From Rhizobium terricola (GTDB lineage Bacteria; Pseudomonadota; Alphaproteobacteria; Rhizobiales; Rhizobiaceae): a stretch of DNA of 64,000 nucleotides. Position numbers and translations under genes: made by a program. Under the pieces are notes generated by a model. That model was not told the origin of the DNA. It made no database searches and worked only from the letters and a program-made list of their open reading frames with translations. Below are positions 1 through 64,000 of the stretch, in pieces. The first letter of the stretch is position 1. Every line of letters starts with the position of its first letter. The stretch lies in contig NZ_JABBGK010000002.1 in the NCBI RefSeq assembly GCF_012927355.1, forward strand, positions 206,758-270,757, read 5' to 3'.

Positions 1-1
1 C

Positions 2-367
2 AAGGACCAGATCTCGCGTTCGTCCGGCCAGGTACAGAACGGCGTACAGCTGGTCGGCGAAGCCGGCGAGGCCCTGAAGCGCATCTCCGACCAGATCAAG
101 GCGGCGAGCGAAATCGTCACCAAGATCGCTCATTCGGCGACCGAACAGGACACCACGCTGCGCTCGATCTCCTCGTCGATGAACCAGCTCGACGCGGCAA
201 CCCAGCACAATGCGGCGATGGCCGAGGAAACCACGGCGTCCGCCGAGGCGCTGGCCAACGACACCGAGGAACTCCTGAACCTCATCCGCGGCTTCCGCGT
301 CTCCGGCACCGGTGCCCAGTCCGCCTCGCTCAGCGGAATGGCCCAGCGCATGCGCATGGCCGGCTGA
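2..367 (+). CDS. Methyl-accepting chemotaxis protein, C-terminal fragment (5' end outside window)
   Basis: The open frame enters from the window edge and ends in TGA at 365-367. It encodes the descending helix of an MCP signalling domain, the cytoplasmic coiled coil that docks CheA/CheW. The visible residues ([18 protein letters not shown], then [15 protein letters not shown] and [17 protein letters not shown]) match the end of the next gene almost position by position, so the two are tandem paralogues. The ligand-binding part lies outside the window, so the stimulus is unknown. No C-terminal CheR-tethering pentapeptide (NWETF type) is present; the tail ends GMAQRMRMAG. Confidence in the family is high. 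Confidence 0.93.
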   Translation, partial: KDQISRSSGQVQNGVQLVGEAGEALKRISDQIKAASEIVTKIAHSATEQDTTLRSISSSMNQLDAATQHNAAMAEETTASAEALANDTEELLNLIRGFRVSGTGAQSASLSGMAQRMRMAG

Positions 368-395
368 GACAGGCAGCCCCAACAATTGACACAAA

Positions 396-421
396 GGCCG
401 CCGGGGGAGACCCCGGCGGCC
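396..421 (+). terminator. Hairpin downstream of the first chemoreceptor gene
   Basis: An 11-bp perfect stem (GGCCGCCGGGG at 396-406 with its complement at 411-421) closes a GAGA tetraloop 28 bp after the stop codon. The sequence behind it is AT-rich but lacks a clean T run, so it may be a weak intrinsic terminator or an mRNA end stabiliser. Confidence 0.6.
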
Positions 422-2558
<2,137 letters not shown>

Positions 2559-2580
2559 CGCGGGCATTCGCCACCAAAAC

Positions 2581-2612
2581 GAAAGCCGCCGGGATCGCTC
2601 CCGGCGGCTTTC
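2581..2612 (+). terminator. Rho-independent terminator after the chemoreceptor gene
   Basis: A 14-bp perfect stem (GAAAGCCGCCGGGA at 2581-2594 pairing with 2599-2612) encloses a 4-nt loop, followed by a T-rich stretch. It lies 22 bp after the receptor stop and separates it from the convergent DMSP operon. Confidence 0.85.
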
Positions 2613-2639
2613 TTGTTTCTGCCCTTGGCGTTGCCCGTA

Positions 2640-3281
2640 TCAGGAGAAGACCATGCCCGGCGCAGCCAGGCGTTCAGCGGGGCCGATCCAAGCCCAGGCC
2701 AGCAGACATGGATTGTCAGGACCCGTTGTGATGCGATGCTCGTTTCCGGGCGGGTTAAAGACCAGGCAGCCCGGCGCATGGACGCCGAAATCGTTCTGCG
2801 ACCAGTCACCGGCGACCGAGATATAGCTCTCCTCGATGTCGCGATGGCTGTGCTGCGGATAGACGGTGTCGGGCGCGAACAGCACGAAGCCGAGGATCAG
2901 GCCGTCGGCCCTGACCGGCCCCTGCGGTCCGAGGATCTCGCAATAGGCATAGTTAGGCGCCAGAGCCGCGGGCACTTCCGCATAGCCGTATTCCCAGGTC
3001 AATCCGTCGCGAACCCTTGCGAGGGCGTCGCTTAAGCCCGCCATCGTGTTGCGGGAGCCGAGATCGAGTGCTCTTGGGAGATGGGCGGTGACCGGCCGCG
3101 TCTCGGGCGTCCGCGGAAGGACCTCCGGATCTTCCGCGAGCACGGCATCAAGCGTATCGACGACCCGCCGCAGATGGCGACGGATCGGCTCGCTGCCGCC
3201 GCACGGGGCGTTGCGATAGAGCGTGTGGAATTCCCGGACGAGATAGCGCCAATCGGGTGCATCGGAGAGGTGTTGCCGCAT
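2640..3281 (-). CDS. dddL: Cupin-type DMSP lyase family protein (DddL-like)
   Basis: Predicted to cleave dimethylsulfoniopropionate to dimethyl sulfide and acrylate. The 213-residue protein has a helical N-terminal half and a C-terminal cupin barrel. The metal-binding pattern is readable as H144-x-H146-x3-E150-E-x-Y153 (YPQHSHRDIEESY) plus H182 in GNEHRI, the layout of the bacterial cupin DMSP lyases. The ATG at 3281 sits 8 bp after the acuI stop, so the two genes are almost certainly co-transcribed. Gene order acuR-acuI-lyase is the same as the Rhodobacter sphaeroides acuR-acuI-dddL operon. The size is close to DddL, but I cannot separate DddL from DddQ or DddW subclasses with certainty by eye. 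Confidence 0.82.
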   Translation of the reverse strand: MRQHLSDAPDWRYLVREFHTLYRNAPCGGSEPIRRHLRRVVDTLDAVLAEDPEVLPRTPETRPVTAHLPRALDLGSRNTMAGLSDALARVRDGLTWEYGYAEVPAALAPNYAYCEILGPQGPVRADGLILGFVLFAPDTVYPQHSHRDIEESYISVAGDWSQNDFGVHAPGCLVFNPPGNEHRITTGPDNPCLLAWAWIGPAERLAAPGMVFS

Positions 3282-3289
3282 CGCGCGCC

Positions 3290-4282
3290 TCAGCCGAGCG
3301 CCGGATTGATCGGCACGATGACACGGCCGCGCACCTTGCCCTCGAGGAAGGACGGCGCGATGGCGATGACCTCTTCGAGCGGCAGCTCCGCGGTCATCGC
3401 CTCCAGCCTGGTGAAATCGAGTGCACGCGCCAGCCGCTGCCAGGCGACGATGCGCTCTGAGGTCGGGCACATCACGCTGTCGACACCCGCCAGCGTCACA
3501 CCGCGCAGGATGAACGGGGCGACCGTGGTGGGCAGATCCATGCCGCCGGCGAGGCCACAGGCGGCAACCGTGCCGCGGTAGCGCGTGGCGGCCAGTACAT
3601 TGGCGAGCACCACACCGCCGACCACGTCGATCGCCCCGGCGAACCGCTCCCTGGCCAGGGGCTTGCCCGGCTGGGAGAGCTCCGCCCTGTCGATGATGGT
3701 GCGGGCGCCGAGCCCCGTCAGGTAATCCGCCTCGGCGACACGGCCGGTCACGGCGCTGACGTTGTAGCCGAGGGCGGCCAGAAGGGCGACGGCGACGCTG
3801 CCGACACCACCGGCTGCACCGGTCACCACGACCTCGCCGCTGTCCGGCATCACGCCATGCCGCTCCAACGCCATGACGCAGAGCATCGCCGTATAGCCGG
3901 CCGTTCCGATCGCCATGGCCTGGCGCAGGCTGATGCCTTCCGGCAGCGGCACCAGCCATTCTCCCCGGACGCGCGCCTTGCCGGCGAGGCCACCCCAGTG
4001 TTTTTCACCGACGCCCCAGCCATTCAGCACGACCCGGTCACCGGGTTTGAAGGCAGGATTGCTGCTCTCGGCCACGACGCCGGAGAAGTCGACGCCCGGC
4101 ACCATGGGGAAACTGCGCACCACCGGCGAAGCCCCGGTCATGGCAAGGGCATCCTTGTAGTTGAGCGTCGACCAGGCGACGTCGACCAGGACGTCGCCTT
4201 CCGGCAGTTGATCCCCGGCGATCGGAACGAGGCGGACGGTCTGTCCGGCCTCGGTTTTGTCAATGACGATTGCATCGAACAT
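3290..4282 (-). CDS. acuI: Acryloyl-CoA reductase (NADPH), AcuI/YhdH family
   Basis: A 330-residue medium-chain dehydrogenase/reductase that reduces toxic acryloyl-CoA to propionyl-CoA. The AcuI/YhdH signature is clear: N-terminal [28 protein letters not shown], and the nucleotide-binding [15 protein letters not shown] around residues 150-165. No structural-zinc cysteine cluster is present, as expected for this subfamily. It lies between a TetR regulator (gap 15 bp) and a DMSP lyase (gap 8 bp) on the same strand, so its job here is detoxification of acrylate made by the lyase. Family confidence is high and pathway confidence rests on the neighbours. Confidence 0.93.
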
Positions 4283-4297
4283 GGCGGTCTCCCGGTT

Positions 4298-4963
4298 TCA
4301 GGTCAGTAGGGCAAAGAAGCCTTCGGCGAAGGTCGAAAGGGGATCGGCGCGGCGCTCCAGCTTGGCGCGCAGGACCGCGCCCTCCCAGCCGATCCAGAAG
4401 AAGGCGGCGAGAGCCGCCGTATCGTGGTGCGGGGCAATTTCGCCGGCTGCCTGCGCGGCCTGCAGGCACGCGGCGGTGCGGCTCTGCCAGTCGCCCAGCG
4501 CATCCGTCAGCTGGCTTCGATAGGCTTCCGGCAGGGCGCCCATTTCCTGGCCGAGATTGCCGATGAGGCAGCCGCGACGGAACTCGTGGCGGGCCATGCC
4601 TGCCTCGGCGTCGGCGACGAAGGCGCGCAGGCGATCGAGGGGTGTGAGGCTCTCATCCTGAAACCAGCGGTCAAGCTTGGCTGCGAAGAACGCGTGATAG
4701 GCGGAGATCAGCTGGCTGCCAAAATCGGCCTTGCCCTTGAAGTAGTGATAGAAGCTGCCCTTCGGCACGCCTGCGTGTTCGAGGATCTCGTCGATCCCGA
4801 CCGGCGAATAGCCCTTTTCGGTCAGGAAGATCAGGCCGGCGCGAATCAGCTTCTGCCTTGATGCGGCATCAACCGGATCGCGCGCCGGACGACCACGCTT
4901 CCTTGGCTGGCCCAAGGTCACGGTCGCAACAGCCTGCTTTTCGACGGCGTTCGGAGATGTCAT
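4298..4963 (-). CDS. acuR: TetR-family transcriptional regulator, AcuR-like
   Basis: A 221-residue repressor. After a basic, disordered N-terminus (QPRKRGRPARDP) comes a TetR helix-turn-helix at about residues 34-75 (GYSPVGIDEILEHAGVPKGSF, YHYFKGK), then an all-helical ligand domain. It is the first gene of the acuR-acuI-lyase operon. In Rhodobacter sphaeroides AcuR represses the same operon and is released by acrylate; that mechanism is inferred here from order and sequence type. A perfect inverted repeat begins four bases upstream of its ATG (4963), with no Shine-Dalgarno sequence in its usual place, so autoregulation and possibly leaderless translation are likely. Confidence 0.88.
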   Translation of the reverse strand: MTSPNAVEKQAVATVTLGQPRKRGRPARDPVDAASRQKLIRAGLIFLTEKGYSPVGIDEILEHAGVPKGSFYHYFKGKADFGSQLISAYHAFFAAKLDRWFQDESLTPLDRLRAFVADAEAGMARHEFRRGCLIGNLGQEMGALPEAYRSQLTDALGDWQSRTAACLQAAQAAGEIAPHHDTAALAAFFWIGWEGAVLRAKLERRADPLSTFAEGFFALLT

Positions 4964-4966
4964 GGA

Positions 4967-4996
4967 TATTTAATAGACCAATCCGTCTATTAAATA
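4967..4996 (-). promoter_or_regulatory. AcuR operator candidate and promoter of the acu operon
   Basis: A perfect 12-bp inverted repeat, TATTTAATAGAC at 4967-4978 and GTCTATTAAATA at 4985-4996, with a 6-bp spacer. This is the expected form of a TetR-family operator. On the minus strand, TATTAA (4975-4970) is a good -10 whose predicted start site is the A of the acuR ATG (4963). A weak -35 (TTTATT, 4998-4993) is 17 bp upstream of it. The operator therefore covers the whole core promoter. Confidence 0.8.
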
Positions 4997-5011
4997 AAGC
5001 CCCCTTTCCGC

Positions 5012-5509
5012 CTAGGGGTGCAGCCCGACCAGGCGGCTTTCGAGGTCTTCGACCTCCCGATCTGAGAAGACTTCGATGCCGGCCTGCCGCAGCAGCGCGG
5101 TCGTCACCCCCTCGCCCGGATGACGCTTGCCGGAAAAACTGCCGTCGTAAATGAAGCCCGATCCGCAGGAGGGGCTGCCGTCGATCAGCAGCGCAAAGGT
5201 GCAGCCATTGGCACGGGCGAATTCCACGGCCTTGCGCCCGCCCTCGACAAAGGCGGCCGTGACGTCGGCCCCGGTGTTTTCGATCACGCGGGCGCGACCG
5301 GCAAGGACATCATCGGCGTCCATCGCCTGCTCGATCTCGGCCGGCGGGCGCGGCGTCGGCAGGCCGCCTGCCTGTTCGGGACAGAAAGCGACGAGGCGCC
5401 CCTCCGCCTTCCAACGCTCGATGGCCGGATGATGAAGGGGCTTGCCTTTGCCGTCATAGCGGACCGGACGACCGAGCAGGCAGGCGCTAATGAGGATACG
5501 ATGCGACAT
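5012..5509 (-). CDS. DUF523 family protein
   Basis: A 165-residue conserved protein with the DUF523 signatures: an N-terminal ISACLLGRPVRYDG, FCPEQAGGLPTPR, and the cysteine motif DGSPSCGSGFIYDG, followed by GEGVTTALLRQAGI. Three cysteines (C9 in SACL, and those in FCPE and SPSC) are the family's conserved ones and suggest metal or nucleotide chemistry, but no reaction is established. The start at 5509 (MSHRILIS) is chosen because conservation begins there; the frame can be opened 20 codons further upstream. It is divergent from the small gene at 5612 and sits behind the acu promoter on the same strand. Confidence 0.85.
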   Translation of the reverse strand: MSHRILISACLLGRPVRYDGKGKPLHHPAIERWKAEGRLVAFCPEQAGGLPTPRPPAEIEQAMDADDVLAGRARVIENTGADVTAAFVEGGRKAVEFARANGCTFALLIDGSPSCGSGFIYDGSFSGKRHPGEGVTTALLRQAGIEVFSDREVEDLESRLVGLHP

Positions 5510-5611
5510 GCCGACCTTTCTAATCCGGCGGATGCGCCGAGGCCAGCGGCTTGACTCCAGCACCCGCATCTATCATTTTTACCTATGTACCAAGATACCA
5601 ACGAGCCTATC

Positions 5612-5878
5612 ATGCCCCACTCCGCATCCGTTCCGGTCGAACGCATCCAGACCGGCGTCCGCCTGGAAAAGCGCCTGATCAAGGTCCTCAAGGGCCTTGC
5701 CGAGCACAAGGATATGACCCTCGGCGACCTCATCGAGGGAATTCTGCTGCACAGCTTCGAAGGCAAAAACCCTTTTTCCGAGGAGACGCTCGACGTCATT
5801 CGCCGTCTCAGCGCCATCTATGGTCTCGACCTTACGGCCGAGCACAGCCACCGGCTCACGGATCGGCGGGGAGAATAG
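5612..5878 (+). CDS. Small conserved hypothetical protein, possible ribbon-helix-helix fold
   Basis: An 88-residue protein (97 if it begins at the upstream ATG at 5585). The segment VERIQTGVRLEKRLIKVLK followed by GLAEHKDMTLGDLIEGILLH reads like a short beta strand and two helices of an Arc/CopG ribbon-helix-helix domain, which would make it a DNA binder. This is a pattern impression rather than a family match. It is followed after 54 bp by an SRPBCC protein on the same strand. No clear Shine-Dalgarno decides between the two starts. Confidence 0.6.
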   Translation: MPHSASVPVERIQTGVRLEKRLIKVLKGLAEHKDMTLGDLIEGILLHSFEGKNPFSEETLDVIRRLSAIYGLDLTAEHSHRLTDRRGE

Positions 5879-5932
5879 AGCCGATGCCAATCCTGGTCCT
5901 TGAACATTCAATCTTCAAAAGGACAGGACACC

Positions 5933-6373
5933 ATGTTCCAGAGTTTTCATCAGGATCAACGCCACACCATCCATCTTCCCGGCACACCGAAACGCTGCTT
6001 CGGCTTCTTCACGCCCGAAGGAGAACGTCTGTGGGTCGACGACTGGTCGCCCGCGTATTTCCACCGGACTATCGCAGTTTCACTCGAAGGAACTGTCTTT
6101 TCGACCGGCCACGACGGAGAAATGACGATCTGGGTCGTTGCAGACCACGACCCAGATGACCATCGGATACGCTACAGCCGGATCTCGCCCGGGGTCCGCG
6201 CCGTGCTTGTCGACGTGCATTGCCGACCGGAGGAGAACGGAACCGCGGTGGAGATCCGCTACCGATCGACGGGCTTGAGCCCGACCGGCAACGCCGTGAT
6301 CGAGGCTATGTCCGGGCCGGCCTTTCCAGCGATGATCGAGGCGTGGAAGCATCGTATTCTGCCGCTTCTCTGA
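5933..6373 (+). CDS. SRPBCC-family hypothetical protein
   Basis: A 146-residue soluble protein whose ending (VEIRYRSTGLSPTGNAVIEA, then FPAMIEAWKHRI) and its strand-rich middle are typical of START/Bet v1-like SRPBCC hydrophobic-ligand proteins. The ATG at 5933 is preferred over one at 5900 because AAAAGGACAGG lies just upstream at a normal distance. The ligand is unknown. A strong hairpin follows the stop, so the unit ends here. Confidence 0.65.
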   Translation: MFQSFHQDQRHTIHLPGTPKRCFGFFTPEGERLWVDDWSPAYFHRTIAVSLEGTVFSTGHDGEMTIWVVADHDPDDHRIRYSRISPGVRAVLVDVHCRPEENGTAVEIRYRSTGLSPTGNAVIEAMSGPAFPAMIEAWKHRILPLL

Positions 6374-6380
6374 CGCGTTC

Positions 6381-6411
6381 GGTTCGGCCGGCACCTTTGT
6401 CCGGCCGAACC
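6381..6411 (+). terminator. Hairpin terminator after the SRPBCC gene
   Basis: An 11-bp perfect stem (GGTTCGGCCGG at 6381-6391 with 6401-6411) with a 9-nt loop begins 8 bp after the stop codon. The following T run is weak (TACCTTTG). Confidence 0.6.
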
Positions 6412-6489
6412 TACCTTTGCAGGAGCCGCCACGCCCCGCGGCGGTTTCACAGGCGAAAACGCGGGACGCGGGGGGCACCGCCAATTTAT

Positions 6490-6544
6490 TCAACCAAACG
6501 GTTGACTAATCCCTCCCAATCGATATATTCAACCACATGGTTGA
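6490..6544 (+). promoter_or_regulatory. Promoter of arsR with two ArsR-type operators
   Basis: Two copies of the palindrome TCAACC-N4-GGTTGA lie at 6490-6505 and 6529-6544. Between and within them is a near-consensus sigma-70 promoter: TTGACT at 6502-6507, 16-bp spacer, TATATT at 6524-6529. Its predicted start site is about 6536-6537, which is the A of the arsR ATG (6537-6539). One operator covers the -35 and the other covers the end of the -10, the start site and the start codon. No Shine-Dalgarno sequence is seen. Confidence 0.85.
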
Positions 6545-6905
6545 TTATAGCTCATCAGAACTGGACGCCGTCTTTCACGCCCTTGGCGACACCACGCGCC
6601 GGCAAATGCTGCGCGACCTCTCCCGGGGCGAGCGGACCGTGAGCCAGCTTGCGGAGCCCTTCGACATGTCGCTCGCCGCGGCATCCAAGCACATCAAGGT
6701 GCTCGAAGCCGCAGGGCTGGTCCGCCGCGAAATTCTCGGGCGTACGCATCTCTGCCGGCTCGCGCCGGCGCCGATCGCCGCCGCCCATGACTGGCTGCGC
6801 CAGTACGAACAATTCTGGACGAGCCGCCTCGACGTGCTCCAACAGCTGATCCGCGCGGAAGACGCCGCAAAGAACCAAGATCCGGGAGAAGGAGAAAAGC
6901 GATGA
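6537..6905 (+). CDS. ArsR/SmtB-family winged-helix regulator
   Basis: A 122-residue winged-helix repressor: FHALGDTTRRQMLRDLS, then the recognition helix region SLAAASKHIKVLEAAGLVRRE and the wing GRTHLCRLAP. It lacks the CxC metal site of classical ArsR, so it belongs to the subgroup usually paired with AHSA1/SRPBCC proteins rather than to metal sensors. Its stop overlaps the start of the SRPBCC gene by ATGA, so the two are translationally coupled. The start codon lies inside an operator-like palindrome, which suggests tight autorepression. The effector is unknown. Confidence 0.9.
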   Translation: MVDYSSSELDAVFHALGDTTRRQMLRDLSRGERTVSQLAEPFDMSLAAASKHIKVLEAAGLVRREILGRTHLCRLAPAPIAAAHDWLRQYEQFWTSRLDVLQQLIRAEDAAKNQDPGEGEKR

Positions 6906-7438
6906 ACGACATGGCAGTCCGCAATGACTACGGCACCCTTTCCGATCCGACGACACTGATGATCCGGCGCGTGCTGCCGGGGCCGATCGAGCGCATCTGG
7001 TCCTATCTGACGGACAGCGAGCTGCGCGCCAAATGGTTGGCCTCGGGCGACATGCGGCTTGCCGCCGGGGAAAGCTTCGAACTCACGTGGCGAAACGATC
7101 GCCTTGCCGACGGGCCGGCGACCCCACGTCCCGAAGGTTTTGGTGAGGAGCACAGCATGAAGAGCCGGATCGTCGAGGTCGAGCCGCCACGCAGGCTCGT
7201 CTTCACCTGGGGCGAGCAGGCGGAGGTGACCTTCACCCTGATCGAGAAGGGCAGCGAGGTCATCCTGACCGTGACCCACCGCCGCGTTGCCGATCGCGCC
7301 GTGCTGCTGATGGTCTCGGCTGGCTGGCATGCCCATCTCGACGTGCTTGCCGCCGTCGTCGCCGGTAAACCTCGTCCCGACTTCTGGGCACGCTGGGCCC
7401 ACCTCAAGACGGAATACGAAACACTGCTGCCGGCGTGA
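6902..7438 (+). CDS. SRPBCC domain protein, AHSA1-like
   Basis: A 178-residue member of the activator-of-Hsp90-ATPase-homology group of SRPBCC proteins (IRRVLPGPIERIWSYLTDSE; RAKWLASGDM; VEPPRRLVFTWG; SAGWHAHLDVLAAV). Such proteins form a helix-grip cavity for small hydrophobic ligands. It overlaps the arsR stop by four bases. ArsR-SRPBCC pairs are widespread, and the SRPBCC partner is thought to act in stress or xenobiotic response, but no substrate can be inferred. Confidence 0.88.
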   Translation: MNDMAVRNDYGTLSDPTTLMIRRVLPGPIERIWSYLTDSELRAKWLASGDMRLAAGESFELTWRNDRLADGPATPRPEGFGEEHSMKSRIVEVEPPRRLVFTWGEQAEVTFTLIEKGSEVILTVTHRRVADRAVLLMVSAGWHAHLDVLAAVVAGKPRPDFWARWAHLKTEYETLLPA

Positions 7439-7461
7439 AGCGAAGCTGCCCCCAAATGCAG

Positions 7462-7490
7462 AAAAGGCCCGGTCGAGACCGGGCCTTTTT
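7462..7490. terminator. Bidirectional Rho-independent terminator
   Basis: The stem AAAAGGCCCGG pairs with CCGGGCCTTTT across a 6-nt loop, with an A run on the left and a T run on the right. It serves the arsR-SRPBCC unit from the left and glyS (minus strand, ending at 7497) from the right. Confidence 0.85.
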
Positions 7491-7496
7491 CTTGGG

Positions 7497-9710
7497 TCAG
7501 CCAGTGATCTTGGAGAAGTCCGCGACCGCTCCGGTCGCCTCGCGGATCGCCTTCAGGAGCGCCAGACGATTGGCGCGGATGGCCGCGTCGTCGTCATTGA
7601 CCAGCACGTCCTCGAAGAAGGTGTCGACCGGCGCGCGCAGCTTCGACAGGGCCTGCATGGCGGAGCGGAAATCCTCCCCGGCCACGGCGTCGGCGGCAGC
7701 CTTGGTCGCTTCGGTGACGGCGGCGAAGAGGTTGCGCTCGGCATCGAGCTTGAAGAGCGCATCCGAGACGCCGTCGGCGACGACGGTGCCCTTCTTCTCC
7801 TCAGCGGCGAGCAGCTGCGTTGCGCGCTTGGTGCCGGCGAGCAGGTTGATGCCGTCTTCCGAGGTGATGAAGGCAGTCAACGCCTCGACCCGGCGGGCGA
7901 CCATCAGGAGGTCGTCGGCCTCAGGCGTCAGCACGGCATCGATCAGGTCATGCCGGGCACCCTGGTCGCGCAGATAGACTTTCAGGCGGTCGTGGAAGAA
8001 GGAGACGAGGTCGGGAACCGCGGCCAAGTAAGATCCACTGAGCCCTGCCGGGTTCTCGGCATTCAACATCATTCCACTCTGAAGCAACTCGGAAAGTGGG
8101 AGGCGGATCCCCTTCTCCAAGATCATCCGCACCACACCCAGCGCCGCGCGGCGCAGAGCATAGGGGTCCTTGGAGCCGGTCGGCTTTTCGTCGATGGCCC
8201 AGAAGCCGGTCAGCGTATCCAGCTTGTCAGCGAGCGCCACCGTCAGGCCGACCTTGTCTTCCGGCAGACGGTCGGATGGGCCGTTCGGCTTCCAGTGATC
8301 CTCGATCGCCGCGGCAACGGAGGCGTCTTCGCCCTGGAGAGCCGCATAGCGGCGGCCCATCAGGCCCTGCAGTTCCGGGAACTCGCCGACAGCCTCGGTG
8401 CGCAGATCGGCCTTGGCGAGCACCACGGCGCGATCGACGAGCTTCTCGTCAGCGCCGACAACCGGTGCCAGTTCCTTCGCCAGCGCGCGGATGCGCGCAA
8501 CGCGCTCGCCTTGCGTGCCCAGCTTGGCATGGAAGGTGACGTTGAGCGCATCGAGCTTGGCCATGCGCTGGTCGAGCGGCTTTTTCAGATCGAGGCCGAA
8601 CTTTTCAGCGGAAGCCTTTAGAGTATCCAGATCCGGCAGGTCACCCTGGTCGCGAGTCCAGAAATGTTTTGCGTCCGAGAGACGGGCGCGCACGACCTTG
8701 CCGTTGCCGTGGATGATTTCCTTGCCGCCATCCTTCGCCTCGATGTTGGATATGAGAACGAAGTGGTTCGACAGGCCTTCGGTCGCGCCATGCGGGCGCG
8801 TCACGAAGCACTTCTGGTTGGTCTTGATGGTCAGCCGGATGATCTCGGCCGGGATCGACAGGTAGTCCTGTTCGAAGGTGCCGAGCAGCACGTGCGGATA
8901 TTCGACGAGACCGGAGACCTCTTCCAGCAATCCCTCGTCCTCGACGAGGTCGAGGCCGTTGGCGAAGGCGAGATTGGCGGCGTCCTGGGCGATGATCTGC
9001 TTGCGGCGCTCGGCATCGAGGATGACCTTGGCCTTTTCGAGGCTCGCGACATAGTCGTCGAAGCGACGGACGGTGATGGCGGCCGGCGCATGGAAGCGGT
9101 GGCCATAGGTCACGTTGCCGGCGACGATGCCGTCGATCTCGAAGGGAATGACGACGGTTTCGTCATGGTCGGTACCGAAGGTGCAGACGATCGACTGCAG
9201 CGGGCGAACCCAGCGCAGCACTTCCGGGCCACGGCCTTCAATGCCGGCATAGGTCATGCCCTTCGGCATGGATGCGGCGCCCGAGCGCATCGGCTTCGGC
9301 CAGGGGAAGGTGCGGATGATGACCGGCATCACGTCGGCGACGATCTCTTCCGCCGCACGGCCCGGCTTGTCGAGATAGGCAATGTAGAAATCGCCCTTCT
9401 TCGGATCGGTCTTGATCACTGCCTGGTCGATCGAGGTCAGTCCCGCGCCGCGCAGGAAGCCGTCGATGGCACCCTGTGGCGCGCTGACGCTCGGCCCCTT
9501 CTTCTCTTCGCGAATGTCCGCAGAACGGGCCGACAGCCCGCGAATGTCGAGCGTGAGCCGGCGCGGCGTCCAGTATTCGCGCGCACCCTCATAGGTCAGA
9601 CCCGCATCGACCAGCGCATCGGTGACGAGCTTCTTCAGGTCGCCGGCAGCCTTGCGCTGCATGCGGGCCGGGATTTCCTCGGAGCGGAGTTCGAGCAGAA
9701 GATCAGGCAT
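7497..9710 (-). CDS. glyS: Glycyl-tRNA synthetase beta subunit
   Basis: The 737-residue beta chain of the heterotetrameric (alpha2beta2) glycyl-tRNA synthetase, which binds tRNA(Gly) while the alpha subunit (glyQ, 13830-14789) activates glycine. Diagnostic features: [15 protein letters not shown] at the start, [22 protein letters not shown], and the C-terminal [17 protein letters not shown]-like segment of the family. The ATG at 9710 (MPDLLLELR) is chosen over one five codons upstream because family conservation begins there. It is the last gene of glyQ-lemA-aroA-DUF2207-glyS; a 227-bp gap with palindromic repeats lies upstream. Confidence 0.97.
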
Positions 9711-9724
9711 GTTCTCTTTCCTCA

Positions 9725-9743
9725 CCCTCCTGCGGCAGGAGGG
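9725..9743. repeat. Short GC-rich palindrome upstream of glyS
   Basis: CCCTCCTGC/GCAGGAGGG arms form an almost loopless hairpin, followed at 9746-9757 by a second small one (GGACC-GT-GGTCC). Together with the element at 9866-9912 this resembles the palindromic intergenic repeats common in Rhizobiaceae; family membership was not verified. Confidence 0.5.
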
Positions 9744-9865
9744 GTGGACCGTGGTCCGGGGTGGGGTAACAAAAAGCTAGCTCCTGCTAGCAAAATTTGC
9801 CCCGTTCGCACAATCGCGAATTTGGCATGGAGTATCGGGCGGAGAACGAAGACAAGCATAAAGAT

Positions 9866-9912
9866 CACCCCCACCCGCCGCTTTGCGGCGACCTCCCCCT
9901 CAAGGGGGAGGT
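9866..9912. repeat. Tandem-hairpin intergenic repeat element
   Basis: Two adjacent hairpins: CGCCGC-TTT-GCGGCG (9876-9890) and ACCTCCCCCT-CA-AGGGGGAGGT (9891-9912), preceded by CACCCCCACC. The layout looks like a RIME/REP-type element of rhizobial genomes. It lies just downstream of the DUF2207 stop and may act as transcript 3' end or attenuator before glyS. Confidence 0.6.
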
Positions 9913-9937
9913 GCGTTTCATCCAGCAGCGTCCGTCC

Positions 9938-11869
9938 CTACCAGCCGCCACCGCCGCCGCCGCCACCGCCGCCGCCGGAGAAACCGCCGCCGGAGGAAAA
10001 GCCGGAGGACGAGCTTTTCGGGGGCTCGGGAAGGGTGGAGGCGATGGTCGAGGCCATCGAGGTGGAGAAGCCGCCGATCCGGCCACCGAAGTCACCCGGA
10101 TGGGTACCTTGATACCAGGCGGGCTGATAGCTTGCAGCAGCGGCGCCGGCGGCCGCCGAGGCGAGCCAGATCTCGAAGGTCTCCGTCCAGGGCTTCTCGA
10201 CGCCGAGTGCCACCGCATAGGGCAGCAGGGTCTCGAAATGCTGCGGCGACATCTTCGGCGAACCTTGCATGTTCATCCGGTCCCTCTCGGCCAGCGTCAT
10301 GTAGATGCGCAGGCCTTCGATGCCGTCCATCAGCTTGCGGCCGAGCGGGGTCGGCGCGCCCATCAGGAAGAAGAACAGGACATTGACAAAGACGATGCCG
10401 CCGGCGGCCACCAGCACGGGCAACTGGTGGATCTCGGAGAAGTCGATGAAGATCGCCAGCAGCGTGAAGAGCGCCATGGCAGCCGCCACGAAGCCGACGA
10501 TCGCCATTCCGACGATCGAAATGATGCGGACGGCGAGCGGCGAACCGCGGCGCAGGCCGCGCCCGATCCTGACGGCGAAACTTCCAAGGAAGATGGCGAT
10601 CGCCACCGGCGCGAAGAGCAGGCCGGCCGTATCGTCGGAAAAGGTGCCGAACATCAGCAGCGCGCCAAGCGAGAGCACGCTCAGCACCACGCCGCCGACG
10701 ATATAGCCGGTATTGGCGAGGTAGTACTTGCCGCGATGCTCTTTCTCGATCGCATCACGAAAGCGCCGTCCCACGGACTGGACCCGATTGCCATTCGCCT
10801 TGTCGATCCTGAGTTCGTCGCCCGGATCGCCGATCGAACTCAGCAGGTTCGCCTCGCCGGTCTGGAGCTTTTCCTTGATCGCCTTGTCGGTGCGCCTCAC
10901 GACGATCGAGGTTTCCAGATCCTCGAGAACTACATAGCCCCTGACCGCCAATTCCAGCATCGTCGCGGAAAAAGCGGTCCAGCCGGCACCGGAAAAGCCC
11001 TTGTTGTCGACATAGTTGACGAGCGCCGGTGAAATGCCGTCGGGGGCATCCCAGCGCGGCACGATGACGCCGCCGTCCGGATCGCGGCCGACGGTGACCC
11101 AGGAGCGCAGGTAATAGAGGAAGACGAGCACAAGACCGCCGATGCCGATCAGCATGCCGAGATTGTCGCGCAGCCACCATTTTGTCGTCTGCTCGCTCGA
11201 CGGCGCTGCCACCGCGCCCTTGGGCAGACCGACCACGAAAGTCAGGCCGTTGCCGATGCCGAGCGCCTTGGTCGTCTCGAACCACAGGCCGGCTCCGGTG
11301 CGCTTCACCGTTGCATCGGTCGCGGTCGAGCCGAGATAGCCGGTATAAAAGGCGGTCCTGGTCGCCTCGACACCCGGCGGCAACGTGACCGATGCCGACG
11401 CCTTGAGGATGGGGAACTGCCAGCCATTACCCGTCACGTTCCAGTAGAGCTCGTCGTGATCGTCGAAATAGCGGATCTGCCGCCCGGTGGTGTAGGTGAT
11501 CGTGTAGGTGTAGTCGCCCGGCGCCAGGAAGACATCGGCGGAGCCCGCATAGATGCGGATGCCGCCCGAAATGCTCTCCGTATGATAGGCCTCCGGCTCG
11601 CCGTCGCGCTCGACCGAGACGAGATCGAAATCCACCTCGGTGCGGCGACCCTCGGCATCGGTGGCATAAAGCGGAAAGTCGCGAAAGATGCCGCGGCGGA
11701 TCTCGTTGCCTTCGGCATGGACCGTGATGGTCTCCGTCACCGCGAGGCCGGCATCGGCTGCGATCGAGATGTCCGCGTGATAGTCGCGGATCACCTCGGC
11801 CGCCCATGCCTGGCCCGCCATTGCCAGAAGGCCGAGGAAAGCCGCAAACAGGCCGGACATCTTCTTCAT
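9938..11869 (-). CDS. DUF2207 membrane protein with signal peptide and glycine-rich tail
   Basis: A 643-residue predicted inner-membrane protein. A signal peptide (residues 1-23, ending GQAWA) is followed by an extracytoplasmic DUF2207 domain ([42 protein letters not shown]), a TM helix near 240-260, a cytoplasmic part, several further TM helices near 415-515, and an unusual C-terminus of serine then glycine runs ending in GGW. This architecture is typical of DUF2207 proteins encoded beside LemA proteins, and lemA is two genes upstream in the same operon. The biochemical role is unknown. It starts 5 bp after the aroA stop. Confidence 0.88.
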
Positions 11870-11874
11870 GGCGA

Positions 11875-13131
11875 TTATTCCTGGCTGAACTTCACGCCGA
11901 GCGCGGCCAAGGCATCCCAGTAACCGGGATAGGTCTTGGCGACGCATCCGGGGTCGAGGATGGTGATGTCGCGGATCTTCAGCCCGGCAAGCGCGAAGCT
12001 CATGGCGATGCGGTGATCGGCAAAGGTGTCGATCTCGGCCGGAAGGCTCTGGCCTGCAAGGGTGGGATCGGAATGAACCACCAGATCGTCGCCCTCCTCC
12101 ACCGCGAGACCGGCACGGATGTTGTTGAGGCCGGTCGACAAAGCGCGGATGCGGTCGCATTCCTTGACCCGGAGATTGGCGATGCCGACGAACCGCACCG
12201 GCGTCTCGTTGAAGGCGGCCAGAACCGCGATCGTCGGGATGGCGTCCTGCATCTGCGAACCGTCGATCACCGCCGGCATGCGCGGAAAGGCCGAGATCAC
12301 CTCATGGGCCTTGGCATCCGGCTGGGTGAAGGCGGCGGATGGCGTGCCGATGTCGATCGAACCGCCGGTGATGACCTCCGCACCCCAGAGATAGGTGGCG
12401 GCGGAGGCATCGGGCTCGATGTGGAAATCAGTCGCGACGTAACCGGTCGGCTCGATCCGCCAGGACGCAGGCGTCGGCTGCGAAACCTTCGCGCCGAAGG
12501 CCCGCATGGCGGCGAGCGTCAGGTCGATGTAGCCGCGCGCGCCGATGTCGGCGCCGGCAAGCTCGATCTCGAACGGCGCCGAGCCGCAGGCGGCGGCCAT
12601 CTGCAGGGCCGAGACATACTGGCTGGACAGGCCGGCATCGATCACCACCCGGTTGCGGGCGAAGGCACCGGTCGCATCGATGGTCACCGGCGGGCAGCCC
12701 GTCGGCGCCTCGATCGAAACCCCGAGCGACTGCAACGCCTCGACCAGCGGCCTGATCGGCCGCTTGCGCATGTGCTCGTCGCCATCGACGACATAACGGC
12801 CGTGACCGAGCGCAAGTGCCGCCGTCAGGAATCGCGTCGCCGTTCCGGCATTGCCGAGGAACAGCGGTGCCGCCGGCGGGTTCAGTTTGCCGGTGCCGGT
12901 GACGACGAAGGTGGTGGCATCGGGTTCGTCGACCGCAACACCCATGGCGCGCAGGGCGTCCGCCATGTAGCGGGTGTCGTCGCTCTTCAGCGCCCCGGTC
13001 AGGCGGCTCGTGCCCCTGGCGAGGCCGGCGAGCAGCAGCGCGCGGTTGGTGATCGACTTGGAGCCGGGCGGGCTGACGCGCCCGGAAAGCGGACGGCCCG
13101 GAGGAAGGATGGTCAGTCTGTCGTTTTTCAT
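11875..13131 (-). CDS. aroA: 3-phosphoshikimate 1-carboxyvinyltransferase (EPSP synthase)
   Basis: A 418-residue enzyme making 5-enolpyruvylshikimate-3-phosphate in the shikimate pathway. Seen: [17 protein letters not shown] (residues 21-37), the PEP/glyphosate loop [13 protein letters not shown] (92-104), the substrate Asp in [17 protein letters not shown] and FADHRIAMS. Numbering of the loop matches the E. coli enzyme: G96, T97 and R100 are kept, but M99 is Thr and P101 is Phe. It is not the CP4-like class II form (NAATGCR) usual for the main rhizobial aroA, so it may be a second copy. ATG at 13131; it sits between lemA and DUF2207. Confidence 0.9.
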
Positions 13132-13165
13132 GCAGGGTCTCGAAGCGGGCGAAGCAAGTCCGCGT

Positions 13166-13717
13166 TTAGAATTTGACGGTCGGAACGGCGCGGTCGGCGT
13201 CGTTGGCAATCTCGAAGTAACCGGCCTTGGAGAAACCGAACTGACCGGCGACCAGGTTGGAGGGGAAGCTGTCGACCTTGACGTTGAGGTCGCGGGCGGC
13301 ACCGTTGTAATAGCGCCGGGACATCTGGATTTCACCCTCGATCGTTTCCAGCGACTTCTGCAGTTCGAGGAAGTTCTGGTTGGCCTTCAGATCCGGATAG
13401 GCCTCGGCGAGTGCTACGACCCGTCCGAGCGCCTGGCCGAGCAGGCCTTCGGCTGCGGCGCGACCGGCCACATCGCCCGACGGCACGGCCTGGGCCCTGT
13501 TGCGCAACTCGACCACCTCTTCCAGCGTCGACTTCTCGTGGGTCGCATACCCCTTGACCGTCTCGATCAGGTTCGGGACGAGATCGGCGCGACGTTTCAG
13601 CTGGACGTCGATGCCGGACCAAGCCTCCTCGGTCATCTGGCGGGACTTGACCAGACCGTTGTAGACGAAGACAGCATACAAGGCGACGGCGGCGAGAATG
13701 GCAAGCGTAGTGAACAT
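13166..13717 (-). CDS. LemA family protein
   Basis: A 183-residue LemA-fold protein: an N-terminal TM helix (about 3-20) followed by a long helical bundle exposed to the periplasm or cytoplasm. Conserved segments are NGLVKSRQMTEEAWSGIDV, LKRRADLVPNLIETVKGYA, YPDLKANQNFLELQ and RRYYNGAARDLN. LemA proteins commonly occur beside DUF2207 or YgcG-type membrane proteins, as here. The function is not known. It follows glyQ after 112 bp and precedes aroA by 34 bp. Confidence 0.95.
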   Translation of the reverse strand: MFTTLAILAAVALYAVFVYNGLVKSRQMTEEAWSGIDVQLKRRADLVPNLIETVKGYATHEKSTLEEVVELRNRAQAVPSGDVAGRAAAEGLLGQALGRVVALAEAYPDLKANQNFLELQKSLETIEGEIQMSRRYYNGAARDLNVKVDSFPSNLVAGQFGFSKAGYFEIANDADRAVPTVKF

Positions 13718-13829
13718 GCGGATCGGGCTCCCTGTTATGTCGGAAGCACGTTAGCCGGTCGGTGGGCAGAAGTCATCCGGCAGCGACATGACAGAATGCG
13801 CACATCGCTCCACCGGATCAGACCGCCCC

Positions 13830-14789
13830 TCAGGCGGCCTTGCCGAAGTTGACGCCGCCGGCGTCGGTCAGCAGGAAGGCTTCGCCGCAGGCCTTGGCGA
13901 GCGTGCGGACGCGCAGGATGTAGCTCTGGCGTTCGGTCACCGAAATCACGCCGCGGGCATCGAGCAAGTTGAAGACGTGGGACGCCTTGATGCACTGGTC
14001 ATAGGCCGGGAAAACACACTTGTGCAGGCGCTGATTGTCGTTCTCGCCCGGCGCTCCGGCGGCGAGGAGAGCCTGGCATTCCTTCTCCGCATCGATGAAG
14101 TGGCGGTGCAGCATCTCGGTATTGGCGAATTCGAAATTGTGGCGCGAATATTCCTGCTCGGCCTGCAGGAAGACCTCGCCATAGGAAATCTTCTCGTCGC
14201 CCTCGCGGCCGTTGAAGTTGAGGTCGTAGACGTTGTCGACGCCCTGGACGTACATGGCGAGGCGCTCGAGGCCGTAGGTCAGCTCGCCGGAGACAGGCGC
14301 GCATTCGATGCCGCAGACCTGCTGGAAATAGGTGAACTGCGAGACTTCCATGCCGTCGCACCAGCATTCCCAGCCAAGGCCCCAGGCGCCCAGCGTCGGG
14401 CTTTCCCAGTCGTCCTCGACGAAGCGGATGTCATGCAGCAGCGGGTCGAGGCCGATCGCCGCCAGCGAGCCGAGGTAAAGCTCCTGCAGGTTGGACGGGT
14501 TCGGCTTCAGGATGACCTGATACTGGTAGTAGTGCTGAAGGCGGTTCGGGTTTTCGCCGTAGCGGCCGTCGGAGGGACGGCGCGACGGCTGGACATAGGC
14601 CGCCTTCCACGGCTTCGGCCCGAGCGCGCGCAGCGTGGTTGCCGGATGGAAGGTACCGGCCCCGACTTCCATGTCGTAGGGCTGGAGAACGGCGCAACCC
14701 TTGTCGGCCCAATAGTTGTGCAGCGTTAGGATCAGGGCCTGGAACGAGCGCTTGGGGTCCATATGCGGGGCGAGGCTGGTCTCGGTCAT
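13830..14789 (-). CDS. glyQ: Glycyl-tRNA synthetase alpha subunit
   Basis: The 319-residue catalytic alpha chain of bacterial-type glycyl-tRNA synthetase. It is essentially invariant across bacteria and readily recognised: [77 protein letters not shown]. It is the first gene of the operon that ends with glyS about 4 kb downstream, so the two subunits are transcribed together despite three intervening genes. The usual bacterial pattern is glyQ directly followed by glyS. Confidence 0.98.
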
Positions 14790-14890
14790 GGGAATGGCGT
14801 CCGGAACTTGTCTTCGAGGATGCTGCGTCTGGTGCCACGGCGGGGGCGGACGGTCAAGTCATGCGTGACCAGCCGGCCCAAACTCCCTCA

Positions 14891-15289
14891 TCATGCAAAA
14901 GGATTGACGATCAGCGGGCCATCGTCAATGCGCAATCCGGACCGCATGTCTTCCGACAGAAAGATATCGCAACCTGCCCGACAGGCCGTCGCCAGCATGA
15001 GACTGTCATAGAAGGACAGGCCGTAGCGTTCGACGATATCCAGAGCGCGGGAATGCGCCTCGCGATCCAGAGGCAAGACGTCTTCCGCAAGGAAGCAGAT
15101 ATCCGAGATCGCGGAACGCACGTCGGAAACGGTCATTCCGAGTTTGCGGAGGGCAACGCTGCTGAATTCGTTCAGAGCCTGCACCGACAAGAGAAACGGC
15201 CGTGCGAGGCTCTCCTGGGCCTTCGCACTCCGCGGATCATCACTTAAGGCGTAGATGAGGACATTTGTGTCGATGAACGGCGACTTCAT
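14891..15289 (-). CDS. vapC: VapC-type PIN-domain toxin
   Basis: A 132-residue PIN-domain ribonuclease. The acidic metal-binding residues are readable: D7 (FIDTNVLIYAL), E41 (ALNEF), D95 (FYDSLMLATA) and D114 (LSEDM). Members of this family inactivate tRNA or rRNA when not bound by their antitoxin. Its start overlaps the antitoxin stop by ATGA. The module lies between glyQ and the sppA region with no other mobile signature. The RNA target is unknown. Confidence 0.92.
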   Translation of the reverse strand: MKSPFIDTNVLIYALSDDPRSAKAQESLARPFLLSVQALNEFSSVALRKLGMTVSDVRSAISDICFLAEDVLPLDREAHSRALDIVERYGLSFYDSLMLATACRAGCDIFLSEDMRSGLRIDDGPLIVNPFA

Positions 15290-15522
15290 TCGCCGCGCTC
15301 GTTGGCGACCTCTCGATCGAACTTCCAGCCGGCGGGAAGGCGTATCTTCGCGGCGCGTATCCGCTCGAGTGCCTGCGCCCGGCTGTCGTCACGCGCGATT
15401 TCGAACGTACGAGACTCGCTCACGCGAACGCTGATCTCGTCGCCCGCCTTGAGATCGAGGGCTTCGGCCACGGTTGCCGGAATGCGGATGGCGAGGCTAT
15501 TGCCCCATTTTGCGACCTGCAT
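15286..15522 (-). CDS. vapB: AbrB/MazE-type antitoxin of the VapBC module
   Basis: A 78-residue antitoxin. The N-terminal AbrB swapped-hairpin DNA-binding domain is clear: MQVAKWGNSLAIRIPATVAE, then LDLKAGDEISVRV. The C-terminal part (IRLPAGWKFDREVANERGE) would wrap the toxin. A strong Shine-Dalgarno (GGAGG) precedes the ATG at 15522, and a perfect inverted repeat lies immediately before that, fitting autoregulation by the VapBC complex. Confidence 0.92.
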   Translation of the reverse strand: MQVAKWGNSLAIRIPATVAEALDLKAGDEISVRVSESRTFEIARDDSRAQALERIRAAKIRLPAGWKFDREVANERGE

Positions 15523-15532
15523 GGAATCCTCC

Positions 15533-15560
15533 AGGATATACACATTGGAATGTATATCCT
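15533..15560 (-). promoter_or_regulatory. vapBC operator palindrome
   Basis: A perfect 10-bp inverted repeat, AGGATATACA at 15533-15542 and TGTATATCCT at 15551-15560, with an 8-bp spacer. It ends a few bases before the antitoxin ribosome-binding site. AbrB/MazE antitoxins typically bind such palindromes with their toxin. Confidence 0.8.
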
Positions 15561-15583
15561 CAAATCGGCACCAGCAAGACGTT

Positions 15584-15775
15584 TCACTCCTCCTCGCGGC
15601 GCAGGCGGTATTCGCCGGTCTCCTCGTCCTTGACGAGCGTGCCGGTCGCGCCGGTCTGGCGTTCCTTCTCGGCCGCCTTCGATCGCGCCTGCAGTTTCTC
15701 GGCATCGGACACGAAGCGGCGGTAGAGGAAATAGGCTCCCCCGATCAGAACGACGAAAAAGATGATCCGCGACAT
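15584..15775 (-). CDS. Small single-pass membrane protein, hypothetical
   Basis: A 63-residue protein: an N-terminal TM helix (residues about 3-18, IIFFVVLIGGAYFLY), then a charged cytoplasmic tail rich in Lys, Glu and Arg ending RLRREEE. It lies 18 bp downstream of sppA on the same strand and probably shares its transcript. No function can be assigned. Confidence 0.75.
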   Translation of the reverse strand: MSRIIFFVVLIGGAYFLYRRFVSDAEKLQARSKAAEKERQTGATGTLVKDEETGEYRLRREEE

Positions 15776-15793
15776 GTCCCCCCTCGCGCGTTT

Positions 15794-16660
15794 TCAGAGC
15801 CCGTAGCGACTCCACAATGCCTTTTCCTCCAGCGTCTCGGCAAGACCGGAGACGGCGGATGCGGCGATCTGGTCGAGGCCTGCGCCACCGATGCCGACGC
15901 CCGGCATGCGGCGGCCGAAGAAGTCCTTGCCGCCGCTAACGAGTTCCAGCTTCGCATCGCGACCGTAGCGCTTCTTGATCTCTTCGCGCATGCCGCCGAG
16001 ATTGTCGACAAGACCGAGCTCGAGGCCGCGGCGACCCGTCCAGAAGAGGCCGGAGAACAGGTCTGGGTCTTCGGCGAGGCGGCTGGCGCGGCGGGATTTG
16101 ACCATGTCGATGAAGACCTGATGGATCTCCAGCTGGAGCTCCTTCAGGTATTCGATGTCGCTTTCCTTCTCCGGCTTGAACGGATCGAGGATGACCTTGT
16201 TCTCGCCGGCGGTGTAGACGCGGCGCTCGACGCCGATCTTCTTCAACAGTTCGGGAAAGCCGAAGCCGCCGGACACGACCCCGATCGAACCGACGATCGA
16301 GGTGGCGTCGGCATAGATCTCGTCGCCGGCAAGGGCGATCATGTATCCGCCGGAAGCGGCGACGTCCTCGACGAAGACGAGCACGCGCTTGTTCTTTTCC
16401 TCGGCAAGCGCCCGGATCCGGTCGAAGATCATCCGCGACTGGACGGGCGAACCGCCCGGCGAGTTGATCGAAAGGGCGACGGCCGGGCTATCCTTCTTCG
16501 AAAAGGCCTTTTCCAGCGCGGGGGCGACACTTGCGAGGTTCAATTGCTGCTTGAAACGGCCGCCGCCGCTCACGATCGCGCCGTGCAGGCGAACCACCGG
16601 GATGACCAAGCCGTCATTGCGGAACCGCTTGGGCATTAGACGCTTCAACATACCGGCCAT
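15794..16660 (-). CDS. sppA: S49-family signal peptide peptidase, SppA-like
   Basis: A 288-residue short-form SppA/SohB serine protease that degrades cleaved signal peptides in the membrane. Seen: LSINSPGGSP (about 64-72), the catalytic-serine motif AASGGY (S103), GSIGVVSGG (about 124-132) and a likely general-base lysine near 155 (AGENKVILDPF). No clear N-terminal TM helix is present, which is common among the short alphaproteobacterial forms. The ATG at 16660 is favoured by GAGG 10 nt upstream; an in-frame ATG also exists at 16678. Confidence 0.9.
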   Translation of the reverse strand: MAGMLKRLMPKRFRNDGLVIPVVRLHGAIVSGGGRFKQQLNLASVAPALEKAFSKKDSPAVALSINSPGGSPVQSRMIFDRIRALAEEKNKRVLVFVEDVAASGGYMIALAGDEIYADATSIVGSIGVVSGGFGFPELLKKIGVERRVYTAGENKVILDPFKPEKESDIEYLKELQLEIHQVFIDMVKSRRASRLAEDPDLFSGLFWTGRRGLELGLVDNLGGMREEIKKRYGRDAKLELVSGGKDFFGRRMPGVGIGGAGLDQIAASAVSGLAETLEEKALWSRYGL

Positions 16661-16742
16661 CGATCGCTTACCTCGCATTGTCGTTCATGTCGCACCGTGA
16701 TGTAAGATGCGAGGCCACAAACGCAATGGCGGGCGGCAAAAA

Positions 16743-17534
16743 TCATCGACCCTTGCGGGAATAGGCGGCACGTCCGTTATTGAGGTCGTCGACGAAGGGC
16801 GAGAACCGGTGGCTCTCCGGATCGTCATGCATGAGAAGCGGCGCACGCAGGTTGAGCCGCGCCTTCGAGCCCTTGATCGCCGTCACCAGGATGCGTACCG
16901 CATTCTCTCCGGCGCGCGGATAGACGGGCGTGACTTCCAGGCCGCCGAAGCGCTTGCCACAGGCGTCGATGATCTCGGCGATCGACTGCGGGCGGGCGAT
17001 CAGCGACAGCTGTCCGCCGGGGATCATGATGGCGCCGGCGGTGCGGATCCAGCTCTCGAACAGGCCGTCGGTCATCGCATGGGCCTCGGCCTTCAGGGCA
17101 TCCGGCGTCCGACGATCACCGGCGTCGTTGAAGGGCGGGTTCATGATGACATGATCGAAGGCATCGTCGGGAAGTCCTGCCGCAACACGGGCGCGGCCGG
17201 TCAGGGTGACATCGGCCTCGACCAGCGTCACACGCTCCGAAATGCCGGCGTTTTCCGGAAGCTTCAGGCTTCTCTCTGCAAAGACCAGCATTTCCGGCGA
17301 ACGTTCGACGAGGGTCACCCGCGCCGTATCCAGCCGGGCGGCGACCGCAAGTCCGGCAGCACCGGCCCCAGCGCCGAGATCGGCGACCGTCACGGCCCCT
17401 GCCGCATCGACCAGCGAGGCGAGCAGCATGGCGTCCATGCCGGCACGATGGCCCCTGCCCTTCGGCTGGACCAGATGGAAACGTCCCCGGTGAAAGGCAT
17501 CGACGGTCTCGCTGACCGTTTCGGAAGCGGGCAC
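16743..17534 (-). CDS. Class I SAM-dependent methyltransferase, TrmN6/YfiC-like
   Basis: A 263-residue methyltransferase. The SAM-binding motif I is VADLGAGAGAAGLAVAARL and the catalytic motif is MNPPFND, typical of N6-adenine methyltransferases. HLVQPKGRGHRAGMDAMLLA near the start matches the YfiC/TrmN6 group that methylates A37 of tRNA1(Val). Substrate assignment is by family only. The start codon is GTG at 17534. It follows the DUF2007 gene with a 2-bp gap, so the two are co-transcribed. Confidence 0.85.
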   Translation of the reverse strand: MPASETVSETVDAFHRGRFHLVQPKGRGHRAGMDAMLLASLVDAAGAVTVADLGAGAGAAGLAVAARLDTARVTLVERSPEMLVFAERSLKLPENAGISERVTLVEADVTLTGRARVAAGLPDDAFDHVIMNPPFNDAGDRRTPDALKAEAHAMTDGLFESWIRTAGAIMIPGGQLSLIARPQSIAEIIDACGKRFGGLEVTPVYPRAGENAVRILVTAIKGSKARLNLRAPLLMHDDPESHRFSPFVDDLNNGRAAYSRKGR

Positions 17535-17536
17535 GA

Positions 17537-17767
17537 TCAGTCCCTCGGATCGCGCAATTCGTCGCCGAGACCGGCATCGATCAGGATCGTCCGGGCCTCG
17601 TCAGCCCGGTCCTCTTCGACGAGCAGCCGGCGCGGCAGCATGCCGAGCGAGCCTTCCAGGATGCTCATCGCCTGATCGGCGATCATGCAGGAGATTCCGG
17701 CATCCTTCATCAGGCTCTCGGCGAAGGAGAGGAGAACGGCGTCATTGCTGCGGATGATCTCGTACAT
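17537..17767 (-). CDS. DUF2007 domain protein
   Basis: A 76-residue protein of the DUF2007 (putative signal transducing) family: YEIIRSNDAVLLSFAESL, LMKDAGISCMIAD, then RRLLVEEDRADEARTIL. The fold resembles PII/ACT-like small beta-alpha proteins, but no role is established. An ATG start at 17767 is chosen; an in-frame TTG three codons upstream is also possible. It is divergent from ispB. Confidence 0.85.
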   Translation of the reverse strand: MYEIIRSNDAVLLSFAESLMKDAGISCMIADQAMSILEGSLGMLPRRLLVEEDRADEARTILIDAGLGDELRDPRD

Positions 17768-17874
17768 ATCCTGCAAAAAACCTCGGCCAAAGCCTTGCGA
17801 CGGACAATTGGCGCTTGCCCATCATGCTGCCACTTTTTATTGTCGCCCCCAGAATGCAATAGGAGTCCGGTGCG

Positions 17875-18891
17875 TTGGGCGTAGTCATACCGCTTGAGGA
17901 AAGCAAAAACAAACAGGCATCCATCAAGCCGCTTGTGGACCTGACGAAAGCCGGTATGGAGCGGGTGAACCAGCTCATCCTGTCGAAGGCCGGCTCCGAC
18001 GTGCAGATGATCCCCGAAGTGGCGAACCATCTGATCTCTTCCGGCGGCAAGCGCCTGCGTCCGATGCTGACGCTCGCATCGGCGGCGATGTTCAACTACC
18101 AGGGCGATGGTGACGTCAAGCTTTCGACCAGCGTCGAGTTCATGCACACGGCGACGCTGCTGCATGACGACGTCGTCGACGAAAGCGACCTGAGGCGCGG
18201 CAAGTCGACCGCCCGGATGATCTGGGGCAACCAGGCGAGCGTTCTCGTCGGCGACTTCCTGCTCGGCCAGGCCTTCCGCATGATGGTCGAGGTCGGCTCG
18301 CTCGAAGCGCTCGACGTGCTGTCGGCAGCGGCATCGATCATCGCCGAAGGCGAGGTCCTGCAGCTGTCCGTCGCCAAGAACATGGAAACCACCGAGGACG
18401 ACTATCTGTCCGTGATCCGGGCCAAGACGGCTGCGCTGTTTGCGGCTGCAGCCGAAGTCGGCCCGATCATCGCCGGCGCCGACAAGGCCGGCCGCAATGC
18501 GCTCAAGTCCTACGGCATGAATCTCGGCCTCGCCTTCCAGCTGGTCGACGATGCACTCGACTATGGCGGCAAGGCAGCCGACCTCGGCAAGAATGTCGGT
18601 GACGACTTCCGCGAGGGCAAGATCACGCTTCCGGTCATCCTCGCCTACCGGCGCGGCACCAAGGAAGAGCGCGAGTTCTGGCGCGAAGCGATCGAGAAGG
18701 GTGAAAACGACGACGCCCGCCTCGAAAAGGCGCTCGGCCTGATCACCAAATACGGCGCACTGAACGATACGATCGCCCGCGCGCTGCATTACGGCACGAT
18801 CGCCCGCGATGCGCTGGCGCCGCTGCCGGAAACGGAATGGAAGTCGGCGCTGATGGATGTGATCGACTTCTGCATCGCCCGCGTCAACTGA
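17875..18891 (+). CDS. ispB: Long-chain (octa/decaprenyl) diphosphate synthase
   Basis: A 338-residue trans-polyprenyl synthase that builds the ubiquinone side chain from IPP and an allylic starter. Both aspartate-rich motifs are intact: LLHDDVVDESDLRRG (about residues 94-108) and QLVDDALDYGG (about 222-232); SSGGKRLRPML binds the diphosphate. Small residues before the first motif suggest a long product; rhizobia make decaprenyl (Q-10), so Dds is likely. The start is a TTG at 17875, supported by AGGAG at 17861-17865. Confidence 0.94.
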   Translation: MGVVIPLEESKNKQASIKPLVDLTKAGMERVNQLILSKAGSDVQMIPEVANHLISSGGKRLRPMLTLASAAMFNYQGDGDVKLSTSVEFMHTATLLHDDVVDESDLRRGKSTARMIWGNQASVLVGDFLLGQAFRMMVEVGSLEALDVLSAAASIIAEGEVLQLSVAKNMETTEDDYLSVIRAKTAALFAAAAEVGPIIAGADKAGRNALKSYGMNLGLAFQLVDDALDYGGKAADLGKNVGDDFREGKITLPVILAYRRGTKEEREFWREAIEKGENDDARLEKALGLITKYGALNDTIARALHYGTIARDALAPLPETEWKSALMDVIDFCIARVN

Positions 18892-19015
18892 CCGGCCGCG
18901 GGGTGGTCGCCTTGCCGGGTTGCTTCAAAAAAGCCATTCTGTGCAGGAATCATCCCGCATCCTGGGGTATCAACGGCCCGTCGCGGCACGTCATCAGTTC
19001 TTGAAAGGCTTCTTC

Positions 19016-21022
19016 ATGCGGCAACGTTTTGCCATCCGTCTGCTTGCCGGTACGGGTCTCGCGCTTCTGGCCGGCGTACTCTCCACCGGGCCGCTTTCCG
19101 CGCAAACGGCGACCGAGGCGAAGCCCGCGGCAGAGGAGAAGTTCGATCCGGCAAGCGTCGACACGTTTTCCGGCGCCTTCCTGGCCGCCCGCACCGCCGA
19201 TGCAGACCGCGACTATGCGAACGCCATTGCGCTCTACAAGAAGGCGCTGGGCTTTTCGCCGAACGAGCTGGATATCCAGGAACGGCTGATGATCGCGCTG
19301 TTCATGAACGGCGACTTCGAAGAGGGCGTGGCGCTCGCCGAAGAGCTGAAGAGCGACCAGGCCGTGGAGCGCGTGACGTCGGTCGCCCGCGCTCTCGAAG
19401 CCATTCGCAAGGGCGAATACCCGGCGGCTGAAAAGGCGCTGACCTATGAGGGGCCGAACGATCTCGACCGGCTGATGAACCAGCTGCTGATCGCCTGGGC
19501 GAAGGTCGGGGCCGGCCAGGGCAAGGAAGCGCTGGCGCTCGTCGAAGGCCTCAAGGGCCCGGCGTGGTACGGCATCTTCCAGAACTACAATGCCGGCGCG
19601 ATCGCCGCGCTGATTGGCGACGCCGACGCGGCACGGCGCCATTTCAACGAGGCGGTGACCGATCGTTCCGGCGGCGCAACCGCGCCGGATACATTCACCC
19701 GCGCCGTCATGTCGCTCGCCACGCTGGAGGCCCAGCAGGGCAACAAGCAGAAGGCGCTCGACGCGATCTCCGCCGGCGACGAGATGATCAACAATTTTGC
19801 GCCGTTCAAGGCGCTCAGGGACCGCATCAATGCCGGTGACAAGATCGAGCCGCTGGCGAAGAATGCCTCGGAAGGAGCAGCCGGAGTGCTGTTCTCGATC
19901 GGCGGCGCCCTGAACCGCGACGGCGCCGAAGACACCGTCATGCTCTACCTGCAGTTCGCCCATGCGCTGGACAAGAACAGCGCCGACACGCTGGTGCTGC
20001 TCGGCAGCATCGCGGAGAATGCCCAGCAGCCGGAACGGGCGATCAACTTCTACAAGCAGGTGCCGGCGTCCTCGCCGATGCGGCGCATTTCCGAGCTGCA
20101 GCTCGGCCTTACCCTCGCACTGACCGGTAAGGTGGACGAGGCGCGGGCCCACCTGAAGTCGCTGATCGAATCCGATCCCAACGACATCCGCAGCTACCTC
20201 GCCTATGGCAGCGTGCTGTCCGACGCCAAGGACTATGCGGCAATGGCCGCCAATTACGACAAGGCGATCGAGATCATCGGCCCGCAACCGGCCAAGGCGC
20301 ACTGGTCGATCTTCTTCCAGCGCGGCATCGCCTATGAACGCCTGAAGAAGTGGGACGAGGCAGAGCCGAGTTTCCGCAAGGCGCTGGAGCTCAATCCGGA
20401 TCAGCCGCAGGTGCTGAACTATCTCGGCTATTCCTGGGTCGACATGAACCGTAACCTGGACGAAGGCCTCAACATGATCCGCAAGGCGGTCGAGCTCCGG
20501 CCGGATGACGGCTATATCGTCGACTCCCTCGGCTGGGCCTATTTCCGCCTCGGCCGGTTCAACGACGCGGTGACCGAGCTGGAACGCGCGATCGAACTCA
20601 AGGCCGGCGACGCGACCATCAACGACCACCTGGGCGACGCCTACTGGCGCGTCGGCCGCAAGCTGGAAGCGACCTACCAGTGGAAGCGGGCGCTGATTTC
20701 CAAGCCCGAGCTGCCGGAAATTCCGAAGATCGAAGCGAAGATCCGCGACGGGCTGCCGGAAGCGACGCCGGAAGTCGCCGCCAAGGGCGCCGAAGGCACA
20801 CAGACTGGGGCCATGGCCGACGCGCAGAAGAGCCAGGCGACGCAGGCCGCGACCGACAGCTACACCGTCAAGGCAGGCGATTCGCTCTGGGGCATTGCCA
20901 CAGAATCATTCGGCGACGGGCATCGCTTCCTCGACCTGATCAACGCCAATCCGGATCTGAAGCGCAATCCGAACCGGATCTATCCCGGCCAGACGATCAA
21001 GATGCCGAAGGCCGGCAATTGA
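19016..21022 (+). CDS. Secreted TPR-repeat protein with C-terminal LysM domain
   Basis: A 668-residue protein with a signal peptide (about 1-30, ending GPLSAQ), many tetratricopeptide repeats over about 50-590 (ANAIALYKKALGFSPNELD; DEAEPSFRKALELNPDQPQ; DAVTELERAIELKAGDATIND), and a LysM motif at the end (YTVKAGDSLWGIA ... GQTIKMPK). LysM binds peptidoglycan, so it is likely a periplasmic scaffold tied to the wall. The ATG at 19016 follows GAAAGG. It is 4 bp upstream of ispE and downstream of ispB, so it may link envelope assembly with isoprenoid supply. No direct function is known. Confidence 0.88.
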   Translation: MRQRFAIRLLAGTGLALLAGVLSTGPLSAQTATEAKPAAEEKFDPASVDTFSGAFLAARTADADRDYANAIALYKKALGFSPNELDIQERLMIALFMNGDFEEGVALAEELKSDQAVERVTSVARALEAIRKGEYPAAEKALTYEGPNDLDRLMNQLLIAWAKVGAGQGKEALALVEGLKGPAWYGIFQNYNAGAIAALIGDADAARRHFNEAVTDRSGGATAPDTFTRAVMSLATLEAQQGNKQKALDAISAGDEMINNFAPFKALRDRINAGDKIEPLAKNASEGAAGVLFSIGGALNRDGAEDTVMLYLQFAHALDKNSADTLVLLGSIAENAQQPERAINFYKQVPASSPMRRISELQLGLTLALTGKVDEARAHLKSLIESDPNDIRSYLAYGSVLSDAKDYAAMAANYDKAIEIIGPQPAKAHWSIFFQRGIAYERLKKWDEAEPSFRKALELNPDQPQVLNYLGYSWVDMNRNLDEGLNMIRKAVELRPDDGYIVDSLGWAYFRLGRFNDAVTELERAIELKAGDATINDHLGDAYWRVGRKLEATYQWKRALISKPELPEIPKIEAKIRDGLPEATPEVAAKGAEGTQTGAMADAQKSQATQAATDSYTVKAGDSLWGIATESFGDGHRFLDLINANPDLKRNPNRIYPGQTIKMPKAGN

Positions 21023-21026
21023 GGCC

Positions 21027-21920
21027 ATGACAGGCATTGCGACGAGCGAGGCAGCGCCGGCCAAGATCAATCTGGCGCTGCACGTGACTGGTCAGCGCGC
21101 CGACGGCTATCACCTTCTCGACAGCATCGTGGCTTTTGCCGGCGAAGGCGACCTCCTGCGCTTTTCGCCTGCGGACGAAGACGCCTTCGGGCTTTCCGGC
21201 CGGTTTGGTCCGCAACTTTCCGCGGAGGCGGCGGGGCAGGACGGCAATCTCGTGCTCAAGGCGCGCGACCTGCTTCGGGCTACACTTGCCACGCACGGGC
21301 AGCCCGCGCCCCCCGTCGCGATCGAACTCGAAAAGAACCTGCCGGTCGCATCCGGGATCGGTGGCGGCTCGGCGGACGCTGCGGCGACCCTGCGCGGGCT
21401 CATGCGGTTCTGGGGCGCGACGCTCAACGCCGACACGCTTGGGCCGATTGCCCTGAAACTCGGGGCCGATGTGCCGATGTGCTTTGAGGGCCGCCCCTTG
21501 CGCGCCCGCGGGATCGGCGAACAGATCGACGTGCTTCGGTCGATGCCGCGCTTCCATCTGGTCCTGGGCAATCCCCTGAAGGGCATATCGACGCCGGACA
21601 TTTTTCGACGCCTTGCGACCAAGGACAATGCACCGATCGGGGAGCCGCCGACCTCGGGATCGACCGAAGACTGGATCGCCTTTCTCGCCGCGCAGCGCAA
21701 CGATCTCGAGGGCCCCGCCCGCGCGCTTCTGCCGGAGATCGGCGCGCTGGCCGACATGCTGCGGTCGACCGGGGCACGCCTGGTCAGGATGTCCGGATCG
21801 GGCGCAACCTGTTTCGGTGTCTATGAAAACCGGAAAACGGCGGCGTCCGCGCAGGCCGAACTCTGCCGGATGCGGCCCGACTGGTATTTTGCCGCGACGG
21901 AAACGAACGGAACGCATTGA
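21027..21920 (+). CDS. ispE: 4-diphosphocytidyl-2-C-methyl-D-erythritol kinase
   Basis: A 297-residue GHMP kinase that phosphorylates CDP-ME in the MEP isoprenoid pathway. The N-terminal APAKINLALHVTGQRADGYHLLDS carries the catalytic Lys, PVASGIGGGSADAAATLR is the ATP loop, and RMSGSGATCFGVY is the C-terminal GHMP motif. It starts 4 bp after the TPR-LysM stop, so co-transcription and perhaps translational coupling are likely. Confidence 0.96.
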   Translation: MTGIATSEAAPAKINLALHVTGQRADGYHLLDSIVAFAGEGDLLRFSPADEDAFGLSGRFGPQLSAEAAGQDGNLVLKARDLLRATLATHGQPAPPVAIELEKNLPVASGIGGGSADAAATLRGLMRFWGATLNADTLGPIALKLGADVPMCFEGRPLRARGIGEQIDVLRSMPRFHLVLGNPLKGISTPDIFRRLATKDNAPIGEPPTSGSTEDWIAFLAAQRNDLEGPARALLPEIGALADMLRSTGARLVRMSGSGATCFGVYENRKTAASAQAELCRMRPDWYFAATETNGTH

Positions 21921-21963
21921 CCGCGACCGCGAAGGTCAGGGACTGAACGGAACACCGGGACCT

Positions 21964-22485
21964 TCAGGCCCCGCCCCGGCGGGAAACCCAGGCCGGAAGG
22001 ATCTCGCTGGCGAGACGGGCCGGTTTCTGTCCGGCGGCGAGTTGGCCAAGCGCCATGCCCGACTTGGCCAAGGCGATCGCCTGACGCTTGGGCAGGAGAA
22101 GACCGCATTCCAGCGGCGGCAGGCGCCGCACGATCCGCTGGTAGAACGGGCGGCGATGGTGACGGGACGGAGAAAATCGGGCGGGCGTCTTGTTGAGGGC
22201 GACATATTCGCCGACCTCGTCGATCCAGCCATGCAGCGGCCGCGCGCCGGCTTCGACCAGCAGCACCCACTCGCCGCGCACAGACCGCAGGACATCCTTC
22301 AGATCCCACTGCACATGAAAGCGGCAGCCGGCAGCATCGGCCACCCGCGACGAGCCGTCGCGAGAGCCGTGATCGAGCACGACCACGTCGCTCACCAGCC
22401 CCTCGACCGCCCCGGCGACGAGCACCGAAAGCGTCTGGGCAAGTTCCGCCTCCTGATCGCGGCACTCGAGGATAACTGTCAACAT
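21964..22485 (-). CDS. Short glycosyltransferase family 2-like protein
   Basis: A 173-residue protein resembling the nucleotide-binding half of GT-A glycosyltransferases: MLTVILECRDQEAELAQTL and VVVLDHGSRDGS, with later GEWVLLVEAGARP in place of the usual DxD region. The DxD motif is not evident (EAGA), and the protein is shorter than a full family 2 enzyme. It may be inactive or act without a canonical metal site. It is convergent with ispE. Confidence 0.7.
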   Translation of the reverse strand: MLTVILECRDQEAELAQTLSVLVAGAVEGLVSDVVVLDHGSRDGSSRVADAAGCRFHVQWDLKDVLRSVRGEWVLLVEAGARPLHGWIDEVGEYVALNKTPARFSPSRHHRRPFYQRIVRRLPPLECGLLLPKRQAIALAKSGMALGQLAAGQKPARLASEILPAWVSRRGGA

Positions 22486-22614
22486 TCACTATCTTTATCG
22501 CATCGCACAAACGATTGCCACAGGCTGTTCGCTCATTTTGTTCTTGCATTGTTCTCATTTCCGCGGTAGGAATTTAATCATCGAGACGGGGCGATCGCCC
22601 TGCGAGGAGCAAAC

Positions 22615-23772
22615 ATGAACGAGCTGTCCCATGTGGCGCAGGCTGCCTTCCAGCCTGCCAATACGGCAGATATTGCCGACGCACTGGTCGCCTCTTCCGG
22701 GCTGCGGATCGAGGTGGATCGCCGCCGCGGCCGGGCCGCCGGCATGAACCCGTCCGGGCGCTTCGAGACGCAGGATCGGGTCGCGCTCGACGACGGCTGG
22801 TCGACACTGGAGGACATGCCGCCCTTCCGCACCGAGGTACAGGTGGAACGGCCGCGCAGCGTCATCACCCGCAATGAGTCGCCCGACATTCCCTTCGACC
22901 GTTCGATCAATCCCTATCGGGGCTGCGAGCATGGCTGCATCTACTGCTTCGCCCGCCCGACCCATAGCTATATGGGGCTTTCGGCGGGTCTCGACTTCGA
23001 AGCGAAGCTTTTCGCCAAGCCCGACGCACCGCGGCTTCTCGAACGGGAACTGGCCAAGCCCGGCTATAAGCCGCGCACCATCGCGATCGGCACCAATACC
23101 GATCCCTATCAGCCGATCGAGCGGGAATGGCGCATCATGCGCCAGATCCTCGAAGTGCTGAACAAGGCCAACCATCCGGTGGCGATCGTCACCAAGTCGG
23201 CACTCATCCTGCGCGACCTCGACATCCTGTCCTCGATGGCGTCGCGCGGGCTTGCAAAGGTGGCCATCTCGGTGACCACGCTCGACCGTAAGCTCGCACG
23301 CACGATGGAGCCGCGGGCGGCCACGCCGACGAAGCGGCTGGAGGCGATCCGGGCGCTATCCGAGGCCGGCGTTCCGACCGGCGTACTGATGGCGCCGGTC
23401 ATTCCGGCGCTCAACGACCACGAGATCGAGCGGGTTCTGGATTCGGCCAAGGCTGCCGGGGCGAACGAGGCCGGTTACGTGCTGCTGCGTCTCCCTTACG
23501 AGGTCAGCCCGCTGTTCCGCGACTGGCTGCTGCAGAACTATCCGGATCGCTATCGCCACGTGATGTCGCTGGTACGCTCGATGCGCGGCGGCAAGGATTA
23601 CGACGCGGAATTCGGCAAGCGCATGAAGGGCGCCGGCCCCTATGCCTGGCAGATCAGCCGCCGATTCGAGATGGCGACGAAGCGGCTCGGCATGGTTCGC
23701 CGCAGCATGCATCTGAGGGACGACCTGTTCGTTCCGCCGGATGGCAGCGGCGTGCAGCTGTCGCTGCTCTGA
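22615..23772 (+). CDS. Radical SAM protein, PA0069/SplB-like family
   Basis: A 385-residue radical SAM protein. The [4Fe-4S] motif C104-x3-C108-x2-C111 is read in YRGCEHGCIYCFARPTH; NPSGRFE near residue 45 and IGTNTDPYQPIE are typical of the PA0069 subfamily, which resembles spore-photoproduct lyase in the core. The substrate is unknown, though DNA repair has been suggested for relatives. A strong GAGGAGC Shine-Dalgarno precedes the ATG at 22615. Confidence 0.9.
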   Translation: MNELSHVAQAAFQPANTADIADALVASSGLRIEVDRRRGRAAGMNPSGRFETQDRVALDDGWSTLEDMPPFRTEVQVERPRSVITRNESPDIPFDRSINPYRGCEHGCIYCFARPTHSYMGLSAGLDFEAKLFAKPDAPRLLERELAKPGYKPRTIAIGTNTDPYQPIEREWRIMRQILEVLNKANHPVAIVTKSALILRDLDILSSMASRGLAKVAISVTTLDRKLARTMEPRAATPTKRLEAIRALSEAGVPTGVLMAPVIPALNDHEIERVLDSAKAAGANEAGYVLLRLPYEVSPLFRDWLLQNYPDRYRHVMSLVRSMRGGKDYDAEFGKRMKGAGPYAWQISRRFEMATKRLGMVRRSMHLRDDLFVPPDGSGVQLSLL

Positions 23773-23921
23773 GATGTCCTTCCAGGCCTTGCCTGGGCCG
23801 GTGCTGTTCTGAGGCGCCGGGCAGGCCCGCTCTCAACGGACAGGGTCGCGAACGGGCTTCCGGGTTGCGTCCCGTCATTTTGTGAAATTTCCGGTGCGGC
23901 CCGCCGCCTCGCGCCGGAATA

Positions 23922-23983
23922 CAAGTCCCCGGCTGCCGCCTCGGCGGTCGTCTCCCCTGCCGGCCGCCGATGCCGGGGACTTG
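23922..23983. repeat. Long-armed inverted repeat upstream of rnhB
   Basis: Perfect 12-bp arms, CAAGTCCCCGGC (23922-23933) and GCCGGGGACTTG (23972-23983), surround 38 nt that can form a small internal hairpin (GCCGCC/GGCGGT). It lies 34 bp before the rnhB ATG. It could be a terminator of the radical SAM transcript, a cruciform, or a leader structure. Confidence 0.6.
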
Positions 23984-24016
23984 CAGGAGATCGGGTGCGC
24001 GTGCGATTTCTGCCGC

Positions 24017-24682
24017 ATGAAATCTCGCACGCCACCCGATTCTCCCGATCTGTTTGCCGACCTTTCCGCCGGGCCGAGCTTCGAGTTCGAGCAACTGGCC
24101 GAGCGACGCGGGCTTTTTCCGGTTGCGGGGACGGACGAGGCCGGACGCGGGCCGCTGGCCGGGCCGGTGGTTGCGGCCGCGGTCATCCTCGACCCGATGA
24201 ATACCCCGCCGGGGCTCAACGATTCGAAGAAGCTGTCCGCCTCCCAGCGCGAACGCCTGTTCGACTCTATCCTTGAAACGTCGATCGTCTCGATCGCATC
24301 ATCCTCGCCGCGCCATATCGATCGGCGCGACATCCGCAAGGCGAGCCTCGACGCCATGCGGCGCGCGGTTGCCGGTCTCGCTGTCGCGCCGCGCCACGTG
24401 CTGGTCGACGGACGCGATGTGCCGCCAAGCCTGACAGTGAGCGCGCAGGCACTGGTAAAAGGTGACTCCCGGTCGCTGTCGATCGCCGCGGCTTCGATCG
24501 TCGCCAAGGTGATGCGCGACCGCATGATGGCGCGCGCCGGTCTCGTTCATCCCGCCTATGGTTTCGAGATCCATGCCGGCTACGGAACCGAGCGTCATCG
24601 CAGCGCGATCGCCGTCCATGGCCCCTGCTTGCTGCACCGCATGAGCTTCAGGCCGCTACGGATGGACGACGCCGCCGATTGA
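24017..24682 (+). CDS. rnhB: Ribonuclease HII
   Basis: A 221-residue enzyme that removes RNA from RNA-DNA hybrids and starts ribonucleotide excision. The [17 protein letters not shown] motif places two catalytic acids at D40 and E41; LNDSKKLS follows, and the third acidic region is VLVDGRDVP near 131. [15 protein letters not shown] and [14 protein letters not shown] complete the family signature. The ATG at 24017 leaves a 35-residue N-terminal extension before the catalytic core, common in alphaproteobacteria. Confidence 0.95.
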
Positions 24683-24829
24683 GGCAGGGCCTGACGCCCG
24701 CTCCAACCATCGCCATGCGCCACGATCTCTTGCCCAAAGCCCGGCAGACCGGGTGCCGCTAGTCACGAACAAACGCCGCCTCCGCCGACCTCCAAGAAGA
24801 GGGCCGAGAGCCGTCGAGCGGGTAAAGAA

Positions 24830-24853
24830 AAAGCCCGGTCGCAGCCGGGCTTT
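24830..24853. terminator. Bidirectional terminator between rnhB and the atp operon
   Basis: A 9-bp stem AAAGCCCGG/CCGGGCTTT with a TCGCAG loop, A-rich on the left and T-rich on the right. It is placed to end the minus-strand atp operon (stop at 24881) and any rnhB readthrough. Confidence 0.85.
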
Positions 24854-24880
24854 CTCATAATTCAGATCGATCCGAAAACC

Positions 24881-25366
24881 TCAGTTGAGGCGGGCCTTGA
24901 CCTCACCGACAGAGCCCTTGAAGAGCTTGTCCTGCACGGCTGCGTCAGTCTTCTTGGCGAGCACGGCCTCTGCGGCGGCGATCGCGAGATCGACGGCTGC
25001 AGAGCGCACGGCGTTCACGGCGTCGGCCTCAGCCTGCTTGATCTTCTGTTCGGAGAGCGCATTGCGGCGCGCCACGAACTCTTCGGTCTTCTGCTTGGCT
25101 TCCGCCGTCAGTGCGGCAGCTTCGCGTTCGGCCGCGGCAACGATGCCTGCAGCTTCGGCTTCAGCTTCCTTGCGCTTGCGCTGGTATTCGGCCAGCAGGT
25201 GCTGGGCCTCTTCGCGCAGGCGCTTGGCTTCGGCCAGCTCGTCACGGATCTTGTCGGCGCGGGCGTCGAGCGACTTCGCCACCATGCCCGGAACCTTGAG
25301 ATAGACGACCAGGGCCAGGAACAGGACCAGGCCGACGAAAGCGAAGAATGTTGCGTCGAAATGCAT
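24881..25366 (-). CDS. atpF: ATP synthase F0 subunit b
   Basis: The 161-residue b subunit of the F0 stator stalk: one N-terminal TM helix (about 6-25) followed by a long charged coiled coil (RADKIRDELAEAKRLREEAQ; RNALSEQKIKQAEADAVN). It pairs with the divergent b' subunit encoded 3 bp upstream. It is the last gene of atpI-B-E-F'-F. The F1 genes are not in this window, matching the split ATP synthase operons of rhizobia. Confidence 0.95.
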   Translation of the reverse strand: MHFDATFFAFVGLVLFLALVVYLKVPGMVAKSLDARADKIRDELAEAKRLREEAQHLLAEYQRKRKEAEAEAAGIVAAAEREAAALTAEAKQKTEEFVARRNALSEQKIKQAEADAVNAVRSAAVDLAIAAAEAVLAKKTDAAVQDKLFKGSVGEVKARLN

Positions 25367-25369
25367 GGA

Positions 25370-26029
25370 TCAAGCTCCCTGCTTGCCGGCTACGCCGCTG
25401 ACGGCTGCCTTGATGTCGGCTGCGGTCGCCTTGGTCCCGATCAGCTGCTCGACGATCGAACCGACGGTGTCGACGGCGATGGTATCGACTTCAGCAAAGG
25501 CCTTGGCCTTGATGTCGGCGATGCGGGCCTCGGCTGCGGCAACCTTGCCGGCGAGTTCCGCTTCGACGGCGGCGCGCTCGGCATCTGCCTTTGCCTTGGC
25601 ATTGTCACGGGCGGTCGTGGCGATCTGCCCGGCCTTGGCCTTGGCAGCGCTGAGCTCGCGCTCGTAGGTCTCGATGGCCGCATCGGCCTCCGACTTCAGC
25701 CGGCCGGCTTCGTCGAGATCCTGGGCGATCCGGTCATGCCGGTTTTCCAGGATGCCGCCAACGCGCGGAACGATGACCTTCTGCATGAGGATGTAGAAAA
25801 GGCCGAACGTGAGCACCAGCCAGAGAAGCTGCGATGCATAGGTCGACTGGTCGAATGGCGGGAAAACGCCACCACCATGCCCTGCGTCGTGGGCAACGCC
25901 GGTTTCCGTATGGACTTCGCCCTGTGCGGGGGCTTCTTCCGTATGGACCTGGCCCTCTGCAGGAGCCGCTGCCGCGGGGGTCTGGCCCGAAGCCGGGGTT
26001 TCCTCGGCATAGGCGGGGGTCACGAACAT
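25370..26029 (-). CDS. atpF': ATP synthase F0 subunit b'
   Basis: A 219-residue b' subunit, longer than b. A 65-residue Ala/Glu/Pro/His-rich N-terminal extension with a repeated [19 protein letters not shown] pattern precedes the TM helix (about 75-92, [15 protein letters not shown]) and a long coiled coil. The ATG at 26029 is fixed by GGAGGTGAGC just upstream. The heterodimeric b/b' stalk is typical of alphaproteobacteria and photosynthetic organisms. The extension would sit on the periplasmic side. Confidence 0.93.
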
Positions 26030-26109
26030 GCTCACCTCCAGGTGTATTCTCAAATGCGAAGGATCACGGCCGCCCGGTGGCGAGCCGTGACCCCAAAACC
26101 CGGCCGGTA

Positions 26110-26337
26110 TTAGACGGCGAACAGGAGGAGGAGAGCGATGAGCAGCGAGAAGATGCCCAGAGCTTCCGTAACGGCGAAGCCGAATACCAGACGGCCGAAC
26201 TGGCTGTCAGCGGCAGACGGGTTGCGCAGGGCGCCCGACAGGTAGTTGCCGAAGATGTTGCCGAGGCCGAGAGCCGTGCCGGCCATGCCAAAGCAAGCCA
26301 AACCTGCGCCGATGAACTTTGCTGCTTCCGCTTCCAT
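26110..26337 (-). CDS. atpE: ATP synthase F0 subunit c
   Basis: The 75-residue proton-carrying ring subunit: two TM helices joined by the polar loop [12 protein letters not shown]. The ion-binding acidic residue is E58 (FAVTEALG). No Na+-type signature is evident, so H+ coupling is expected. Confidence 0.97.
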
Positions 26338-26407
26338 GAATGAACTCCTTCGAGATGGTTGTTGCGGCGAATGACAGGCGCCGGACTGGCGCCGATGTCG
26401 GTTATCC

Positions 26408-27160
26408 TTAGTGCCCGCCCGGGTGTATTGCGTCGTTGAGGTACATGCAAGTCAGTACCGCGAAGACGTAAGCCTGCAGGAAGGCGACGAGGAACTCGAG
26501 ACCGGTCAGGGCGACGGTCATGATGAGCGGCAGGATCGCGCCGCCGATGCCGACCGCGCCGAGCGCGCCCAGCGAGGCGACGAAGCCTGCGAAAACCTTG
26601 AGCGTGATGTGTCCTGCCAGCATGTTTGCGAACAGACGAACCGACAGCGAGATCGGACGCGACAGGAACGAGATGATTTCGATCATGACGACCAGCGGCA
26701 GAAGCGCACCGGGAACACCGCTCGGCACGAAGATCTGCAGGAAGTGGAAGCCATGCTTGTAGAAGCCGTAAACCAGCACGGTGCCGATGACGAACAGCGC
26801 CAGCGCGAAGGTGACGATGATCTGGCTGGTGATCGTGAAGAAGTAAGGAACCATGCCGAGCAGGTTCGCGGTCAACACGAACATGAACAGCGAGAAGACC
26901 ATGGGGAAGAATTTCATGCCGTGGCTGCCGGCGCCTTCGCGCAGCATCGAGGCGATGAATTCATAGGACATTTCGGCGACCGACTGGGCGCGGGTCGGGA
27001 TCAGACCGCGGCTCGAGGTCGAGAAATAGAGGAAGGCCGAGGCGCAGGCGACGGTCGCAACCATGAACAGAGAGGCATTGGTGAACGAAAAATCAATCCC
27101 GCCGACCTCAATCGGAACAATCTTCTGGATCAGGAACTGATGAGTCGGATCGTTTGACAC
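26408..27160 (-). CDS. atpB: ATP synthase F0 subunit a
   Basis: The 250-residue stator channel subunit of F0. Several TM helices are evident, and the essential arginine lies in [14 protein letters not shown], followed by [24 protein letters not shown]. The start codon is GTG at 27160. It lies between atpI and atpE in the usual order. Confidence 0.96.
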
Positions 27161-27228
27161 CGTGTGGTCTCTTTCGCTTTTTGCCCGCCCGCGGGCGGAG
27201 GTCTGCCTGTCTTGCGCTTCGCGGCCTT

Positions 27229-27591
27229 TCAGCCGGCGTCGCGCTCATTCTTTGTTCCCGTGTCGCGGTCAGCCGGATGGGGCGCCGCAACCATGCCCGC
27301 AGAGCGAAGCACATTCAAAACACCGGCACAGAACCCGAGCAGCAGGAAGACGATCATGCCCCACGGTGCCGTGCCGACAAAACGGTCGATAAGATAGCCC
27401 AGGATCGCACCGACGACGATGGCGGAGATGAATTCGCTCGAGAGCTTCATGGCCTGAGCATAGCCCTTGCGGCTTTGCTCGGCGCGCTGCTCGGCGGCCT
27501 CTTCACCCCTCGCCTCGATGCCCTTGTCCGCCAAGTTGGCAGACAGACGTCGGCGACGCTCTTCCAGACTTTCCTCACGGTGACCGGTCAT
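27229..27591 (-). CDS. atpI: ATP synthase accessory protein AtpI
   Basis: A 120-residue AtpI-type protein: a charged N-terminal stretch ([20 protein letters not shown]) and two TM helices (about 50-105, [20 protein letters not shown] and [19 protein letters not shown]). AtpI proteins help c-ring assembly or Mg2+ supply. The ATG at 27591 follows GAGGAAGCC; the frame is open much further upstream but that part overlaps the promoter. It is the first gene of the F0 operon. Confidence 0.9.
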
Positions 27592-27696
27592 GGCTTCCTC
27601 CCGTCCTCTCTGCTTTTCTCCAAGCCTCGTAGGGCCTGTCAGCAATGTAGATACGGCAGGATCTGAACCCTTCCAGCCCGTCTTGAAGTCGGGCGC

Positions 27697-27725
27697 ACCA
27701 TAATTTTGAGCGCCCCCATAGTCAA
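27697..27725 (-). promoter_or_regulatory. Sigma-70 promoter of the atpIBEF'F operon
   Basis: On the minus strand TTGACT (27725-27720), a 17-bp spacer and TATGGT (27702-27697) form a near-consensus promoter. Its start would be about 27690, giving a leader of about 100 nt before atpI. Confidence 0.75.
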
Positions 27726-27861
27726 GGCATTGGAGGGCCAACTTTCACCACAAATTAACCGCGGAAAATCATAGACTTAAGTCGAAAGCACCGAATCTTT
27801 GCGCAACGCGGCCGGCAAAACGGGTCACTTGGCCGCAACGATGGGTGTTTTTTGACGGTGG

Positions 27862-29058
27862 TCAGCTCCAGCCGCCGCCATAGGTCCGGTAAAAGACATG
27901 CAGGCCGATGCGGCCGACCTTCTTCATCGTGCGACCCCAGGCCGGGCGGACGTAAAGCGCATGATAGTGGGTCGCGGATCCGACTTCCTTCAGCCAGATC
28001 TTGCCCGCCGTCACGGCGAGCGCCACTTCACGGGCAACTTTCCAATGATATTCGGAGTTTACCCGATCCTTGATGTTGTCGCAGGCAAAGGAAAACTGGC
28101 AGCGGTTGCGCCAATCCTCGTTCTGGTAGACGACGCCACAGATGGTGTCAGGATAGGCCGGATTGCGTACGCGATTGAGAATGACCTGGGCGACGGCCGC
28201 CTGGCCCTTCACCGATTCGCCACGCGCCTCGAAGTAGATGCCGGAGGCGAGGCATTGCTGTTCTCGGGCGGAAAACACGGATGGCGGCAGGACGGACGCG
28301 GCCCAAGCATGATCGTCCGGGCCGATCTTCGGTGAGAATCGGCCGGTCTCGGGCTTCGTCGAGAGAATCGCATCGAAGGGCGAGACACGGGAAAAATCAG
28401 GTTCGGCCGGCGCATAGGCGGTCGCCAGCACATCCGCGTCACGGTTGGTGACGAGCGAGGCGAGCAAGGCCGGGACACCGACATCCGGCGCGGGTTCCGA
28501 CTTCTTGAAATAGAAGCTCGCCAGTTCGACCGGCTTCGCCTTGGCGCGGGTGAAGGCGGTCAGCTCGTCGGGCACCTTCTTCGGATCCATCAGAGACGAG
28601 GTGCGCTGGAGGATCGACCCGGCCGTGAATGCCCTCGGCGGCAGCATCTGCTCGACGGCGACCACCCTGCCCTTCTTCTGGCCACGGGTCACGCGATCCT
28701 CGTCCGGCAAGGGATTGGTCTCGGCCTTGCCACCGTCGAAAGCGATCTTGCGGCCGTCCGGCAAAAGGATGCCACTGTCCTTGTTGAGGGCGGCGGAGGC
28801 TTCGTCGGAAGAGAAGGCGAGTTCGGCCTGATGGAGCGAGCCGGCCGGCGATGCGGTCAGCACCATGCGCCAGTTGCTCGTGCCACGGTCGAGGCCGGCG
28901 ATCAGGCCGGCAAGATCAGCCTGGGCGGCCATGGACGGAAAGGCAAGCCAGGAAGCCAGGCCAAAGACCAGCGGGGACCCCCAACGCTCGAAAAACGAGG
29001 CGGACCTTTTTAGCAGACGACTTCTCGAACGCAAAACCGGTACTCCATACCTGACCAC
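27862..29058 (-). CDS. SleB-type cell wall hydrolase
   Basis: A 398-residue protein with a likely N-terminal membrane anchor or signal (about 27-47, GSPLVFGLASWLAFPSMAAQ), a long low-conservation middle, and a C-terminal SleB/Hydrolase_2 lytic transglycosylase domain over about 260-397. The domain's catalytic-glutamate motif is GIYFEARGESVKGQAAVAQV, with NRVRNPAYPDTICGVVYQ and CQFSFACD following. It probably remodels peptidoglycan. A GTG at 29058 is the start used; a downstream start is possible. Confidence 0.88.
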   Translation of the reverse strand: MVRYGVPVLRSRSRLLKRSASFFERWGSPLVFGLASWLAFPSMAAQADLAGLIAGLDRGTSNWRMVLTASPAGSLHQAELAFSSDEASAALNKDSGILLPDGRKIAFDGGKAETNPLPDEDRVTRGQKKGRVVAVEQMLPPRAFTAGSILQRTSSLMDPKKVPDELTAFTRAKAKPVELASFYFKKSEPAPDVGVPALLASLVTNRDADVLATAYAPAEPDFSRVSPFDAILSTKPETGRFSPKIGPDDHAWAASVLPPSVFSAREQQCLASGIYFEARGESVKGQAAVAQVILNRVRNPAYPDTICGVVYQNEDWRNRCQFSFACDNIKDRVNSEYHWKVAREVALAVTAGKIWLKEVGSATHYHALYVRPAWGRTMKKVGRIGLHVFYRTYGGGWS

Positions 29059-29081
29059 GGTTACATTAGAGAAATATCGTC

Positions 29082-29106
29082 CATTAACCTTGATGCTTGG
29101 TTAATG
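29082..29106 (-). promoter_or_regulatory. Inverted repeat upstream of the SleB hydrolase gene
   Basis: A perfect 8-bp inverted repeat, CATTAACC and GGTTAATG, with a 9-bp spacer, centred about 36 bp before the gene start. TTAACC halves recall CtrA half-sites, but the spacing does not fit the CtrA consensus, so the binding protein is unknown. Confidence 0.45.
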
Positions 29107-29138
29107 AGCAGACTTCGGATCGGAACGGCACGCGCAAA

Positions 29139-29163
29139 AAAGCCGCCGGAAGGCGGCGGCTTT
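29139..29163 (-). terminator. Terminator of the corA-kup unit
   Basis: A 9-bp stem AAAGCCGCC/GGCGGCTTT lies 29 bp after the kup stop, followed on the minus strand by a run of T residues. Confidence 0.85.
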
Positions 29164-29191
29164 CTCAACTCTTCGTGAGCGGACGCAGGCG

Positions 29192-31093
29192 TCAGATGAT
29201 GACGTGCGATCCCAGCTCCACCACGCGGTTTGCCGGCAGACGGAAATAGTCGGACGGATCGGCCGCAGCATTGGCGAGGCTGATGTAGAGCCGGTCCTGC
29301 CAGTAAGGCATGCCCGATTTCGCATCCGGCACGAGCTTGCGGCGGCCGAGATAGAAGGAGGTCGACATGATGTCGAACTTCAGCCCGCCGCGGCGCAGGT
29401 TGGCAAGCGCCTTCGACACGTTCTGCGTTTCCATGAAGCCGAAGCGGATTTCCACCCGGCTGAACCGCTCGGACAGCGTCTCCACCACGAAGCGCTCTTC
29501 CGCCGTGGCGCGCGGGCGGTTCACCGTCTTGATGGTCAGGATGATGTTGCGCTCGTGCAGGACGTGGTTGTGCTTCAGATTGTGCAGCAGAGCCGCGGGC
29601 GCGGTTTCCGGGTCGCTGGTGAGGAAGATCGCCGTCCCCACGACCGCGGCCGGAGCGTGGTCGCTCTTCTTCTCGACAGAGGTGATGAAGGGCAGCAGCG
29701 GTACGTCGGCATGGCGGGTCTTGGCGAACAGGATGGCCGTGCCGCGGCGCCAGGTCCACATGACGATGGTGAAGCCGCCTGCGAACAGGACCGGCACATA
29801 GCCGCCGTCATGCACCTTGAGCATGTTGGCGCCGAGGAAGACCAGTTCCAGTGCGAAGAGAGGCAGGAGCAGCACGAGCGCCGTCGTCGCCGACCACTTC
29901 CAGCGGGTGCGGACGAAACGGAAGGCCATGATCGTCGTGACCACCATGGCGCCGGTGACCGAGATACCATAGGCGGTGGCGAGCGCTTCCGAGCTCTGGA
30001 AGAGCATGACGAGCGCCAGGACGCCAAGCAGCAACAGGGTATTGACCGACGGCAGGTAGATCTGGCCGGTGTGCTTTTCCGACGTGAAGAGGATCTGCAT
30101 GCGCGGCAAGAAGCCGAGATGGATCGCCTGGCGCACGAGCGAAAAGGCACCGGTGATGACCGCCTGGCTGGCGATGATGGTGGCGAAGGTCGCCAGGATA
30201 ACCACCGGCAGCAGCGCCCATTCCGGGAACATGAGGAAGAACGGATCCGACGCGGCTTCAGGATGGTTGAGCACCATGGCGCCCTGGCCGAGATAGTTCA
30301 GCACCAGGGCCGGGAAGACGAGCACGAACCAGGCCCACTGGATCGGCTTGCGGCCGAAATGGCCAAGGTCGGCGTAGAGGGCTTCCGCACCGGTCACCGT
30401 CAGAAAGACGGCACCGAGCACGACAATGCCGAGGAAGCCCTCGCGCATCAGGAACTGCACGGCATGCCAGGGATTGAAGGCGGCCAGGATGCCGAAATCC
30501 TCGGAGATGTGCACGATGCCGCCGAGTGCCATGACGACGAACCAGATCGCGGTGATCGGTCCGAAGAATTTGGCAACCGCACCCGTTCCGCGGGACTGCA
30601 CGGCAAACAGCGCGATCAGGATCACTACGGAAATGGGCACGATGTAGCCATCGAACTGCGGCGTCACCAGCTTGAGGCCTTCGACGGCCGAAAGCACCGA
30701 GAGGGCCGGCGTGATCATCGAGTCGCCGAGGAAGAGCGCCGCCCCGACCAGACCGAGGATCATCAATACAGCGCCATGACCGCCGACATTCTTGGACAGG
30801 AGTGCGAGCAGCGACAGCGTGCCCCCCTCGCCTTCGTTGTCGGCGCGCAGCAGAAACAGCACGTATTTCAGCGTGACAATGATCGTCAGCGTCCAGATGA
30901 TCAGCGAGATGAGGCCGATCACCTCTTCACGCATGATGCCGCCGTCGGCGATCGGCTTCAGAGCCTCGCGAAAGGCGTAAAGCGGGCTCGTGCCGATATC
31001 TCCGTAGACGACGCCGACCGAGCCGAGTGCCAGGCCGAAAAGGCCGTGCACACTCTTCTTAGTCTCCGGAGTCTCGCAGGTTTCTTGGGTCAT
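29192..31093 (-). CDS. kup: Low-affinity K+ uptake protein Kup
   Basis: A 633-residue KUP/HAK/KT potassium transporter with about 12 TM helices followed by a soluble C-terminal domain. Signature stretches: [32 protein letters not shown], and [18 protein letters not shown]. The ATG at 31093 ([10 protein letters not shown]) is chosen because the upstream extension overlaps corA. It lies 16 bp after corA on the same strand, so two cation transporters share a transcript. Confidence 0.96.
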
Positions 31094-31109
31094 GGGGATC
31101 ACAGGCTCG

Positions 31110-32087
31110 TCAGAGCCAGCCTTTCCAGCGGAAGAACAGGAACGGAATGACGGCGGACAGCAGCATCGCGACCAACGCGAAGCCATATCCGAAGGTCCAT
31201 TCCAACTCGGGCATGAAGTGGAAGTTCATCCCGTAGATCGAGGCGACCAGGGTCGGCGGCAGGAAGACCACGGAAGCGATCGAGAAGATCTTGATGATAG
31301 CATTCTGCTCGACATTGATGAGGCCCAGCGAGGCGTCGAGCAGGAAAGTGATGTTGTTCGAGACGAAGGCAGCGTGCTCGGAGAGCGACTGGATATCGTG
31401 GGCGACAATGCCGCAGAGCTCCTCCGCCTCACGGTCCTCGCGAACCTTCGGCAGGGAGCGCAGGAAGGCAACCATGCGGGACAGAGAAACGAGGCTGTCG
31501 CGCGCCTTGCTGACCAGCCGGTGATGGGCGGCGATGTCGAGCAACTTGTCTTCGAGGAAGCGGGGCGGGCGGCGCTTGGCCGCCTTGCGATCCACGAAGA
31601 CTGTCGCCGAAAGCTCATCGATGCGGGCGACGCCGGCTTCGAGCACCTCGGCCGTGCGATCGACGATCGTCTCCAGAAGTCGCGCGAGAAGTTCCGCACC
31701 GGTGCGGTACTTGCCCGGCATCCGCAAGAGCGCGGCGCTGAACAGGGCAAAGGCGCGCGGTTCGGCATAACGAATGGTCACCAGGCGATGGCCGGCCAGG
31801 ATGAAGGCGACGTCGGTGATTTCCGGCAGGTCGCTTTCAGCCTTCCAGACCAGCGACCCGGTCATATAAACGCCACCATCTTCGACATAAAGACGGCTGG
31901 AAGGTTCGATGTCCTTGAGGTCTTCGCGGGTCGGCAGAGGGATTCCAAAAAGCTTCTCGACGAGGGCTTCCTCGGCAAGGTCCGGATTGATGAGGTCAAG
32001 CCACAGGCTATCGGCCTCGAGCGCCTGTCGCGGCTCGGCGGCATTGATGATCTCGGCCCTTCCATCCAGGTGGTAGGCTCTGATCAA
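31110..32087 (-). CDS. corA: CorA-family Mg2+/divalent cation transporter
   Basis: A 325-residue CorA protein: a cytoplasmic N-terminal alpha/beta domain, a long stalk helix, and two C-terminal TM helices. The invariant GMN filter is read in [17 protein letters not shown] near residue 284. The start appears to be TTG at 32087; no better ATG fits the N-terminal conservation (IRAYHLDG). It begins a two-gene unit with kup. Confidence 0.93.
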
Positions 32088-32247
32088 GTTGCAGACACTT
32101 TCATAGCGCCCTCAGGGTCCGTTTCGGCGCGCGAGACAAACACCTCTTCAGAAAAAAAAGCAAGCAGCATTTCGCAGCAGCGAAAGACTCGGGCAGAGCA
32201 GACCCGACTCCCAGCCCAAAAAAGGCCCGCTTCCGGTCGTCGTCCGC

Positions 32248-32288
32248 TTGATCTGGATCAAAGCGACGCTGCCTTCGCGTCATACTAT
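32248..32288 (+). promoter_or_regulatory. FNR/FixK box and promoter of hsp20
   Basis: TTGATCTGGATCAA at 32248-32261 is a perfect FNR/FixK consensus (TTGAT-N4-ATCAA). A -10-like TACTAT lies at 32283-32288, giving a predicted start near 32295, about 41 bp after the box centre. This is the spacing of a class II FNR-type activated promoter. A CCAGCC/GGCTGG hairpin follows in the leader at 32291-32307. Confidence 0.8.
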
Positions 32289-32324
32289 TCCAGCCGTCGG
32301 GGCTGGGAACCGATGGAGGATGCA

Positions 32325-32801
32325 ATGAACGACAAGTCGTCCAATTTTCTTCCGAGTCTTTGGTCTGACAATCCCTTTGCCGATCTGCGCAAGGAGATGG
32401 ATAAGGCGCTCGAAAGCTTCTTCGGCAAGCGGGGCTTGCCGGGTGAGGCAGAGGGCGAAAAATTCATGGCGCCGTCGATCGACGTCGCCGAAAATGAGAG
32501 TGCAATCACGCTTACCGCGGAACTGCCAGGCATTTCCGAGGAGGATGTCGACCTTTCGATCCACAACGGCGTTCTCACCCTGAAGGGCGAGAAGAAGATG
32601 GAGAAGAAGGACGACAAGGACAATTATCACGTCGTCGAGCGGCGCTATGGCAGCTTCCAGCGGTCCATGCGCCTGCCGTCCAGCGTCGATGAAGCGGCCG
32701 TCGCCGCGAAGTTCGACAAGGGCGTGCTGACGGTCACCATGCCGAAGAAGCCGGGAACGGCTCCTGTCGAGCGCAAGATCGCGATCGAAAAACAACAATA
32801 G
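32325..32801 (+). CDS. Hsp20-family small heat shock protein
   Basis: A 158-residue alpha-crystallin-type holdase. An N-terminal variable region (NPFADLRKEMDKALESFF) precedes the Hsp20 domain over about 48-150 (PSIDVAENESAITLTAELPG; LSIHNGVLTLKGEKK; FDKGVLTVTMPK). It prevents aggregation of unfolded proteins. The ATG at 32325 is chosen over 32313 because GGAGGA lies 5 bp before it. No ROSE thermometer could be recognised; instead an FNR/FixK box sits upstream, suggesting low-oxygen control. Confidence 0.93.
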   Translation: MNDKSSNFLPSLWSDNPFADLRKEMDKALESFFGKRGLPGEAEGEKFMAPSIDVAENESAITLTAELPGISEEDVDLSIHNGVLTLKGEKKMEKKDDKDNYHVVERRYGSFQRSMRLPSSVDEAAVAAKFDKGVLTVTMPKKPGTAPVERKIAIEKQQ

Positions 32802-32812
32802 ATCGCGCAATC

Positions 32813-32842
32813 CCGCCGCCCCTATCCGCCTGGGGGCGGCGG
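32813..32842. terminator. Hairpin between hsp20 and mrp
   Basis: A 10-bp stem CCGCCGCCCC/GGGGCGGCGG with a 10-nt loop lies between the convergent hsp20 and mrp genes, followed by TCGATTTT on the plus strand. Confidence 0.75.
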
Positions 32843-32876
32843 TCGATTTTCCAGGTGGCGGTTACTTTCCCGGACC

Positions 32877-34028
32877 CTATTCGAAGACGATCGACGGCGC
32901 AGCGCGACCGGCGCGGGCTTGTACTTCCTTCCAGACCTTGGTGGCGATGTCACGATAGACCAGCGCCTGCGGCCCCTCCGGATCGGAGACGACAACCGGC
33001 GTGCCGGCGTCGGAGGTCTCGCGAATAGCGATCGTCAGCGGAACTTCGCCGAGGAAGGGTACTCCGATCGTTTCCGCCTCGGCTCGCGCGCCACCGTGAC
33101 CGAAGATGTCATAGCGCTTGCCGGTGTCGGGCGCGATGAAGTAGCTCATGTTCTCGACAATGCCCAACACCGGCACCTCGACCTTGTTGAACATGTTGAG
33201 GCCCTTGCGCGCATCGATGAGCGCGAGATCCTGCGGGGTCGAGACAATGACTGCACCCGAGAGCGGAACCTGCTGGGCCATGGTGAGTTGGGCATCACCG
33301 GTGCCTGGCGGCATGTCGACCACCAGAACGTCGAGAGCGCCCCAGGCGACTTCACGCAGCATCTGCATCAATGCCGACTGGACCATCGGGCCACGCCAGA
33401 TCATGGCGGTTCCCTCATCGACGAGGAAGCCCATCGACATCGCCTTGATGCCGTAGTTTTCCATCGGCACGATGATGCGGTTCTCGATCTGCTGCGGACG
33501 GCCGCTGATGCCGAGCAGGCGCGGCATAGACGGGCCATAGACGTCGGCGTCCAGGATACCGACCTTCAGACCGTTGGCCTTCATGGCGAGAGCGAGATTG
33601 ACGGCGGTGGTCGACTTGCCGACGCCGCCCTTGCCCGAGGCCACGGCAATGATCGCGCCAATTCCCGGAATGGTCTGCTTACCCGGCCGGGACCCGCTCG
33701 GTGCGGGCGCGTGGCTGTGGCCATGGGAATGGGCAGGCGCAGACGCCTGCGGCCGGGGCGGCGGCGTGGAACCCGCCTTGCGTTCCGCCGTCAGGCTGAC
33801 GAGCGCACCCTTCACGCCCGGCACGGCCTTGACCGCCCGTTCGGCGGCCTGCCTCAGCGGCTCGAGAGCATCGGCGCGATCGGAGGGCACGGTGATCGAA
33901 AAATAGACCTTGCTGTCCGAAATGAAGACGTCGGAGACGAGACCGAGGCTGACGATGTCGCCCTCGAGATCCGGGCCGCGAATGGCCCTCAGGGTCTCCA
34001 TAACCTGCTCTTTCGTGACTGCGCTCAT
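32877..34028 (-). CDS. mrp: Mrp/ApbC-family iron-sulfur carrier P-loop ATPase
   Basis: A 383-residue protein: an N-terminal MIP18/DUF59 domain (about 4-82), a short His-rich linker (AHSHGHSHAP at about 99-108), and a deviant Walker A ATPase domain (VASGKGGVGKSTTAVN, about 129-144) with DADVYGPSMPRLLG and VVDMPPGTGDAQLT. Mrp proteins hold and transfer Fe-S clusters. The His-rich linker could bind metal. The CxxC cluster-binding pair seen in many homologues is not evident. ATG at 34028 with GAGGGTGG upstream. Confidence 0.94.
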   Translation of the reverse strand: MSAVTKEQVMETLRAIRGPDLEGDIVSLGLVSDVFISDSKVYFSITVPSDRADALEPLRQAAERAVKAVPGVKGALVSLTAERKAGSTPPPRPQASAPAHSHGHSHAPAPSGSRPGKQTIPGIGAIIAVASGKGGVGKSTTAVNLALAMKANGLKVGILDADVYGPSMPRLLGISGRPQQIENRIIVPMENYGIKAMSMGFLVDEGTAMIWRGPMVQSALMQMLREVAWGALDVLVVDMPPGTGDAQLTMAQQVPLSGAVIVSTPQDLALIDARKGLNMFNKVEVPVLGIVENMSYFIAPDTGKRYDIFGHGGARAEAETIGVPFLGEVPLTIAIRETSDAGTPVVVSDPEGPQALVYRDIATKVWKEVQARAGRAAPSIVFE

Positions 34029-34440
34029 ACCACCCTCTCGCGATGCGACCCCAAAACCGGGGCGTCGGAGTCTAGATAGTGGACACGGCAGGCTTCGCCA
34101 ACCCGAAAAGCTCGGCGGATACGGTCGTGGGTTGCGACCAAATCGCCCGGGGGGTGGACTGCGTGAGAATCCGGTCGACAAAAAAGGAAAGCCGCCGGCC
34201 GCGACGTCCGGAGTGGCGGACGTCAGCAGCGGCGGCTTGCCTTTGTCGCACCCTTGGCGGGTGCTGGCAGCGTCCCCTCTGGACTTGTCATTGAAATGCA
34301 GAAACCGTGCCAACTTGCGAACCACAGAGAATCATCGTTTATTTTCAAAGACTTAAGGCAAAACAGGCCGTTCCGGATGCTTTTCGACGCTCATTCTCCC
34401 TGCCTTCGTTTTGTGCGGCGCAGCAGGCGGCGCGCAAAAA
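34029..34440. other. Intergenic region between mrp and the NasS-like gene
   Basis: No gene is seen in these 412 bp. The main feature is a large nested hairpin at 34189-34238. The segment upstream of mrp should hold its promoter, but I find no convincing core elements. AT content rises near 34320-34390. Confidence 0.6.
34189..34238. terminator. Nested hairpin downstream of the NasS-like gene
   Basis: Outer arms AAGCCGCCG (34189-34197) and CGGCGGCTT (34230-34238) enclose an inner stem GACGTCCG/CGGACGTC (34203-34210 and 34217-34224). Minus-strand transcription from the NasS-like gene reads through it into TTTCCTTTTTT, so it may be a distant terminator, or part of a small RNA. Confidence 0.55.
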
Positions 34441-35676
34441 TCAGGCAATGGAGGTTGGAGACTGCCCGGCAATGTAGTCATCGAGACGATCCGGATCGAA
34501 GAGGCCGCGATCGAAGAAACCGTCCGGCCCGAGGACCATCCGGCCATTGGCGGCCCCGACGTCACGGGCTTCCGGCAAGGCGCCCTCAACCTTGAGGTTG
34601 GCGCCCGGCATCGGCGCGAAGACAGGCTTCAGGGCCTGGCGATAGAGATCGGGGCGGTAGCTGTCGCGGGCGATCGCCACATGGAGCGGATGGTGGGCGC
34701 AATCGCCCCAGCGCACCATCTGGCTGTAGAACCACAGGGCGTGGCTCTGCCAAGGAAAGGTCGCGGCTTTCTTCTCGAACTGGACGAAATCGGTCGTGGT
34801 CACCACGCGGCCCGCTTCGACACCCAAGATGCCGGTCAGGCCCGGCAGCAGCAATTCCCCCCGCACGTCGAGATATTGCCGGGCGGCGAGTACGCCGGCC
34901 AGTTCCTCGATGTTGGCGGGATTGGCGCACCATTGCGCGGCCCTGTAGAGCGCGCGCAGCAGGGCCTGCAGCAGAAGGGGATTGGCCTCGACCCAAGGTT
35001 CCGACAAGCCCAGAACCTTGTCCGGGCCGGACCGCCATATCGCCGAGGTCGTGGAAACGATGCAGGCCTGCCCGCGTTCCACAGCGAGGCTCGCCCATGG
35101 CTCGCCGACGCAGCAGCCGTCGATCATACCGTTTGACAGCGCGACCGGCACTGGTGCCGGTTCACCGGAAATGGTCTCGACATCGCCGATCGGGTGGATG
35201 CCGCTGGCAGCCAGCCAGTAACGCAAGGCAAGATTGGCGCCGGAGAGACGGTGGCCGACGGCGAGGCGCAGCCTCGGCGATCCGATCGCTCGCCGCCGAC
35301 GCACGACCGCGGCAAGCGCTGCTCCCGCTTGTGCCGGGTCGAGGTCGTCGGAAAGGCCGACTTCCTTCATCTCGTCGTGGATGGGGCCTGCGATGACGAT
35401 CGCGTTGCCGCCGAGCCCGAGCGCCATCGGCGCAACCATCGGCACGGCGAGCGGCGCAAGTCCAAGATTGGATCCTATGAGCAGCGGGCCGGGCATCTGC
35501 GCGCCGGCGAACTGGCCCATGAGGACGCGGTCGCGCACCTGCGTCCACGATGTCTCGCGCACCAATCTCAGATCGAGGTTCTCGTCGCTGGCGAAGCCTC
35601 TTTCAACCGCGACCACCAGGATGGCGCTGTCGAGCAGCGGAAGGAAGCCGAGGGTGATCTGCGGTCGGTTCGGCAT
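34441..35676 (-). CDS. NasS/NrtA-like nitrate-type ligand-binding protein without signal peptide
   Basis: A 411-residue type II periplasmic-binding-fold protein of the CmpA/NrtA/NasS group: LGFLPLLDSAILVVAVERGF, VRETSWTQVRDRVLMGQFAGAQM, VGEPWASLAVERG, and a C-terminal region with FYSQMVRWG. It begins directly with the first beta strand and has neither a signal peptide nor a lipobox, so it should be cytoplasmic like the nitrate sensor NasS rather than a transporter component. No permease or ATPase gene adjoins it. It lies 16 bp downstream of a LuxR-type regulator on the same strand. NasS normally partners an ANTAR protein (NasT), absent here. Confidence 0.78.
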   Translation of the reverse strand: MPNRPQITLGFLPLLDSAILVVAVERGFASDENLDLRLVRETSWTQVRDRVLMGQFAGAQMPGPLLIGSNLGLAPLAVPMVAPMALGLGGNAIVIAGPIHDEMKEVGLSDDLDPAQAGAALAAVVRRRRAIGSPRLRLAVGHRLSGANLALRYWLAASGIHPIGDVETISGEPAPVPVALSNGMIDGCCVGEPWASLAVERGQACIVSTTSAIWRSGPDKVLGLSEPWVEANPLLLQALLRALYRAAQWCANPANIEELAGVLAARQYLDVRGELLLPGLTGILGVEAGRVVTTTDFVQFEKKAATFPWQSHALWFYSQMVRWGDCAHHPLHVAIARDSYRPDLYRQALKPVFAPMPGANLKVEGALPEARDVGAANGRMVLGPDGFFDRGLFDPDRLDDYIAGQSPTSIA

Positions 35677-35692
35677 CCGACGGCGGTCGCGC

Positions 35693-36430
35693 CTACTTGA
35701 TGAGCCCGAGCCGCAGCGCCTTGGCGACCGCCTGCGTCCGGTTCACCGTATCGAGCTTCTTGGTGGCACGGTTGAGATAGTGGTTGATGGTGTGTTCCGA
35801 CAGCCCGAGGATTTCCGCGATCTCGACGCTGGTCTTGCCGGCGGCGGTCCAGTTCAGGCAATCGATCTCGCGCTCCGTCAGCATGTCCGTGGCGCGATTG
35901 TCGAGCTCGCGTATCTCGGCCAGGCGGTTGTAGACGTGAACCGATAGATACATGAGTTCGATCATCTCGGCCGGCGTGAAGAGCGCACGATCGCCGGCGA
36001 AGGAGACGGCGCCGCGCATGCCGGATGCATCGTGAACCGGGAAATAGGCGCCGCGGGGCATGCGGAAGCGCTCGAACAGGGAACGAGAGAGATCCGTCGT
36101 CTGCGCGTCGCGCTGCTTGGCTACGTGGGCGATATCATAGGTGAAGGGCGCAGTCGCGGTGCGCAGGCGCGTGAGGATCGGGCTGGTGGGCAAAAGCGCG
36201 GTCTGATCGAATTCGGAGAGCAGATCCGCAGGCCAGTTGGTAATGATCGAACTGCTGGAAAGGTCCAGCGAGGTCGCAGAAGGAAGGTTCAGCACCATGA
36301 ATGCGCGCGCACCATAGTTTTCGGTCAGCCGCTTCATGAAATGGAAGACGTCGAACTGGGTCTTGAACCCGCTGATATCGGCGACGTAACCGGCAATCCG
36401 GTCCGCACCGTCAGTTTCATTCACACTCAT
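35693..36430 (-). CDS. LuxR-family regulator with autoinducer-binding-like domain (LuxR solo)
   Basis: A 245-residue regulator: an N-terminal LuxR ligand-binding fold (about 20-170) and a C-terminal GerE-type HTH (about 180-240; LTEREIDCLNWTAAGKTSVE, LGLSEHTINHYLNRATKKL). In the ligand domain, the Asp-Pro pair that anchors AHL signals in LuxR/TraR appears as Ser-Pro (LLPTSPIL), so AHL binding is doubtful. No luxI-type synthase is nearby. It is the first gene of a two-gene unit with the NasS-like protein. No lux-box could be recognised upstream. Confidence 0.82.
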   Translation of the reverse strand: MSVNETDGADRIAGYVADISGFKTQFDVFHFMKRLTENYGARAFMVLNLPSATSLDLSSSSIITNWPADLLSEFDQTALLPTSPILTRLRTATAPFTYDIAHVAKQRDAQTTDLSRSLFERFRMPRGAYFPVHDASGMRGAVSFAGDRALFTPAEMIELMYLSVHVYNRLAEIRELDNRATDMLTEREIDCLNWTAAGKTSVEIAEILGLSEHTINHYLNRATKKLDTVNRTQAVAKALRLGLIK

Positions 36431-36848
36431 CGGATAAATTTTCTTCGCAAGACCCCAAAATCAGCAAGCGACAAATTCTTCTCCCCGTTCCGAACACGCA
36501 CTCCACGAATCTCCGCCAACGGTTGCATCGCCGGCAATATTCCCTCTTGAAGCACGTTCGGACCACGCATGACAATCGTCAAATTAAAGCCGCCCTCTGG
36601 CGTTTCCCCCTGCGTGCCACGGGGTTTGCCGCGGCCAGTCTTTTTTCCGATACCGAAAAGGAAGAGCTTTATCGACTGCAATGTGCCGGCAGTCCCGATC
36701 CCAGTCGAATCCGGCTTGCCATGGGTTGGGACAATAGCCGCAGATTCGCGTAACAGTCCAGCAGCCAACTTTATTTTACGGTAAACCCCTGCCAATAAGG
36801 GGCTCACGGCCTTACGCACTGCAAAAAGGCCTAGACCAGGGAGCGGAC
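36431..36848. other. Divergent intergenic region between the LuxR and SMP-30 genes
   Basis: This 418-bp region is divergent and must hold both promoters. I find only a short CCCCT/AGGGG hairpin at 36786-36802 near the SMP-30 start. A minus-strand reading frame spans it, but its product is basic, low-complexity and lacks a ribosome-binding site, so I do not call a gene. Confidence 0.5.
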
Positions 36849-37736
36849 ATGGCGTCACAACATTCGTTTGCCGGCAGCATTCTCGACGAGGAGCGCCTGG
36901 AGCTCGGCGAGGGACCGACCTATGACCCGGTGGCGAACTGCCTCTGGTGGTTCGACATCATGGGGCGGAGCCTGAAGCAACATGAACTCGCAGACGGCAC
37001 GACGCGTTCGCATGCCCTGCCCTTCATGGGTAGCGTGATCGCCCGGATCGACGGCAAGCGTCACCTGATCGCCTCCGATCAGGGACTTTTCCTGCGCGAT
37101 TCGGCGACCGGCGCCCTTAGCCTTCACGCGGAACTGGAACCGGCGAGCCGCGGGACCCGCTCCAACGACGGCCGGCTGCATCCGAGCGGCACATTGTGGA
37201 TCGGCACGATGGGCAAGACCGCAGCAACCGGCGCCGGCGCGATCTACCACGTGGCCGGAACGACCGTGACGCGGATCTTCGATGCGGTCAGCATTCCGAA
37301 TGCGATCTGCTTCTCTCCCGATGGTTCGGTCGGGTATTTCACCGACTCCAAGGTCAACCAGCTGATGCGCGTGCCGGTCGATCCGACCACCGGCCTGCCG
37401 ACCGGGCCCGCCTCCGTTCTCGTCGACGGCCGCGACATGCCGGGCGTCTTCGACGGCTCGGTCTGCGACGCCAACGGCCATATCTGGAACGCACGCTGGG
37501 ACGGCGGTTGCCTCGACCGGTATGATGCGCAGGGGAACCATATCGCACGCTACGCCATGCCGGCACGGCGCGTCACCTGCCCCGCCTTCTTCGGCAACAA
37601 TGCTGACCGGCTGATGGTCACCTCCTGCTGGGAGGGGCTCGACGCGACGGGGCGCGAGGCCGACAACCTGGCCGGCGCGACCTTCGAACTCGGCATTGCG
37701 GTCAAGGGTCGGATCGAGCCGGCGTTCCGCCTCTGA
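36849..37736 (+). CDS. SMP-30/gluconolactonase-family lactonase
   Basis: A 295-residue six-bladed beta-propeller hydrolase. The divalent-metal residues of the family are all visible: E21 (LGEGPTYD), N106 (RSNDGRLHP), N151 (SIPNAICFSPDG) and D202 (VFDGSVCD). Members hydrolyse sugar lactones such as glucono- or arabinono-lactone. The sugar cannot be fixed because no dehydrogenase or transporter gene adjoins. It is monocistronic and divergent from the LuxR/NasS-like unit. It has no signal peptide. Confidence 0.9.
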   Translation: MASQHSFAGSILDEERLELGEGPTYDPVANCLWWFDIMGRSLKQHELADGTTRSHALPFMGSVIARIDGKRHLIASDQGLFLRDSATGALSLHAELEPASRGTRSNDGRLHPSGTLWIGTMGKTAATGAGAIYHVAGTTVTRIFDAVSIPNAICFSPDGSVGYFTDSKVNQLMRVPVDPTTGLPTGPASVLVDGRDMPGVFDGSVCDANGHIWNARWDGGCLDRYDAQGNHIARYAMPARRVTCPAFFGNNADRLMVTSCWEGLDATGREADNLAGATFELGIAVKGRIEPAFRL

Positions 37737-37955
37737 AGATTTGAGAAACCGGGACGCGGCGGAGGCATTGATCGCCGCCGCGATCCTAATAGACTGAAAA
37801 TGTTCCCTCTTGCGGCAAAAATAAACCTTGCCGCGGTTCGGGAACGATCATCGGCACCGGGCATTTTCCTCTCGAACCGACGCAGGCAGCCAAGCCTCTC
37901 AAGGCAAGCGATCCGCGTCATTCGCAAGACTATCTCAGAGGAAAGGTAGCCCACC

Positions 37956-38555
37956 ATGAAGAAGACCCTCAACACCTTTGTCGCCGCCGTCCTGCTTGGC
38001 TCGACCGCCAGTGCACCGCTCGCCTATGCCCAGGACGCCACCGCTCCGGCAGCGCCCGCGCCTGCAGCAGGCACCGAAGCACCGGCCGTCGTCCCGACCG
38101 ACAAGGCTCCGGACGCTGCGGCAAGCAGCACGACGACGACCACCACGACCGACGGCACGACTTCGACCGCATCCAGTGCGACCTATCTCACCGAACAGGG
38201 CGAGACGCAGCTCAGCGCCAACGAGTTCATCGGCACTTCGGTTTACACCGCTGCTGACGAGTCCATCGGCGAAATCAACGACCTGATCATCGAAGACAAG
38301 GGCGGAATCGTTGCGGCCGTGATCGGCGTCGGCGGTTTCCTCGGGATCGGCGAAAAGGATGTCGCCGTTCCGATGGACAAGATCACGGTGACCCGCGACG
38401 CCAATGACGGCGACGAACTGCGCCTGACGACGGTCGAAACGGCCGAAACGCTCAAGGCTGCGCCGGAGTTCAAGACCCTGGAACAGCAGGCCGACGCCAA
38501 TCCGGCCGTGATGCCGACCGACAACACCACCACCTCGTCGACGGTTACCAAGTAA
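37956..38555 (+). CDS. Secreted PRC-barrel domain protein
   Basis: A 199-residue protein with a signal peptide (1-25, cleavage after APLAYA), an Ala/Pro- then Thr/Ser-rich linker with a run of seven threonines (about 34-75), and a PRC-barrel domain over about 88-165 (EFIGTSVYTAADESIGEIND; AAVIGVGGFLGIGEKDVAVP). The tail is again Thr/Ser-rich. Such envelope PRC-barrel proteins are common and poorly characterised in rhizobia. The gene stands alone with a strong terminator behind it. Confidence 0.88.
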   Translation: MKKTLNTFVAAVLLGSTASAPLAYAQDATAPAAPAPAAGTEAPAVVPTDKAPDAAASSTTTTTTTDGTTSTASSATYLTEQGETQLSANEFIGTSVYTAADESIGEINDLIIEDKGGIVAAVIGVGGFLGIGEKDVAVPMDKITVTRDANDGDELRLTTVETAETLKAAPEFKTLEQQADANPAVMPTDNTTTSSTVTK

Positions 38556-38586
38556 CCCGGAACGCGGGACGTGTTGTAAGTCCCTG

Positions 38587-38613
38587 AAGGGCGGCGCCTC
38601 GGCGCCGCCCTTT
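38587..38613 (+). terminator. Terminator of the PRC-barrel gene
   Basis: A 12-bp stem AAGGGCGGCGCC/GGCGCCGCCCTT with a two-base tip and a short T run, 31 bp after the stop codon. Confidence 0.85.
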
Positions 38614-38746
38614 CCCGTGTCCAGACACATGCGGTCGCGGGGCTTCCGCACAGACCGACAGACCGAAGTTTCGCTTCCTTTGCCCGCTTGCAGATGATAG
38701 AAATACACCTATTGCGAGATTTTCTCCGATAGAGCGAGTATGCGGG

Positions 38747-39635
38747 ATGCCTTTCAGAATACTCACCGGTCGCTTCTTCTGCGTGAACTATTCGCCCGAT
38801 GGCGATACGATCCGGTTTTCACCCGATCAAATATCAGATCTTGGATCTGCTGGATGGCGTCCCACCTGAAATCAACAAGCGCGGGCATATCTCTCTCCGC
38901 CTTGAAGGGATCGACGCGTTGGAGACCCATTTCGAAGGCCGCCATCAGCCGTTGAACCTGGCCAATGCGGCCCGCAACGCACTGCTGGACTTCGTCGGGA
39001 TCCGCAACGTTCAGTGGGATGCGAATGCCGGGAGCGTCATTGCAGCCGATGACGGATCGCCGGGCTACATTCTTGCCAGATCGACGGACAAATTCGGGCG
39101 CGTCATCGCGTTTGCATTCGCCGACGTGGCACCGATGGCCACGGGCAGCGAGATCTTCGCCAAGGCTCAGGACCTCGACAACAGCGTCAATATCCATCTG
39201 CTGTCGCGTGGCTTCGCCTATCCCACCTATTACTGGACGCTCTTCGCCGAACTGCGCGAGCATCTGACTGCGAGTGTCGACGCAGCACGCGCGGCGGGGC
39301 TTGGCGTTCACGCAGTCGATGCAACGAATACGCTCTCATCCATCGTCAATATCGGTACGCTCACGGACCAACTGGTGTTGATGCCGAAGCTGTTTCGACG
39401 TGCCTCCGCTTATGTTGCGGCGGCAGGCACGATCATCGGCTTCAAGGCAGCGCTCGAGGCCAATCAGGAGCCGGTCTTCGATCTGCGCGACAAGAATTTC
39501 ACGCATTTCGATACGTTCGTCACGGAACAGGGCGATCAGATCGCCCTCACCCGTCGGCCGGAAGAACTGGTCTTCGACCCGATGCCCGAGCGCCCCGGCG
39601 GCGAATTCACCGCCATGATGAACGATCAGGGCTAA
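38747..39635 (+). pseudogene. Thermonuclease-like protein gene with a +1 frameshift
   Basis: From ATG 38747 one frame encodes MPFRILTGRFFCVNYSPDGD followed by TIRFSPDQISDL, then stops at 38867. The frame one base on continues with LDLLDGVPPEINKRGHISLR and LEGIDALETHFEG and runs to 39635. Together they read as one staphylococcal-nuclease-like protein: the SPDGDTIRF Ca2+/active-site strand, then the LRLEGIDALETH strand. The switch must lie near 38837-38860. The second frame alone has an ATG at 38799, but that product would lack the DGDTI strand and so the active site. It is either a disrupted gene, a sequencing error or, less likely, a programmed frameshift. Confidence 0.75.
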
Positions 39636-39658
39636 CGAGCGGCCGCAGGCTGCCGAAG

Positions 39659-41212
39659 TCAATACCAGGCGTCGGGTCTGTCGCGGGTGGTCCGCTCGAT
39701 GTAGTCGCGCAGGGCCTCGTCGACGGCGACGTCGAGCGGCGGGGCCTGATATTCGGCGAGCGTCTTCTTCCACTGCCTGTTGGCGCGGGTTGCCATGTCG
39801 GTCGAGCCGGCGGCGCTCCATTTCTCGAACGGCTCGTTGTCGGAAAGCGCCGAATCCCAGAAGGCCGTCTGGTAGTTCCGCATCGTATGGGCAGAGCCGA
39901 GAAAATGGCTGCCCGGCCCAACCTCCTGGAAGGCGTCCATGGCGAGCGTGTTGTCGTCGATCACGACGCCGGCCATGTAGGAATGCAATGCCCCGCAGAA
40001 ATCCGTGTCCATGACAAACTTCTCGTAGGACATCGACAGCAGGCCATCGACGAAACCGGCCGAATGCAGGATGAAGTTGGCGCCGCAATGGACCGCCGAC
40101 AGCATCGACATGACGCCCTCCTGCATGGCCTGGGCGTCGGGCAGCTTGGAATTCGAGAAATTGCCCGCGCATCTCAGCGGCAGCTTCAGGCGCCGTGCGA
40201 GCTGGCCGATCACCATGGAACCGATCGCCGGTTCCGGCGTGCCGAAGGTCGGCGAACCGGAGCGGAGCGACATGGAGGAGAGGAAGTTGCCGAAGATGAC
40301 CGGCGCGCCCTTGCGCTCCAGCTGGGTCAATGCGCAGCCGGCAAGCGTCTCGGCATAGGCCTGGGCGATCGCGCCGGCATTGGTGACCGGACCCATGGCG
40401 CCGCCGAGGATGAAGGGAACGATGACGGCGGCCTGGTTCGCACGCGCATAGGCTCGAAGCGCCCGGGTCATGGTGCCGTCCCAGACCAGCGGCGAGTTGA
40501 CGTTGACGTTGCCGAGAATGACGCAGTTCTGGTCGACGAAATCGGCGCCGAACAGGATCCGGGCCATCTCGATCGATTCTTCTGCCCGTTCCTCCGCGGT
40601 GACCGAGCCCATGAAGGCGCGGTCGGAATACTTGATATGGCTGTAGACCATTTCGAGGTGGCGCTTGTTGACCGGCAGGTCGACCGGTTCACAGATCGTG
40701 CCGCCCGAATGATGCAGCCACGGGCTCGACTGGGCGAGCTTGATGAGATTGCGGAAATCCTCGATGGTGCCGTAGCGGCGCCCCTTGTCGAGATCCATGA
40801 CGAAGGGGGAGCCGTAGGCCGGCGAGAAGACGACGTTCTTGCCGCCGATTTCCACGTTGTTTGCCGGATTGCGCGCGTGCTGGACGAAGGTCTCCGGTGC
40901 ACTCGACACGATCTCGCGCAGCATGCCGGGCTCGAAGCGCACAAGCGCTCCCTCGACCTTGGCACCTGCCCGCTTCCAGTGATCGAGCACCGCCGGATCG
41001 TCGCGAAACTCGATCCCGACTTCCGCCAGGATCCGCTCTGCGGTCTGCTCGATGCGGAGCAGGTTTTCCTCGGACAGGATGTCGTAGGTCGGGATGTTGC
41101 GACGGATGAAGGGCACCCTCAAGGCAGGACTTGCGCCGGCCTCCCGTCGCCCTCCCCTCGCGGACCGAGTCCGGCGTTCCTTGCGTTCCAGTTCCTGCAG
41201 ATCTCCCGACAT
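39659..41212 (-). CDS. Trimethylamine methyltransferase (MttB) superfamily protein, non-pyrrolysine
   Basis: A 517-residue TIM-barrel member of the MttB superfamily: FIRRNIPTYDILSEENLLRI, PAYGSPFVMDLDKGRRYGT, HHSGGTICEPVDLPVNKRH and NFILHSAGFVDGLLSMS. The frame is uninterrupted by an in-frame UAG, so it belongs to the pyrrolysine-free group that demethylates quaternary amines such as glycine betaine, proline betaine or carnitine with a corrinoid partner. No corrinoid protein gene lies nearby. The ATG at 41212 is chosen over one six codons upstream because of AGGGGAGC before it. It is divergent from a LysR gene. Confidence 0.88.
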   Translation of the reverse strand: MSGDLQELERKERRTRSARGGRREAGASPALRVPFIRRNIPTYDILSEENLLRIEQTAERILAEVGIEFRDDPAVLDHWKRAGAKVEGALVRFEPGMLREIVSSAPETFVQHARNPANNVEIGGKNVVFSPAYGSPFVMDLDKGRRYGTIEDFRNLIKLAQSSPWLHHSGGTICEPVDLPVNKRHLEMVYSHIKYSDRAFMGSVTAEERAEESIEMARILFGADFVDQNCVILGNVNVNSPLVWDGTMTRALRAYARANQAAVIVPFILGGAMGPVTNAGAIAQAYAETLAGCALTQLERKGAPVIFGNFLSSMSLRSGSPTFGTPEPAIGSMVIGQLARRLKLPLRCAGNFSNSKLPDAQAMQEGVMSMLSAVHCGANFILHSAGFVDGLLSMSYEKFVMDTDFCGALHSYMAGVVIDDNTLAMDAFQEVGPGSHFLGSAHTMRNYQTAFWDSALSDNEPFEKWSAAGSTDMATRANRQWKKTLAEYQAPPLDVAVDEALRDYIERTTRDRPDAWY

Positions 41213-41296
41213 CCGGCGCTCCCCTTGCAATCTGATTTTGATCGAAGCTAGCGGTGCTGGGAGACATTGTGACGTTGGAAAAAGTCTCGCGATGCG

Positions 41297-41311
41297 ATAA
41301 GTTCAGCTTAT
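41297..41311. promoter_or_regulatory. LysR-type palindrome in the MttB/LysR divergent promoter
   Basis: ATAAG-N5-CTTAT overlaps the LysR start codon (ATG at 41310). It fits the T-N11-A form of LysR recognition sites and would allow autorepression. No other clear operator is seen in the 97-bp divergent region. Confidence 0.5.
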
Positions 41312-42245
41312 GAGTAGTTTCCGTCGCCTGCTGCCCTCCGCCAACAACCTGATCGTCTTCGAGGCGGCGGGCCGGCACGAGAATTTCACCCGCGCGGCGG
41401 AGGAACTGGGCATGTCCCAGGCGGCCGTCTCCTACGCCATCCGGGCGCTCGAGGAACAGCTCGGCGTGGTGCTCTTCGACCGGGTGCACCGGGCGGCGCG
41501 GCTGACCGAGGTCGGCGAGCGTTTTCATTCCGACGTGTCGGCCGGTCTCTCTCGCATCGGTCGCGCGGCCGAGGACATCCGGGCCAAGGGCCGCGAGGTC
41601 AACGTCACGCTCGCGGCCTCAACCGCCTTCGCCTCTATGTGGATGCTGCCGCGGCTCGCGCGCCTCCGCGAAGACCTGCCCGACATCGATCTCAGGATTC
41701 AGACAAGCGTTCGTGATCTCGACCTCGAAGAAGAGGCCATCCCGCTCGGCGTACGCGGCGGCGATCCCGGAAACTGGCCGCATTACCACGCCGCCAAGCT
41801 GGCACCGGAGGTGATCAGCGCGGTCGCGAGCCCCGCCTTCATCGAGCAGAACGGCCCGGCCGACACGCCCGAGTCCCTGACGCGGCACAGGCTGATCTGG
41901 CTCGAGGAACCGGTGCGGCAGGCCTGCAACTGGCCGGAATGGTTCGCCAGCGCGGGCATCGCCTATGCACCAAAGGGGCGACGGCTGGCGATCAACGACT
42001 ATGTGCTGGTCATCCAGGCCGTACTCGCCGGCGAAGGCATCGCCCTCGGTTGGAACCATCTCATCGAGGGGCAGGTGCGTTCAGGGCAGCTCGTCCAAGT
42101 GGGCGGCCATGCGCTGGATACCGGACACGCCTTCTATGTGGTGTGGCCGCGCTCGCGCGAGCTGACGCCGTCGGCCGCCAGAGTGCGGGACTGGCTGCTG
42201 TCGCAAGGGGAAAAGCCGGCGATCGGACATGACGGCACCGGCTGA
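41310..42245 (+). CDS. LysR-family regulator, GcvA-like
   Basis: A 311-residue LysR protein: N-terminal HTH over about 10-68 (FEAAGRHENFTRAAEELGMS, QAAVSYAIRALEEQLGVVLF) and a C-terminal effector domain (LAASTAFASMWMLPRLARLR; AVLAGEGIALGWNHLIEG). The latter features are those of the GcvA/AmpR branch. It is divergent from the MttB-type gene and is its probable regulator. No Shine-Dalgarno is obvious at the ATG. Confidence 0.92.
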   Translation: MSSFRRLLPSANNLIVFEAAGRHENFTRAAEELGMSQAAVSYAIRALEEQLGVVLFDRVHRAARLTEVGERFHSDVSAGLSRIGRAAEDIRAKGREVNVTLAASTAFASMWMLPRLARLREDLPDIDLRIQTSVRDLDLEEEAIPLGVRGGDPGNWPHYHAAKLAPEVISAVASPAFIEQNGPADTPESLTRHRLIWLEEPVRQACNWPEWFASAGIAYAPKGRRLAINDYVLVIQAVLAGEGIALGWNHLIEGQVRSGQLVQVGGHALDTGHAFYVVWPRSRELTPSAARVRDWLLSQGEKPAIGHDGTG

Positions 42246-42251
42246 AACGTT

Positions 42252-43619
42252 TCAGGCCGTCGCCCTTTCGACAAGCGCAAACTCGTGGTGGTGGTCGTTG
42301 AGATAACGCAGCGTGGCAGCGGCGTCCGCCGGCTTGCCGAAGTAATAGCCCTGGCCCATGCCGCAGCCGAGACGGCGCAGCTTTTCGGCTTCCGCCGCCG
42401 TTTCGATGCCTTCCGCGACCACTTCCAGATCGAGGCCCTCGCACATCGTCACGATCGCCTTGATGATGTGTTCCGAGGTGCGGTCGGTGGTGATGGCCGA
42501 GACGAAGGCGCGGTCGATCTTGACCTTGTCGAAGGTGAAGTCGCGCAGGCGCCCGAGGCTGGACTGGCCCGTCCCGAAATCGTCGAGCGAGATGCGGATA
42601 CCGGCTTCGCGCAGTTCGTCGATGATGCGGCGAGCGGTGTCCGCCGAGGTCATCACGGCGGTTTCGGTGATCTCGAGTTCCAGGCGGCGCGGGTCGAAAC
42701 CGACGCTGGAGAGGATCGACAACGTATTGAACGTGGTGCGCGGATCCATCAGCTGGGCCGAGGACAGATTGAAGGAGAGGAACAGCTCACGCGGCCAGGC
42801 GAGGGTTGCTTCGGCCGCCTTGCGCAACAGGGTCTCCGACAGCATGTCGATGAACCCCCGTTCTTCGGCGAGCGGCACGAAGATGGCGGGAGAAACGAAG
42901 CCGAGATCGGGATCATTCCATCGGGCGAGCGCCTCGAAACCGACGACGCGATTGTCGGACAGGCGGACGATCGGCTGGAAGTGCACGTCGACATTGTCGT
43001 TGATGATGGCGTTGCGCAGCGCCTGCTCGAGCTGGGTGGCGCGCCGCATCTCTTGCGCGATCTCGCGGGAGTAGACGGTGATCTGGCCGCGACCGCGGCG
43101 CTTGGAGCGATAAAGGGCGGTTTCCGCGCTCTTCATCAGCTCCTCGAAATCGGCACCGGCAAAGGGATAGACCGCAAAGCCGAGCGAGGCGGAAAGACGG
43201 ACGTTGCGATCGCCGAGGTCGTAAGGCGCGGAGAGCACGTCCTTGATCATCTGGCCGGTACGCTCGGCACCGACGCGCTCGAAGACCAGCGGCAGGATAA
43301 TGGCGAACTCGTCCCCGTCATGGCGGGTCACGGTCGCGCCATCGGGAACGCAGGCCTTCAGGCGATGAGCGACCTGGCAGAGGATTTCGTCGCCGGCCAC
43401 CGAACCGAAAAGATCATTGATCGGCTTGAAGCCATCAAGGTTGACGATGCCGACGGTGAAGGGAGCGGGATCGGCGGCACGCTCGCTCGCCAGCAGGCGC
43501 ACCTTGTCGCGCAGACGGTAGCGGTTGCCAAGGCCCGTGAGCTGGTCGGTATAGGCCATTGCCTGAAGCTCGTTCTGGCTCACTGGTGGCAATGTTGTTC
43601 CCGCAGAGCCCATGGGCAC
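42252..43619 (-). CDS. GGDEF-EAL cyclic-di-GMP turnover protein
   Basis: A 455-residue soluble protein: a GGDEF domain over about 25-180 and an EAL phosphodiesterase domain over about 195-445, with no sensory or membrane part. The GGDEF signature reads D-G-D-E-F (TRHDGDEFAII), so cyclase activity is uncertain. The EAL side is intact (VGFEALARW; LEITETAVM; LDDFGTGQSSLGRLRDF; EVVAEGIET). It is likely a c-di-GMP phosphodiesterase in the cytoplasm. It is convergent with the LysR gene. Confidence 0.92.
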   Translation of the reverse strand: MPMGSAGTTLPPVSQNELQAMAYTDQLTGLGNRYRLRDKVRLLASERAADPAPFTVGIVNLDGFKPINDLFGSVAGDEILCQVAHRLKACVPDGATVTRHDGDEFAIILPLVFERVGAERTGQMIKDVLSAPYDLGDRNVRLSASLGFAVYPFAGADFEELMKSAETALYRSKRRGRGQITVYSREIAQEMRRATQLEQALRNAIINDNVDVHFQPIVRLSDNRVVGFEALARWNDPDLGFVSPAIFVPLAEERGFIDMLSETLLRKAAEATLAWPRELFLSFNLSSAQLMDPRTTFNTLSILSSVGFDPRRLELEITETAVMTSADTARRIIDELREAGIRISLDDFGTGQSSLGRLRDFTFDKVKIDRAFVSAITTDRTSEHIIKAIVTMCEGLDLEVVAEGIETAAEAEKLRRLGCGMGQGYYFGKPADAAATLRYLNDHHHEFALVERATA

Positions 43620-43682
43620 ATCCTGGATTGAGATCTTTCGACGCTACCGAGGATGGGTGTCAAACATTAAAAAAATAATAGC

Positions 43683-43708
43683 AATTCCGTAGCCTTGGCT
43701 ATGGATTC
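43683..43708 (-). terminator. Terminator of the PAS-receiver gene
   Basis: On the minus strand the imperfect stem AATCCATAGCC/GGCTACGGAATT with a short AA loop is followed by a run of T residues. It lies about 33 bp after the stop at 43741. Confidence 0.75.
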
Positions 43709-43740
43709 TGGCCCATGATTTAGGGGGTTGACAGTGATCG

Positions 43741-45438
43741 TCAGCCGGCCGAGACGCCCTTCAGCGCCGGGGCGACGCGCGAGAGCACGGCTTCCACGGC
43801 ATCGGGGCTCAGCGGCTTGAGGATGACATCATCCATTCCCGCGGCAAAACATTCTTCGCGGTCGCGCTCGAAGGCCTGGACGAGGACGCCGACGATCGGG
43901 GTTGCGCGGGCCGAACTCAGGCCCAGTTCGCGGATGCGGCGGCTTGCCTCGAAGCCGTTCAGCCGCGGCAGCGTGATGTCCATCAGCACGATGTCCGGCT
44001 GAAGTTCAAGCCAGAGCTTGACGACCTCCTCGCCGTCGGCAGCGATGCGGTAGGAATAACCCAGTCCCTCGAGGATCTGGGAAAAGACGATCTGGTTGAT
44101 CTCGTTGTCCTCGGCGACCAGCACCAGAGGCGCCGTTGCGACCGGCGTTGCAGCTTGGGGTTCGGACGTCGAGATTTCCCAGTCGTCGGCCGCGCCGTCC
44201 GGATCGAGACCGGCAAGCCGCTCCATCACCAGGAAGGCGAGTTCGGTGTCGAGCTGGAAACCGTCGAGCGTGATCGTCGCGGTGCCGAAGGTCTCGGCGA
44301 TCTCCAGGCATTTTACATCCATGTCGGTATCGACGATGACGAGGTCGATCACCACGCCGACAGATCGCGCCACACTCAGGAAAGCTTCCTGCTCGCCGGG
44401 ATCGCGAACGGCGCAGGCGTCGATGCCGAGGCGCTGAAGGGTCTTCAGCGCCTTGCTTTCGAATTCGACGTTGCCGGTGATCAGCAGGGCCTTTCGGCCG
44501 ATGTTGGCGGCGGGGATCGCCGGGCGCACAGGATCGTTTTCGGGAAGCAGCGGGAGCGCAGGACCAAGCGGGGCACCGGGTGCGGTCTCGCTGCCGACGG
44601 CGGCCACGTCATCGAAGCTCGTGACGATGAAATAGCGACCGGGCTTGCCGACCCGCTGGCTGCGCAGCACGACGCGGCGGATGCCCGCAGCGCCCGCCGG
44701 AAGATCGACGGAAACGGCGGACGGCGTTCCGGTCTCCAGAATGTGGCGTGTGACACCCTGAAGGCGGCCCGCGACCTCGTCGGCGAAGGCGCTCGCGAGC
44801 GTGCCGCCGAGAATGCTGTCGGCGGAAATCTCCATCCAGGCGCAGAAAGCCTTGTTGACCGCGACCATGGCAAGGTTGCGATCCTGGACGAAGACCGGTT
44901 GCGGCAGGTTGTCGAGGATTTCCTCGGTGAGCTGCACCCGTTCCATGTCGGCGCGCCACTGTTCCTCGCGCTTCTTCTGGTCGGTGATGTCGGTGATGAC
45001 GCAGACGCCGAAACCCGACGGCAGGCGACGCTTGGAATAGCGTGTCCAGCGATTGCGGCCGTCGAGCTGCTGGACTTCGGAGCGCTCGCGCCAGTGGGCG
45101 GCGATATGTTCGGCGATCCATTCCTCGCGGCTCTGGACGATCTCGCCCTTGCCAGCGGTCGCGGCATCGCGCCAGCCGGCATCGTAGAGCGCACCGAGAT
45201 AGTCGCGCAGACGGGTTCCGGGGCTCAGGAACTCTGCAGGAATCGGAAAATAGTTGCGGATCAGTCGGCTTGCGTAGATCAACTGGTCATTGCGGTCGTA
45301 GACCACGAAGGCAACGGAAAGCGCCTCGGACACGGCGTCGAGCATGGTCGTCTGCATTGTCGCATCCGCACCCCCGCTGACCATTGCGTCGTTCCCTTTC
45401 GGCCTGTCTTCACCAGGAACTGGTGCAAACTCTTTCAC
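43741..45438 (-). CDS. PAS-domain response regulator without histidine kinase core
   Basis: A 565-residue signalling protein. Two PAS domains (about 30-150 and 168-275; AFVVYDRNDQLIYASRLIRN and PQPVFVQDRNLAMVAVNKAF) are followed by a receiver-like region at about 315-405 without a clear phosphoacceptor, and a canonical receiver domain at about 435-555 (VLVAEDNEINQ, phosphoacceptor in IVLMDITLPR, LKPLSPD). The HisKA and HATPase domains normally placed between PAS and receiver are absent. It would need an outside kinase. The start used is GTG at 45438; internal ATGs are possible. Confidence 0.85.
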   Translation of the reverse strand: MKEFAPVPGEDRPKGNDAMVSGGADATMQTTMLDAVSEALSVAFVVYDRNDQLIYASRLIRNYFPIPAEFLSPGTRLRDYLGALYDAGWRDAATAGKGEIVQSREEWIAEHIAAHWRERSEVQQLDGRNRWTRYSKRRLPSGFGVCVITDITDQKKREEQWRADMERVQLTEEILDNLPQPVFVQDRNLAMVAVNKAFCAWMEISADSILGGTLASAFADEVAGRLQGVTRHILETGTPSAVSVDLPAGAAGIRRVVLRSQRVGKPGRYFIVTSFDDVAAVGSETAPGAPLGPALPLLPENDPVRPAIPAANIGRKALLITGNVEFESKALKTLQRLGIDACAVRDPGEQEAFLSVARSVGVVIDLVIVDTDMDVKCLEIAETFGTATITLDGFQLDTELAFLVMERLAGLDPDGAADDWEISTSEPQAATPVATAPLVLVAEDNEINQIVFSQILEGLGYSYRIAADGEEVVKLWLELQPDIVLMDITLPRLNGFEASRRIRELGLSSARATPIVGVLVQAFERDREECFAAGMDDVILKPLSPDAVEAVLSRVAPALKGVSAG

Positions 45439-45740
45439 ACTACCGCCTCAAAACACTGAAAAGCGTACGCCAGACAGTCGAATCCATAGGTATTTCGTCA
45501 CGCCGAAACATGCCGGGAGAATTCGCTTGAGGCGGCAGAGGGTGAGATGAAGGACGTTCCGGCAATCGTCCTTCCCCTGCCGGCGGAACCGGCCCTGCCT
45601 TTGAAAAACATTTCAAGTCAGCGTTGAAACTATCCGCCTTAACTTAAAACCAGCTTAATGGAGTTGCCTGCCTTTGCCCCTTCCGTGCACAGGTTCAGTT
45701 ACCGCTTCCATCCTGCCCGCGAATCCCCGAAAATAGAAAA
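45439..45740. other. Intergenic region upstream of mutL
   Basis: No gene is seen in these 302 bp, which separate two divergent genes. Two inverted repeats are present: GAAGGACG/CGTCCTTC (45549-45574, 10-bp spacer) and TTGAAA-N4-TTTCAA (45601-45616). The second has TTGA and TCAA halves but the wrong spacing for an FNR box. Confidence 0.55.
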
Positions 45741-47576
45741 ATGGTCATCAAGCAGCTCTCGGAAACCCTCATCAACCAGATCGCCGCCGGCGAGGTCATC
45801 GAACGACCGGCCAGCGCAGCGAAGGAATTGATCGAGAATGCCATCGATGCCGGTGCCACCCGCATCGAGATCGCCACCGCCGGCGGCGGCAAGGGCCTGC
45901 TCCGGGTCATCGACAATGGCAGCGGCATGGCGCCCGAGGACCTGGAACTCGCCATCCGCCGGCATTGCACGTCGAAGCTCAAAGACACGCTGTTCGACAT
46001 CCGGTCGCTCGGTTTTCGCGGCGAGGCCCTGCCCTCGATAGGCTCGGTCGCGCGGCTCAGCATCACCAGCCGCAGGCCCGACAGTACCGAAGGCGCGGAG
46101 ATCACCGTGACCGGCGGCAAGGTTTCGGCGGTGAGGCCGGCGCCTGCCAATCCCGGAACCACGGTCGAGGTGCGTGACCTGTTTTTCGCGACGCCGGCGC
46201 GGCTGAAGTTCCTCAAGACGGAAAAGGCCGAGGCGGCCGCGATCACCGAAGTGGTCAAACGCATGGCCATCGCCTTCCCGGCCATCCGCTTCGTGCTGTC
46301 GGGCAGCGACCGTTCGACGCTCGAACTGCCGGCAACCGGCGACGACAGCCTCGCCCGCATCGCCCAGGTGCTCGGCAGCGACTTCCGCGACAATGCGATT
46401 GCGCTCGACGCCGAGCGTGAGGACGTCCGGCTCGGCGGTTTTGCCGGCCTGCCGACCTTCCATCGCGGCAATTCGGCTCATCAATATGCCTTCGTCAACG
46501 GCCGTCCGGTGCAGGACAAGCAGATCCTGTCGGCGATCCGCGGCGCCTATGCCGAGACCATGCCGCAGGGGCGCTATCCCGTCGCCGTGTTGTCGTTGAC
46601 ACTCGATCCGGCACTGGTCGACGTCAACGTGCACCCGGCCAAATCGGACGTTCGCTTCCGCGACCCCGGACTGGTGCGCGGCCTGATCGTCGGGGCGATC
46701 CGCGAAGCGCTGAAGCGGGAGGGCGACCGGGCCTCGACCACGGGTGCCGAAGGCATGCTGCGCGCCTTCAGGCCCGGGTTCCGCCCCACCCCGCCGCCCG
46801 CGCCATCAGGCGCAGGTTGGAGCTACCAGTCGTCTCCCTATCGTCCCTTTGCGGGCCAGCCGACGAACGCCGCGACGGCGTTTTCGCAACCGGGGTTCTC
46901 CGAGCCGCTGCAGGCGCGGTTCGGCGAAACCGAAATGCCCACTGCTCGGAGCGAGGCTTTCGTCGCGGCCGAAAAGCCCGCCACCGAGACGGCAACCTTT
47001 CCCCTCGGTGCGGCCCGCGCCCAGGTGCATGCCAACTACATCGTCTCTCAGACCAAGGACGGGTTGGTGATCGTCGACCAGCACGCCGCGCATGAACGTC
47101 TGGTGTTCGAGCAGATGCGCAAGGCGCTTTCCGGCCGGCGGCTTCCCTCGCAGGGCCTGCTGATCCCCGAGATCGTCGACCTTCCGGAAGAGGATTGCGA
47201 CCGGCTTATGGTCCATGCCGCCTCGCTGGAACAGCTGGGGCTTGCCATCGAGCGCTTTGGCCCCGGCGCCATCGCGGTCCGGGAAACGCCCGCCATGCTG
47301 GGCGAGATGGACGTGCCGGGACTGATCCGCGAACTCGCCGACGAAGTGGCGGAATGGGATACGGCTCAGGGGCTCTCGGCCAAGCTCGAACATGTGGCGG
47401 CAACCATGGCCTGCCACGGCTCGGTGCGGTCAGGCCGGCAGCTCAGGGTCGAGGAAATGAATGCGCTGCTGCGCCAGATGGAGGAGACGCCGGGCTCCGG
47501 CCAGTGCAATCACGGCCGGCCGACCTATGTCGAGCTCAAGCTTTCCGACATCGAACGCCTTTTCGGGCGTAGCTGA
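45741..47576 (+). CDS. mutL: DNA mismatch repair endonuclease MutL
   Basis: A 611-residue MutL. The N-terminal GHKL ATPase is complete ([38 protein letters not shown]). A Pro-rich linker of about 70 residues precedes the C-terminal dimerisation domain. The endonuclease motif DQHA-x2-E-x4-E is intact ([14 protein letters not shown]), with [15 protein letters not shown] and QCNHGRPT, so this MutL should nick DNA itself, as expected where MutH is absent. It starts at ATG 45741. Confidence 0.97.
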
Positions 47577-47641
47577 AAAGTCTGGAAATCCGGACGATGG
47601 CGCGCTATGGCAGTTTTGTTACACGCAGGAGATCGATCCAG

Positions 47642-47869
47642 ATGAACCGTTTTGAAGGCGGAAGCCGGGAAGCCAAGATCCGCTATCTCGATGCGGACTT
47701 CCAGATCCTTTCGCCCGGGACTTTCGTCACCTGTGCGATCACCGGACAGCCGATCCTCGTCGACGAGCTGAAATACTGGAGCGTGGCACGCCAGGAACCC
47801 TATGTGGATGCCGCCGCATCGCTGGAGGCGGAAAAGCGCGCCGGCGCCCTGCCCAACCAGAAGCGTTGA
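47642..47869 (+). CDS. DUF2093 family protein
   Basis: A 75-residue conserved alphaproteobacterial protein (EGGSREAKIRYLDADFQILS; GTFVTCAITGQPILVDELKY; WSVARQEPYVDAAASL). The function is unknown. The ATG at 47642 follows GCAGGAGATC. It lies 65 bp after mutL and is convergent with lpxK, a conserved arrangement in rhizobia as far as I recall. Confidence 0.88.
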   Translation: MNRFEGGSREAKIRYLDADFQILSPGTFVTCAITGQPILVDELKYWSVARQEPYVDAAASLEAEKRAGALPNQKR

Positions 47870-47881
47870 GGCCTCAGGCCA

Positions 47882-48919
47882 TCAGCGTCCGGCCGTCCTG
47901 AGCCGCCGGGCGCGAAAGGCATCGATTGCCCGGTCGATAACCCGGCCCGGCGCATTCGGATCATCGAACTTCATTTCCACGTCGACCACGCCTACTCGGC
48001 TCAGCAGTTCCGCCGCCTTGCCGTGCCCGCCGATCAGACGCACCTGGTCCTTCGCCGTGGTGACGAGCTGCAACGCGGCGGCATCGGCCCGGGCGAGAAG
48101 ATCATCAATCTCGTCGTCACTCAGATGATGGTGATCCGGGAAACCCTGGGTCTGGGCAACCTCGGCACCGAGCTCATCCAGCGTGCGATAGAACTTGCCC
48201 GGATCGGCAATGCCGGCGAAGGCCAGCACGCGGCGCCCGGACAGGGCGTCGTTGCGCTCCGGTTCGAGGCGGGCGACCATGACCTGTTTTCCGGCGCGCG
48301 CGGCCTGGCGCACCAGGAGGTCCGCAGCATTGCCGTTTCCGACTTTCAGGATCGCGTCTAGGTGGCGCATCTGGACGGCGATCGGCGCCCGCACCGGACC
48401 ACCCGGAACGATATGGCCATTGCCGATGCCGCGCTGGGTGTCGATCACCACCAGGGCGAAGTCGACGGCGAGCCGTGCGCTCTGGAAGCCGTCATCCATG
48501 ATGATGATGTCGGCCCCTTCCTTGACCAGGCGCTCCGCGCCTGCCACCCGGCGGCGCGAAATCACGGTCAGGGCTTCGCGGGCGAGCAACAGCGGCTCGT
48601 CGCCGACATCGACCGAACGATGGTGATCCGGATCGACCACGGTGGTGACATCAAGCGAACCGCCGTAGCCACGGCTGAGGAAGCCGGGCTTCAGGCCCTT
48701 GGCCACCGCGGCGCGCGCAAGCGTAATCGCCGTCGGGGTCTTGCCGGCACCGCCGACGGTGAAGTTGCCGACACAGATGACGGGAACCGGGGGCGCATGG
48801 CGGCGCTTGCGGCCCATGCGACGACCGGAGACCTGGCCATAGAGGAAGGACAGGGGAGAAAGACTCCAGGCACGCCAGTCGGGCTTCATCCACCAAAAAG
48901 GCGGTGCTTCCGATACCAT
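47882..48919 (-). CDS. lpxK: Tetraacyldisaccharide 4'-kinase
   Basis: A 345-residue lipid A kinase that phosphorylates the 4' position of the tetraacyl disaccharide. Seen: an N-terminal membrane-associated stretch, the P-loop [15 protein letters not shown] (about 49-63), [19 protein letters not shown], and [12 protein letters not shown] with the catalytic aspartates. The start is taken at ATG 48919; a GTG three codons upstream is possible. Rhizobia may later remove this phosphate, but LpxK remains needed as a substrate for Kdo transfer by WaaA, encoded two genes upstream. Confidence 0.95.
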
Positions 48920-49039
48920 CCGGTCCACTTTCTTTCTTTGTCGCGGTCCCCCGACCGCTCGACCCCACGTCGCGGCACAAGAGAGCCCAACCGGATAGCC
49001 TTCGTCAAGCCGGTTGCGGACATCCTTCGCACGCGTCGC

Positions 49040-49747
49040 TCAGTTGAGAACAGCCTCGAGCTCTGTGATGTCGTTCAAAAGAACGTCACAGGCTTCCTCC
49101 AGCGATTGACGGGAGCCGGTTCCGGACAGCACTGCGACCTTGAGACCGGCGCCGGCATTGCGGCCCATGTGGAGGTCGTGGTTGTTGTCGCCGACGACCG
49201 CGACCTGGTGTGGCTTGAGGCCGGTTTCGGCGCAGAAGCCCAGCACCATACCGGGGCCGGGCTTGGAACCATGACCGCTGTCATAGCCGGCGACGAAATC
49301 GACGTAGTCGTCGATGCCGAAACGGCGCACCGCAACCCGGATCGAGCGCTCGTTGTCGCTGGAGGCGATACCGAGCCGCAACCCACGCTCCCGCAGCCGG
49401 GCAAAGAGCGGCGCAAGTTCGGTGACCGGGACGGACAGTTCAGCCGCGCCGGCAAAGAGGTCGTCGATCAGCGGAACAAGCGCATCCAGATCGTGCTGCG
49501 CGCCGGCGGCGATCAGCCCCTCGGCGATCTCGCGGGTATTGCCGGCGGCGAGCAGACTGTCGGGAACCAGCCGGCCGGTCACCGGGTCCATGCCGCAGGC
49601 CCGAAGAAGGTTCTCGGCCAGCGCCGCGTCACCTGCGGCGGCGATCAGGGCGACCTTGCGGTTCACCGGCGCCCAGCTGGCATCGAAATCCAGCAGCGTA
49701 CCGTCCTTGTCGAACAGAATGCCGGCGATCTCCGATGTGGTCGTCAT
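49040..49747 (-). CDS. HAD-superfamily hydrolase, phosphoglycolate-phosphatase-like
   Basis: A 235-residue HAD phosphatase: motif I FDKDGTLLDF (nucleophile Asp near 13), motif II GIASSDNE, the Lys in GSKPGPGM, and motif IV VAVVGDNNHDLHMGRNAG. The substrate is unknown; it resembles Gph/PGP enzymes. GGGAGGGG precedes the ATG at 49747. It lies 26 bp after waaA and upstream of lpxK on the same strand. A HAD gene inside this lipid A block is unusual and could be incidental or act on a sugar phosphate. Confidence 0.88.
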   Translation of the reverse strand: MTTTSEIAGILFDKDGTLLDFDASWAPVNRKVALIAAAGDAALAENLLRACGMDPVTGRLVPDSLLAAGNTREIAEGLIAAGAQHDLDALVPLIDDLFAGAAELSVPVTELAPLFARLRERGLRLGIASSDNERSIRVAVRRFGIDDYVDFVAGYDSGHGSKPGPGMVLGFCAETGLKPHQVAVVGDNNHDLHMGRNAGAGLKVAVLSGTGSRQSLEEACDVLLNDITELEAVLN

Positions 49748-49773
49748 GATGTGCCCCTCCCCCGATTCCAGCG

Positions 49774-51099
49774 TCAGCCGCGACCCGCCACACGGGGCTC
49801 TAGCTTGGCCGTCACCGTCAGCGGGGTGATATAGGGCTCGAGGCCCTTCAGCGTCGCGACCAGCGCGCCGCGCATTTCCTGCATGGTCTCGGTTCCGGCG
49901 TCGATCATCTTGTGGCGGGCGAGGTCGTTCGACATCAGGAAATGGACCGCCTTGGCGAGCATTTCGGCATCGCGCACGATACGGGCATTGCCGCTGCGGA
50001 CCAGCCGCTGATAGCTCTCGCGGAAATTGCCGACCTTCGGACCGGCCAGCACGGCGCAGCCCAGCATCGCCGGCTCCAGCGGGTTCTGGCCGCCCTCGCC
50101 CGTCAGCGACCGGCCGACGAAGGCGATCTCGGTGAGGCGCAGGTAAAGACCCATCTCGCCGATCGTGTCGCCGAGGAAGACGTCGACATCCGGGGTGATC
50201 ACGTCGTCGCGAGTGCGGCGTGCCACCTTCATGCCCTTCTCGATCATCATCGCCTCGATCTCGTCGGCGCGCTCGGGATGGCGCGGCACGACGATCGACA
50301 GAAGGCCGGTGTGGGCCTTCAACGCCCGATGGACCATGGTGGCGATCTTTTCCTCGCCGTCGAAGGTCGAGATGGAGGCCCAGGTCTTGCGGTCGCCGAT
50401 CTGCTGGCGATAGCGCTCGAACACCGCCATGTCGCAAGGCGGGGCGTCGCTGTCGACCTTGATGTTGCCCGATACGCTGACCGGCCAGGCACCGAGATCG
50501 CGGAACCGTTCGGCGTCGAGCTCGGACTGGGCGATCACCAGCGACAGTTTGGAAAACAGTGCTTCGGCGATCGAGGAATGGCGCTGCCAGCGATCGAAGG
50601 AGCGATCAGAAATGCGCGCGTTGACGAGGATCTGCGGGATGTGACGCTTGTGAAGCTCCATCAGCGTCGTCGGCCAGATCTCGGATTCGACCGAGATCGC
50701 GACGTCCGGCTGCCAGTAGCTCAGGAAGCGGCGCACCGCCGGCTTGACGTCGAGCGGCACATACTGGTGCAGGATCTCGCCATCGAGACGGAAGCGCGCG
50801 AGTTCGGCCGAGGTCACGGTACCGGTGGTCAGAAGCACGTGGATGTCACGCCGACGCAGTTCGCGCATCAAGGGCACGACGGCCAGCGTCTCGCCGACGC
50901 TCGCGGCATGCACCCAGACCAGCGGACCTGCCGGCCGATCGATGGCGGGATAGCCGAAACGCTCCAGGCGGCGGGCGCGATCCTCCTTGCCCTTCGCGGC
51001 ACGAAAGGCAAGCAGGGGCCCCGTCAGAGGATAGGCAGCGATGCCCGCCCAGCCATAGGAGGCAATGGCCAAGGATGCGAGACCATCGCTCATTGCCAT
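49774..51099 (-). CDS. waaA: 3-deoxy-D-manno-octulosonic acid (Kdo) transferase
   Basis: A 441-residue GT-B transferase (WaaA/KdtA) that adds Kdo to the lipid A precursor. An N-terminal membrane anchor (about 8-30) is followed by LVWVHAASVGETLAVVPL, LLTTGTVTSAELA, VESEIWPTTL and the C-terminal GRSLTGEGGQNPLEPAMLG nucleotide-sugar region. It follows the DUF4170 gene and precedes the HAD and lpxK genes, all on one strand, in a lipid A/inner core operon. Confidence 0.96.
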   Translation of the reverse strand: MAMSDGLASLAIASYGWAGIAAYPLTGPLLAFRAAKGKEDRARRLERFGYPAIDRPAGPLVWVHAASVGETLAVVPLMRELRRRDIHVLLTTGTVTSAELARFRLDGEILHQYVPLDVKPAVRRFLSYWQPDVAISVESEIWPTTLMELHKRHIPQILVNARISDRSFDRWQRHSSIAEALFSKLSLVIAQSELDAERFRDLGAWPVSVSGNIKVDSDAPPCDMAVFERYRQQIGDRKTWASISTFDGEEKIATMVHRALKAHTGLLSIVVPRHPERADEIEAMMIEKGMKVARRTRDDVITPDVDVFLGDTIGEMGLYLRLTEIAFVGRSLTGEGGQNPLEPAMLGCAVLAGPKVGNFRESYQRLVRSGNARIVRDAEMLAKAVHFLMSNDLARHKMIDAGTETMQEMRGALVATLKGLEPYITPLTVTAKLEPRVAGRG

Positions 51100-51251
51100 C
51101 GTGCGACACCGTTTTTATTCATCATGAACGCCATCGAGCCCTTTCAGGAGGCTGGCTACGCAAAAATACCTGATGCTTCAAAACTACGTTTTAAACGTGA
51201 CATGCGGCAACGGTCATCGGGCACCGCCCGAGGTCGATGCCCAAAAAAGTC

Positions 51252-51500
51252 TCAGTGCTCGACCGTTGCGCCGCCCGGGGTCAGAAGGCGATGCATGTGG
51301 ACGATGAAATAGCGCATGTGGGCGTTGTCGACGGTCTGCTGCGCCTTGGCCTTCCAGGCAGCGAGGGCACTCGCATAGTCCGGGAAGATCCCGACGATAT
51401 CGAGCGCGTTCAAATCGCGGAACTGAACGTCTTCCAGGCTCGACAGTTCGCCGCCGAAGACGAGGTGGAGAAGCTGCTTGCTGTCGTTCGAATCCGCCAT
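51252..51500 (-). CDS. DUF4170 family protein
   Basis: An 82-residue conserved protein (LLHLVFGGELSSLEDVQFRD; IVGIFPDYASALAAWKAKAQ; NAHMRYFIVHMHRLL). Function unknown. It lies between cysQ and waaA, a position typical in rhizobial genomes, so it may belong to the envelope operon. Confidence 0.87.
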   Translation of the reverse strand: MADSNDSKQLLHLVFGGELSSLEDVQFRDLNALDIVGIFPDYASALAAWKAKAQQTVDNAHMRYFIVHMHRLLTPGGATVEH

Positions 51501-51560
51501 TTCCAGTCTCTTTCCGTAGATTTCGCGTCCACCTTCCTCTGATCGATTTCGACGGAAAGG

Positions 51561-52370
51561 TCAACTGCGCGGCGCGAGAAGCAGGTGTTTAAGCAGGTCC
51601 GGCAATTCGGCCTCGATCGCGGCGCAGAGTTCGCCGTGGCTTACCTCGGGGCGGTTGTAGCGCAGCGCCTCTCCATCGAGATCGACGAGGCGGCCGCCGG
51701 CACGCTCCAGGATGAGGTCAGCGGCGGCAAGATCCCAGTCATGAGAATTGCGCTTCACCAGCGTCGCATCGATACGACCGTCGGCGACCATGGCAAGGCG
51801 ATAGGCCAGCGAGGGAATGTGCTCGACCCGCTCGATGCGGTCGCGGATGACGGCATCGAAGCCGGCGACGATGTCCTGCGGCGTCGCGACCTTGAGCCTT
51901 TCCTCCGGCCGGTGGGTGGCAACCGAGATCGGCTTGCCGTTCTTCAGCGCCGGCCCGTCGACCACGGCGAGGAACTCCTCGTCGAGTGCAGGGGCGACCA
52001 GCGCACCCGCGACCGGCCGACCACCATGCACCACCGCGACGCTGACGCACCAGGTCTTGCGGCCGTTGATGAAGGCGCGAGTGCCGTCGATGGGGTCCAC
52101 GACAAAGAGGGTTTCGCAGGCGAGCCGGGCCGGATCGTCGTCCGTCTCCTCCGACAGCCAGCCATAAGCCGGGCGGGCACTGCGCAATCTCTCTTCCAGG
52201 CATTGGTTGGCGGCATAGTCGGCGGCACTGACGGGGGAATGGCCACCGTTCTTCCACCAGACCTCCGGCGACTGGCCGAAGTGACCAAGGGCCACGGCAC
52301 CGGCCGCGCGGGCGGCTTCCGCGATCAGGGCCAGGTCGGCCTGCCAGTCGAAGATCGGTTGGGCGCTCAT
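51561..52370 (-). CDS. cysQ: 3'(2'),5'-bisphosphate nucleotidase CysQ / inositol monophosphatase family
   Basis: A 269-residue Mg2+-dependent phosphatase of the IMPase fold. Metal residues are visible in SPVSAADYAAN, GWLSEETDDD, VVDPIDGTRAF and the C-terminal SHDWDLAAADLILERAGG. CysQ recycles PAP from sulfate assimilation; an inositol-type phosphatase cannot be excluded by eye. It lies between pmbA and DUF4170 on the same strand. Confidence 0.9.
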   Translation of the reverse strand: MSAQPIFDWQADLALIAEAARAAGAVALGHFGQSPEVWWKNGGHSPVSAADYAANQCLEERLRSARPAYGWLSEETDDDPARLACETLFVVDPIDGTRAFINGRKTWCVSVAVVHGGRPVAGALVAPALDEEFLAVVDGPALKNGKPISVATHRPEERLKVATPQDIVAGFDAVIRDRIERVEHIPSLAYRLAMVADGRIDATLVKRNSHDWDLAAADLILERAGGRLVDLDGEALRYNRPEVSHGELCAAIEAELPDLLKHLLLAPRS

Positions 52371-52409
52371 GGCGAAGCTGTCCCTCCTGCCGTCCCGTTC
52401 ATCATGCGA

Positions 52410-53756
52410 TCACTGCCCTGCCAGCGTCATGCCCTCGATCGCGATGGTCGGGGCGGCAACGCCGAACTTGCGATCGATGTCGTTGGCGAGCGTCACCCGC
52501 ATGAACATGTCCTTGAGGTTCGAGGCAATCGTCACCCCGGAGACCGGAAATGCGAGTTCGCCGTTCTCGATCCAGAAACCGGTCGCGCCGCGGCTGTACT
52601 CACCGGTGATCATGTCGACGCCCTGGCCGATCAGCTCGGTCACATAAAAGCCGGTGCCGACCGAGCGGATCAGGTCCGCGGGCGAAACATCGCCCGGCTC
52701 GAGCGCGAGGTTGGTCGAGGTCGGGGAAACGGCAGTGCCGCCGCGGGCGCCGCGACCGTTGGTGTGCAGGCCGAGTTCGCGCGCGGCCGAAGACGACAGG
52801 AACCAGTGCTTCAGCACGCCGTCCTCGATCATCGTCATGCGCTCGCCCTTGACGCCCTCGCCATCGAACGGACGAGAGGCGGAACCGCGTACCTTCAGCG
52901 GATCGTCGGTGATGTTGAGGCCGGCCTTCAAGACCTGCTCGCCCATGCGGTCACGCAGGAACGAAGTCTTGCGGGCGACGGCCGCGCCGTTGATCGCGCC
53001 GGCGATATGGCCGACAAACCCGCGAGCGACACGCGGATCGAAGACGACGGTCAGGTCCTTGCCGGTCGGCACCTGGCGTGGGTTGACGCGCTTGATGACA
53101 CGTTCACCGGCACGGCGGCCGATTTCCTCGGCTTTGTCGAGGTCGGCGAAATAGAGACGGCTGTCGAAATCGTGGTCACGCTCCATGCGCGTGCCCTCGC
53201 CGGCGATCACACCGACGGAGCGGCTGAAGCGCGACGCCATGTAGCTTCCGGAAAAACCGTGGGAGGTGACGAGCACCATGCCACCCATGCCGGCCGAGGC
53301 TCCGGCACCGGCCGAATTGCTGACCCCTTCGACCTCGAGTGCTGCGGCTTCCATCGCGAGGGCCGCCTCGCGCAGGGCATCGCTCGACACCACCGTCGGG
53401 TCGAAGAGATCGAGGTCCGGGTAGGATTTGGCGATATCGGCGGCATCGGCGAGACCTGCATAGGGGTCCTCGGGCGAAACCCGGGCCATGGCGACGGCCC
53501 GTTCGGCGAGCGCCTTCAGATCGAAGCCCGGATTGGCCGAAACACTGGCGACCTGCTTGCCGATGAAGACGCGGAGCGAGAAGTCATCCCCCTCCGAGGC
53601 GTCGGTCTGCTCGACCTTGCCGAGGCGGACGCTGACCGAGGTCGAACGGGATCGGACCACGACGGCGTCGGCGGCATCGGCACCGGCCTTGCGGGCAAGC
53701 GAGACGAGCTCTTCGGCACGAGCGAGGAGGGGCGCGGAATCGATTTGGCTGGACAT
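52410..53756 (-). CDS. pmbA: TldD/PmbA-family metalloprotease component
   Basis: A 448-residue PmbA (TldE)-type protein: N-terminal AGADAADAVVVRSRSTSVSV, central FDPRVARGFVGHIAGAINGA, and C-terminal FWIENGELAFPVSGVTIASN. It lacks the HExxxH zinc motif of TldD, as expected for the PmbA partner. With TldD it degrades unfolded peptides and matures microcin-type peptides. The ATG at 53756 is chosen over one five codons upstream. No peptide precursor gene was seen nearby. Confidence 0.94.
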   Translation of the reverse strand: MSSQIDSAPLLARAEELVSLARKAGADAADAVVVRSRSTSVSVRLGKVEQTDASEGDDFSLRVFIGKQVASVSANPGFDLKALAERAVAMARVSPEDPYAGLADAADIAKSYPDLDLFDPTVVSSDALREAALAMEAAALEVEGVSNSAGAGASAGMGGMVLVTSHGFSGSYMASRFSRSVGVIAGEGTRMERDHDFDSRLYFADLDKAEEIGRRAGERVIKRVNPRQVPTGKDLTVVFDPRVARGFVGHIAGAINGAAVARKTSFLRDRMGEQVLKAGLNITDDPLKVRGSASRPFDGEGVKGERMTMIEDGVLKHWFLSSSAARELGLHTNGRGARGGTAVSPTSTNLALEPGDVSPADLIRSVGTGFYVTELIGQGVDMITGEYSRGATGFWIENGELAFPVSGVTIASNLKDMFMRVTLANDIDRKFGVAAPTIAIEGMTLAGQ

Positions 53757-53831
53757 GATTTGGCCTTTCATTCCCGCTCCATTTATTGTGCATTACGGAA
53801 GGCATCAAGGGTCGCGGGGCGATTCCCGGGG

Positions 53832-55676
53832 ATGGCCCGATCACAAAGGCAGGAGACCCAGGATTTGTCGACAGGTTCCGAGGCGCTTTTCACGGAAACG
53901 CTGCTTCTGCTCGGCGGCGCCATCGTCGCCGCCCCGGTGTTTCGCAAGCTCGGCCTCGGCACCGTGCTCGGCTATCTCGCGGCCGGCATCATCATCGGTC
54001 CGCTGGCCCATCTGATCACCGGAACCGACGACATCTTCGCCGTCGCCGAACTCGGCGTCGTCTTCCTGCTGTTCATCATCGGCCTCGAGCTCAAGCCGTC
54101 GCGGCTCTGGCACATGCGCGACGACATCTTCGGGCTCGGCTCGGCGCAGGTGGTGCTGACTGGTCTTGTCCTGACAACGGTGGCCGTCGCCACCGGACTT
54201 CTGGAGTGGCGGGGCGCGCTGGTCGCCGGCTTCGGTCTTGCGCTTTCCTCCACCGCCTTCGCGCTTCAGATCCTCAACGACAATGCCGAACTCAACAGCC
54301 GCCATGGCCAGCGCGCCTTTTCGATCCTGCTCCTGCAGGACATCGCCATCGTGCCGCTGCTTGCCATGCTCTCTGTCCTCGACGGGGACCGCGGCGGAGC
54401 GGACCAGTCGCCGCTTCTCGACATCGCCATCTCGCTCGGAGCGATCGTGGTCACGGTGCTTTCCGGCCGCTTCCTGCTGACGCCGATGTTCCAGGTGATC
54501 GCCCGCACCGGCGCCCGCGAAGTGATGATCGCGGCAGCGCTGTTCGTCGTGCTGGGGTCGGCCATGCTGATGCATGCGAGCGGGCTGTCGATGGCGATGG
54601 GCGCCTTCCTCGCGGGCGTCATGCTCGCCGAATCTTCCTACCGGCACGAACTCGAGGCCGATATAGAGCCGTTCCGCGGCCTCCTGCTCGCCCTCTTCTT
54701 CATGTCCGTCGGGCTATCGATGGAACTCGACGTCATCCGACAGAACCTCCTGATGATCGTCGTCGCGGTGCCGTCACTGATGCTGATCAAGGCGGTCGTG
54801 CTCTATGCGCTCTGCCGGGTCACCCGCTCGTCCCATGACGATGCGATCCGCGTTGCGCTGCTGCTGCCGCAGGGCGGTGAATTCGGCTTCGTCATCTTCA
54901 CCACGGCAGCGGCGAGTGGGCTGCTCACCAATAGCACCTCCTCGCTGCTGATCGCCATCGTCACGCTTTCGATGGCCCTGATGCCGTTCGGGCAGCTGTT
55001 GTCACGCCGGCTCGTATCGGCCGAGGTCCGCGAGGAGATCGAGGAGGATTTCGAAGGCGCGGGCGCCGACGTGCTGATGATCGGCTTTTCCCGTTTCGGC
55101 CAGATCGCGGCGCAGATCCTGCTCGCCAGCGGCCGCGACGTGACAATCATCGACGACAGCCCTGACCGTATCCGGCAGGCAGCGTCTTTCGGCTTCCGTA
55201 TCTATTTCGGCGACGGTAGCCGGCTCGATGTATTGCGTGCGGCAGGCATCGAACGGGCGAAGATCGTTGCCGTCTGCACCCAGAAGCGCGAGGTGACAGA
55301 CAAGATCGTGGATCTGGTACGCGCAGACTTTCCGGATGCGCGGCTCTTCGTGCGCGCCTATGACCGCCTGCACAGCATTTCGCTCCGGAAACGCGACATC
55401 GAATACGAGCTGCGCGAGACGCTGGAGTCCGGCCTGCTGTTCGGGCGACGCACGATCGAGGCGCTCGGGATGAGCGAAGAGGATGCCTACAAGATCGGCG
55501 AGGATATTCGCCGGCGCGACGAAGAGCGACTGAAGATCCAGTCGGCAGAAGGCGTGCATGCCGGGCGCCACATGCTGCACAACCGCCCGGTCCGTCCGGA
55601 GCCGCTGCTCAAGCCCAAACGGACGACGGCGCTGACCGAGGAACAGGAATCCAACAGGGATTTCAGTCCGAGCTGA
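53832..55676 (+). CDS. Kef-type (CPA2) cation:proton antiporter with TrkA-N domain
   Basis: A 614-residue antiporter. About 12 TM helices (21-400; LGLGTVLGYLAAGIIIGPLA, LGVVFLLFIIGLELKPSRLW, FALSSTAFALQILND-like segment, LLQDIAIVPLLAMLSV) are followed by a cytoplasmic RCK/TrkA-N domain (about 412-520; VLMIGFSRFGQIAAQILLAS, IYFGDGSRLDVLRAAGI). This is the KefB/KefC/YbaL architecture, exchanging K+ for H+, often gated by glutathione adducts or nucleotides. It is divergent from pmbA. Confidence 0.93.
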   Translation: MARSQRQETQDLSTGSEALFTETLLLLGGAIVAAPVFRKLGLGTVLGYLAAGIIIGPLAHLITGTDDIFAVAELGVVFLLFIIGLELKPSRLWHMRDDIFGLGSAQVVLTGLVLTTVAVATGLLEWRGALVAGFGLALSSTAFALQILNDNAELNSRHGQRAFSILLLQDIAIVPLLAMLSVLDGDRGGADQSPLLDIAISLGAIVVTVLSGRFLLTPMFQVIARTGAREVMIAAALFVVLGSAMLMHASGLSMAMGAFLAGVMLAESSYRHELEADIEPFRGLLLALFFMSVGLSMELDVIRQNLLMIVVAVPSLMLIKAVVLYALCRVTRSSHDDAIRVALLLPQGGEFGFVIFTTAAASGLLTNSTSSLLIAIVTLSMALMPFGQLLSRRLVSAEVREEIEEDFEGAGADVLMIGFSRFGQIAAQILLASGRDVTIIDDSPDRIRQAASFGFRIYFGDGSRLDVLRAAGIERAKIVAVCTQKREVTDKIVDLVRADFPDARLFVRAYDRLHSISLRKRDIEYELRETLESGLLFGRRTIEALGMSEEDAYKIGEDIRRRDEERLKIQSAEGVHAGRHMLHNRPVRPEPLLKPKRTTALTEEQESNRDFSPS

Positions 55677-55712
55677 CCCAGACCTGCGAAACGATTCCGG
55701 CTACCCGCCGCC

Positions 55713-56594
55713 TCAACGGCGAACAAGGTCCTCGATCCGCGCTTCGAGATCGCGCTTGAAACGGTCCTTGATCGCCTCGTTCGACTCGATGATCTGGCGG
55801 GCCTTGAGCAGATCCATCACCCGGAAGGCATTAACCTCGGGTCTGAGATAAAGGTCCGGCTGGCACAGCTTCATCTTCAGCGCTACGTTCGACTGCATCA
55901 GGAGCTGGGTCGCGCCGAACAGGCTGTCGATGCGGTTCGGGACGAAGCTGCCGGTGGTTTCCGGGCCGCCGATCACGTCGACACCGACGACGATGTCGGC
56001 CTGGCCGATCAGATGGTCATAGGGAACCGGATTGAAGATCCCGCCGTCGATCATCAGCCGGCCGTCGCGATGGATCGGCATGAAGAGCGCCGGAATGGCG
56101 GCCGAAGCGGACAGCGCCTCGTAGAGATCGCCGCTCTCGCAAACCACCTCGCACTGGCCATAATAGTCGGTGGCGATTACCTTCAGGGGAATGCCGAGTT
56201 GGGAAAAATCCGCGGGGATCGCCTCCGGCAGGAAGGCCTTGAGGATGCGCTCCAGATTGAACTGGCCGAGTTTGAAGCCGCCGACCGCATCGCGCATGGT
56301 GGACGGGCCGAGGCTCCACAGGCGATTGGCGACCGTGCCGCGATGGCCGATGGTCTGGACCGTGTAGTCACGGATTTCCTTGCCGGTCATGCCGGCAGCC
56401 ATGCCGGCGCCGATGATCGCCCCCATCGACGAGCCTGCGATCACCGTCGGGCGGATCCCGAGTTCGTCCAACGCCTCGATGACCGGAATATGAGCAAAGC
56501 CACGCGCACCGCCCGCCCCGAGCGCAAGCGCGATGGAAGGCGCCCCGGCCGATTGCTCAGTCGGAGCGACGGTCAAGGCGATGTTTTCTTGCAT
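55713..56594 (-). CDS. Patatin-like phospholipase, RssA family
   Basis: A 293-residue patatin-fold acyl hydrolase. The oxyanion loop ALGAGGARGFAHIPV, the nucleophile elbow GSSMG (Ser near 55), and the DGG motif (RLMIDGGIFNPVP) with the catalytic Asp are all present. It lacks a signal peptide and should act on membrane lipids from the cytoplasm. The substrate is unknown. Confidence 0.92.
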   Translation of the reverse strand: MQENIALTVAPTEQSAGAPSIALALGAGGARGFAHIPVIEALDELGIRPTVIAGSSMGAIIGAGMAAGMTGKEIRDYTVQTIGHRGTVANRLWSLGPSTMRDAVGGFKLGQFNLERILKAFLPEAIPADFSQLGIPLKVIATDYYGQCEVVCESGDLYEALSASAAIPALFMPIHRDGRLMIDGGIFNPVPYDHLIGQADIVVGVDVIGGPETTGSFVPNRIDSLFGATQLLMQSNVALKMKLCQPDLYLRPEVNAFRVMDLLKARQIIESNEAIKDRFKRDLEARIEDLVRR

Positions 56595-56617
56595 GGCAGA
56601 CTTCCCCGGATGGAACG

Positions 56618-57178
56618 TCAGGCAGGCTTATAGGAAAAGAAGTACATTTTCGTGTCACCGAAGCTGCGGTCCTCGATGAAGGCGAATACGGGATCCACCT
56701 CGACCAGGACATCGGCGCGCTCCTCGAGCACGGCGATCGCGCCCGGCGCCAGCCAGCCGCCGAGATGGGCGGCGAGCAAGGCCTTTTCGCCCAGGCCCTT
56801 GGCATAGGGCGGATCGGCGAAGACGAGATCGAAGGGTTCTATGTTGGATGCCTGCCCGAGCTGGGTGGCGTCACGCCGGAGAATCCGGGCCCGGCCGTGC
56901 AGGCCGAGCGCATCGATGTTCTCCCAGAGCAGGCTGCGGCCCTCGACGCTGTTTTCGACGAACAGCGCCGACTTGCAGCCCCGCGACAGGGCTTCGATGC
57001 CCACCGCGCCGGTACCGGCGAAAAGATCGAGGATCCGGGTGCCGTCGAGCACGCCCGGATGGGCATGCGCGAGGATGTTGAACAGGCTTTCGCGCGTCCG
57101 GTCGGTGGTCGGCCGGATCGCATTGGATTTCGGCGCGGCCAGGGCGCGGCCACGAAATTCACCGCCGACAATCCGCAC
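56618..57178 (-). CDS. rsmD: 16S rRNA (guanine(966)-N(2))-methyltransferase RsmD
   Basis: A 186-residue methyltransferase with RIVGGEFRGRALAAP at the start, RPTTDRTRESLFNIL, motif I ILDLFAGTGAVGIEALSRG and the catalytic motif FADPPYAKG. The start is GTG at 57178. It follows the pseudouridine synthase gene after 6 bp, so two RNA modification enzymes share a transcript. Confidence 0.96.
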   Translation of the reverse strand: MRIVGGEFRGRALAAPKSNAIRPTTDRTRESLFNILAHAHPGVLDGTRILDLFAGTGAVGIEALSRGCKSALFVENSVEGRSLLWENIDALGLHGRARILRRDATQLGQASNIEPFDLVFADPPYAKGLGEKALLAAHLGGWLAPGAIAVLEERADVLVEVDPVFAFIEDRSFGDTKMYFFSYKPA

Positions 57179-57184
57179 CGCGCC

Positions 57185-59098
57185 TTACCTCTTGCCCTTG
57201 GCAGGACCGCGGCCGCCGGAAGGCTTGCCGCCACCGGGACGTCCGCCGCCGGGCTTGCCGGAAAAGGACTTCGCGCCACCCGGCTTTCCGCCCGGCTTGC
57301 CGCCGAAGGGCTTTGCGCCCCGCGGCTTGTCACCGAAGGCGCGATCTCCGGTGGGGCGGCTGTCGGCGCTGCGCGGACCGCGGGGCCTGTCGCCGAACGG
57401 ACGGTCACCGCCCGGACGGCCCTCGGAGCGGGGACCGCGCGGCTTGTCGCCGAAAGGCCGGTCACCGCGCGGGCGGTCCTCACGGGGACGATCATCGCGG
57501 GGACGGTCATCACGGGGACGGTCGCCGAAGGCGCGTTCGCCACGAGGGCGATCGCCACCACGGGCCGGACGGTCACCACGGTCACCACGATCGCCGCGTT
57601 CCGGACGATCGCCGAAGCTGCGCCGGCCGCCGAAACCTTCATCGTCCTTGCGACGGGCCGGCTGTTCGGCGCGGATCCATTCGCCCTCTTCGTCCCGGGT
57701 ACGGCTGACCTGTACGCGGGGGCCCGGATCCGGACGACCGTATTCCGGCTTGCCACCCTTGCGGTCCGGGTCGAAACGGTTGAGCGACTTGGTCGGCTTG
57801 CCATCCTTCGTGCGGCCGTAGCGCTTGTCGGCACCGCCGTCGGGACGGGCGCGAGCTGCACGCTTCTCGGCAGCTTCCGCCTCGGCGGCCTTCTTCTCGG
57901 AGACAGGGCGGGCGCCGGGCGCCATCCAGACATTCGCGGTCCGGGTCGAGCCCGGCGTGCGGCGCTTCGGCTTGTCTGGGCTGTCGCCGTAACCACCACG
58001 ACGATCGTCTCCGCCGCGATCGTCGCGCTTGCCACCGAAGGAACCCTTGCGGCCATCACGGTCGCCGTCGCGCTTCGTGTCGAGACGACCGAGAGCCTGT
58101 TCGCGGCGGTCCTCGGGCTTGGCCCACTTCGAACGCTCGGCCTTTGCCGGCACCTTGGCGGGGGCGGCATCATCCTCGTCGCCGACCGGGCCGGCGCTGT
58201 AGATCGGCGCATCGAAATTGGCCTTGGCATCCTCGATCAGGCGGGGCCCCAGCTGGTCTCGCAGCATGCGGCCGCGCACCTCGATGACCTTGCCCTCCGG
58301 CAGGTCGCCGAGCTGGAACGGACCGTAGGAGATGCGGATCAGCCGATTGACCTCGAGACCCAGCGCGCCGAGCACGTTCTTGATCTCGCGGTTCTTGCCT
58401 TCACGCAGGCCCATCGTGATCCACGCATTGTGGCCCTGGGTGCGGTCGAGCGTCGCGTCGATGGAACCGTAGAGCACGCCGTCGACGGCAATGCCGTCCT
58501 TCAGCTTGTCGAGTGCCGCCTGGTCGATCTCGCCATGGGCGCGAACGCGGTAGCGACGCAGCCAGCCTGTGGTCGGCAATTCGAGCACGCGCGCCAGGCC
58601 ACCGTCATTGGTCAGCAGCAGCAGACCTTCGGTGTTGATGTCGAGGCGGCCGATCGACATGACCCGGGGAAGTTCTTCCGGCAGGTTGTCGAAAACGGTC
58701 GGACGGCCTTCTGGATCGGAGTTGGTGGTCACCAGGCCGGCAGGCTTGTGATAGAGCCAGAGGCGGGTGCGCTCGATGCCGCGGATCGCCGCGCCGTCGA
58801 CCTCGATCGTGTCGGAGAGCGTCGCATTGACGACCGGAGTATCGAGCACCTTGCCGTTCAGGGTGACGCGACCTTCCATGATCATGCGCTCGACGTCGCG
58901 ACGCGAGGCAACGCCCGCGCGCGCGAGCAGCTTGGAGATGCGCTCGGGCTTGGTTTCATCGGCGGCGATCGTGGCCTCGACCCTGGCCGGCTTGCGCGCG
59001 GGCTTGTCGGATTCCGCGCTCGGCTTGCGGGTGAACGGCTTGCCGCCGCGGTCGGACGTCTTCGGTCCGGGGCGTCTGGACTTGTCTTTGAATGTCAT
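57185..59098 (-). CDS. RluB-type pseudouridine synthase with long Arg/Gly-rich C-terminal tail
   Basis: A 637-residue protein, more than twice the length of the family's core. After a basic N-terminus comes an S4 RNA-binding domain (about 52-98) and a RsuA/RluB/E/F catalytic domain to about residue 300, with the catalytic Asp in GRLDINTEGLLLLTNDGG. The last 330 or so residues are low-complexity: a K/R/G-rich zone, then repeated RPRDDRP/RGDRPFGDKPRGP units, and a G/K/P-rich end. It probably modifies 23S rRNA. The tail likely binds RNA. It begins a transcript shared with rsmD. Confidence 0.93.
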   Translation of the reverse strand: MTFKDKSRRPGPKTSDRGGKPFTRKPSAESDKPARKPARVEATIAADETKPERISKLLARAGVASRRDVERMIMEGRVTLNGKVLDTPVVNATLSDTIEVDGAAIRGIERTRLWLYHKPAGLVTTNSDPEGRPTVFDNLPEELPRVMSIGRLDINTEGLLLLTNDGGLARVLELPTTGWLRRYRVRAHGEIDQAALDKLKDGIAVDGVLYGSIDATLDRTQGHNAWITMGLREGKNREIKNVLGALGLEVNRLIRISYGPFQLGDLPEGKVIEVRGRMLRDQLGPRLIEDAKANFDAPIYSAGPVGDEDDAAPAKVPAKAERSKWAKPEDRREQALGRLDTKRDGDRDGRKGSFGGKRDDRGGDDRRGGYGDSPDKPKRRTPGSTRTANVWMAPGARPVSEKKAAEAEAAEKRAARARPDGGADKRYGRTKDGKPTKSLNRFDPDRKGGKPEYGRPDPGPRVQVSRTRDEEGEWIRAEQPARRKDDEGFGGRRSFGDRPERGDRGDRGDRPARGGDRPRGERAFGDRPRDDRPRDDRPREDRPRGDRPFGDKPRGPRSEGRPGGDRPFGDRPRGPRSADSRPTGDRAFGDKPRGAKPFGGKPGGKPGGAKSFSGKPGGGRPGGGKPSGGRGPAKGKR

Positions 59099-59162
59099 TT
59101 GCTGTTTGCCTGTGGTTTGGGCTGTCCTATCAGGTCAAGACCGCTTGGTTAAGAGGAAAGTT

Positions 59163-59618
59163 GTGGAAGTGGCGCAGACGAACGGTTTCATGGCTGCCGC
59201 ACTGGATGAGGCACGGGCAGCCGGAGAGCGCGGCGAGGTGCCAATCGGCGCGGTCGTCGTCTCGGACGGCGCGATCGTGGCGCGCGCCGGCAATGAAACA
59301 CGGGCGCTGAACGACATCACCGCCCATGCCGAGATCCTCGCGATCCGCCGGGCCGCGGCGGCGATCGGTGACGAGCGGCTGACGGGCGCCGACCTCTACG
59401 TCACGCTTGAGCCTTGCACCATGTGCGCCGCGGCGATCTCCTTTGCCCGGATCCGCCGGCTCTATTACGGCGCGGAGGATCCGAAGGGCGGCGGGGTCGA
59501 CAACGGCGTGCGCTTCTATGCGCAGCCGACCTGCCACCATGCGCCCGAGGTCTATGCGGGGATCGGCGAGACGTCGTCCGCGGACCTCCTGAAGCGTTTC
59601 TTCCAGAGCCGGCGGTAG
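59163..59618 (+). CDS. tadA: tRNA-specific adenosine deaminase TadA
   Basis: A 151-residue zinc deaminase that converts A34 to inosine in tRNA(Arg). The zinc site is H55-A-E57 (TAHAEILAIRR) and C85-x2-C88 (EPCTMCAAA); PIGAVVV and FYAQPTCHH complete the family pattern. A GTG at 59163 is chosen because AGAGGAAAG lies just before it; an ATG nine codons downstream (59190) is the alternative. It is divergent from the pseudouridine synthase gene. Confidence 0.95.
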   Translation: MEVAQTNGFMAAALDEARAAGERGEVPIGAVVVSDGAIVARAGNETRALNDITAHAEILAIRRAAAAIGDERLTGADLYVTLEPCTMCAAAISFARIRRLYYGAEDPKGGGVDNGVRFYAQPTCHHAPEVYAGIGETSSADLLKRFFQSRR

Positions 59619-59651
59619 GACTGGCGGCCGATTGTCTACGCGCGGCTCGTG

Positions 59652-60452
59652 TCAGGCGGTGACCGGGTCGATCTCGCGTCCGTCGATGACGACACGGTTG
59701 CGGCCCCCGTCCTTGGCGCCGTAGAGGTGCTGGTCGGCCTGACGGAAAAGATCGATCGGGTCGAAGACACCGGTCGTCGAAGCGGCGCCGATGCTCACGC
59801 TCAGCGGCACGCGGCGTCCGTCTGCCTGGAGCTCCACGTCTGCGACGGCGCGGCGAATGCTGCCCGCAATCCGGCGGGCCTGCTCCGGATCGGCCTTGGC
59901 GAGGAAGATGACGAACTCCTCTCCGCCGATGCGGCCCCACAGATCGTCAGGCCCCAATGTTGCATCGATCGTCGCGGCAATGCGGCGCAGGGCCTCGTCG
60001 CCGACCAGATGGCCAAAGGTATCGTTGATGCGCTTGAAGTGATCGGCGTCGGCGATCAGCAGTGCCACCGGCCCAGGGTCACGTCCGGCCAGGTCGTCGA
60101 GAGCGGCAAAGAGCGCCTCGCGGTTCAATCCGCCGGTCAGAGCATCGCGCCGGGCCCGCCAGCGAAGATCGTCATGCAGACGTCGAAGCTCGATATGCAT
60201 GTCCTCCAATGCGACATGCATATGGGCGAGTTCGTCGCGCTGCCGCTCGATCACATCCGTCTGGTGAAACTGCCACAGGCTTGCCGGCCCGGCGATGACC
60301 AGCGGGCAGAACACGCTCATCCAGAAACCGGGACCGTCCGGATGGCCGCCCAGCAGCGGAACCACCAGAAGAACGATAGAGACGGAAGCGAGCACCGACG
60401 CGAGCGTCGTGACCGCTGATTTGACGATTGTTTTCCGGCTGATGGCACGCAT
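59652..60452 (-). CDS. Membrane-anchored GGDEF diguanylate cyclase
   Basis: A 266-residue protein with two N-terminal TM helices (about 13-32 and 43-60), a coiled-coil linker (about 66-98), and a C-terminal GGDEF domain (ALTGGLNREALFAALDDL; RIGGEEFVIFLAK). The active-site G-G-E-E-F is intact; no RxxD inhibitory site is obvious upstream of it. It should make c-di-GMP at the inner membrane, possibly in response to a signal sensed by dimerisation. Confidence 0.92.
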   Translation of the reverse strand: MRAISRKTIVKSAVTTLASVLASVSIVLLVVPLLGGHPDGPGFWMSVFCPLVIAGPASLWQFHQTDVIERQRDELAHMHVALEDMHIELRRLHDDLRWRARRDALTGGLNREALFAALDDLAGRDPGPVALLIADADHFKRINDTFGHLVGDEALRRIAATIDATLGPDDLWGRIGGEEFVIFLAKADPEQARRIAGSIRRAVADVELQADGRRVPLSVSIGAASTTGVFDPIDLFRQADQHLYGAKDGGRNRVVIDGREIDPVTA

Positions 60453-60526
60453 GCGCGCACGCTATGCCCGACGGGTTAACGCAACATGATACCGCTCGAA
60501 AAAACTCTCCCGGGAAGGAACGCCGG

Positions 60527-61009
60527 TCAGGCGCCTTCGGCAAAGGCCTTCAGGCGGTCGCCGGCAAGGCGATAGCGGATCCATTCATTCTGGGGCTCTC
60601 CGCCGATGGCGTCATAGACGCGGATCGCCGGTTCGTTCCAGTCGAGGACGCTCCACTCAAACCGGCCGCACCCCTTGTCGACGGCAATCTTCGCCAGATG
60701 ACGCAGCATGCGCTTGCCGGCGCCCGAGCCCCGGTAATCGGGCGAAATGTAGAGATCCTCGAGATAGAGACCGTTCTTCGCCTGCCAGGTGGAATAGTTG
60801 AAGAACCAGACGGCAAAGCCGGCGGGTAGGCCATCCGCCTCGATGATGGCCGCGCCCGTGACGGAACCGGGGCCGAACAGGGATGCCTTCAGGCTCTCTT
60901 CCGTCGCCTCGACCTCGTGGCCGGCATTTTCGAAGACGGCGAGTTCGGTGATGAAGCGCAGGATGGTGCCGGCATCGTCGGGCGTGGCGTCGCGGATGGT
61001 GAAGTTCAT
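60527..61009 (-). CDS. GNAT-family N-acetyltransferase
   Basis: A 160-residue GNAT enzyme: IRDATPDDAGTILRFITELA, LYLEDLYISPDYRGSGAGKR with the acetyl-CoA loop, and FEWSVLDWNEPAIRVYDAIG. The pattern is close to the diamine/spermidine acetyltransferase (SSAT-like) branch, but the substrate is not certain. Confidence 0.9.
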   Translation of the reverse strand: MNFTIRDATPDDAGTILRFITELAVFENAGHEVEATEESLKASLFGPGSVTGAAIIEADGLPAGFAVWFFNYSTWQAKNGLYLEDLYISPDYRGSGAGKRMLRHLAKIAVDKGCGRFEWSVLDWNEPAIRVYDAIGGEPQNEWIRYRLAGDRLKAFAEGA

Positions 61010-61038
61010 CGGGTTCCCCAGGTGTCAGGCCATGAAAA

Positions 61039-61064
61039 AGGGCAGGCCGTTTCCGCCCTGCCCT
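61039..61064 (-). terminator. Terminator of the lipoprotein gene
   Basis: An 8-bp stem AGGGCAGG/CCTGCCCT with a 10-nt loop, followed on the minus strand by TTTTTC, lies 31 bp after the stop codon at 61095. Confidence 0.85.
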
Positions 61065-61094
61065 GTCCGTTCGAATGCGATGCAGCCGCCAGAC

Positions 61095-61724
61095 TTACTG
61101 GAAAGGCATCCACCACTGATTGTTCTGCTGGTTGGCAGCCTTGGCCAGCTTCTTGCGGCGCTTTTCTTTCTTGGCTTCCGGTTCGCCCAGATCGGTCAGA
61201 GCCGTCTCGTCCGCCTGGCGATATTCGGTCGGCGGGTCGGAGAGGAAGCGGCGCTGGTCGAGGTACGCGCCCTTCTGCAGCTGGCGTGCCTCGCGGAAGG
61301 CCTGCCACTTCTGGCTCTCGGTCATGGTGCCGTTGGTGCCGTAACCGGCGAGCAGCGGCGAACGGTAGCGCGGATTGTTGGCATTGGCGTCGGCCTCGGC
61401 GACCAGACGTTCGCGGGCCTCTTCCGGCGTCTCGAGCCACTCCGGATTGTCCTTGCCGGCGAGCGACTGCTGCGGGGCAGCCAGGCTGGCCTTGGCCGAT
61501 TCCGGCGGCATCACCAGTGCCGGGCGCGGATTGTACTTCGTGCCCTTGTTCTTGTTCGGATCGGAGCCGAGGGAAACGGCGGAGCCGACGTCATCGACCA
61601 GCTGCTCCATGGCCGTCTTGTCGGTGCCGTAGGTCGGGCTGCCGACGCAGCCGGCCAACATGGAGCAAGCGACAAGCAGGCCGGTCATCCCGACACCAAC
61701 TCTGAACAGATCTGCCGATTTCAT
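61095..61724 (-). CDS. Hypothetical lipoprotein
   Basis: A 209-residue protein with a lipoprotein signal (TM stretch about 9-25, lipobox SMLAGC with the modified Cys at 26). The mature part has an unstructured, Ala/Pro-rich region and a basic tail near its end (EPEAKKEKRRKKLAKAANQQ) ending in WWMPFQ. No known domain is recognised. It is encoded just downstream of ileS on the same strand. Confidence 0.82.
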   Translation of the reverse strand: MKSADLFRVGVGMTGLLVACSMLAGCVGSPTYGTDKTAMEQLVDDVGSAVSLGSDPNKNKGTKYNPRPALVMPPESAKASLAAPQQSLAGKDNPEWLETPEEARERLVAEADANANNPRYRSPLLAGYGTNGTMTESQKWQAFREARQLQKGAYLDQRRFLSDPPTEYRQADETALTDLGEPEAKKEKRRKKLAKAANQQNNQWWMPFQ

Positions 61725-61815
61725 GAATGCCTACGAGCCTCGCCGCTGTTTATGCTTCCGCCGACTGTCTTCGATACTCGCCTGAGCGAAGATTCCGGCC
61801 ATTTTCAGGCACATT

Positions 61816-61851
61816 TACCGGATGACACGCCAAAGAGCAAATCATCCGGTA
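61816..61851 (-). terminator. Inverted repeat after ileS
   Basis: Perfect 10-bp arms TACCGGATGA (61816-61825) and TCATCCGGTA (61842-61851) with a 16-nt loop, beginning 8 bp after the ileS stop. It lacks a long T run, so termination efficiency is uncertain. Confidence 0.6.
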
Positions 61852-61859
61852 ACATTTCA

Positions 61860-64000
61860 TTAATGGCGGGCAGCCAGTTCCCGCAGTGCCGCCGCGTCGC
61901 GTGCGGACACATCCGGGTAGTCCGGATCGGAACCGACGTCCGGCGTGATCTTCCAGGAGCGGGCGCATTTCGTGCCCTCGGCCAGCTTCGGCTCGACCGA
62001 AACCTTGGCGACTTCGGCCAGGCGGAAGGCATCCGCCGGGCCTTCGTCCGCGACGACCGAGACCGCCGAGGTGATGCAGATCTCCGCGAAATCCTGGTCT
62101 TCCAGCGCCTTGAACAGGTCCGGGTCGGCAACGTGCACGACCGGGGCCGCTTCCAGCGACGAACCGATGCGCTTTTCGCGGCGCTCGATTTCGAGAGCGC
62201 CGGTGACGACGGTGCGAACCTGACGGATCTTGTCCCACTTCGCTTCCAGCGCCGGATTCAGCCATTCGGCCGGGACCGTCGGGAACTGTTCGAGATGAAC
62301 CGAAACAGCCTGTGGATTGCGCGAGAGCCACGCTTCTTCGGTGGTGAAGGGCAGCATGGGTGCAAGCCAAGTGACGAGGCAATCGAACAGCTTGCGGATG
62401 ACCGCAAGCGCCGAACGACGGCGCAGCGACGACGGGGCGTCGCAGTAGAGCGCGTCCTTGCGAACGTCGAAGTAGAAGGCCGAGAGCTCGACGTTGGAGA
62501 AGTCGATGAGCGCACGGGCGATCTTCTTGAAGTCGAAGGCGTCGTAGCCTTCGCGCACCAGCTTGTCGAGTTCCGCCAGGCGGTGCAGCATCAGCTGCTC
62601 CAGTTCCGGCATGTCGGCGATCGCGATTTCCTCGCCCATGTCGTGCGCCAGCGTGCCGAGCATCCAGCGGATGGTGTTGCGCAGCTTGCGATAGGCGTCG
62701 ATGTTGGTCTGGATGATCGTCTTGCCGAGGCGCTGGTCTTCCCAATAGTCGGTGGTCATGACCCAGAGACGCAGGATGTCGGCGCCCGATTCCTTCATGA
62801 CGTCCTGGGGGGCCACGACGTTGCCCTTGGACTTCGACATCTTCTCGCCCTTCTCGTCCATGGTGAAGCCATGGGTGATGACGGCGTTGTAGGGCGCGCG
62901 GCCACGGGTCGCGGCACTTTCGAGCAGCGACGAATGGAACCAGCCCCGATGCTGGTCGGAGCCTTCCAGATAGACGTCGGCCGGCCATTTGAGGTCCGGG
63001 CGGTCCTCCAGCGTGAAGGTGTGGGTGGAGCCCGAGTCGAACCAGACGTCGAGAATGTCGCGGACCTGCGTCCAGCCCTCACCGGCGCGGTTGCCGAGGA
63101 AGCGCTCGCGGGCGCCTTCGGCGAACCACGCATCGGCGCCCTCGGCCTCGAAGGCTTCGAGGATGCGGGCATTGACGGCATCGTCCTGCAGCACTTCGCC
63201 GTTTTCATCGACGAAGACGCAGATCGGAACGCCCCAGGCGCGCTGGCGCGAGAGGACCCAGTCGGGACGCGTCTCGATCATGGCGCGCAGGCGGTTCTGG
63301 CCGGCGGCGGGAACGAAACGGGTGTCGTCGATCGCCTTCAGCGCGCGTGAACGCAGGGTCGTTCCGTCGGCCAGGTCCTTGTCCATGTAGACGAACCACT
63401 GCGGCGTGTTGCGGAAGATGACCGGCTTCTTGGAGCGCCAGGAATGCGGATAGGAATGCTTCAGGCGGCCGCGGGCAAAGAGGCGCTCGGCAGCGATCAG
63501 CGCCTTGATGACGCGATCGTTGGCATCGCCCTTCTTGCCGTTGTCGTCCATGACGCGGGCGCCGTCGAAACCGGGGGCATCGGCGGTGTAGAAGCCGGCA
63601 TCGTCGACCGGGAACGGGATCTTCGACGAGATGCCGCGCGCCTCGAGGTCACGGGCGTGGTGCGTCCAGGCGTCAAAGTCCTCGCGGCCGTGGCTGGGCG
63701 CGGTGTGGACGAAACCGGTACCGGCGTCGTCGGTGACATGGTCGCCATCGAGAAGCGGAACGGCAAAGTCGTAGCCGAGGTCGACCAGCGGGTGGGCGCA
63801 GGTGAGGGCTGCGAGCTCTTCAGGCGCGATGTCGCGCACGAGCTTCAGCGTCACCTTGGCCTTGGCGGCCGCATCGTCGGCAAGGCGGGTCGCGAAGATC
63901 AGCTTTTCACCGGGCTGCGGACCGAAGTCGTTCGTAGCACTTTCAACCTCAAACAGGCCGTAGGGGTAACGCGAGGAGAACGCGATCGCGCGGTTGCCCG
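61860..64000 (-). CDS. ileS: Isoleucyl-tRNA synthetase, C-terminal part (5' end outside window)
   Basis: The frame runs off the window edge; about 713 residues are visible. They cover the end of the catalytic domain and the editing domain ([40 protein letters not shown]), the class I KMSKS motif ([19 protein letters not shown]) and the anticodon-binding domain. The C-terminal zinc-finger region of some IleS proteins is reduced here ([12 protein letters not shown]). The function is isoleucine charging with editing of valine. Confidence 0.97.

Follow-up and report, generated by a model that had tools for sequence, protein, structure and literature searches.

Gene organization and regulatory region of the locus

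The window, a stretch of 64,000 nucleotides from Rhizobium terricola, carries on its minus strand a luxR gene (35693..36430) followed, after an intergenic gap of 16 bp (35677..35692), by a gene encoding a substrate-binding protein (SBP; 34441..35676). The 245-residue LuxR-family regulator contains the Pfam domains Autoind_bind (1.2e-19) and GerE (2.4e-16), and has Ser83, within the motif SPI, at the position of the AHL-anchoring Asp70 of TraR. The 411-residue SBP matches Pfam NMT1_2 (1.5e-58) and appears to be a cytoplasmic protein derived from NasS. Both open reading frames, the gap and the SPI motif are present as described in the original prediction, which had reported a leaderless NrtA/NasS-type binding protein behind a LuxR gene. 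Since no terminator-like site was found in a scan of positions 34200-37000, luxR and the SBP gene are likely co-transcribed. The next gene downstream of the SBP gene is of the apbC/Mrp type (32877..34325, minus strand; ORF taken from its first possible start) and belongs to a conserved block, luxR-(SBP)-apbC-corA-kup. Divergent from luxR, an SMP-30/gluconolactonase-like gene (36849..37736, plus strand) is a possible target of LuxR.

The regulator is of the AvhR kind. In two surveys of LuxR solos, the AvhR of A. vitis is tabulated as flanked by a calcium-binding protein and 'nrt' (PMC4338825, PMC10134790), and its ligand is listed as 'not yet determined' (PMC10134790). The window LuxR likewise combines the Autoind_bind and GerE domains with an SMP-30 gene on the opposite strand, an nrt-type neighbour and the lack of an adjoining luxI; the two luxI-type matches of the genome lie on contigs C1 and C15, and none was found on C12, the contig holding the window. 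The pair had been put forward as a switch not recognised from the literature, which needs amending in view of the avhR-nrt neighbourhood of these two surveys; there the tables label the adjoining gene as a nucleotide-binding ABC transporter, not as a NasS descendant or a co-sensor. No report of a NasT-less NasS with a LuxR protein was found in the open-access literature. The gene pair is real, conserved and partly noted before, to which sequence comparison now adds its tracing to a NasS that has lost both NasT and the nitrate-binding histidine.

The substitutions listed for AvhR are D70S, W57F and W85R (PMC4338825). According to our own mapping to TraR, the window LuxR has Leu at position 57, where eight rows from the window's genus have Phe; at position 85 it has Tyr, and A. 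vitis has Phe instead of Arg. In an alignment of LuxR orthologs scoring at least 240 bits, with groups of 48 SBP-linked and 5 luxR-nasT-nasS sequences (L105, whose apbC lies beyond its stretch, was ungrouped), Ser occupies the Asp70 position in 86/86 rows, with or without SBP. The replacement, noted alongside SBP in the original prediction, is independent of it and uninformative on it; adaptation of LuxR to SBP as the origin of the change is ruled out.

The palindrome TTTACGGTAAA / TTTACCGTAAA is located between luxR and the SMP-30 gene (36775..36785). Its pattern, TTTACSGTAAA, occurs once in the window (shuffle mean 0.00) and has no other exact copy in the 4.93-Mb genome. The upstream rows used to define it were those of the window, G420, G400 and G413. 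TTTACNGTAAA is exact in 13/100 luxR upstream stretches versus 1/2000 mononucleotide shuffles. These 13 stretches comprise the window, four other loci of its genus that couple luxR to SBP without nasT (hereafter NasT-less), one luxR-nasT-nasS locus and seven stretches devoid of SBP. The dyad is also exact in 16 of 19 further SBP-less loci of the genus, and absent in exact form from all stretches of the second genus searched (g18, see below) and from the A. vitis-group stretches tested. Because the SMP-30 gene lies far off or outside the stretch in several genera, the dyad seems linked to LuxR itself, and we regard it as a candidate LuxR operator, not as a mark of SBP. In several genera it is found again ahead of luxR genes of the AvhR type. 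A wider regulon reached through the dyad gave no signal, with 13 genome sites at one mismatch or fewer versus 30 for a reversed-pattern control.

Descent of the binding protein and distribution of the pair

NasS and NasT respond to nitrate and nitrite in Paracoccus and Azotobacter, and NasS forms a nitrate-sensitive complex with NasT (PMC3795266). SBP is similar to NasS in fold, is leaderless and falls phylogenetically inside NasS; it differs by the lack of nasT at its locus and by the loss of the nitrate histidine, and where its relatives have nasT, it has luxR directly upstream. Across 199 genomes searched in the family, 97 had a match at E 1e-60. Leaving out the window's own gene, the best 30 matches comprise 29 loci (L006-L034), and nasT lies upstream in every one; 28 of these loci have no luxR and one (G061) has luxR ahead of nasT. 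This luxR-nasT-nasS order was found in five genomes, G061 and four species of the window's genus, with an NrtA-like gene next.

In a careful tree of 34 rows, all NasT-less proteins fall into a single clade (85/88), which groups with the luxR-linked nasT-nasS proteins of the genus (99/98). Both then join G061 (89/80), all inside NasT-linked NasS, and the NasT-less proteins sit on longer branches than the NasT-linked ones. A quick tree of 91 rows agrees, with a support of 69 for the NasT-less clade. Given that the 29 best matches all follow nasT and that SBP branches inside NasT-linked NasS, SBP is, judged from these sequences, a NasS descendant, in agreement with its initial description as a NasS-like cytoplasmic protein. 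The simplest reading is that nasT and the transporter genes were probably lost once and nasS was retained. As had also been predicted, nasT is missing beside the pair. The only nasT of the genome belongs to a nasT-nasS-nrtA-nrtB cluster elsewhere (C12:1.04 Mb), whose canonical NasS is 40% identical to SBP. Across 48 loci, the gap between luxR and SBP was searched for leftovers of nasT and yielded one 11-residue match, at chance level.

Two genera were surveyed for the pair, that of the window (g1; 63 genomes, including A. vitis S00303, a member of Allorhizobium) and a second one (g18; 39 species). The order luxR-SBP-apbC without nasT was found in 18/63 species of g1 and 38/39 of g18, the remaining g18 genome (G460) having only a piece of SBP at a contig end. 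A further 4/63 species of g1 have luxR-nasT-nasS, and 41/63 lack SBP. Adjacency of luxR and SBP without nasT, found in 56 of the 102 species searched in two genera, refutes the idea that the pair is unique to this strain, and all 56 loci read contain full-length, uninterrupted SBP frames; where a TGA was flagged in a genome match, our coordinates show the match running past the natural stop of the gene.

LuxR itself is more widespread. It is present in 62/63 genomes of g1, and in 58/58 of those of good quality, mostly without SBP. The nearest relatives (G407, G412, G421 and G425) encode a LuxR 89-90% identical to that of the window and lack SBP, and no SBP remnant was found in the luxR-apbC gap of 19 SBP-less g1 loci (one gap being empty, with an extended apbC ORF); a twentieth locus, L241, proved to come from a g18 genome that carries SBP. 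Since most LuxR-bearing relatives, the nearest included, are devoid of SBP, LuxR does not need it. At E 1e-50, 124/394 genomes of the family have a LuxR match; elsewhere in the class, a cut-off of E 1e-45 gave none in 288 genomes. In 60 loci, scored for ten query genes only, the next recognised gene after luxR is most often apbC (43 loci), then SBP (8) or nasT (2); the other 7 have no apbC in the stretch. Seven loci from other genera (L112, L114, L115, L117, L121, L123 and L124) contain two tandem luxR genes of the AvhR-type family and no SBP. The LuxR-SBP pair of the original prediction stands as to adjacency, kept in 56/102 species, but not as an obligate pair, LuxR occurring without SBP in most relatives.

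Fold, binding pocket and selection

SBP starts with MPNRPQITLGF, and the first strand of its predicted model (410 residues, Met1 omitted; pLDDT 89.2, pTM 0.90) already spans residues 5-10, which leaves no room for a signal peptide. Across 48 NasT-less loci, the open frame ahead of this strand encodes 2 to 31 residues, and no hydrophobic leader was recognised by eye, in line with the predicted absence of an export signal. The best structural match of the model is NrtA (2g29, TM 0.83), followed by the CmpC regulatory domain and CmpA. An NrtA-like fold (from the structural match) without an export signal (from inspection by eye) is what characterizes NasS. The solved relatives of SBP, namely NrtA, CmpA and the regulatory domains of NrtC and CmpC, share its fold and, unlike SBP, are periplasmic or fused to a transporter.

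W102 and Q155 are ligand residues of NrtA. NrtA also balances nitrate through His196 and Lys269 (PMC8786288), and NasS reportedly has the full set of nitrate residues (PMC3795266). Mapping by hand count on the alignments places window residue 147 at the position of His196. This position is His in 42/42 NasT-linked NasS versus 0/56 NasT-less proteins, which have Gln (13), Cys (4) or Ala (1, Ala147 of the window) in g1, and Pro (20) or Ser (18) in g18. Because the NasT-less set is one clade, the comparison counts the loss of His as one event, after which the position drifted between five residues, and not as 56 events. At the position of Lys269, 55 of the 56 NasT-less proteins have Lys and one has Arg, not the Glu of CmpA. 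W44 is kept in 18/18 g1 proteins versus 0/38 in g18, where the pocket has diverged further; six of the seven pocket positions checked in the window protein are NasS-like, His being the sole difference. Nitrate, one of the ligands originally suggested, is unlikely with His gone in 56/56 proteins, and so is bicarbonate bound in the manner of CmpA, with Lys in place of Glu in 55/56. Both arguments are less clear-cut for the window protein, whose pocket still leaves some room for the initial suggestion.

Conservation is uneven along the protein. Among positions invariant in 33 closely related NasT-linked NasS, 48 NasT-less rows keep 14/49 in residues 1-200 versus 36/50 in residues 201-411 (Fisher p 2e-5). 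The figures become 11/38 in the N-terminal half and 18/26 in the C-terminal half (p 0.002) when invariance is taken from the full set of 42 NasT-linked rows. From pairs with a dS of 0.1-1, the median dN/dS of SBP is 0.082 in g18 (188 pairs) and 0.137 in g1 (28 pairs), compared with 0.080 and 0.054 for LuxR and 0.062 and 0.065 for ApbC, values which indicate that SBP is under purifying selection.

Candidate partners of the binding protein

The most likely single reading, which we hold tentatively, is that SBP acts as a co-sensor controlling the neighbouring LuxR. In this reading, the SBP gene is the remnant of a nasT-nasS-nrt operon once located immediately behind an AvhR-type luxR. nasT and the transporter genes disappeared, probably once; the remaining NasS lost its nitrate histidine, and purifying selection has maintained it as a cytoplasmic protein next to luxR. 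SBP could then bind a ligand other than nitrate or work ligand-free, and would modulate LuxR through protein contact, as NasS does on NasT and AmiC on AmiR, LuxR acting in turn on the luxR/SMP-30 divergent region via the TTTACSGTAAA dyad. If so, the system would resemble AmiC-AmiR in that a cytoplasmic binding protein is encoded beside the regulator that it controls, and differ from it in having a DNA-binding LuxR protein instead of an ANTAR regulator and a binding protein of another family. A bolder version, in which the NasS-lineage receptor has swapped its RNA-binding ANTAR partner for the DNA-binding LuxR, accommodates another ligand where nitrate used to bind, holds or releases LuxR, and supplies the missing signal input of AvhR in A. 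vitis, seems to us rather unlikely as a whole.

A partner other than LuxR, encoded elsewhere in the genome, is a possibility that we take seriously; the adjacency would then simply be inherited from a nas operon located behind luxR. Such a partner would be consistent with the presence of LuxR without SBP in most relatives and with the spacing between the two genes, the distance from the luxR stop to SBP residue 6 varying from 31 to 205 nt across 48 loci and being loose in several lineages. Four loci (L125, L126, L130 and L131) have a longer luxR-SBP gap with a common stretch, TTGCTTTTCGGCAAGAAATGC. Correlated distances weakly support a link between LuxR and SBP, the partial r given ApbC being 0.83 in 30 species of g18 and 0.62 in 18 of g1 (p 0.0005 each); common neighbourhood or shared history could explain them. 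With ApbC, CorA and Kup as controls, the g18 value is 0.85 (24 of 31 loci, the others being without enough of kup), and on ranks LuxR-SBP, at 0.50, is no better than CorA-Kup, at 0.52, which also suits a partner other than LuxR. In 13 species of g1, with ApbC and CorA as controls, r is 0.56 and the rank value 0.45, next to 0.53 for SBP-ApbC and 0.51 for ApbC-CorA. What speaks for LuxR as the partner is the company of luxR and SBP in nearly every species of g18, together with the lack of any NasT-less SBP away from luxR among the loci read, a set to which most of the weaker family and genus matches do not belong.

It is improbable that SBP serves as a second, nitrate-blind regulator binding the NasT encoded elsewhere. 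The conserved C-terminal half could represent a NasT surface, and a NasT search of 62 genomes returned one match in 61 of them, unbroken in 60 (five of these at the luxR locus). The exception, G400 (99% complete), keeps an uninterrupted SBP beside luxR in a genome where no NasT or ANTAR match was found. G477 has a nasT match with two stops (G477:C2:41752-42234), no canonical NasS match and, again, an SBP next to luxR that is free of interruptions. When eight genomes were searched with Pfam ANTAR, none was found in either of these two, the absence being weaker for G477, which is 91% complete.

Two further explanations carry still less weight. Decay of a leftover from the nas operon would account for the absence of SBP from most g1 species, for its longer branches and for the loss of binding residues, but is very unlikely in view of the intact frames in 56 loci, median dN/dS values of 0.08 and 0.14, the conserved C-terminal half and a well-formed predicted fold. 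A transport binding protein with no recognisable leader, for which the NrtA fold could be invoked, is scarcely credible for a descendant of NasS that shows no leader by eye in 48 loci and is flanked by luxR and apbC, with no transporter genes between them.

The co-sensor reading makes SBP a concrete, testable candidate for the signal input of AvhR, and in some plant-associated bacteria the descendant of a nitrate sensor may now sense something else on behalf of a LuxR-type switch. The locus is also an instance in nature of a sensor that has survived the loss of its partner's gene, with two genomes where no ANTAR protein was found. In genome G000 (L245, C2:94000-101000), a second ANTAR match (C2:97471-97626) lies beside a gene that, by eye, resembles those of AmiC-type binding proteins, and this genome may hold an AmiC-AmiR-like pair.
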